The notes under the pieces: generated by a model
Told to the model about the DNA's origin: nothing
What the model saw: only the letters and a program-made list of their open reading frames with translations
Databases searched by the model: none
Translations under genes and position numbers: made by a program
From: Syntrophomonadaceae bacterium
Lineage (GTDB): Bacteria > Bacillota > Syntrophomonadia > Syntrophomonadales > Syntrophomonadaceae
Reading direction: 5' to 3'
NCBI GenBank assembly: GCA_012729495.1
Contig: JAAYCZ010000236.1
Location: 1-32,298, forward strand
Length of the DNA: 32,298 nucleotides
Part shown: positions 1 to 32,298 of the stretch, piece after piece
How the letters are laid out: every line of letters begins with the position of its first letter
Numbering within the stretch: position 1 is the first letter of the stretch

Positions 1-2
1 TG

Positions 3-3000
3 CAGCAATTCCAGCGTTCCTGGGCGTTGTCACAGAAGTTTGGGCTGCAATCACTGGATGATGAAAACGGCGTAGAAAGTTTGCAGACCAATACCTATCC
101 CTTTGCCAATCCGCTGCTCTCCGATGACGGCCAAATACTGGTCTACGTTTACGACGGGGACAGTAATGAGATCGAAAACACCCGGATATACTGGAGCAGC
201 CTCCAGGAAGGCAAATATCCCCAAGGTGTTCCGCTTGCCGCTGAGATGACCAGCTTTGGCGATTCCCAGTTGCAATTAGCCGGCAATGAGGATTTTGCCG
301 CCGCGGCGTGGGTTGCCCAGAGCCAAACCATACCCCGGGAAGCGGGGCAGGAAATCAGTAATGCAGATATCGCTTTGTTGAGCAATGGCACCGAAGTAGT
401 AGCGTCAGTTTATGACAACCGCCAATGGGTGACGACCCGGCTCAGCCAGAACAGTACTCCGGATATGGCGCCGGCAGTAGCGGTAAATGACAACCGGGTG
501 CTGGTTGCCTGGCGCAGTGTTTATGCGGCGGATGCCAACCGGCCTTTGGAATTCAACGGTACCGACAACATTCTTTACCGGATATATGACCGGGGAAATA
601 AAGCATGGGGTGAGACCAAGACCCTGTACAACGGCAGCAATGGAGCGGTGAAAGCCCTCGAAGCCGCCATGCTGGAGGATGGTACGGCAGCGCTGACCTA
701 TTCCCTGGATACGTCTGTGGATACCGAAGGCAGTGACCATTTGCTCACCGTTTCCGATGACGGCAAAAAAGTAAGCAGCGGCATGGAAATCGTCTATGCG
801 GTCATTAACCCGGAAGGAACGTTGTTGAAAAACGTACGAGTGAGTAACGATGCCTTTTTGGATGAAAACCCCCAATTGACAAGCGTTGCTTTTGATGACG
901 AGGGGGAGCGTTTTGTGCTCGGTTGGTACAGCATTCATGACGCTGATGGAATCAGCCGCAATGATATCCGCTTGTGTGCATTTGACCGCTACGGCACGAT
1001 ATATCCGGATTTTATTGACAGCATTAGCAGCATTAACAACCATGCCAATGTGAATATCAGTTCCAATTTTATATTTAGCAAAAATGCCAAGAAGATTGAT
1101 CAACTATCTATTCTATGGAAAGAGCCGGCGGATACTGCAATTACCGAAGGAGATACTGTCAAAGCGGACAAGGATCTGCTGAAGGCGGTCAAGTTCATTG
1201 AAGAAAACGGAAAAATTTATATTACCTCAACATTGGATGTAGCGACGATGAGTAATTTTACTCTGATCGATCATTACGATGCCTGGTGTCCGGATCAAGA
1301 TACGGTCAAGGCAGTTATTCTGGGTACAAATTACGATAATGGTTACCGGGAAAACAAGATCCCCATAGTAGTAAACGGAGAGAGCACGGAGCAAATTATT
1401 TATACCCCGATTGCCCGCTCTGACCTGTATACGGCCACCGCAACCTATGAGAACAAAATGACAGTCAATTCTGTGGCGGTAGATTATCGCACCATCCAAC
1501 CAGGCTTACGGATACCGGTCCAGTTTAATCTGTTCAATGCCGGCGTACAGCCAATTGATAATATAACCATACAAATCGGGGATAATATCACCGAGTTTAA
1601 CCAGGGACTGTTTTTATTACCCAATGACAGCATCACACTGACCGCCGATTATGATATCCCAGCAGATCAGATCATCAATCCGGACTACAACATCACCGCC
1701 CACTTCAGCAGCATGATGCCGACCCTGGGCAAGCAATATTCGATTACCGACACCTTGTATCTTGATGTACCGGATGTTGGCATAGCCAACACGGAGATTA
1801 TAAGGGAAGAAAATGGCCGGCGGGTTATCCAGGTAAAGCTATACAACAATGGGGCTGCCTTAGCGGGAAGTTCGCGCCATGTCAAAATAGGGCTTTTCAG
1901 CGATCCGGAGTGCACCCAGCTGCTGGAGATGGTAAACGGTCAGGAAGAGGGCGTTCCCTTCAGTGTGGACCCGGGTGATTTTGGCTTGATTGATGCCGGC
2001 GCTTATACCCGCCAATTCGTCTTTGATATTGCCGGACACGTGATGCTGGGCAATGAGATTCCGGAAAACGGCGTGCAGATCTTTGTTAAGGCCTGGGCGG
2101 AAGAAACGCTTCTTACCGGTGAAACAGCGGCTAATCTGGAACTGATCGAATACTATCGCCATAACAATATTTCTACGGTACTTTTTGAAAGCTTGCTGGT
2201 TCGCAATGATTATCAACCCGTGACCCTGACCACTCAAATGCACTGTGAAGGGGGTTCATCCACGGTACTTGTCGATTTGAAAAACAATGCCCTGGCCAAC
2301 CGCCATAGCGGCAACCTTATCGTCAGCCTGTTGGATAAAAATGGCCGCATCATTGATACCAAACGCAGCTATAATCGGTTCTTATTGGGGGCGGGTCTCA
2401 TCAATCTGGCTGGAGAAGAATCCTCCCAGTCGGTCTTTACCTTTGACCGTGAGGGGGCAGCGGTGATGGTTACCTACGCCGACGTGAACGAAGAGGAAGA
2501 GGATAATACGGGCTTATCGTCCCATTTCATGCGGGGCATACCGCTACAGTTGGTACAAGGCCAGCAGGAGTATTTTTATGAAACGGAAAACCTGACCTCC
2601 ACGTTCATCAACATCGCCGCCCAAGACCCGGCTGCTGCCATCAAAGTCAATGGTCTGCCGACAGATTTGGGCAGTGCGGTGGTTGATCTGCACCATGGCA
2701 TCAATACGATTGTCATAACCGTAACTTCAGCAGACGGTACGGTTACCGATACATATACGGTAACTATCAACAACCATATGCAGCAGCCCCCCGGTCAGGA
2801 TGGCAGTCAGTCAGGCTCTGGCGCATCAGGTGATGCCCGGACAGGGATTATCGTTACTTCGGAACAAAAACAAGGGGTCAGGTTATTTAGCATCAGGATT
2901 GATAACAATTTGTTGGCTTCCGCAGGCGGAAGAGCAAGCGCAGCGGTGCCGGCTGAAAATGCCGGCCCGGGAACGGTAGCGGTCAGGGTTTATCCCGACG

Positions 3001-3647
3001 GCAGCGAAGAGATTATACCGATGGCATTACTCAGGAATGGACAGATGATAATCCCCGTAAACGGATCAATGACAATTAAATTAAAGGACAATATCCCCGC
3101 ATTTAATGACATACAGAACCATTGGGCGAGGGAAGAGGCGTTATTTGTAGGGGCCAGAAATTTGTTTGCCGGCATCGATAATGTCAACTTTGGCCCGGAC
3201 ATGACCATGACCAGAGGAATGCTGGTAACGGTTCTGGGACGGCTGGGCAACATCGATCCCGGCGAGTTTACTGAATCCCGCTTCCGGGATGTGGATGCGA
3301 ATGCCTATTATGCTCCCTACATAGCTTGGGCGAAACAAGCGGGAATCGTCAACGGAACCGGTGATAACAGATTTGCCCCGGACGAACCGGTTACACGGGA
3401 ACAGCTGGCGAAAATGTTGGTAAATTACGTTGCCTTGGTACAGCTTACTCTGCAAACAACTATGGAATCCGATGGGTTTGCGGATCATGAAAATATCAGT
3501 AATTATGCCCGGGAAGCCATAAAAATCATGCATCAGGCCGGTATCATCAACGGCCGGGAAGATAACCGCGTTGATCCGCAAAATAGCGCCACCAGAGCAG
3601 AAGTAGCCGCCATGCTGGCCAGACTGATCAGAAATGTTATGCAATAA
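3..3647 (+). CDS. SLH-domain surface protein, 5' end outside window
   Basis: Large exported cell-surface protein; the reading frame is open to the window start, so the N-terminus and presumed signal peptide are missing. About 1,214 residues are visible. The first ~450 are beta-rich with repeated stretches such as VYVYDGD and VLVAWRS, suggesting a beta-propeller. A CARDB-like beta-sandwich follows (roughly 480-600). Near residues 860-920 there is a cadherin-like beta-sandwich of the PF12733 type, ending in TVTDTYTVTINN. A Gly/Ser/Gln linker leads to three C-terminal SLH repeats (about 1035-1210), recognisable by FNDIQNHWA, FRDVDANAYYAPYIAWAKQAG and YAREAIKIMHQAGI, each followed by an F/VxP and TRxxxxxML block. 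SLH repeats bind secondary cell-wall polymers, so the protein is anchored at the wall; its ligand is unknown. An in-frame TTG at 27 is unlikely to be the true start because no signal peptide follows it. A hairpin follows the stop. Confidence 0.88.
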   Translation, partial: QQFQRSWALSQKFGLQSLDDENGVESLQTNTYPFANPLLSDDGQILVYVYDGDSNEIENTRIYWSSLQEGKYPQGVPLAAEMTSFGDSQLQLAGNEDFAAAAWVAQSQTIPREAGQEISNADIALLSNGTEVVASVYDNRQWVTTRLSQNSTPDMAPAVAVNDNRVLVAWRSVYAADANRPLEFNGTDNILYRIYDRGNKAWGETKTLYNGSNGAVKALEAAMLEDGTAALTYSLDTSVDTEGSDHLLTVSDDGKKVSSGMEIVYAVINPEGTLLKNVRVSNDAFLDENPQLTSVAFDDEGERFVLGWYSIHDADGISRNDIRLCAFDRYGTIYPDFIDSISSINNHANVNISSNFIFSKNAKKIDQLSILWKEPADTAITEGDTVKADKDLLKAVKFIEENGKIYITSTLDVATMSNFTLIDHYDAWCPDQDTVKAVILGTNYDNGYRENKIPIVVNGESTEQIIYTPIARSDLYTATATYENKMTVNSVAVDYRTIQPGLRIPVQFNLFNAGVQPIDNITIQIGDNITEFNQGLFLLPNDSITLTADYDIPADQIINPDYNITAHFSSMMPTLGKQYSITDTLYLDVPDVGIANTEIIREENGRRVIQVKLYNNGAALAGSSRHVKIGLFSDPECTQLLEMVNGQEEGVPFSVDPGDFGLIDAGAYTRQFVFDIAGHVMLGNEIPENGVQIFVKAWAEETLLTGETAANLELIEYYRHNNISTVLFESLLVRNDYQPVTLTTQMHCEGGSSTVLVDLKNNALANRHSGNLIVSLLDKNGRIIDTKRSYNRFLLGAGLINLAGEESSQSVFTFDREGAAVMVTYADVNEEEEDNTGLSSHFMRGIPLQLVQGQQEYFYETENLTSTFINIAAQDPAAAIKVNGLPTDLGSAVVDLHHGINTIVITVTSADGTVTDTYTVTINNHMQQPPGQDGSQSGSGASGDARTGIIVTSEQKQGVRLFSIRIDNNLLASAGGRASAAVPAENAGPGTVAVRVYPDGSEEIIPMALLRNGQMIIPVNGSMTIKLKDNIPAFNDIQNHWAREEALFVGARNLFAGIDNVNFGPDMTMTRGMLVTVLGRLGNIDPGEFTESRFRDVDANAYYAPYIAWAKQAGIVNGTGDNRFAPDEPVTREQLAKMLVNYVALVQLTLQTTMESDGFADHENISNYAREAIKIMHQAGIINGREDNRVDPQNSATRAEVAAMLARLIRNVMQ

Positions 3648-3650
3648 ACG

Positions 3651-3684
3651 ATTAATGGTTGTGCCGTATGGCGCAACCATTAAT
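3651..3684. terminator. Hairpin after SLH gene
   Basis: A 14-bp inverted repeat (ATTAATGGTTGTGC against GCGCAACCATTAAT, one G-T pair) with a 6-nt loop lies 3 bases after the SLH stop codon. It has no T-tract, so it may be a weak or bidirectional terminator or an mRNA 3' stabiliser. It also contains the in-frame TTG at 3659, which argues that uvsE does not start there. Confidence 0.5.
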
Positions 3685-3700
3685 TATCAGGGGGTACCTG

Positions 3701-4957
3701 GTGAGTATAGGATATGCTTGTCTGACCATTGGGGTACGGGATACTGATTTTAAAAGCTGTATGCTGAAAAATGTCAGTGAGGCCAAACTTATAGAACTAA
3801 TTGGCCATAATCTGCATTCTCTGGAAAAAGTAATCGACTACAACCTGGCCAACCGCATCAATCTTTTCAGAATCAGTTCTGATCTGATCCCGTTCGGCTC
3901 CAGCCCGGCCAATCCGCTTCCCTGGGAAGAGATATTTTCTGCCCAACTGCAGCAAATAGGATTAAAAATTAAACAAAGCGGCATGAGGGTATCCATGCAT
4001 CCCGGACAGTACACGGTATTGAATTCACCCGATGCAGGCGTGGTGTCCCGGGCCATGGAAGATCTTACCTATCATGCCCGGGTGCTGGATAGCCTGGGAA
4101 CCGACGTAAAACATAAAATTGTTCTGCATATAGGCGGCGTTTATAACGACAAAGAAAAGGCGATCAACCGATTTATTTCTCACTGCCGGCAGTTGGACCC
4201 GGCGGTTAAACGCAGGCTGGTGCCGGAGAATGATGACCGCTCCTACAGTATCGAAGAAGTGCTGGAAATCGGAACGAGGCTTAAAGCACCGGTCGTATTT
4301 GATAATTTGCATCATGCCATTAATCCTTCCGCAGACAAGATGAGCGATGCTGACTGGATCAAACAATGCCAAAAAACATGGCAGTCCGGAGATGGACGGC
4401 AAAAAATCCATTATTCCCAGCAGAATAAGGAGAAAAAACCCGGTTCCCATTCTGATACGATTGAAATCAATGAATTTATGCATTTTTATGATTCTGTGGC
4501 GGGTGATAATCTTGATGTCATGCTGGAGGTGAAAGATAAGAATCTTTCTGCCTTGAAATGCATCAACTGCACCGCTGCCGATAAAAGCATTAAGTATTTG
4601 GAAAAAGAGTGGAGCAGGTACAAGTATACCGTTTTGGAACGCTCCCCTGCAGCTTATCAGGAAATCCGCCGCTTGCTCCGTATTAAAACCGAGTACCCTG
4701 CGCTTGCTTTCTATACCACATTGGAAGCTGCCCTGCAAAGTCCGCTTGAAACCGGTCATGCAATCAACGCTGCCCAGCATGTCTGGGGGTACTTCAAGGA
4801 TGTTGCCACAGCCAACGAAAAGGAGACCTTTCTAAAAAACATAAATCATTATCAATCAGGTAATACTGGCAATGGCAGCCTGAAAAAATATTTGTGGAAA
4901 ATGGCGGTCAAATACCGCTGTTCTTACTTGCTTGATGCTTATTATTTCATTTTTTAG
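3701..4957 (+). CDS. uvsE: UV damage endonuclease UvsE with C-terminal DUF1722/YbgA-like domain
   Basis: UVDE-family endonuclease that nicks DNA 5' of UV photoproducts. The GTG at 3701 is chosen because an AGGGGG ribosome-binding site precedes it and upstream in-frame starts lie in the hairpin. In this 418-residue form the TIM-barrel domain covers about 1-285 and holds the family's metal and substrate residues: H100 with Q103-Y104 (MHPGQYT), H143 (LHIGG), E176 (VPEND), D201 and H204 (FDNLHH), K235 and H237 (KIHYS), H250 and E276 (MLEVKDK). This spacing matches the Thermus enzyme as I remember it. Common bacterial UvsE proteins are about 300-320 residues; here some 115 extra residues (about 302-418) carry HVWGYFK, a Tyr-Gly turn and KYxxxYLLDAYYF, the pattern of DUF1722 (YbgA), whose gene adjoins photolyase in E. 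coli. The next gene starts 14 bp after the stop, so the two may be cotranscribed. Confidence 0.9.
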   Translation: MSIGYACLTIGVRDTDFKSCMLKNVSEAKLIELIGHNLHSLEKVIDYNLANRINLFRISSDLIPFGSSPANPLPWEEIFSAQLQQIGLKIKQSGMRVSMHPGQYTVLNSPDAGVVSRAMEDLTYHARVLDSLGTDVKHKIVLHIGGVYNDKEKAINRFISHCRQLDPAVKRRLVPENDDRSYSIEEVLEIGTRLKAPVVFDNLHHAINPSADKMSDADWIKQCQKTWQSGDGRQKIHYSQQNKEKKPGSHSDTIEINEFMHFYDSVAGDNLDVMLEVKDKNLSALKCINCTAADKSIKYLEKEWSRYKYTVLERSPAAYQEIRRLLRIKTEYPALAFYTTLEAALQSPLETGHAINAAQHVWGYFKDVATANEKETFLKNINHYQSGNTGNGSLKKYLWKMAVKYRCSYLLDAYYFIF

Positions 4958-4971
4958 AAGGAGGAAGGATG

Positions 4972-5778
4972 ATGGGCCAGCAAAAAGAATCCAATGTTAT
5001 TAAAATTCTGGTTTTAGTTACTTATCTGGCCATGGTGGCGGTAAACGCACTGGCCAATATTTTACCCATCAATGGCGTCAATACCGGGCAGGTTTCTGCT
5101 TCCTATCCCAACCTTTTCGCCCCGGCCGCAGTCACCTTTGTCATCTGGGGAGTCATCTATGTGCTGCTGGCCGGATACACCCTGTATCATGCAGGTTTAT
5201 TCCGCGCCTGGCAAGATGCTGATAAAGGCGAACTGCTGAATAAAATCGGATTACTGTTTGCCGTTTCTTCACTGGCTAATATTGCCTGGATCTTTTCCTG
5301 GCACTACTTTAAGATTTCGCTGTCTATGCTTTGGATGATCGTCATTCTTCTTTGTTTGATCGCCATCGTACGCAATATTAGTAAGACACGGCTTTCCCGG
5401 CGGGAAAAGATATTTATCAAGCTGCCCTTCAGCATCTACTTCGGCTGGATTACGGTGGCTACCATTGCCAATGCCGCCACCCTTTTGGTTAGTTGGAACT
5501 GGAACGGTTTCGGAATAGCGGAACCCATCTGGACGGTTATTATCCTTCTGGTGGGAGTGCTGATCGGTGCGGCAACAACGATCACAAACCGGGATATTGC
5601 CTACGGACTTGTAATTGTTTGGGCATATGCGGGCATTTACAGCAAACATATTTCAGCCGCCGGTTTTGCCGGTCAGTATCCGATAGTTATCAATACGGTG
5701 ATCGTTTGTATCGTTCTGATGCTGGCTACCATAATCTACGTTTTTAGCAAACGGAAACGGGAAAGATATTCATTCTGA
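4972..5778 (+). CDS. TspO/MBR-related multispanning membrane protein
   Basis: Integral membrane protein of 268 residues related to the tryptophan-rich sensory (TspO/MBR) family. About eight hydrophobic segments are visible, against five in classical TspO of ~160 residues. TspO-like signatures are FAPAAVTFVIWGVIYVLLAG in segment 2, NIAWIFSWHY in segment 3 and PFSIYFGWITVATIANA in segment 5. TspO proteins bind porphyrins and other hydrophobic ligands; the role of this long variant is unknown. Two ATG codons are adjacent (4969 and 4972); GGAGGA at 4960-4965 is better spaced for the second, which I use. It lies just behind uvsE, probably in the same transcript, which ends at the hairpin at 5804. 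Such long homologues are common in Firmicutes, so function should not be carried over from mitochondrial TSPO. Confidence 0.8.
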   Translation: MGQQKESNVIKILVLVTYLAMVAVNALANILPINGVNTGQVSASYPNLFAPAAVTFVIWGVIYVLLAGYTLYHAGLFRAWQDADKGELLNKIGLLFAVSSLANIAWIFSWHYFKISLSMLWMIVILLCLIAIVRNISKTRLSRREKIFIKLPFSIYFGWITVATIANAATLLVSWNWNGFGIAEPIWTVIILLVGVLIGAATTITNRDIAYGLVIVWAYAGIYSKHISAAGFAGQYPIVINTVIVCIVLMLATIIYVFSKRKRERYSF

Positions 5779-5803
5779 AGCAGCGATCGATCATAAAGAC
5801 AGC

Positions 5804-5833
5804 AAAAACGTCCCCTGGCCGGGAACGTTTTTT
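5804..5833. terminator. Intrinsic terminator, possibly bidirectional
   Basis: A stem of about 12 bp with one mismatch (AAAAACGTCCCC against GGGAACGTTTTTT), loop TGGCC. T-rich on the right and A-rich on the left, so it could end both the plus-strand uvsE transcript and the convergent minus-strand CoA-transferase transcript. Confidence 0.75.
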
Positions 5834-5881
5834 GGGGGAGGGGAATTCTGTTGGAGCAAAAACTCAAAAAGCATCAATAAA

Positions 5882-7228
5882 TTATTCGATTTTATTGGTT
5901 CTGCGCCAGATTTTCATTTCATCAGCCGCTTTGATCAGTTCATCCCGGAACTGGGGATGGGCCAGTCTGATCAGCCCTTCGGCGCGTTCATAAGTGGATT
6001 TGCCTTTAAACTGTTCAATTCCGTACTCAGTGGCTACATACTGAACCAGGGAGCGGGGCAGGGTTACGATCGTCCCCGGTGCAAGGGTCGGCATTATACG
6101 GGACTGCAGAGTGCCTTCCTTGTCCGTATAGGTCGAATCAAAACAAATGATTCCCTTGCCGCCGTGGGAATTGAAAGCACCCAGGATAAAATCAAGCTGC
6201 CCGCCGGTTCCGGACACCTGTCTGGTTTTAACGCTTTCTGAGGCTACCTGCGAAAACAGATCTATCGCCAGGGCATTGTTTATTGCCACTACTTTATCAT
6301 TTAAGGCAATAATCCGGGGATCGTTGGTGTAGTTAACCGGATAAATAGCACATACCGGGTTGTTATCAAGGAAGTCATACAACTTCTGGGTGCCCAGCGC
6401 AAAGGTGTAGACCATTTTGTTTTTGTCGATGGTTTTCCTGGCACCGGTTACAAGGCCCTTATCATAGAGATCAACACAGGCGTCCGTCATCATTTCACTG
6501 TGGATTCCCAGGTCTTTTAAATCACTGTCGGCAATCAGGGCCCCGACTGCATTGGGGAGTCCCCCGATGCCAAGCTGCAGGCAGGCTCCGTCTTCAATCT
6601 CTTTGATGAGAATGTCGGCTATTTTCTGTTCGGTTGCGGTCGGGACTGCAGGAGAAAGCTGCCGCAGCGGGGTGTTGTTGCCTTCCACCACATAATCGAC
6701 CTGGGAAATGTGCACCGATTCCTGATTGCCGCCCAGACAAACCGGTACCGAATGGTTGACTTCAACAATTTTTATTTTGGTTTTTTCCATAACCGCCGGG
6801 GTAATTGAATTGGAAGGACCCAGGTTAAAATAACCGCGCGCATCCATGGGGCTGACAGAGAAAAAACCAACATCAATATCGTAATACTTCTTAATAATTC
6901 GTGAACCTTGATGATAAGTATTGGGAATATAGTTGCACAGATTGTGATCATGCAATTTGCGCGATACAATTCCAAAATGCAGATCCGTTAGTACGAAATG
7001 TTCCCTTTTGGGGTCAGCCAACACTACCTGGGGCGGTGAAGTATAACATACACCGGTAACTTTGACATCCTGCAGTTCGTTTACCCGTTTGGCCAGGGCT
7101 TCATCGAGTGCATGCGGAAACATGGTGAACTCTCCATAGGCGATTTGATCACCTGATTTCACCATCGCTGCGGCCTGATCGGCAGTAATCTTTTTCTGGT
7201 CATATTGCCATTTGATAATATCTCCCAT
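5882..7228 (-). CDS. Butyryl-CoA:acetate / 4-hydroxybutyrate-type CoA-transferase
   Basis: Family I-like acetyl-CoA hydrolase/transferase that moves CoA between an acyl-CoA and acetate or a related acid through a glutamyl-CoA intermediate, in the cytoplasm. The frame is open further upstream, but ATG at 7228 has AAGGAG nine bases ahead and begins MGDIIKWQYDQKKIT, the usual N-terminus of the butyryl-CoA:acetate subgroup; this gives 448 residues, normal for the family. The conserved glycine loop GIGGLPNAVG is at about 220-229 and the likely catalytic glutamate is E245 in HSEMMTDACVDLY. The substrate cannot be fixed from sequence: butyrate, 4-hydroxybutyrate and propionate enzymes look alike. 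With the acyl-CoA dehydrogenase at 15.3-17.1 kb, a role in activating butyrate or releasing it as acyl-CoA is likely. The gene is monocistronic on the minus strand. Confidence 0.88.
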   Translation of the reverse strand: MGDIIKWQYDQKKITADQAAAMVKSGDQIAYGEFTMFPHALDEALAKRVNELQDVKVTGVCYTSPPQVVLADPKREHFVLTDLHFGIVSRKLHDHNLCNYIPNTYHQGSRIIKKYYDIDVGFFSVSPMDARGYFNLGPSNSITPAVMEKTKIKIVEVNHSVPVCLGGNQESVHISQVDYVVEGNNTPLRQLSPAVPTATEQKIADILIKEIEDGACLQLGIGGLPNAVGALIADSDLKDLGIHSEMMTDACVDLYDKGLVTGARKTIDKNKMVYTFALGTQKLYDFLDNNPVCAIYPVNYTNDPRIIALNDKVVAINNALAIDLFSQVASESVKTRQVSGTGGQLDFILGAFNSHGGKGIICFDSTYTDKEGTLQSRIMPTLAPGTIVTLPRSLVQYVATEYGIEQFKGKSTYERAEGLIRLAHPQFRDELIKAADEMKIWRRTNKIE

Positions 7229-7335
7229 TCTGTCACGCTCCTTAATGTTTAGATTGCTTTTAATATTTCTGTATCTGGAAGATTTTGTTTTCAAAAAGGT
7301 TATGCAATAAATGGTTTATTTAATCATGGTAATAT

Positions 7336-7365
7336 AGTATATATTTATAATACTAGCTTGTGCAA
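7336..7365 (-). promoter_or_regulatory. Putative promoter of the CoA-transferase gene
   Basis: On the minus strand TTGCAC (7365-7360) and TATACT (7341-7336) are separated by 18 bp. Predicted transcription would start near 7329, leaving a leader of about 100 nt before the ATG at 7228. Both boxes are near consensus, but the region is AT-rich and chance matches are possible. Confidence 0.5.
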
Positions 7366-7368
7366 ATA

Positions 7369-7397
7369 TTAACAAGCATTTGGTGGGAGAATTTATA
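7369..7397 (+). promoter_or_regulatory. Possible promoter of the DUF1294 gene
   Basis: TTAACA (7369-7374) and TTTATA (7392-7397) are 17 bp apart, ending about 45 bp before the start codon at 7442. It is divergent from the CoA-transferase promoter. The -10 match is moderate. Confidence 0.35.
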
Positions 7398-7441
7398 ACC
7401 GTTTTATTGCATCAATATAAGGTTAAAAAAGGAGTATGGTT

Positions 7442-7735
7442 ATGTTGCCCGGGATTACCGATTATAAACTGCTTTTGCTTTACCTGATTATAGTTAACAT
7501 GATTTGTTTTTTGCTTTTTTACGTTGATAAAAGGCGCGCTCAAACCGGCAGGTACAGAATACGGGAACGCGATCTGTTTTTATGGGCAATCGCAGGCGGA
7601 GCACCAGGCGGCTGGCTGGGCATGTACCTGTTTCGTCACAAGACCCGGCATTTAAAATTTAAATTTGGTTTACCATTGATTATCCTGTTACAGATGGGAA
7701 TAATTTATTTCATAATCGGTCAGGGAAGAATATAA
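7442..7735 (+). CDS. DUF1294 family small membrane protein
   Basis: Small inner-membrane protein of 97 residues with no established function. An N-terminal membrane segment (about 8-26) is followed by the family core FYVDKRRAQTGRYRIRE, a second hydrophobic stretch with GGAPGGWLGMYLFRHKTRH, and a C-terminal membrane segment. This VDK-A-R-RIxE and GG-PG-WxGM-xFRHKT-K/H pattern is characteristic of DUF1294. Two ATGs are in frame: the first at 7436 leaves only one base after the AAGGAG at 7429-7434, so the second at 7442, with 7 bases, is preferred. It is transcribed away from the CoA-transferase and precedes the tRNA genes. Confidence 0.82.
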   Translation: MLPGITDYKLLLLYLIIVNMICFLLFYVDKRRAQTGRYRIRERDLFLWAIAGGAPGGWLGMYLFRHKTRHLKFKFGLPLIILLQMGIIYFIIGQGRI

Positions 7736-7872
7736 GCAATTTATTTTTTGCGATTTTGATTACAAATCCAGAATCCACCGTTATTTTTCGCATGTACAAC
7801 CCTATTTTCAGAATCCGAGTTATACCTTGCACAAAAAGCCTGATTATGATACCATATTTCTGCAGCGAGTGC

Positions 7873-7948
7873 GGAGCCGTGGTGTAGCGGTTAACATGCC
7901 GGCCTGTCACGCCGGAGATCGTGGGTTCAAATCCCATCGGCTTCGCCA
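7873..7948 (+). tRNA. tRNA-Asp (GTC)
   Basis: Full cloverleaf: acceptor GGAGCCG with CGGCTTC, D-arm GTGT/ACAT, anticodon stem CCGGC/GCCGG around loop CTGTCAC (anticodon GTC), T-arm GTGGG-TTCAAAT-CCCAT, discriminator G and an encoded CCA. 76 nt. Confidence 0.95.
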
Positions 7949-7990
7949 TTATAAATAATTTGTCAACTTGGGATTATGGGCAACAGGCGG

Positions 7991-8065
7991 GCGGGAGTAG
8001 CTCAGTGGCAGAGCACCGGCTTCCCAAGCCGGGTGTCGAGGGTTCGAACCCCTTTTCCCGCTCCA
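7991..8065 (+). tRNA. tRNA-Gly (CCC)
   Basis: Cloverleaf with acceptor GCGGGAG against TTCCCGC, D-arm GCTC/GAGC, anticodon stem CCGGC/GCCGG around loop TTCCCAA (anticodon CCC, reading GGG), T-arm with GGTTCGAACC, discriminator T and encoded CCA. It lies 42 bp after tRNA-Asp and probably shares its transcript. Confidence 0.95.
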
Positions 8066-8077
8066 TAAATTATTCGT

Positions 8078-8105
8078 ACCGCTGTAGGGCAGTCCCCCCT
8101 GCGGT
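8078..8105 (+). other. Hairpin downstream of tRNA-Gly
   Basis: ACCGC and AGGG (8078-8089) pair with CCCT and GCGGT (8097-8105), with a 3-nt bulge and a 7-nt loop. It could mark the 3' end of the tRNA transcript. The T-rich run begins about 12 bases later, so it is not a textbook intrinsic terminator. Confidence 0.35.
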
Positions 8106-8138
8106 GGACACAGCAATTATTTTTATAAATCCATATAA

Positions 8139-8156
8139 AAACTTGATGACAAGTTT
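8139..8156 (+). promoter_or_regulatory. Inverted repeat ahead of SCIFF gene
   Basis: A perfect 7-bp inverted repeat, AAACTTG-ATGA-CAAGTTT, sits 23 bases before the SCIFF start and just before its purine-rich ribosome-binding site. It may be an operator or a leader hairpin; a TATAAA at 8134-8139 abuts it but has no good -35 partner. Confidence 0.35.
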
Positions 8157-8179
8157 ATAGGGGAAGGGGGTTTAAGAGA

Positions 8180-8323
8180 TTGAAAAAACACATTACCACG
8201 ATCATCAATCCCAATCTGAAAAGGGATAAGGATGCAATCAACTGCCGGGAATGTGCCAGTTCCTGTCAGTCCGCATGCAAGACCTCCTGCACGGTAGGGA
8301 ATCAAAGCTGCAAAAACCAGTAG
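8180..8323 (+). CDS. scfA: SCIFF ranthipeptide precursor
   Basis: A 47-residue ribosomally made peptide with six cysteines: C22, C25, C29, C33, C37 and C44, all in the second half, in a CxxCxxxCxxxCxxxCx6C pattern. The core CQSACKTSCTVGNQSC is the hallmark of SCIFF (six cysteines in forty-five residues), a nearly universal clostridial RiPP precursor. The basic N-terminal part (KKHITTIINPNLKR) is the leader. Start TTG at 8180 has AAGGGGG nine bases ahead. In the Clostridium thermocellum homologue CteA, from memory, a thioether joins Cys32 to Thr37; the equivalent here would be C33 to T38, the same five-residue spacing. The gene is followed by a strong hairpin and then the dedicated radical SAM maturase. 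SCIFF-derived ranthipeptides have been tied to population-density responses in clostridia; the role here is unproven. Confidence 0.95.
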   Translation: MKKHITTIINPNLKRDKDAINCRECASSCQSACKTSCTVGNQSCKNQ

Positions 8324-8340
8324 CGCATAAAATCGTTTAC

Positions 8341-8370
8341 AATAGGGGCACAAGCCCCTATTTTTGTTTT
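8341..8370 (+). terminator. Intrinsic terminator between SCIFF and maturase genes
   Basis: Perfect 9-bp stem AATAGGGGC/GCCCCTATT with loop ACAA, followed by TTT-G-TTTTT. It lies 17 bases after the peptide stop and 49 bases before the maturase start. Partial read-through would give much more precursor than enzyme mRNA. Confidence 0.88.
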
Positions 8371-8418
8371 TAAAAAAACTTTATAGAGCTTATCATCGGG
8401 GGAAACGGGGAGAATTTC

Positions 8419-9798
8419 TTGCAATTATCTGGTTATGACTTTCAAGCCAACCTGCACTTGTTCAAATGGCAGCAACACAATATTTTACTAGATGTTAACA
8501 GCGGTGCCATCCATCTGCTGGACGATATGAGCCGCGCTTTTATATCCCGCCTGATGGAGTATGATGGTAACATGGACAGAGTCATTGAGGAGCTTAAAGA
8601 TACTTACCCGGCGGATGACCTTAATGATATTGCCGGGGAAATTATTGAGGCCTGGCAGGAAGGGGCGCTTTTTTCCAAAGAAGACCTGCCCCTGCTGGAC
8701 TTATCCGGTTTGCATATCAAAGCACTCTGTTTGAATGTAGCCCATGCCTGTAATATGAAATGCCGTTACTGCTTTGCCAGTCAGGGAGATTTTGGTATGG
8801 AGGCCGGGATTATGTCGCTGGAGACCGGTAAGCGGGCTCTGGATTACCTTATGGAACAAAGCGGTCCTATAAGCAATCTGGAAGTTGATTTTTTCGGCGG
8901 CGAACCACTGCTGGCAGCAGATATGCTAAAACACCTGGTTGCCTATGGCCGCGAACTGGAAAGAACATGGAACAAACATATTAATTTCACTTTGACCACT
9001 AATGCCCTCTTAATCACAGATGAAATCATTGATTTTGTGCAGGCAGAAAATATTAGTGTCATTCTTAGTCTGGACGGCCGGCCGCAAATCAATGATCGTC
9101 ACCGGATCTTGAACAACGGTGCAGGTACATATGATCTTATCCTGCCCAGGATTAAAAAAATGGTTGACAGCAAGCCTAAAAGCTATTACATTCGCGGCAC
9201 CTTCACCAAAAAGAACCTCGATTTCAGTGAGGATCTGCGCCATATAGCCGAGCTGGGCTTTGATTCGATTTCGCTGGAACCGGCAGTCGGAGAAGACAAC
9301 GGCTATAGTATCCAGGAAGAAGACCTGGGACAAGTTCTGGCTGAATATGAACGCTTGACCGACCTTCTTTATGAATATAAGCGTGCGGGACGGAAAATCG
9401 ATTTTTTCCATTATAATCTGGATATGCAAAAGGGACCTTGCCTGGCCAAACGCTTGTCAGGCTGCGGCGCGGGAATGGAATACTTGGTGGTAACGCCTAA
9501 TGGCGATATTTATCCATGTCATCAGTTTGTAGGTGAAAAAGAATTCTTACTGGGCAATATTTTTAACGGACAGCTCAATGAACAGTTGCGCAGTGATTTT
9601 GCCGGTAACCATTTGCAGAACAAGAGTGAATGCAGAAAATGCTGGGCCAGATATTTCTGTGGCGGCGGCTGCCATGCCAATGCCTACCATACCAACGGTG
9701 ACATTAGAAAACCCAGCCAGGTGAGCTGCATCATGCACCGCAAAAGAATCGAAGGTGCCATATTTCTGGAAACCATGGAAAGATTAACTTGCATATAA
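8419..9798 (+). CDS. scfB: SCIFF radical SAM/SPASM maturase
   Basis: Radical SAM enzyme that installs Cys-to-Thr thioether bonds in the SCIFF precursor, in the cytoplasm. 459 residues from TTG at 8419, with GGGGAG six bases ahead. Residues 1-90 form a PqqD-like leader-recognition region. The radical SAM [4Fe-4S] motif CNMKCRYC is C111, C115, C118, with FFGGEPLL downstream. The C-terminal SPASM region has C349, C367, C405, C408, C414, C418 and C437, enough for two auxiliary clusters, including GCGAGMEYLVVTPNGDIYPC and CxxCWARYFCGGGC. Length and motif order match CteB of C. thermocellum. It follows its substrate gene at 8180 across a terminator. The secDF/yajC genes often found beside this pair in clostridia are not seen; an M23 peptidase gene follows instead. 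Confidence 0.95.
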   Translation: MQLSGYDFQANLHLFKWQQHNILLDVNSGAIHLLDDMSRAFISRLMEYDGNMDRVIEELKDTYPADDLNDIAGEIIEAWQEGALFSKEDLPLLDLSGLHIKALCLNVAHACNMKCRYCFASQGDFGMEAGIMSLETGKRALDYLMEQSGPISNLEVDFFGGEPLLAADMLKHLVAYGRELERTWNKHINFTLTTNALLITDEIIDFVQAENISVILSLDGRPQINDRHRILNNGAGTYDLILPRIKKMVDSKPKSYYIRGTFTKKNLDFSEDLRHIAELGFDSISLEPAVGEDNGYSIQEEDLGQVLAEYERLTDLLYEYKRAGRKIDFFHYNLDMQKGPCLAKRLSGCGAGMEYLVVTPNGDIYPCHQFVGEKEFLLGNIFNGQLNEQLRSDFAGNHLQNKSECRKCWARYFCGGGCHANAYHTNGDIRKPSQVSCIMHRKRIEGAIFLETMERLTCI

Positions 9799-9886
9799 TA
9801 AATTAAGAATTTAAGCAGGAAGATTGGTATTTGTTGTAGAAATAGGAGTTGAGTCTAAAAATTTTATTAATTAATGGAGATTAAAT

Positions 9887-11221
9887 ATGCAAAATATTTC
9901 AAGAAATCAAAAATTGCTGGCAGCGGGTGTTGCGGTACTGTCAGTGATGTTAATGTGTGTCTGGTTTTTAGGGGTTAAAACTCCTGCGTATGCAGTTTTA
10001 ATTAATGGCAAGCAGCAATTTATTGTTAAAGACCGTAAACAGGTTGAACTGGCCATAGAACAAATCGGCAAACAGCTTGTCAAGGACAACAAAAAGGTTG
10101 CGCTCAGCAGCAAGATTGAATTTAAGCGGATTTTTGCCGAGAAGAATGTTCTTCTGGCGCAGGAAAAAATCGCTCCGGAATTAAAAAAAGGCCTGCAGTT
10201 TCAGACCAATGGCGCGGTAATTATGGTAGATGGCAAAAAAGTTGTCTGCATGCAGGACAAGGCATCGGCGCAATCGTTGCTGGTGAAATTAAAATCCGCC
10301 AACAGCTGGATTGGGGATCATGAAAAACTTATTTCATCAGCTTTTGCAGAACAGGTTACTGTTAAGGAAAGCAAGGTTTATGCGGGCGAAGTATTGACGC
10401 CCAAGGAAGCCTGGAATTTGATTACCACTGGTACCGCCAGTCCGGAAAAATATACGATCAAGCCAGGAGACAGTCTTTGGAGTATAGCCCGGGCCAATGA
10501 TATGTACGTGGATGATATTTTGAAGGCCAATAATCTTAAAGAGGAAGACATATTGGATCTCGGTCAGGAAATTATTCTGGTCAAGAGCAAGCCTTACATA
10601 AATGTAGTTGCCAAAGTAGAAGGAACGGCAACCGAAATCATTCCCTATGAAACCAAAGTCATCACCGACAATAGCGCCAACGGCGTTAAAGTAAAAAGTG
10701 CCGGTGCCAATGGCAAAAAAGAGGTTGCCTATGTAGTCGAAAAGATAAACGGCAATGTGGGGAAAAAAGAAGTTATATCTGAAAAGATTATTGAGAAACC
10801 TAAGGACAGGGTCATGGTTAAAGGGGCGCGCGTAATACAAGTGGCATCCCGTTCCGGCAACAGTACAGGCACCCTGGCCTGGCCGGTAACAGGATATATA
10901 TCGCAGTATTCCAGGAGCGGTCATATTGCTATTGATATTGCCGGTGCTTCAGGGTCCCCCGTTCAGGCAGCCGATGGAGGTACGGTAACTTTCGCCGGTT
11001 GGGATGGGAACTATGGCAAGTGCGTAGTCATCAATCACGGCAACGGCCTAGTAACCCGCTATGCACACTGTTCCAGCCTGTCGGTTTCAGTAGGAGATTC
11101 AGTTTCCCGCGGCCAGACCATCGGTACGCGGGGCTCAACTGGAAGAAGCAGCGGACCGCATTTGCATTTTGAGGTTATGTCCGGCGGCAGCCGTGTAAAC
11201 CCTTTGAATTATTTGCGTTAA
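9887..11221 (+). CDS. Membrane-anchored LysM-G5-M23 peptidoglycan endopeptidase
   Basis: Extracytoplasmic zinc peptidase that cuts peptide cross-links of peptidoglycan. 444 residues. An uncleaved signal or membrane anchor spans about 11-29, followed by a ~150-residue region of unknown fold. LysM is at 188-233 (YTIKPGDSLWSIARAND), G5 at about 237-315, and the M23 (LytM-like) domain at 343-440. Zinc ligands H346 and D350 (GHIAID) and H427 (PHLHFE) are present, with H394 (RYAH) and H425 as catalytic histidines, so the enzyme should be active. ATG at 9887 has GGAGA six bases ahead. It lies 88 bp behind the SCIFF maturase and ends at its own terminator, so a link with SCIFF is possible but not shown. 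Similar LysM-G5-M23 proteins act in growth or sporulation of clostridia; which applies here is open. Confidence 0.9.
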   Translation: MQNISRNQKLLAAGVAVLSVMLMCVWFLGVKTPAYAVLINGKQQFIVKDRKQVELAIEQIGKQLVKDNKKVALSSKIEFKRIFAEKNVLLAQEKIAPELKKGLQFQTNGAVIMVDGKKVVCMQDKASAQSLLVKLKSANSWIGDHEKLISSAFAEQVTVKESKVYAGEVLTPKEAWNLITTGTASPEKYTIKPGDSLWSIARANDMYVDDILKANNLKEEDILDLGQEIILVKSKPYINVVAKVEGTATEIIPYETKVITDNSANGVKVKSAGANGKKEVAYVVEKINGNVGKKEVISEKIIEKPKDRVMVKGARVIQVASRSGNSTGTLAWPVTGYISQYSRSGHIAIDIAGASGSPVQAADGGTVTFAGWDGNYGKCVVINHGNGLVTRYAHCSSLSVSVGDSVSRGQTIGTRGSTGRSSGPHLHFEVMSGGSRVNPLNYLR

Positions 11222-11230
11222 TATCTTCCT

Positions 11231-11266
11231 ATAACCCTGGCCTTGGGGGTCAGGGTTATTTTTTTA
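11231..11266 (+). terminator. Intrinsic terminator after M23 peptidase gene
   Basis: 12-bp stem ATAACCCTGGCC/GGTCAGGGTTAT (one G-T pair), loop TTGGG, followed by seven T residues. Confidence 0.9.
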
Positions 11267-11291
11267 ATTCATCCCGAAAGGAGCAATTCAA

Positions 11292-12197
11292 GTGTATGAT
11301 GTAATTATTCTGGGAGGCGGACCTGCCGGACTGACGGTTGGTCTTTATACCGGCCGGGCCAAATTGAAAACACTGTTACTGGAGGCCAGCCATATAGGCG
11401 GCAATGCTGCCTGGATTGATCAACTGGAAAATTATCCGGGATTTCCTTTCGGTATTTCCGGTACAGAATTAATGGACAACTTCCATAAACAAGCAGAGCG
11501 TTTCGGTGTAGAAACCCGAATGGAGGAAGTTATCCGGCTGGAATCCCTGCCGGAAGGGAAAAAGGTCACTACCACTGAGGGCGAATACCGGGCCCGGGCA
11601 GTTGTTATAGCGTTGGGTGCCAAACGAAGAGAGTTGGGGGTGCCTGGAGAACTGGAGTTCAAGGGCAGCGGTGTTTCCTATTGCGCCACCTGTGATGCCG
11701 CTTTTTTTGAAGGATATCCGGTAGCGGTTGTGGGGGGCGGAGATTCCGCTGTTAATGAAGCTCTGTTTCTTTCCGGCATTACTTCCAAAGTGTATCTGAT
11801 TCATCGCCGCGAGGGATTCCGGGCCAATCAGACCTCGGTCGACAAGATGCTGGCCAATGACAAAATCGAATTAAAAACCAACAAAATTGTGATTCGGATT
11901 GAAGGGGAAGGCCTGATGCAGAGGGTCATACTCCAGGACGTCAACACCAAGGAAGAAGAAGTCCTGCCGGTGGAAGGCTTGTTTGTCAGTATTGGTCTGG
12001 TGGCAGCGGCCGAATTTCTGGAAGGAGTAGTTGCTACCGAGGATGGATATGTCATCACTGACGAAGAGGGTCGAACTTCGGTGGAGGGAATATTTGCGGC
12101 GGGCGATATTCGGGTCAAAAGAACCCGTCAGGTTGCTACGGCCGTTGGCGATGGTTCACAGGTGGGGATGATCGTCAGCTCTTATCTCAAGGAATAG
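11292..12197 (+). CDS. trxB: Thioredoxin reductase (NADPH type)
   Basis: Flavoprotein that passes electrons from NADPH through FAD and a cysteine pair to thioredoxin in the cytoplasm. 301 residues, slightly shorter than the usual ~310-320. The FAD loop GGGPAG is at 8-13, the redox-active CATC at 131-134, the nucleotide loop GGGDSA at 148-153, HRREGFR (171-177) marking NADPH preference, and the C-terminal FAD motif GIFAAGD near 264-271. The intact HRRxxxR motif argues against the ferredoxin-dependent flavin thioredoxin reductases of some clostridia. GTG at 11292 has AAAGGAGC nine bases ahead. It is preceded by a terminator, so it has its own promoter; no thioredoxin gene is in view. Confidence 0.9.
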   Translation: MYDVIILGGGPAGLTVGLYTGRAKLKTLLLEASHIGGNAAWIDQLENYPGFPFGISGTELMDNFHKQAERFGVETRMEEVIRLESLPEGKKVTTTEGEYRARAVVIALGAKRRELGVPGELEFKGSGVSYCATCDAAFFEGYPVAVVGGGDSAVNEALFLSGITSKVYLIHRREGFRANQTSVDKMLANDKIELKTNKIVIRIEGEGLMQRVILQDVNTKEEEVLPVEGLFVSIGLVAAAEFLEGVVATEDGYVITDEEGRTSVEGIFAAGDIRVKRTRQVATAVGDGSQVGMIVSSYLKE

Positions 12198-12230
12198 CGG
12201 ATATACCAGTATTTGCTTGCCCCTCGGAGT

Positions 12231-12260
12231 CTCTGCCCATAGTATAATCAATGGGTAGAG
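12231..12260. promoter_or_regulatory. Inverted repeat around a TATAAT box
   Basis: CTCTGCCCAT (12231-12240) and ATGGGTAGAG (12251-12260) form a 10-bp inverted repeat with one G-T mismatch and enclose TATAAT at 12243-12248. The -35 candidate TTGCCC is 20 bp away, too far for a strong promoter, so a regulated promoter with an operator over the -10 box is plausible. It lies 14 bp before the peptidase gene. Confidence 0.45.
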
Positions 12261-12273
12261 AGGAGGGGTATAT

Positions 12274-13128
12274 ATGTTGGAGAGCAGATCTCACAGCAGC
12301 ACGCTGATCGTGCTTTTAATCATACTATCTGTTATCCTGGGTTGCTATCTGTTTAGAAGCGATATTAAGCTCGGACATATCTGGCAAAAAATATCCCGCT
12401 TTGCGGTGGGACAGGAGATCAGATTCAATACGGCTCAGTTCCAGGAAATACAGACCGAGCACTTTAAAATTAAATACACGAATACAGATGACGATTATGT
12501 AAAAATGATAGCTGACAGTGCGGAACTGGCTTACAGTCAGGTAAGCAACAAAATGAATACGGACGGAAAGAAAAAAACAACCATGGTTGTCTATCCGGAC
12601 AGCCGGAGTCTGGCTCAATGTTTTGGCTGGGACAAAAATGAGAAAGCCCTGGGCGTTTACTGGGCAGGTACGATTCGCATTCTGTCACCGCACGAATGGC
12701 TGAAACAAGCATATAATGAAGAAGAATTCCAAACCGATGGTCCGCTGGTGCATGAGTATGTTCATTTAATAGTTGACGATATGACCGGGGGGAATTATAA
12801 TCGCTGGTGGACGGAAGGTGTTGCCCAGTATATAGAAAAGCAAATTACCGGCTTTGAGTTCGAGGATCCCCAGGACATTAGCGCCGGGCAGCTATATACT
12901 TTCCGGGAGTTGGACAAAAATTTTGATGAGCTGGATCAGCAGATATCTTATTGGGAGTCCCGCCAGGCAGTAGAATTCATTGCCAGTCAATACGGCGAAG
13001 AGAAAATATATACGGTAATGGATCATCTGGCGCAGGGTGATACGCTGAATCAGGCGATTGAAAAGGCAACCGGTACTGATTTTAACAATTTCGCATATCA
13101 ATGTTATCAATATATGGAAAAGCATTAG
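12274..13128 (+). CDS. Membrane-anchored gluzincin, peptidase MA-like
   Basis: Predicted zinc metallopeptidase facing outside the cell. 284 residues; a single N-terminal membrane segment (about 10-26) anchors it. The catalytic HExxH is H160-EYV-H164, with glutamate E181 (WWTEGVAQYIE) seventeen residues later as third zinc ligand: the gluzincin layout of the peptidase MA family (PF13485). The C-terminal part has ISYWESRQAVEFIASQYG and TLNQAIEKATGTDFNNF, also typical. AGGAGG lies seven bases before ATG at 12274. The stop codon is 13 bp from the murA start, so the two are probably cotranscribed, but the substrate is unknown and a role in wall metabolism is only suggested by this neighbour. Confidence 0.82.
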   Translation: MLESRSHSSTLIVLLIILSVILGCYLFRSDIKLGHIWQKISRFAVGQEIRFNTAQFQEIQTEHFKIKYTNTDDDYVKMIADSAELAYSQVSNKMNTDGKKKTTMVVYPDSRSLAQCFGWDKNEKALGVYWAGTIRILSPHEWLKQAYNEEEFQTDGPLVHEYVHLIVDDMTGGNYNRWWTEGVAQYIEKQITGFEFEDPQDISAGQLYTFRELDKNFDELDQQISYWESRQAVEFIASQYGEEKIYTVMDHLAQGDTLNQAIEKATGTDFNNFAYQCYQYMEKH

Positions 13129-13141
13129 AGAGGTGTGCTTC

Positions 13142-14392
13142 TTGAAGAATAAAATGGTTATTGTGGGAGGACAACCATTATACGGCAGCGTGCGTATCAG
13201 CGGGGCCAAAAATGCCGGACTCGTTCTGATTGCAGCCAGTATTATGGCGGAAGGCGAAACTATACTTGACAACGTTCCCAGAATTTGCGATGTCGAGGTT
13301 ATGATAGAGATTTTAAATTCAATGGGTGTAAAGAGTGGCTGGAATGAAGACGGCAGTCTGTCGATCCGCCCTCCGGCCGGCGATATGGGAATAAAAACCC
13401 CCGATGAGATGGCCAAAAAACTGCGTGCATCCAATCTGTTTCTGGGAGCTCTGCTGGGCAGACAGGGAGAAGCCGCAGTATCAATGCCGGGCGGCTGTGA
13501 TATCGGTTCCCGGCCGATGGATTTGCATCTTAAAGGGGCACAGGCTTTAGGGGCTGAGGTTGAAATCGAGCACGGCTATATTTATGCTCGTACCAAAGCA
13601 CCTGCCGGATCCAGAGTATATCTGGATTTTCCCAGTGTAGGAGCGACCGAAAATATCATGATGATGGCCAGCAAGACCCCCGGCCAGACCATTATCGAAA
13701 ATGCGGCCAAGGAACCGGAAATCGTTGATCTGGCCAATTTTTTAAATTCCATGGGTGGCAAGGTAAGAGGTGCCGGTACGGATATCATCAAGATTGAAGG
13801 GGTGCCGGTGCTAAAGGCGGTGCATTACGGAATCATCCCTGATCGCATCGAAGCCGGTACGTATATGATCGCTGCCGCCATCACCGGAGGAGAGATTCAG
13901 GTGGAAAATATTATTCCCACCCATCTTCATCCCATTATCGCCAAACTGCAGGAAACTGGAGCAATTATCAGTGAAACCGAGCAGGGTCTGCTGGTCAAGG
14001 CCGGAGAACGCATTTTACCGGCGGATATAAAGACCATGCCTTATCCGGGATTTCCCACCGATATGCAGTCGCAGATGATTGCGCTGCTGTCATTGGCGGA
14101 AGGCACCAGCGTGGTGGTAGAAAACGTATTTGAAAACCGTTTCCAGATCATCGATGAATTCATCCGCATGGGCGCCAAAATCAAACTCGAAGGCCGTTCC
14201 GCTATCGTGGAAGGCACACCCCATTTATTCGGGGCGCGGGTCAAAGCCACCGACCTCAGGGCAGGCGCAGCCCTGGTGCTGAGTGCGCTGGCCGCATCCG
14301 GGACAACCATCATCGATGATGCCATCCATATTTTCAGAGGTTATGAAAGTATCGAAGAAAAACTCAGATCACTGGGAGCCATTATCAAATAA
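13142..14392 (+). CDS. murA: UDP-N-acetylglucosamine 1-carboxyvinyltransferase MurA
   Basis: Cytoplasmic enzyme of the first committed step of peptidoglycan synthesis: transfers enolpyruvate from PEP to UDP-GlcNAc. The frame runs back into the preceding gene, but TTG at 13142 follows GAGAGGTG by six bases and gives 416 residues, the normal MurA length. K23 and N24 (SGAKNAG) are the substrate-binding pair; C119 in MPGGCDIGSRPMDLHLKGA is the residue alkylated by fosfomycin, so the enzyme should be fosfomycin-sensitive rather than a Cys-to-Asp natural variant. GFPTDMQSQ later in the chain contains the conserved aspartate. Firmicutes often have two MurA copies; sequence alone does not tell which this is. 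A hairpin follows the gene. Confidence 0.95.
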   Translation: MKNKMVIVGGQPLYGSVRISGAKNAGLVLIAASIMAEGETILDNVPRICDVEVMIEILNSMGVKSGWNEDGSLSIRPPAGDMGIKTPDEMAKKLRASNLFLGALLGRQGEAAVSMPGGCDIGSRPMDLHLKGAQALGAEVEIEHGYIYARTKAPAGSRVYLDFPSVGATENIMMMASKTPGQTIIENAAKEPEIVDLANFLNSMGGKVRGAGTDIIKIEGVPVLKAVHYGIIPDRIEAGTYMIAAAITGGEIQVENIIPTHLHPIIAKLQETGAIISETEQGLLVKAGERILPADIKTMPYPGFPTDMQSQMIALLSLAEGTSVVVENVFENRFQIIDEFIRMGAKIKLEGRSAIVEGTPHLFGARVKATDLRAGAALVLSALAASGTTIIDDAIHIFRGYESIEEKLRSLGAIIK

Positions 14393-14424
14393 GATAGAGC
14401 ACATAAATAAAAAGAAATAAGTAA

Positions 14425-14463
14425 AGCCGGGAAGATAGTTCTATCATCCCGGCTGATGTTTTC
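14425..14463 (+). terminator. Probable terminator after murA
   Basis: Stem of 14 bp with one mismatch (AGCCGGGAAGATAG against CTATCATCCCGGCT) around a very short TT loop, followed by an imperfect T-tract (GATGTTTTC). The remaining ~230 bases to rlmH show only AT-rich sequence and no gene. Confidence 0.7.
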
Positions 14464-14694
14464 TGCTTGACCCTATAATTACAAAGATTGCTGCCAGGAA
14501 ATTTTTAAGCGTAAGTTTCCCTCCATATAGAAATTATGGTATTAGATAATGAATTTGCTATTTATACGCGATGACCTCTATGTAAATAGTGGCAATGGGT
14601 AATGGGGATCGTACTATGATCTGGTATACTTGATTTTTTATGCTACAATAATTCGTAATAATGAATGCGCAAGCCGGATAACGGAGGAGATAAA

Positions 14695-15174
14695 TTGAAA
14701 TACCGCATCATCTCAGTGGGCAAAATCCGGGAGAAATTTTATAGTGAAGGAATCAGGGAGTATCTGAAAAGACTTGGTCCCTACGGCAGTTTCGAACTGG
14801 TAGACGGTCTGGAGGAGAAAGTTTCGCCGCATCCAGGGGAAAAAGAGATTAACCGGGTGCTGGACAAGGAAGGGGAGCGGATTCTTAATCTGCTGGGGGA
14901 AAATGAGCTTTTGATTACTCTTGACCTGCAGGGACAAATGCTCAGTTCAGAACATCTGGCCGACCGGTTGCAGGCTTGGAATCAAAGTGGCCGCCCCCGG
15001 ATCAATTTTGTTATCGGTGCATCCCACGGTCTGTCCCCGGCAGTAAAACAGCGTGCCGACCAGAGCATTTCTTTTTCCAAGATGACTTTTCCCCATCAAA
15101 TGGCGGTATTAATGCTTACGGAACAAATCTACCGGGGCTTTAAAATTCTTAAGGGAGAACCGTATCATAAATAG
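14695..15174 (+). CDS. rlmH: 23S rRNA (pseudouridine1915-N3)-methyltransferase RlmH
   Basis: SPOUT-class methyltransferase that modifies pseudouridine 1915 in helix 69 of 23S rRNA on the assembled ribosome. 159 residues from TTG at 14695, with GGAGG seven bases ahead; this equals the usual RlmH length, whereas the ATG at 14665 would add a non-conserved tail and lies upstream of the ribosome-binding site. The SAM-binding trefoil knot is in the second half: FVIGASHGLSP and the SFSKMTFPHQMAVLMLTEQIYRG signature region (conserved PH at the knot), ending in the family's typical YHK. RlmH (orfX) is the integration site of SCCmec in staphylococci; no insertion is seen at its 3' end here. A strong bidirectional terminator follows. 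Confidence 0.95.
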   Translation: MKYRIISVGKIREKFYSEGIREYLKRLGPYGSFELVDGLEEKVSPHPGEKEINRVLDKEGERILNLLGENELLITLDLQGQMLSSEHLADRLQAWNQSGRPRINFVIGASHGLSPAVKQRADQSISFSKMTFPHQMAVLMLTEQIYRGFKILKGEPYHK

Positions 15175-15229
15175 CAAACATAAACTTGCCGATAAAACTA
15201 TTTACTGCCATTATACTAGTTCATATTAA

Positions 15230-15262
15230 AAGTAAACCCCCGGTTGCCCCGGGGGTTTACTT
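15230..15262. terminator. Bidirectional intrinsic terminator
   Basis: Perfect 14-bp stem AAGTAAACCCCCGG/CCGGGGGTTTACTT with loop TTGCC between the convergent rlmH and acyl-CoA dehydrogenase genes; A-rich on the left and T-rich on the right. Confidence 0.88.
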
Positions 15263-15294
15263 ATTAACAAAAAACCAATTACTAAGCAGTTATT

Positions 15295-17127
15295 TTAAAA
15301 ATCAAAAATTTCAATCGGGGCTTCCAGAATGGAAGTATCAGCCATCTTGATGATCTCCAGGATATGCCATACGTTAGGTACGACGTTGTTCAGATAGTAG
15401 CGGGCGGACAGAACTTTACCCAGATAGAAATTATAGTCATAGTGATCAGGTGCCAGTTCCTCCGTCTGTTGCTTGGCGATAACCGCTTGATCCATGAGCA
15501 GATAACCGCAATAAAGCTGTGCCGTAGCGGTAAGGATACGACGGGCATAAATGGGCATCAGACCGATTTTGCCGGCTCCCATAAAACCGCCAATGGTCAT
15601 CTGAATTTCACGATAAGCGGCCAGGGCTTTCTCCAGATTTTCCAGTTCTTGCTCCATGCCGGGGAAATTCCCTTTATATTTGGCCAGATACTCGTCGATT
15701 TCACCCAGCACGCCGGCAAATAACTTTCCTTTGCCCTGCAGCCATTTACGTCCGAGCAGATCCATGGATTGAATGAAGTTGGTACCTTCCCAGATGGACC
15801 AGATTTTGCAGTCGCGGGTGGAGTTGGCGGCCGGATAATCTTCGCAATAACCGTAACCACCGTATGACTGCAGCGATTCTGCGGTCAGGATCCAGGCTTC
15901 GTCACTGGGATAGGCTTTGCACAGAGGAGTCAGCATATCCATTTTGCCCTGGGCCCATTTGCGGCGCTCGGGATCGGGATCGAATTCCCGCATGTCTTCA
16001 TAGAAATAGCATTTGCCCAGCAACGCACGGCAGGCTTCGGTGGTAGCTTTGTTGAGCATGTACATGCGTTTGACGTCTTCGTGTTTGTTGATAGTGGTGC
16101 GGCCGGCTTTGGGGTTAGTCATCAGACGGCCCTGGATTCTTTCCTTGCCGTAATCCTTGGCGGCCCAATAGGCGTTGGCAGCCACTGCGGTGGACAGACG
16201 TCCGGTGTCCAGACGGGCCTCGTTCATCATATTAAACATCTGCATCATGCCTTCGCCAACACCTTCTTCGTCGGGCGGGTTGCCGATCAGATAACCGCGG
16301 CAGTTGTTGTTCTCGCCTACGACCAGGGCGGCGGTAGCGGAACCTTTCAGACCCAGCTTGTGCTCGATGCCGATGCACTGTACATCGTTGGAGGTCAGGC
16401 TGCCGTCTTCATTGACCCAGTATTTAGGGGTAATGAAAAGTGACAGTCCTTTGGTGCCGGGTTTGGCCCCTTCGACGCGGGCCAGGTAGAGATGGATAAT
16501 GTTTTCCATATCATCACGATCACCGCAGGTGATGAAGATTTTTTGTCCTTTTAATTTATAGATGCCGGGTTCATCTGTAGGAAAAGCCTTGGAAAGCATA
16601 TCGCCGACATCTGATCCGGCGGTTGGTTCAGTCAGACACATGGTACCGCCCCAGGTTCCGTCCAGAAGCTTGGGCAGGAATTTTTTCTTCAGTTCGTCAC
16701 TGGCATAATGATTAATAACGCTTACAACTCCGGAGCCGGTGCCGTGGTAGGCAAACAGAGCGGGATTGGCGGCGGCCATGATTTCATACAGGAAATTAAG
16801 CAGTACCAGCGGCAGCGTACCTTCCGCTTCCATATCCAGGTTGCTGGTGGCCCAGCCATTATCATGCAGGAAACGAACTGCCTTGTGGAATGACTCGGGG
16901 ATATAAACCTGTCCGTCTCTCCATTGTGCACCGATGGTGTCACCGTCATCAGCCGTAGGAGCGATGACTTCTTCGGATATCTTTCTGACCTGATCGATGA
17001 TGGTATCGAAGTCATCCAGACTGTAATAATCCTTGTACCTGTCATAGGCCAGCACCTGCTCGGTGGGTAACCATTCTTTCAGAATGAATTTGATATCTCT
17101 GGTATTGTATGCATACTTGTAGGACAT
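15295..17127 (-). CDS. Long-form acyl-CoA dehydrogenase
   Basis: FAD enzyme that introduces the alpha-beta double bond into acyl-CoA and passes electrons to electron-transfer flavoprotein. 610 residues against about 380 for short-chain enzymes; the extra length is a C-terminal domain of the PF12806 type (after about residue 470). FAD/substrate motif CLTEPTAGSDVG is at 164-175; the likely catalytic base is E447 in IWEGTNFIQSMDLLGRK, preceded by YGGYGYCEDYP. ATG at 17127 follows an AAAGGAAG ribosome-binding site. Substrate is not set by sequence: this subgroup includes medium- and long-chain enzymes and DmdC-like 3-methylmercaptopropionyl-CoA dehydrogenases. With the CoA-transferase at 5.9 kb, fatty-acid beta-oxidation is the likely setting. 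No etfAB is in the window. Upstream lie a promoter and an operator-like palindrome. Confidence 0.9.
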   Translation of the reverse strand: MSYKYAYNTRDIKFILKEWLPTEQVLAYDRYKDYYSLDDFDTIIDQVRKISEEVIAPTADDGDTIGAQWRDGQVYIPESFHKAVRFLHDNGWATSNLDMEAEGTLPLVLLNFLYEIMAAANPALFAYHGTGSGVVSVINHYASDELKKKFLPKLLDGTWGGTMCLTEPTAGSDVGDMLSKAFPTDEPGIYKLKGQKIFITCGDRDDMENIIHLYLARVEGAKPGTKGLSLFITPKYWVNEDGSLTSNDVQCIGIEHKLGLKGSATAALVVGENNNCRGYLIGNPPDEEGVGEGMMQMFNMMNEARLDTGRLSTAVAANAYWAAKDYGKERIQGRLMTNPKAGRTTINKHEDVKRMYMLNKATTEACRALLGKCYFYEDMREFDPDPERRKWAQGKMDMLTPLCKAYPSDEAWILTAESLQSYGGYGYCEDYPAANSTRDCKIWSIWEGTNFIQSMDLLGRKWLQGKGKLFAGVLGEIDEYLAKYKGNFPGMEQELENLEKALAAYREIQMTIGGFMGAGKIGLMPIYARRILTATAQLYCGYLLMDQAVIAKQQTEELAPDHYDYNFYLGKVLSARYYLNNVVPNVWHILEIIKMADTSILEAPIEIFDF

Positions 17128-17152
17128 TTCTCACGCTTCCTTTCCAGATTTG

Positions 17153-17164
17153 TTTGTATACAAA
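17153..17164. promoter_or_regulatory. GntR/FadR-like operator candidate
   Basis: Perfect 12-bp palindrome TTTGTATACAAA, 26 bp upstream of the acyl-CoA dehydrogenase ATG. It overlaps the transcription start predicted from the -10 box at 17168-17173. Its TTGTATACAA core resembles operators of GntR-family repressors. The regulator itself is not in the window. Confidence 0.5.
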
Positions 17165-17167
17165 ATA

Positions 17168-17197
17168 TTTATAACACGAAATAATCTCTAATACCAA
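17168..17197 (-). promoter_or_regulatory. Putative promoter of the acyl-CoA dehydrogenase gene
   Basis: On the minus strand TTGGTA (17197-17192) and TATAAA (17173-17168) are 18 bp apart, or TTATAA with 17 bp. Predicted transcription begins near 17161, inside the palindrome at 17153-17164. The rest of 17198-17412 is AT-rich without a recognisable gene. Confidence 0.55.
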
Positions 17198-17412
17198 CCC
17201 CCCATCTTAAATTTATCAAGCAAATTAATAATCGTCTTTGGTAATACAATTCGCTGAAGATCAAGAATATCCTGCCTGACCTATTCATTTTTGGCATTAT
17301 TGGTTTGATTTTAGACATATTTTGTAGTGTCTTGGTATTATTAAAGTCAATAAAGTCAATCTTTTTAATTTTGCATTAAATAAAATAAAAAACCGAATAC
17401 TACTAAAAAAAT

Positions 17413-17601
17413 ATGGGCAGATTTATACGATTGCCATTTTTTATTGTCAACGCCAATGGAATTTATCTGCAGGAATACAGCAGTTACGAACAGGCAGGCG
17501 CTGATTGTGAAGCGGGAGAATTTGTTTATTTAGCCGACAGTATGAACAGTTTGGAGGAAATTTTGCAGGCTGAAGTCTGTTCTCAGGATGATTTCATTTA
17601 A
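17413..17601 (+). CDS. Small hypothetical protein
   Basis: A 62-residue acidic ORF that I do not recognise. The N-terminal FIRLPFFIVNANGIYLQEY is moderately hydrophobic; the rest is rich in Glu and Asp (EYSSYEQAGADCEAGEFVYL, then SLEEILQAEVCSQDDFI), with two cysteines. There is no membrane segment or known motif. No ribosome-binding site precedes the ATG at 17413, and the upstream sequence is A-rich; a non-ATG start a little downstream is possible. The body has balanced codon use like its neighbours, which favours a real gene, but it may be a remnant. It lies alone between the acyl-CoA dehydrogenase (divergent) and glnS. Confidence 0.42.
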   Translation: MGRFIRLPFFIVNANGIYLQEYSSYEQAGADCEAGEFVYLADSMNSLEEILQAEVCSQDDFI

Positions 17602-17793
17602 TTTAAGCTGAACATAAAGTTATATTGTTTTTCCAAAGGAATAGTAAAATAATATAAATGCCCGTAAATTACTACAGAATTGTTGGTTAAAAAGGTATAA
17701 TGGTTAAAATCATAAAATGATAACAGGGCTGGGGCGGCTTTTAACTGCAGGAGAGGTCGTACCCGTCCTTTGAATTATTAAGGAGGAAAACCA

Positions 17794-19506
17794 ATGGCAT
17801 CAACGGAAAATGAAACAGGCGAAATAGTATCATCAGGCAATTTTATTCAAACCATCATCAATGAAGACCTGGAAAAAGGCAAAAATGGCGGCAGAGTACA
17901 TACGCGTTTTCCCCCCGAACCAAACGGCTATCTTCATATCGGCCATGCCAAATCGATATGTCTGAATTTTGGTTTGGCCGTTAATAACGGAGGTATCTGT
18001 AACTTGCGGTTTGATGATACCAATCCCAGCAAGGAAGATGTGGAATATGTCGATTCTATCCAGGCCGATGTAAAATGGCTGGGTTTTGATTGGGAAGACC
18101 GCATGTTTTATGCTTCCGATTATTTTGAGCAGCTGTATGAATTTGCCGTCCAGCTGATCAAGTCCGGTAAAGCCTATGTATGTGATCTGAGCGCCCAGGA
18201 AATAAGAGAATACCGCGGCACTTTGACCGAACCGGGCAAGAACAGTCCTTACCGGGATCGTTCCAGCGAAGAGAACCTGGATCTTTTTACTCGTATGCGC
18301 AACGGTGAGTTCGAAGATGGCTCCCGGGTTTTACGGGCCAAAATTGATATGGCTTCGCCCAACCTGAATATGCGTGATCCGGTCATTTACCGGATCTTAA
18401 GAGCCACCCATCACCGTACCGGTGACAAGTGGTGCATTTATCCCATGTACGATTATGCCCATCCTTTGTCGGATGCGGTGGAGGATATTACCCATTCTGT
18501 CTGCACCCTGGAGTTTTCCGATCATCGTCCGCTCTATGACTGGTGCCTGGATAATATCGACTATGATGCGGCCACTCATGGAAGGCCCCAGCAGATCGAA
18601 TTTGCCCGGTTGAACCTTAATTATACGGTTATGAGCAAGCGCAAACTGCGTGAATTGGTGGAAAAGAAGTATGTAAGCGGCTGGGATGACCCGCGTATGC
18701 CTACTGTTTCCGGCCTGCGCCGGCGCGGTTATACCCCGGAATCAATCCGTGACTTCTGCACCCGTATTGGGGTAGCCAAGCGTGACAGCACGGTTGACAT
18801 CGCCCTGCTGGAGCATTGCGTACGGGAAGATCTCAATCTCAACGCGCTACGGGTCATGGCCGTCCTGCGGCCGTTAAAGGTCATCATCGACAATTACCCG
18901 CAAGGCCAGGTGGAATGGTTGGAAGCGGAAAACAATCCGGAAAATCCGGCCATGGGTACGCGCCAGATCCCCTTTTCCCGGGAAATTTTCATTGAGCAGG
19001 AAGATTTTATGGAGAATCCTCCCAAAAAGTTTTTCCGTTTGACTCCCGGCGGAGAAGTAAGGCTAAAGAGTGCCTATATAATCAAATGTGAACAGGTGAT
19101 TAAAGACGAGCAGGGTAATATCATCGAGCTGCACTGCAGTTATGATCCTGATTCCAAAAGCGGCGGAGCAACCAGTGCTCGCAAGATCAAAGGCACTTCC
19201 CACTGGGTATCAGCTGCGCATGCGATTCCGGCCGAAGTACGTCTCTACGAGCATCTGTTCCTGACGGAGGATCCTGATGATGAAACCGACGGCAGCGATT
19301 ACAAGAGCAAGCTCAATCCGGATTCACTGCAGATATTGGATAATTGTATGCTTGAGCCTGGTTTGGCGGAGGCTTCGGTAAATGATCGTTACCAGTTCAT
19401 GCGGCAGGGTTACTTCTGCCTGGACCCTGACACCAGTCCCGGGAAATTAGTATTTAACCGCATCGTTTCACTGCGGGACAGCTGGGCCAAAGCAAAAAAG
19501 TCATAA
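17794..19506 (+). CDS. glnS: Glutaminyl-tRNA synthetase
   Basis: Class I synthetase charging tRNA-Gln directly with glutamine. 570 residues, close to the E. coli enzyme. [17 protein letters not shown] holds the HIGH motif (48-51); the second ATP motif is MSKRK (280-284) in the class-typical [11 protein letters not shown]; two beta-barrel anticodon-binding domains fill the C-terminal part from about 350. GGAGGAAAACCA directly precedes the ATG. GlnRS entered bacteria from eukaryotes and only some Firmicutes have it; most use GatCAB, so its presence is a useful taxonomic trait. A TATAAT box lies at 17696-17701 but its -35 partner is poor. No T-box is visible in the ~190-bp leader, unlike tyrS below. 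Confidence 0.95.
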
Positions 19507-19514
19507 AAACATTC

Positions 19515-19540
19515 AGAGCGAACCGGCGGTTCGCTCTTTC
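19515..19540 (+). terminator. Probable terminator after glnS
   Basis: Perfect 10-bp stem AGAGCGAACC/GGTTCGCTCT with a 3-nt loop GGC, followed by a short TT(C) run, 8 bases after the glnS stop codon. The short T-tract makes it weaker than those at 11231 and 15230. Confidence 0.72.
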
Positions 19541-19566
19541 AATAAGAGGAATAATTTTCCGGGGAG

Positions 19567-20289
19567 ATGAATCCACTGAACCAGCGGGAAGAATTGATGC
19601 GCTTCGAAAATATAACCAAGACATATGATATGGGCGAAGTAAAGGTTGAAGCTCTTAAGGAAAGCTCGTTTGATATCCGGCGCGGAGAATTGATCGTCAT
19701 TCTGGGGCCAAGCGGATCCGGCAAAAGCACCCTGCTTAATATTATGGGCGGCATGGATACGCCTGACCGCGGACAGATATATTTTGAGGGCCGCAGCCTA
19801 AGCCGGGCCGGCAGTAAGGAGCTGACCCAGTACCGCCGTCATGACATAGGATTTATTTTTCAGTTCTACAATCTCATTCCCGATTTGACTGCTTACGAAA
19901 ATATTGCTCTGGCTGCCGAACTGGTGGACAATCCTTTAACAATTGACGAAGTTCTGGAAGAAGTAGGGCTGACCGAGCGCAGGGATCATTTTCCGGCCCA
20001 ATTAAGCGGAGGCGAACAACAAAGGGTGGCGATTGCCCGGGCTTTGGTGAAAAGACCCAGGCTGCTTTTATGTGACGAACCAACCGGTTCGCTGGATGAT
20101 CAGACCGGCAAAATGGTTCTCGGATTATTGAGTCGTATCAGCAGCAAGGAAAAAATGACGGTAGTCATTGTTACCCACAACACCAGCATCGGCCAGATCG
20201 CTGATCGGATCCTGCGACTGCGCAGCGGGCAGATTATAGATATCATCGTCAATGAGAATCCTTTGCCGGCAGAAAGGATTGAGTGGTAA
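19567..20289 (+). CDS. ABC transporter ATP-binding protein, MacB/LolD/YknY type
   Basis: Cytoplasmic ATPase of a three-gene exporter. 240 residues from ATG at 19567. Walker [10 protein letters not shown] is at 47-55, Q-loop Q99, signature [15 protein letters not shown] at 146-160, Walker B LLLCDEP at 167-172 and H-loop H204; all catalytic residues are intact. [20 protein letters not shown] is typical of the LolD/MacB-associated group, which drives mechanotransmission rather than substrate passage through the membrane. The start is uncertain: GGGGAG directly abuts the ATG at 19567, while ATG at 19597 ([10 protein letters not shown], the usual N-terminus) has only a weak site. The stop codon overlaps the permease start (TAATG), so the two are translationally coupled. 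Confidence 0.92.
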
Positions 20290-22667
20290 TGTCGACCCTG
20301 AGCCGCAAGTTGTTACGTACCATCCACACTACCCGGGGCCAATTCATTGGTCTGGGATTTATCGTTACCCTGGGGGTAATGGTTTATATCGGCATGGGAA
20401 CGGCTTACAGTAATCTCAGCCGCTCCCAGCAGGATTTTTATCAGGCGGCCAACTTTGCCGATTATTACTTTCAGGTAGTTCGCGCGCCAGCTTCAGTCAG
20501 CAGCAAAATCGAATCGATACCGGGAGTAGTCAAGGCCAGCGGTCGGATCCAGAGCGACGTTTCTCTGCTCAAGGAAGGTAGCCGGCGGGCGGTGGGAAGG
20601 ATCACTTCCTATAATCTGCCCCAGGCGGGAGAAGTCAACCAGCTTCATCTTCTGAGCGGTCGGATGTTTGCCTCCCGCTCTTCCGGAGGAGGGGTCGAGG
20701 TACTGCTGGATCCGCAATATGCTGATGCCAATCACATCCAGATCGATGACATCATAACGATCATTGCCGAAGGCAGGAAAGTAAATCTGCATGTGGTGGG
20801 GACTGCCATCAGCCCGGAATTTGTCTATGCTCTGCCGGATGCCGCCACCATGATGCCAGATCCCTTGAATTTTGGCATTATCATGATGGCCACTGAACAA
20901 GCCCAACAGATTCTGGATATGCCTGATCAGGTCAACCAGATCGTGGTCAAGCTGGCCTCCGGGGCGGATGAGAAAGCCATACCGCAAAGAGCGGAAGAAC
21001 TCCTGCAAAGTTACGGCAATATTGCCAGCTATCCGCGCAAAGACCAGCTTAGTCATGCCATGTTGCAGGCTGAACTTGACGGGCTTAAAATTAACTCTCA
21101 TTTTCTGCCGCTGGTTCTTCTGCTGATAGCTGCAGCGATCCAGTTTGTTATCCTAAACCGTCTGGTCAAATCACACCGTACCCAGATCGGAATTATGAAA
21201 GCCATTGGTTATAATGATTTTAAAATCATCGGCCATTATACTGCTTATGCTCTTAGCGTAAGTGTGTTGGGATGTATAATCGGAATCATCGCGGGGGTTT
21301 TATTGGCTTCATTTATGTCTTCGATTTACAGCTTGTACTTTAATTTGCCCCAGGCGATCAGCGGAATCAATCTGAAAACGTTGCTGCAAAGCGTTGCTTT
21401 GAGCATATCGGTCGGGGCTGCTGCAGGATTTTTGGCTGCCCGTTCGGTGATTAGGATAAATCCCGCTGAAGCCATGCGGCTGCCGGCTCCGCCCCAGGGT
21501 AACAAGATCCTGCTGGAAAGGTGGCGGGGATTATGGTCAAAACTGAACAGCAGCTGGAAAATGAGTCTGCGTTCCATCAGCCGCAACCGGGCCCGATCCC
21601 TGGTAACCATTCTGGGAGTAATGAGTGCGGTAGTGCTGCTGGTTTTTTCAATGTTTACCAACGATGCGGTGGATTATATGCTGAACCGGAATTTTCAGGA
21701 TGTTAATCGTTATGATTATATCGTGCGATTTGCCGAACCGATCGAATACCGGGAAATACAATACTGGCAGCAATGGGAGGATATTTATCAAATTGAGCCG
21801 CAGCTGGAAATGCCGATAAAAATTTATTATAACGGCCGCAGCGAAGACGAACTCTGCATTGGCATGACAGTTGATGGTGATTTAAAAAGGGTGCTGAACC
21901 AGGCGGGCGAACGTCTGCAAATTCCTGAAGCAGGTCTTCTTATCAGCCGGCGCATGGCGCAAAGACTTGGAGTGGAAACAGGTGATAAAGTCAGGGTTGA
22001 AACCAAAATGTCAGCGGGTGCATCCCACACCGCGGAGTTGCTGGTCATAGGCATCAACGACCAGCTGATGGGTTCGGGTTCCTATGTATCACTGGATACT
22101 GCCAACCGGATGATTAACGAGAAACGCATCATCAATACCGTGATGCTCAAAGCCGCTCCCGCCAGTGCAGCCGAACTTGAGAAACAGTTTGATGAAATGC
22201 CCAACGTCAGTTCAGTGACGAGTCGTGCTGAGGAACTGCAAAGTTATTATACCCTATTGGATACAACGGTTTATTTTATCGGAATCATGATCCTGCTGTC
22301 AGCTTTGCTGGGGTTGGTCATTGTTTACAATTCATCTATAATGGCGTTTAATGAGCGTAAAAGGGAACTGGCTTCTTTACGGGTGCTGGGTTATTCAAGC
22401 TCTGAAGTGGCAAGTGTTTTAAGAAAGGAAACCTGGCTCCTGGCGGTTATCGGTATGGTTTTGGGCCTGCCGGCCGGCAAAGGTATGGGTCAGGCTTATA
22501 TAGCCAGTGTAAGCACCGATCTTTACAGTTTGCCGGTGATTATATATCCGCGCAGCTATATAATGGCGGCCCTGGGGGCAGTTGTATTTGTCGCTATCGG
22601 TCAATATCTGGCCACTCGCAAGGCGGGACGGCTGGATATGGTCGAGGTTCTAAAAAATCGGGAGTAA
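20289..22667 (+). CDS. ABC transporter permease with two FtsX domains
   Basis: Membrane subunit of the exporter, 792 residues. The ATG at 20289 overlaps the ATPase stop codon as TAATG and has AAAGGA ten bases ahead; an in-frame GTG at 20283 is less well spaced. Layout: N-terminal membrane segment (about 15-38), extracellular MacB-like domain (about 50-260), first FtsX domain with three membrane segments (about 265-390, ending VIRINPAEAMRLP), a further membrane segment near 435-460, a second extracellular domain, and a second FtsX domain (about 655-792) with FNERKRELASLRVLGYS, the conserved cytoplasmic coupling region. Duplicated FtsX architecture resembles two fused half-permeases, so it may act as a single chain rather than the MacB dimer. 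Substrate unknown: antimicrobial peptide or lipoprotein-like cargo is possible. Confidence 0.9.
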   Translation: MSTLSRKLLRTIHTTRGQFIGLGFIVTLGVMVYIGMGTAYSNLSRSQQDFYQAANFADYYFQVVRAPASVSSKIESIPGVVKASGRIQSDVSLLKEGSRRAVGRITSYNLPQAGEVNQLHLLSGRMFASRSSGGGVEVLLDPQYADANHIQIDDIITIIAEGRKVNLHVVGTAISPEFVYALPDAATMMPDPLNFGIIMMATEQAQQILDMPDQVNQIVVKLASGADEKAIPQRAEELLQSYGNIASYPRKDQLSHAMLQAELDGLKINSHFLPLVLLLIAAAIQFVILNRLVKSHRTQIGIMKAIGYNDFKIIGHYTAYALSVSVLGCIIGIIAGVLLASFMSSIYSLYFNLPQAISGINLKTLLQSVALSISVGAAAGFLAARSVIRINPAEAMRLPAPPQGNKILLERWRGLWSKLNSSWKMSLRSISRNRARSLVTILGVMSAVVLLVFSMFTNDAVDYMLNRNFQDVNRYDYIVRFAEPIEYREIQYWQQWEDIYQIEPQLEMPIKIYYNGRSEDELCIGMTVDGDLKRVLNQAGERLQIPEAGLLISRRMAQRLGVETGDKVRVETKMSAGASHTAELLVIGINDQLMGSGSYVSLDTANRMINEKRIINTVMLKAAPASAAELEKQFDEMPNVSSVTSRAEELQSYYTLLDTTVYFIGIMILLSALLGLVIVYNSSIMAFNERKRELASLRVLGYSSSEVASVLRKETWLLAVIGMVLGLPAGKGMGQAYIASVSTDLYSLPVIIYPRSYIMAALGAVVFVAIGQYLATRKAGRLDMVEVLKNRE

Positions 22668-22679
22668 AGGAGGAAGAAA

Positions 22680-23831
22680 ATGAAAAAAAGGATCCGGATT
22701 GCGGCGGTTATAGTCATAGTAGCAGCTTTACTCATCATGCAGAGCTTGACCGGAGGGCAGCAGGTCGCATTGCTTTCCGCCGAAACCGGTGATATAAGCA
22801 CCTGGGTCGAGGATACCGCCTATGTGCAGTCTCAGGACGAGGTAACCATCCAGGCCTCCCAGGGCGGCAAGGTCGTTAAGGCAGCGGTCGAAACCGGACA
22901 AAAGGTAGTTATCGGTCAGGAACTGCTGGTTATTGACAATCCTGATCTACAGTATCAGTTGAATGCGGCTGCGGTACAAACAGAACAACTGCAGGGGCAG
23001 CTGTCCGCATCGGTAATTGCTTTGGAGCAATCACGTCTGGATCTAAAGGAAGATCAGAAAAATCTGGAGCGTTCCCAGCAGCTTTTCGAGTCCGGGGCTA
23101 TATCCCGGGCTGAGTATGATGTCAGTGTACAAAGAAATCTTACTCTGCAGAAAGCAGTCGAAAGCCAGCAGCAAACCCAGCAATCATTGCGCCGGCAGCT
23201 GGAAAAACAAAATACCCTGTATCAGGAACTGAAGGAGACCAGTGCACAGTTGGTGGTTAAAAGTCCCGCCGCCGGAACGGTGCTTGATCTCCCGGTCAAA
23301 GAACAGCAAACCGTAATGGTCGGAACCTTATTGGCTCAAATCGGCAGTGTAAATGACCTGGAGCTGAAAACGGAACTGTTAAGCGATGACATCGGCGCAG
23401 TCAAGGTTGGCCAGAAGGCGGTCATCAGCGCTCCGATTCTGGGAGATACCGTGCTTGAAGGCGAAGTGACCAAGATCTATCCACGCGCTTATGAAAAGGT
23501 TTCGGCTCTGGGAGTGGTCCAGCGCCGCGTGCCGGTGCTGGTTTCATTGCCGCCTGCAGAACTGCTGGAGCCGGGTTATGAAGTGCAGGTCAGAATCGAA
23601 ACCAGCCTGAAACGCAATGTGATAACGCTGCCGCGTACCGCTCTCCGGGTCAATGATAAAGGGCAAAACGAAGTACTGGCCGTTATCAATGGAAGGATCA
23701 AACACAAACAGGTTCGGATCGGGATCAGGAACCCTGAAAAGGCAGAAGTAATCAGCGGGTTAAAAGCGGGACAAACGGTGGTGCGCGATGCCAGCACTGA
23801 TATCAAAGAAAATACCCGCATCAAAATTTAA
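22680..23831 (+). CDS. HlyD/MacA-like membrane-fusion protein
   Basis: Adaptor of the three-gene exporter. 383 residues with an N-terminal membrane anchor (about 5-22), a biotinyl/lipoyl-like half (VTIQASQGGKVVKAAVETGQ), a long alpha-helical hairpin rich in Gln and Glu (about 95-185), the second lipoyl half (LVVKSPAAGTVLDLPVKEQ), then beta-barrel and membrane-proximal domains ending GLKAGQTVVRDASTD. No lipobox is seen. AAAGGAGGAAGAAA precedes the ATG, 12 bp after the permease stop. In Gram-positives such adaptors (YknX of Bacillus) work with an ATPase and a permease without an outer-membrane channel; the usual gene order is adaptor first, whereas here it is last. Confidence 0.9.
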   Translation: MKKRIRIAAVIVIVAALLIMQSLTGGQQVALLSAETGDISTWVEDTAYVQSQDEVTIQASQGGKVVKAAVETGQKVVIGQELLVIDNPDLQYQLNAAAVQTEQLQGQLSASVIALEQSRLDLKEDQKNLERSQQLFESGAISRAEYDVSVQRNLTLQKAVESQQQTQQSLRRQLEKQNTLYQELKETSAQLVVKSPAAGTVLDLPVKEQQTVMVGTLLAQIGSVNDLELKTELLSDDIGAVKVGQKAVISAPILGDTVLEGEVTKIYPRAYEKVSALGVVQRRVPVLVSLPPAELLEPGYEVQVRIETSLKRNVITLPRTALRVNDKGQNEVLAVINGRIKHKQVRIGIRNPEKAEVISGLKAGQTVVRDASTDIKENTRIKI

Positions 23832-23870
23832 AGCTGTGGGGTACAATGCAGTTGCATACCTTAACATTGA

Positions 23871-24173
23871 CTAAAAACGTTCCCGCAGATATTCTTCGCC
23901 GACTTCTTTAAGATAATTAAGCAAAGCCTTCCGTTCAGGAAGTGGAATCTGCCGTAGGCGAACTTTTTCATGACAGTGAGGACAGACCAACTGATAATCG
24001 GAATATTTTTTGGGGTCATCAAGTGCCTCCAGGAGAAGCAGCAATAACGTAGGGCAGGTTTTTTCGCCCTCGGAAAAGGCTGCTGCCGTTTCCAGGGTCC
24101 AGTTATATTCATTGGCGTCTTTGCCACAAGCCGAACAATAAAGCATCAGCGTGGCGGCGGGATTATTTCTCAT
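23871..24173 (-). CDS. Small Cys-rich protein, paralog A of a divergent pair
   Basis: A 100-residue protein of unknown function. Five cysteines lie as CxxC (C13, C16), single C40 and CxxC (C64, C67), a likely zinc-ribbon-like site. Notable words are NEYNWTLETAA (21-31), TCPTL (39-43), LVCPHC (62-67) and VGEEY (91-95), all shared with the divergent gene at 24312. The central stretch after TCPTL is a leucine-rich helix. The frame opens at 24191, but ATG at 24173 aligns exactly with the paralog's start (MRNN against MRND) and has GAGGAAG about ten bases ahead. No signal peptide or membrane segment, so cytoplasmic. I recognise no named family. Confidence 0.78.
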   Translation of the reverse strand: MRNNPAATLMLYCSACGKDANEYNWTLETAAAFSEGEKTCPTLLLLLLEALDDPKKYSDYQLVCPHCHEKVRLRQIPLPERKALLNYLKEVGEEYLRERF

Positions 24174-24222
24174 GACCTTTTTCTTCCTCATTGAAAATGG
24201 TTAAGCAATTCATAACGCCATT

Positions 24223-24251
24223 ATTTTATGCCAGAAGAGAACAAAAGACAA
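24223..24251 (-). promoter_or_regulatory. Putative promoter of Cys-rich paralog A
   Basis: On the minus strand TTGTCT (24251-24246) and TAAAAT (24228-24223) are 17 bp apart. Predicted transcription starts near 24216, about 43 bases before the ATG at 24173. No equally clear promoter is seen for paralog B on the other strand. Confidence 0.5.
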
Positions 24252-24311
24252 GTACGGCAGTTTATAACGGAAAGATCTGTCATATGAAAAATAAAACAAG
24301 GGTGGATTATG

Positions 24312-24617
24312 ATGCGCAATGATATGAATGCACAACTGATGATAAAATGCCCGGGCTGCAAGAAGAGCCGTAACGAGTACAACTGGAGCTTAAAAACCGC
24401 TGCGCGTTATTCAATCGGCGCGGATACCTGCCCCACCCTGATCCAGGTGCTGCTGGCCTCTTTGGACGGGGACGAGGAAACTTTTGCTGGTTTCCGCCTG
24501 GTATGCCCCAAATGTAATTACGGTATAAACTATGAGGAGTTGGAAAAACCTGCTGCAGAAGAAATCCGGGCCTATGCTCGGGCGGTAGGGGAAGAGTATT
24601 GTTATTTCTGGTATTAA
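24312..24617 (+). CDS. Small Cys-rich protein, paralog B of a divergent pair
   Basis: A 101-residue protein of unknown function, about 40% identical by hand alignment to the product of the divergent gene at 23871-24173, with a single one-residue gap. The same cysteines occur (C13, C16, C40, C65, C68) plus one extra, C97. NEYNWSLKTAA, TCPTL, LVCPKC and VGEEY are conserved. Of two adjacent ATGs (24309, 24312) the second is used because it aligns with the paralog and is better spaced from AAGGGTGGA. The C-terminus (YCYFWY) is aromatic where paralog A is basic (YLRERF), so the two have diverged at the end. Cytoplasmic; zinc or metal binding is inferred only from the cysteine spacing. Confidence 0.8.
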   Translation: MRNDMNAQLMIKCPGCKKSRNEYNWSLKTAARYSIGADTCPTLIQVLLASLDGDEETFAGFRLVCPKCNYGINYEELEKPAAEEIRAYARAVGEEYCYFWY

Positions 24618-24666
24618 ACCTTCATTCAGGGGATTATTGATCCCGCCTCTTTAAAGCCGGACCGCT

Positions 24667-25497
24667 TCAAACGGAGAATTTATTTGCGCCGTCCTTTGAT
24701 CGGGATTGCTTTTGCAGTTTGTTTAGCCGGCGGTATTCCGGAGTATATACCGACAACCTTTTGACCTGTCGGGTCAATTTATTGGGCGGAGTCTGCAGCA
24801 GATGCTGCAGGGACTGAAACAAATCAGCCGGGATCTGATCGCGGCGGGCTTCACCGTGGGCAATCAGGAGGCTGGACGGCTGCAAAGCCCCCATTTTTTG
24901 GAAGGAAGCCTCCAGCCATTGAGGGAACATGACCGGCAGCGGAGTCTGGTAGCGGCCTTTGACTTCCAAAAAACAGTCGGCTGCATAAAGAAGAGATTCG
25001 CCGGCGTGATACAGTACCAGATCATGGGAGGTATGGCCCGGCACTGCCACCGCTTTCCATTCCGGGAAAAAGGGCAGGCTATCACCATCGGCCAGCACAT
25101 AGTCAGCCTGGATTCTGCTGTTGAACAGAGCTTTCTCCAATTTGCCGCGGGTGCGTCTGGCCACGCTTTGCATTAGGACGCAATCAATTACTTTTTGGAT
25201 AAAACCTCCCGGCCCGGCATACCAGCGATCCAACTCTTGATGGGCGGCCAGGGGGACGCCGAAATTTTTGCGCAATAGGACGGCGCCCCCGGCGTGATCC
25301 GGATGCATATGGGTTACCACTGCCAGTTTGATTTCTGCCGGTGAACGATGCAAATTCTGGCGGCAAAAATCTTCGATGCGTTTGACATCATTAACGGCGC
25401 CGCAGTCCAGCAGCAGCAAACCGTGTTCATATTCAGCCAGAAAAAGATTCTCTATATATCCCGGTATTATATGCAGAGTAAAAGTCTCCGAAGGCAC
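24667..25497 (-). CDS. MBL-fold metallo-hydrolase
   Basis: Metallo-beta-lactamase-fold hydrolase, 276 residues, cytoplasmic. The signature THMHPDHAGG gives H63, H65, D67 and H68; PGHTSHD (second metal-site histidine), AADCFLE (bridging aspartate) and IAHGEAR (last histidine) follow in the expected order, so the dinuclear site is complete. The C-terminal ~40 residues are basic (TRQVKRLSVYTPEYRRLNK) and may be a species-specific tail. GTG at 25497 has GAAGGTGA about five bases ahead. The general form fits glyoxalase II-like or lactonase-like thioesterases, but substrate cannot be told. It converges with paralog B across a weak 5-bp hairpin near 24630-24644. Confidence 0.85.
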   Translation of the reverse strand: MPSETFTLHIIPGYIENLFLAEYEHGLLLLDCGAVNDVKRIEDFCRQNLHRSPAEIKLAVVTHMHPDHAGGAVLLRKNFGVPLAAHQELDRWYAGPGGFIQKVIDCVLMQSVARRTRGKLEKALFNSRIQADYVLADGDSLPFFPEWKAVAVPGHTSHDLVLYHAGESLLYAADCFLEVKGRYQTPLPVMFPQWLEASFQKMGALQPSSLLIAHGEARRDQIPADLFQSLQHLLQTPPNKLTRQVKRLSVYTPEYRRLNKLQKQSRSKDGANKFSV

Positions 25498-25672
25498 GGC
25501 GTCACCTTCAATTTTATAATTGTCAATAAACTGATATATGATGGTAAAAACATGTTAATTATGAATTAATTATTCTCCATGGACATATAATTACCTCTTA
25601 AAATATTTTATCAGCGTTAGAATTTTCAATAAAATATACTTTAAAACGAAGGGGATAAATTTCAAAGTTATA

Positions 25673-25699
25673 TTGAAAATAGATTCATACAGGTATAAT
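25673..25699 (+). promoter_or_regulatory. Putative promoter of the UbiB-like operon
   Basis: TTGAAA (25673-25678) and a perfect TATAAT (25694-25699), 15 bp apart, which is short. It lies about 35 bp before the kinase start codon in an AT-rich stretch (25498-25733) that holds no gene I can support. Confidence 0.5.
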
Positions 25700-25733
25700 C
25701 ATACTAACAGCTTGTTTATAAGGAGACTGGAGC

Positions 25734-27407
25734 ATGAGATATAATTCCTGGGTAGGGATCAAGAGGTTTTTCCGGGTCATCAATCTATTTTTTCATATTT
25801 TCTGGTCTTTTTATTCTCTGAAGATAAAGGCCATCTGGCATCAACCCGGCTGGAAAGAAGAGCGCCGGGAGGAACTTTATGTTTCAGAAGCGCGTCGGTT
25901 TCGCAATACGGCCGTGGAAATGGGGGGACTGCTGATCAAACTGGGGCAGTTCTTCAGCACCAGGGTGGATGTATTTCCGCAGAGCACCACCCGGGAGCTG
26001 GCCAATCTGCAGGATGAGGTGCCGGCAGTAGATTTTAAAGATATGTGTCAGGTGCTGGAAAGTGAATTTGGCAAACCGCTGCATGAAATCTATCCGGCTA
26101 TGAATCCAATACCTCTGGCCTCCGCTTCTTTGGGACAGGTCCATGAGGCAGAGCTCTTCGGTGGTCAGAAGGTAGCCGTAAAGGTATTGCGGCCCAATAT
26201 TGAAAAACTGATTGATATTGATTTACGGGCGGTACGTCAGGTGATCGGCTGGGTAAAATTTTTTACCGACTGGCAGCAGTGGGTGGATTTTGACGCCATT
26301 TACCGGGAATTTGAGGAAACCTTGCGGGAAGAGCTCAACTACCTGCAGGAAGGGAAAAATGCTGAGACGATTGCGGCCAACAACGTGGCCGATAACGATC
26401 TGATCGTTCCCCGAATCTATTGGGACTACACCCGCCAGCGAGTACTTACCATGGAATTCGTAGACGGATACAAGGTGACCGATTATGCAGGTCTGCAACA
26501 GGCCGGTATTAACCGATCCAAACTGGCCAGCCGCTTGTTGGAGATCTATGTGAAACAGATCCTGGTGGATGGGTTCTTTCATGCTGATCCGCATCCCGGC
26601 AATTTGTTTATCGACCCGGACGGCAGGGTGATTATGATCGATTTTGGGATGGTAGGAACGATCTCACCGGAATTGAAAGAGAAGCTGATCAAAATGGTCC
26701 TGGCCATGGTCGACCGGGATAATTTACAGGTGGTTTACTATTTGAAACAGGTAGGATTTTTGCGCAGGGATGCCGATGAAAATCTGATTGCTCGGGCGGT
26801 AGGGGTGTTTTTGGAACAGTTACTGGGGCAAGGTACGGATCTGTTTGATAATGATCTGAAAGATCTTCTGGAAGATTTGGAAGAAATCTTATATGAGCAG
26901 CCTTTTCAAATCCCGGCCCGGTTTACCTTTTTGGGAAGGGCGCTGGGCACCCTGTACGGAATATGTATCGGGCTGGATAAAGATATCAGTTTCCTGGATG
27001 CAGGCAAACCGTATCTTAAACAGTTCATGCCTGAAGAGGCCCGGCCTTTGAAAATGATAAAGGATAAAGCAACGGTTTTGGCGAGTTCCCTGATCGAAGT
27101 TCCGCCGCTCCTGGCCAAGGTATTGCGGCAGGCGGAAAGAGGAGACCTGGAGCTGAAGCTGCCGCTGAAAAATATGCAGGAAACATTGGAGCAAAATACC
27201 CGCACCAGCCTTGCTATTGCTTGGGGAATCGTTTTGGGGGCAGCAATGTTTAGCACGGTCTATCTTTATGTAAATGGTTTTATTATTGAAGCCCGCTGGG
27301 GCGCGGGGGCAACGCTGATCGCCGCTTTGATTTTTATCAGCAAAACCAGGAATCAGGGCCGTAAACGCTTCCTGCACCATCCGGAAGGAATAAAAAAGAC
27401 CCGCTAA
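25734..27407 (+). CDS. UbiB/ABC1/AarF atypical kinase-like protein
   Basis: Membrane-associated member of the UbiB protein-kinase-like family, 557 residues. The family-specific KxGQ motif is at 69-72 (LIKLGQFFSTR), the alanine-rich loop at 128-134 (LASASLG) replaces the glycine loop of normal kinases, the ATP lysine is K150 (VAVKVLRP), the catalytic block HADPHPGN is at 283-290 and DFG at 303-305. Two membrane segments fill about 495-540. UbiB proteins support ubiquinone synthesis in proteobacteria; a strict anaerobe lacks ubiquinone, so here the target may be another isoprenoid lipid. AAGGAG lies nine bases before the ATG. A LysE-like exporter gene begins 13 bp downstream. Confidence 0.92.
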   Translation: MRYNSWVGIKRFFRVINLFFHIFWSFYSLKIKAIWHQPGWKEERREELYVSEARRFRNTAVEMGGLLIKLGQFFSTRVDVFPQSTTRELANLQDEVPAVDFKDMCQVLESEFGKPLHEIYPAMNPIPLASASLGQVHEAELFGGQKVAVKVLRPNIEKLIDIDLRAVRQVIGWVKFFTDWQQWVDFDAIYREFEETLREELNYLQEGKNAETIAANNVADNDLIVPRIYWDYTRQRVLTMEFVDGYKVTDYAGLQQAGINRSKLASRLLEIYVKQILVDGFFHADPHPGNLFIDPDGRVIMIDFGMVGTISPELKEKLIKMVLAMVDRDNLQVVYYLKQVGFLRRDADENLIARAVGVFLEQLLGQGTDLFDNDLKDLLEDLEEILYEQPFQIPARFTFLGRALGTLYGICIGLDKDISFLDAGKPYLKQFMPEEARPLKMIKDKATVLASSLIEVPPLLAKVLRQAERGDLELKLPLKNMQETLEQNTRTSLAIAWGIVLGAAMFSTVYLYVNGFIIEARWGAGATLIAALIFISKTRNQGRKRFLHHPEGIKKTR

Positions 27408-27420
27408 ATGAGGTGTTCCT

Positions 27421-28056
27421 GTGCTCGCCATTTTTTTCAAATCATTGCTAATCGCCTATTCCGGTGCCGTTATGCCGGGCAGCGTTTTTACTTATACCGT
27501 AGACCGGAGCCTGCGCTATGGAATCAAAGCTGGAGTGCTGGTATCGCTGGGGCATGCCCTGCTGGAACTGATATTGGTGATCCTATTATTTATCGGCGCC
27601 GGCCGGTATCTGGCGGCAGAATCAGCCGGCATCACCATCGGTCTGATTGGGGGCATAGTGCTGGTTTATCTAGGATATCAGATGATCAGAGACGTTTATT
27701 TGGATAGAGTCTCCCTGGAGACGGAGGAGATGTATAATAACAGGCCGGGCGGCATGTTTGCGGCCGGTATGGTGTTAAGTGCCGCCAACCCCTATTTTTT
27801 AATCTGGTGGTCGGCGGTGGGATTGGCTTTGATCATGAGTTCTTATAATTCTCTGGGAGCACTGGGGATTGCCATTTTTTATCTGGGTCATATCCTGGGG
27901 GATATTTCCTGGTATACTTTCGTGGCGGCGATGGTCAGCAAGACTCGACATCTGCTGAACATTAAAGTATATAAAACCATCATCGTGGTTCTGGCCTTGT
28001 GCCTGGTCGGCTTCGGCGCCAGCTTTTTTGCAGACAGCATCAGACATATCATGTAA
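27421..28056 (+). CDS. LysE/RhtB family exporter
   Basis: Inner-membrane exporter of the LysE superfamily, typically for amino acids or their derivatives. 211 residues with six hydrophobic segments. The first segment carries AYSGAVMPGSVFTYTV, matching the family's PGP-like signature near the N-terminus; LSAANPYFLIWW in the second half is the duplicated NP motif. GTG at 27421 has GAGGTG five bases ahead. It lies 13 bp after the UbiB-like gene and 21 bp before rsgA, so the three are probably one transcript. The substrate is not predictable. Confidence 0.85.
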   Translation: MLAIFFKSLLIAYSGAVMPGSVFTYTVDRSLRYGIKAGVLVSLGHALLELILVILLFIGAGRYLAAESAGITIGLIGGIVLVYLGYQMIRDVYLDRVSLETEEMYNNRPGGMFAAGMVLSAANPYFLIWWSAVGLALIMSSYNSLGALGIAIFYLGHILGDISWYTFVAAMVSKTRHLLNIKVYKTIIVVLALCLVGFGASFFADSIRHIM

Positions 28057-28077
28057 AAACGGAGAAAGGTGAGATTC

Positions 28078-29151
28078 TTGGAAAACCGAGCAATTGATTT
28101 GGGATTTACGGAGCATTATCAACGAGAGGCCGCCCATTACCAAGATTTATTTCTGGGACGGGTCATCGCCCAATACAAGGATTTGTATAAAGTGGCCACA
28201 CTGGACAACGAATTGATGGCGGAAATAACCGGCAAGCTGCGTCACTTATCCGATGCGCTGTCCGATTATCCGGCGGTGGGTGACTTTGTCATGCTCGATC
28301 GGGCCAGCGACCAGTCCGGCAACGCCATCATTCACAGCATCTTACCCCGTAAAAGTGTCTTTGTACGTAAAGCGGCGGGTACCTCCCAGGAGGTGCAAAT
28401 TATTGCCGCCAATATTGATACCGTTTTTATTTGCATGTCTCTAAATCAGGATTTTAATCTGCGCCGGCTGGAACGCTATCTGGCGATTGCCTGGGACAGT
28501 GGGGCGATTCCAGTGATCGTTCTGACCAAGGCGGATTTATGCCGGGAGTTGCCGGTCAGACTGGCTGAAGTTGAGGCGATTGCCATTGGCGTTGACGTGG
28601 TGGTCACCTCCAGTATAACCGAGGATGGCTGCAAGGCCATATTGACCTATCTAAAATCCGGTCAGACTGTGGCCTTTATGGGTTCTTCGGGGGTGGGCAA
28701 ATCAACCCTGATCAACCGCCTGATTGGCGCAGACATTATTGCTACCCGGGAAATAAGGAAGGATGATAAAGGCAGACACACCACCACCGTACGGGAACTG
28801 TTCGTCATTCCTTCCGGCGGGGCGGTAATTGACACCCCCGGTATGCGTGAACTGGGGATTGAAAGCGTAAACTTGAGCAAGACCTTCGCCGACATAGATG
28901 AACTGGCGGCCAAATGCCGCTTCAATGACTGCCGCCATGAGAGAGAACCGGGTTGTGCGGTGCGCCAGGCGATTGAGGGGGGATTGATCGATGAAGAGCG
29001 TCTGATCAGTTATAAGAAACTGCAAAAAGAAGCCAAATATGAAGGTCTCACCTCACGACAAATCGAAAATGAAAAAATTAATGACATGTTTGCCGAGTTT
29101 GACGGCATAAAAAATGCCCGGGATTATATAAAGTCTAGAAAGAAAAGATAA
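28078..29151 (+). CDS. rsgA: Ribosome small-subunit-dependent GTPase RsgA
   Basis: Circularly permuted GTPase that checks late 30S subunit assembly. About 357 residues, slightly longer than the common ~300, from an extended N-terminus before the OB fold. Order of motifs is permuted as expected: G4 TKAD (about 150-153) comes first, then G1 GSSGVGKS (about 202-209), G2 region with RHTTT and G3 DTPG (about 252-255). The C-terminal zinc site is C-N4-C-x-H-x5-C (KCRFNDCRHEREPGC). TTG at 28078 is preferred since AAGGTGA lies about five bases ahead; GTG at 28069 is an alternative. It ends the UbiB-LysE-RsgA cluster and is followed by the tyrS leader. Confidence 0.93.
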   Translation: MENRAIDLGFTEHYQREAAHYQDLFLGRVIAQYKDLYKVATLDNELMAEITGKLRHLSDALSDYPAVGDFVMLDRASDQSGNAIIHSILPRKSVFVRKAAGTSQEVQIIAANIDTVFICMSLNQDFNLRRLERYLAIAWDSGAIPVIVLTKADLCRELPVRLAEVEAIAIGVDVVVTSSITEDGCKAILTYLKSGQTVAFMGSSGVGKSTLINRLIGADIIATREIRKDDKGRHTTTVRELFVIPSGGAVIDTPGMRELGIESVNLSKTFADIDELAAKCRFNDCRHEREPGCAVRQAIEGGLIDEERLISYKKLQKEAKYEGLTSRQIENEKINDMFAEFDGIKNARDYIKSRKKR

Positions 29152-29192
29152 ATCCCACCAAGATGCTTTAAAAATTAATCCCTGCTCATGGC

Positions 29193-29221
29193 TTTACATT
29201 TATGGTCTCCTCTATTAAAAT
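29193..29221 (+). promoter_or_regulatory. Promoter of the tyrS T-box transcript
   Basis: TTTACA (29193-29198) and TAAAAT (29216-29221), each one base from consensus, with the ideal 17-bp spacing; predicted start near 29228, just ahead of the T-box stem I. Confidence 0.65.
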
Positions 29222-29229
29222 CTAAATAA

Positions 29230-29495
29230 TCGATGGTAAAAAAGCGATGAAGAGAACAAGTAGGTCAGTTCCCCATCTTGCAGAGAGCATCCGGCAGGTG
29301 AAAGGATGCAGATGCACTGATTCGAATACATCTTGGAGCTGCGGCCTGAAATAACAGTAGGGTTCGACGGGTGCGCCCGATACAGCGTCAGAGTGCCTCG
29401 GCACTCGTTAAGGAAAATTTCGTGAGGAATTTTCGCTTCAGAGGTGGTACCGCAGTATTTTGCCCTCTGTTCCATAGGGAACGGAGGGCTTTTTT
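29230..29495 (+). promoter_or_regulatory. T-box riboswitch, tyrosine-specific
   Basis: Leader RNA that reads the charging state of tRNA-Tyr and controls termination ahead of tyrS. Stem I begins near 29240 (GCGATGAAGAGAACAAGTAG), with distal-loop elements around 29284-29310 (AGAGAGCATCCGG and GGTGAAAGGATGC). The likely specifier codon is TAC at 29327-29329 in GAATACA, which fits tyrosine. The conserved T-box GAGGTGGTACCGCAG is at 29441-29455; its TGGT (29445-29448) pairs with the uncharged tRNA 3' end. The intrinsic terminator follows at 29462. An extra small hairpin GAGTGCC/GGCACTC lies between. Confidence 0.93.
29462..29495 (+). terminator. T-box regulated terminator
   Basis: 12-bp stem GCCCTCTGTTCC/GGAACGGAGGGC (one G-T pair) with loop ATAG and six T residues. 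It should be replaced by the antiterminator formed with the T-box when uncharged tRNA-Tyr binds. Confidence 0.92.
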
Positions 29496-29525
29496 ATCAA
29501 AAGTCCGCAAAGGAGTGTTGGTGTA

Positions 29526-30746
29526 ATGAAAATTTATGATGAATTGATAGCCCGGGGTCTCATTGCCCAGGTCACAGACGAAGAACAAATCAAAGAACTT
29601 GTTAATAGCGGCCAAGCCATTTTTTACATTGGCTTTGATCCCACGGCTGATTCTCTGCACGTTGGTCATTTCATGGCCCTTTGCCTGATGAAACGGTTGC
29701 AAATGGCAGGCAACAAACCGGTGGTGCTGATCGGCGGCGGGACTGCCTATATCGGCGACCCTTCCGGCCGCAGTGATCTGCGTACTATAATGACGCCCGA
29801 AATCATCAAGCACAATAGCGAGTGTTTCAAGAAGCAGATGGAAAAATTTATTGAATTCGGTGATGACAAAGCCATCATGGTCAATAATGCCGATTGGCTG
29901 TTGAAGCTGAATTATGTTGAATTGCTGCGGGAGGTCGGAAACTGCTTTTCGGTAAACAATATGCTGCGAGCCGAATGTTATAAGCAGCGAATGGAAAAAG
30001 GCTTGTCCTTCCTGGAATTCAACTATATGATTATGCAGTCCTACGATTTTTATTATTTGTTCCAGCATTATGGCTGTAACATGCAGTTCGGCGGAGACGA
30101 CCAGTGGTCCAACATGCTCGGCGGCACCGAACTCATTCGCCGCAAGCTGGGGAAAGACTCCTATGCCATGACAATTACCCTGCTTCTGAATACGGAAGGC
30201 AATAAGATGGGAAAAACCGCCAAGGGAGCGGTTTGGCTCGATCCGGCCAAAACCAGTCCTTACGAATTCTTTCAATACTGGCGCAACATCGATGATGCAG
30301 ATGTTCTCAAATGCCTGCGGATGCTCACCTTCCTTCCTCTGGAGCAAATTGACGCCATGGATCAATGGGAAGGCAGCCAGCTAAACGTTGCCAAGGAAAT
30401 ATTGGCCTATGAACTGACCAAGCTGGTTCACAACGAGGCGGAAGCCGAAAAAGCCAAAGCCACTTCCCACGCTCTTTTTGCTGGGGGAATCGACGCCAAC
30501 ATGCCGACGACCGAAATTGCAATCGGACAACTGGAAGATGGCGCTATCGGTATGGTTGAACTGATGGTTGCGAGCAAGCTTGCAGCCTCCAAGAGCGAAG
30601 CCAGACGCCTGATCCAACAGGGAGGCGTATTTGTTGACGACGTGAAGGTTGAATCTACTGATGCCATGATTACTGCGGAACAGCTGAAAAACGGAATAAA
30701 AATACGCAAAGGCAAGAAAACGTACCACAAAATATTCCTAAAATAA
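29526..30746 (+). CDS. tyrS: Tyrosyl-tRNA synthetase
   Basis: Class I synthetase that charges tRNA-Tyr. 406 residues. HVGH (45-48, in DSLHVGHFMAL) and KMGKT (227-231) are the two ATP signature motifs; QFGGDDQWSNMLGG forms part of the tyrosine pocket. The C-terminal ~65 residues form an S4 RNA-binding domain (SKSEARRLIQQGGVFVDDVKV). AAAGGAG lies ten bases before ATG at 29526. Expression is controlled by the T-box at 29230-29495. The gene ends at a long hairpin without a T-tract. Confidence 0.96.
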   Translation: MKIYDELIARGLIAQVTDEEQIKELVNSGQAIFYIGFDPTADSLHVGHFMALCLMKRLQMAGNKPVVLIGGGTAYIGDPSGRSDLRTIMTPEIIKHNSECFKKQMEKFIEFGDDKAIMVNNADWLLKLNYVELLREVGNCFSVNNMLRAECYKQRMEKGLSFLEFNYMIMQSYDFYYLFQHYGCNMQFGGDDQWSNMLGGTELIRRKLGKDSYAMTITLLLNTEGNKMGKTAKGAVWLDPAKTSPYEFFQYWRNIDDADVLKCLRMLTFLPLEQIDAMDQWEGSQLNVAKEILAYELTKLVHNEAEAEKAKATSHALFAGGIDANMPTTEIAIGQLEDGAIGMVELMVASKLAASKSEARRLIQQGGVFVDDVKVESTDAMITAEQLKNGIKIRKGKKTYHKIFLK

Positions 30747-30756
30747 ACGATGGAAA

Positions 30757-30789
30757 TATGAGGGGCGATCTTTCCATTCGCCCCTCATA
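30757..30789 (+). terminator. Hairpin after tyrS
   Basis: Perfect 12-bp stem TATGAGGGGCGA/TCGCCCCTCATA with a 9-nt loop, 11 bases after the stop codon. The sequence after it (AATTCAG) has no T-run, so it is either a weak terminator or protects the mRNA end. Confidence 0.6.
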
Positions 30790-30800
30790 AATTCAGCGCA

Positions 30801-30880
30801 AGTAAAAATTCGTCAGCAACCCCCCGTTTTCGCCCTCCTGGAAACCCCGCCCCATGGGCACCCCGCCTGCAGTAAAAATT
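30801..30880. repeat. C-rich patch between 10-bp direct repeats
   Basis: AGTAAAAATT occurs at 30801-30810 and again at 30871-30880, exactly 70 bases apart. Between them the plus strand is strongly C-rich with runs of four to six C, so the minus strand carries G-tracts GGGG, GGGG, GGGG, GGG and GGGGGG that could form a G-quadruplex. No gene is visible in 30790-31006 otherwise. Confidence 0.5.
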
Positions 30881-31006
30881 AAACCGGTTCTTCATACAAT
30901 TAATTCTGTCTTGTGTTAAAATATCCCTGTAATGATTTATTAATGGAAATACATATAGGAGCCTTGTTATTGCGATTTCTATATAATTGGAATGGAGGTA
31001 TAGAAA

Positions 31007-31546
31007 TTGTATTTTTCCCCCAAAGATATGTTAAATACGGCGGTGAAGGTCGTGAGTCTGATAATGTTGCTTCAGGCTTTAAAGGGATTTATCGAACTTA
31101 TACCTTTAATGGCGTTAAACCATGAGTTTACGGCCCGCTGGGAGGTGTGGCAGGTATTGCTGTCTTTTATTTCACCGCTTGCTTTATTAATAATCGGATT
31201 GTTTATGTTAAGATATGCCAACCGGTTGACTGAATCTTTGTGGAAAACTGATGAGCCGGAATCAGAGGCACAACCCAACGCAAGCCTTTTTCAGTTGGCG
31301 GTTAAAATCACCGGTCTGATCTTAATCGTTTTTGCTCTCCCCCAGGCGGTGCAGATATTGGGAAATATTCTATATATTAAGTCAATCTCAGGTGCTATAA
31401 GTACGGTTACGCAAAACCAATTTGTGTTTAACAATTTGCTCTCCGCCTTGGTAAGCCTGCTCTTTGGAAGCTATCTTTTATGTGGTGGCCGCCTTTTCTA
31501 TCGCATGGCTTTTCCCGGTCGTGAAGAATCAGATAATACTCTGTAA
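31007..31546 (+). CDS. Four-helix membrane protein with internal duplication, unknown function
   Basis: Integral membrane protein of 179 residues that I do not recognise. Four hydrophobic segments lie at about 14-34, 47-66, 98-118 and 135-158. The two halves resemble each other: AVKVVSLIMLLQALKGFIEL in the first and AVKITGLILIVFALPQAVQI in the second, each followed by a second helix that ends in an Arg-rich exit (MLRYANRL and GGRLFYRMAF). A hydrophilic acidic linker (KTDEPESEAQPNAS) joins them. TTG at 31007 follows GGAGG by eight bases. The next two genes are also small membrane or secreted proteins on the same strand. Confidence 0.75.
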   Translation: MYFSPKDMLNTAVKVVSLIMLLQALKGFIELIPLMALNHEFTARWEVWQVLLSFISPLALLIIGLFMLRYANRLTESLWKTDEPESEAQPNASLFQLAVKITGLILIVFALPQAVQILGNILYIKSISGAISTVTQNQFVFNNLLSALVSLLFGSYLLCGGRLFYRMAFPGREESDNTL

Positions 31547-31619
31547 ATTAGAATAACTTGAGGGAAATTAAAAAGATTATGATAAGCAATTAGTACTATG
31601 GAAGGAGTATGTTTAAAGT

Positions 31620-31898
31620 ATGGAATTTATTTTAGCAATAATTTTTTGGATAATTGGCTTATGGATCCTGTATTGTGTAATTAAGAGTGCAATAGACAAC
31701 TCCGAGACAGCTCAAAATATTAAAATATTAACCAATATGTTGAGTAAAGAATATTCCTCTACGGTATGCAAGGATGAAAACGACCAGGAAATGGATATAT
31801 CTATAGATAGATGCCCTGCATGCGGAGCGAAAATCTCCGAACAAGATGAGGCGTGTTCTTCCTGCGGATTAAAGATTATTTCAGAAATACGAGAGTAA
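31620..31898 (+). CDS. Small membrane protein with C-terminal zinc ribbon
   Basis: A 92-residue protein, unrecognised. One hydrophobic segment at about 3-22 is followed by a polar linker and a C-terminal zinc-ribbon-like module C65-PA-C68 and C79-SS-C82 (RCPACGAKISEQDEACSSCG). Similar tail modules occur in many membrane-tethered proteins of Firmicutes. ATG at 31620 is 12 bases from AAGGAG; a nearer ATG at 31609 is out of frame and leads to a very short ORF. It lies 73 bp after the preceding membrane protein gene and 62 bp before the next secreted protein. Confidence 0.68.
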   Translation: MEFILAIIFWIIGLWILYCVIKSAIDNSETAQNIKILTNMLSKEYSSTVCKDENDQEMDISIDRCPACGAKISEQDEACSSCGLKIISEIRE

Positions 31899-31960
31899 GT
31901 GACATGTGATTTTAAGAGTAATTAAAAGAAAATGGAAGTTTATTAAGGGAGTTATATATC

Positions 31961-32298
31961 GTGAGAACTAATCAAATGATAGTGTTTACGGTTTTGTTTA
32001 GTATTCTAATAATAGCTTGCAGCCCTAGTTTGTCATATGCTTTAGGAGACTATCACTATGCCTATATTTATAAAGAAATTCCTTTCAATTCAAATGGACA
32101 GACTGGTAATTTAACGATTGGGTGTCAAGTATACCAGTTTTATGATCGAATTGTACGTGTTATAGATGAACCAATAACGGTTAACATAGCGAGCAAAGAT
32201 AGTAATTTTGTGGAACAACATCTTAGTGCAAGACAGAAAGATGATTACACTGTTACCATAAGCGGGGTGATAAATATACGAAATAATTATGCGGATAA
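31961..32298 (+). CDS. Secreted or lipoprotein-like protein, 3' end outside window
   Basis: The frame from GTG at 31961 stays open to the last base (112 codons visible). AGGGAG lies about nine bases ahead of the GTG. The N-terminus has a signal sequence: a short charged start then VFTVLFSILIIACSPSLSYA. Cleavage could be at the lipobox-like IIAC (a lipoprotein) or by signal peptidase I after SYA. The mature part is rich in Tyr, Asn and Asp (GDYHYAYIYKEIPF) and looks beta-rich. No family is recognised. Base composition is clearly AT-richer than most of the window. Confidence 0.68.
   Translation, partial: MRTNQMIVFTVLFSILIIACSPSLSYALGDYHYAYIYKEIPFNSNGQTGNLTIGCQVYQFYDRIVRVIDEPITVNIASKDSNFVEQHLSARQKDDYTVTISGVINIRNNYAD

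Follow-up and report, generated by a model that had tools for sequence, protein, structure and literature searches.

A conserved divergent pair of paralogous small proteins with a predicted zinc-ribbon fold in one family of anaerobes

The zinc-ribbon families Zn_ribbon_3 (PF13248), Zn_ribbon_4 (PF13717) and DZR (PF12773) contain two CxxC knuckles in beta hairpins. Four-cysteine ribbons of this pattern are typical of structural zinc, and nucleic acid and RNA polymerase are common binding partners of zinc ribbons. The YgiT/MqsA-type zinc finger is a further small zinc domain, in which two CxxC motifs are followed by a helix. Two adjacent genes, A and B, in the window (the whole stretch of 32,298 nucleotides that was analysed) encode proteins that resemble the three ribbon families in having two such knuckles, and sub-threshold knuckle matches to these families occur in 13–16 of the 25 members of the A/B family that were aligned.

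Both open reading frames were confirmed at their proposed location, with the stop of A at 23871 (minus strand) and the stop of B at 24617 (plus strand):

23871..24173, minus strand: gene A, a predicted 100-residue zinc-ribbon protein; start assigned by alignment with 12 orthologues
24312..24617, plus strand: gene B, a 101-residue paralogue of A

A longer A frame opens at 24191; however, a start codon (10 ATG and one TTG) is aligned with residue 7 of this longest frame in 11 of the 12 other A proteins, and 24173 is therefore the likeliest start. For B, the likeliest start is 24312, which is preceded by GGGTGG, rather than the in-frame ATG at 24309. These starts leave 138 bp between the two genes, in agreement with the divergent pair across about 140 bp described in the first-pass annotation. 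In the congener G001 (locus L064, 195–536), the A gene has ATC at the usual position of the start codon, with GGAGG eight bases upstream, and its true start is uncertain. A third copy was not found in the genome that contains the window. The window also encodes, at 31620–31898, a small protein whose N-terminal part includes a hydrophobic stretch and whose C-terminal domain matches Zn_ribbon_3 above cut-off; this protein is unrelated to A and B.

A single BLASTP comparison aligned A and B with 42 of 97 residues identical (43%), 63 of 97 similar and one single-residue gap (E = 2e-29), which excludes chance as the source of their likeness and reproduces the initial hand count of about 40 identical residues per 100 with one such gap. 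The motifs CxxC, NEYNW, TCPTL, LVCP and VGEEY are common to both proteins of the window, as had been noted. The family alignment comprises 25 proteins (13 A and 12 full-length B). Only the two CxxC motifs are universal among the cysteine motifs of the family, and their four cysteines are kept in all 25 members. The lone cysteine that had been listed as a shared feature does not hold for the family, since it is kept in 12/12 full-length B proteins and in 1/13 A proteins. The cysteine positions are as follows:

24126..24137, minus strand: first zinc knuckle of A, CSAC (C13, C16), invariant in 25/25 family members
23973..23984, minus strand: second zinc knuckle of A, CPHC (C64, C67), invariant in 25/25
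24054..24056, minus strand: lone cysteine of A, C40, present in the A protein of the window only; T, V, S or Q in other A proteins
24348..24359, plus strand: first zinc knuckle of B, CPGC (C13, C16), invariant
24504..24515, plus strand: second zinc knuckle of B, CPKC (C65, C68), invariant
24429..24431, plus strand: B-specific cysteine C40 in TCP, kept in 12/12 full-length B proteins; candidate extra thiol

Twelve positions are invariant across the 25 aligned proteins: a leucine, the four cysteines, E-Y-x-W, the proline of the second knuckle, and a C-terminal tyrosine, glycine and tyrosine. Each group also has invariant residues of its own, Y12, N21, N24, T26 and E69 in A, and T39, C40, P41, G60, G71 and W100 in B. 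The C-terminal tails do differ between A and B, as first described, but each is conserved inside its own group; the B tail has an invariant tryptophan followed by tyrosine or leucine, and the A tail ends in tyrosine or phenylalanine. B proteins are acidic (mean pI 4.8, mean net charge −5), and A proteins are slightly acidic (net charge −1.5).

The additional cysteines bear on whether the pair could act as a thiol or metal switch, in which the four-cysteine site would free zinc on oxidation or metal exchange and the extra cysteine of B would be a reactive thiol. Such a switch is consistent with the invariant fifth cysteine of B (C40) and a sixth (C97) present in 9/12 B proteins, and with the ArsR-type regulator and P-type metal ATPase found at the replacing stretch in the congener G002 (see below), which may be a coincidence. 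However, A has no conserved extra cysteine, no metal-transport or redox gene is linked to the pair across genera, and the four-cysteine ribbon pattern points to structural zinc. We therefore consider a switch improbable. The redox or metal sensor proposed at first pass is not upheld: its one item of positive evidence is the extra cysteine of B, and the lone cysteine is not common to A orthologues.

AlphaFold2, run on the family alignment, gave a confident model of A, with a pLDDT of 94 and a pTM of 0.85. In this model, a ribbon hairpin is followed by two helices inserted before a second hairpin, and by a C-terminal helix; the strand pairs around the two knuckles are 9–11/18–20 and 60–62/69–71. 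B folded alone, without an alignment, gave a poor and uninformative model. A and B are predicted to adopt a zinc-ribbon fold with two CxxC knuckles and one metal ion per protein, most probably zinc. The suggestion that the proteins bind metal is in line with the four-cysteine zinc-ribbon fold predicted for A.

The family was found in 13 of the 63 genomes of the order, and all 13 carriers have exactly one A and one B. They belong to the GTDB family of the window itself and are spread over seven of its genera. Among 398 genomes sampled across the phylum, there were three matches, all from the same GTDB family. Other phyla were covered by a genome-contig scan with a single protein, which is sensitive to close relatives, so that more distant ones may exist there; its sole match beyond chance was the congener G001 (contig JAGFXV010000164.1, 7045 bp, equal in length and content to G001:C176). 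Two Caldiserica matches in the first genome scan (L004 and L006) were to ribosomal protein L24, in which CPHCHEK occurs by chance; the matches at L005 and L007 span the same residues. The pair is absent from G022, a closed genome of 2,936,195 bp in the same GTDB family, and from the close congeners G002 and G010. This patchy distribution indicates that the pair is not essential. The expectation that it might be conserved in other Clostridia was too broad, as all genomes found to carry it belong to a single GTDB family; occurrence in a single genome with no selection on the cysteines, which had been named as a possible refutation, was not observed, given 13 genomes and purifying selection on both proteins. 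A literature search found nothing on this pair.

One branch of the maximum-likelihood tree, with support of 100/99, separates the 13 A proteins from the 12 B proteins. A and B are thus two well-separated orthologue groups, and the duplication predates the genera. Across 11 genomes, the distances among A proteins track those among B proteins (r = 0.92); over nine genomes, both also correlate with rpoB distances (0.84 for A and 0.77 for B). These correlations reflect co-inheritance. A–B identity is 0.37 within a genome and 0.36 between genomes; being no higher within, it gives no sign of gene conversion. On the rpoB tree of 56 genomes, presence of the pair is patchy and needs seven changes. We interpret this pattern as largely vertical descent accompanied by losses, with some transfer possible. 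For close pairs, dN/dS is 0.03–0.16 for both genes, so both proteins are under purifying selection.

The two genes are divergent in 11 of the 13 genomes, with a start-to-start gap of 86–138 bp in nine of these 11, and of 229 and 337 bp in the other two. The neighbouring genes change from genus to genus and are mostly oriented towards the pair; therefore, each gene is usually its own transcription unit, and no third gene is linked. The divergent linkage has been lost in genus g9, yet A and B are both retained there. In G028 of this genus, the order is B, enoyl-CoA hydratase and glutamate dehydrogenase, and these genes run towards A. The same neighbours are found in G074, where they lie on two contigs and nrfHA is located upstream of B. 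In G074 (L061, 839–2927), B lies just downstream of genes for a cytochrome c552 nitrite reductase and a NapC/NrfH-type protein in the same direction. A general link to cytochrome c nitrite reductase was rejected as inconsistent, with PF02335 present in 8/13 genomes with the pair (one a fragment only) and in 14/50 others.

In the window, a MacB-type ABC exporter operon (ATPase, FtsX permease and HlyD; 19567–23831) is found that is absent from the same place in G002. Between the homologue of 17794–19503 and an MBL gene, this pair-free congener has other genes, among them those for an ArsR-type regulator and a P-type ATPase, in place of both the ABC exporter and the pair. The locus is a variable site rather than a clean empty site.

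The promoter features of the pair are as follows:

24174..24311, no strand: divergent intergenic region, which must hold both promoters
24223..24251, minus strand: candidate sigma-70 promoter of A, TTGTCT-17-TAAAAT, a consensus match only; hexamers and spacing identical in the congener G001

Consensus matching revealed no comparable sigma-70-type site for B in the intergenic region. The A–B intergenic region of G031 (L056, 9534–9640) contains a perfect 13-bp inverted repeat, TAAAAGTATTTTA, with arm starts 46 bp apart, that was not found in other loci. A common operator was rejected, as no inverted repeat is common to the loci.

These features bear on whether A and B are zinc ribbons that bind nucleic acid, such as transcription factors with their own divergent promoters among their targets. 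The compact shared promoter region, 86–138 bp in 9/11 loci, the perfect repeat in L056 and the frequent binding of nucleic acid or RNA polymerase by zinc ribbons would suit such a role. However, no DNA-binding domain was found over cut-off, the repeat is not shared across loci, and B is clearly acidic. The charge of B, with A slightly acidic, favours protein rather than nucleic-acid binding. We regard direct action on nucleic acid as improbable.

The patchy presence, with seven changes on the rpoB tree, and the isolation of the two genes in varied contexts are also features that a two-gene accessory cassette, such as a toxin–antitoxin or phage-defence pair, might show. Against this, the two genes are homologues of one another and divergently oriented, whereas toxin–antitoxin genes are unrelated and lie in one operon; each genome has a single copy of A and of B, and their history tracks that of rpoB. 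No relatives of A or B were found in plasmid, phage or viral-contig collections, and a mobile element was rejected on this basis. A cassette of this kind is very improbable.

The best explanation, in which we have middling confidence, is that A and B form an obligate partnership, probably an A:B heteromer that acts as a protein-binding adaptor or regulator. If A and B need each other, this accounts most simply for their strict pairing and early divergence, for their standing apart from other genes and for the survival of both where the locus was rearranged. The first-pass annotation had suggested heteromeric or antagonistic partners. Its view of the genes as a duplicated pair is supported, since the duplication is ancient and the pair is conserved, divergent and under selection in other genomes; partnership is favoured by the finding that each genome with one paralogue has the other, even where they are not adjacent. 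The two proteins would then be two halves of one small cytosolic system. In each chain, two CxxC knuckles would hold one structural zinc, with a helical stretch between them and the C-terminal helix after. Specialisation of A and B would have followed the old duplication, and the back-to-back promoters would allow the two to be made together. The heteromer, a heterodimer in the simplest case, would act on other proteins; we infer both the A:B contact and the adaptor role. Against a partnership, co-retention and correlated distances are in part expected from neighbouring genes with a shared history.

A and B might instead not touch. They could be zinc-ribbon adaptors that act in parallel on separate targets of one pathway, or antagonists that compete for one target. 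Two specialised proteins would fit the shared fold family, the marked group-specific residues, the difference in charge and the separate promoters. The strict one-to-one co-retention in 13/13 genomes is, however, more simply explained by direct partnership, and proteins that act apart seem unlikely. Like the thiol switch, the DNA-binding regulator and the defence-type cassette, action without contact, antagonistic or not, is ranked below the A:B heteromer.

With the A:B heteromer as the preferred reading, the pair can tentatively be described as a heteromeric module of two genes that is restricted to one lineage. Both subunits would have a zinc-ribbon fold not described before, with an inserted helical part and a helix at the C-terminus, and the module may be a regulatory adaptor peculiar to this family of anaerobes. 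The biology of the pair is well supported and its range is narrow. It illustrates cleanly how a small protein can be duplicated in nature and become a fixed pair: there are two orthologue groups with one copy each, the unit contains no further gene, and both members have been retained together despite rearrangement. With only two proteins of 100 residues, the partnership is directly testable. The pair also represents a protein family not described before, in a group of anaerobes with many genes of no assigned function.

The absence of a recognised family, proposed at first pass, was borne out by profile searches. No Pfam or NCBIfam model reached its curated cut-off (the highest-scoring match of A was to CoiA_N, at 19.3 of 26.3 bits, and that to NCBIfam reached 22.2 of 70), and there was no full-length match to a characterised family. 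A Foldseek search with the A model against the PDB and viral models returned nothing with E below 0.001. Its top match, PF0385 of Pyrococcus furiosus (PDB code 2k5c), is also one of 13 weak profile matches, and is not significant by either measure (Foldseek E 0.44, TM 0.37–0.40; profile E 1.4). CpXC (PF14353) resembles the family by eye on the two alignments, with a CPxC, a tryptophan nine residues after the knuckle, a helix starting at a proline and a further CPxC; its C-terminal half (LYHD ... DDR) is missing from A and B, and its profile has no match in G000 or any searched pair-bearing genome. Kinship with CpXC was rejected, since, among 150 CpXC alignments whose columns were shuffled with the cysteine motifs left in place, 36 scored at least as high as the real one, for which the hhalign probability was 90. 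A matches the YgiT/MqsA-type model TIGR03831 over nine residues, below cut-off (E 0.08, 13.2 of 20.2 bits); unlike YgiT/MqsA-type systems, A and B have no nearby toxin partner gene. Matches of A and B of the window to Zn_ribbon_3, Zn_ribbon_4 and DZR lie below the curated cut-offs and span little beyond the knuckles. In contrast to these three families, A and B have 47–48 residues with two helices between the knuckles, and a conserved helix after them. Thus, with no Pfam or NCBIfam model over cut-off and the CpXC likeness failing the shuffled-column control, we regard A and B as a new family with a predicted variant of the zinc-ribbon fold.
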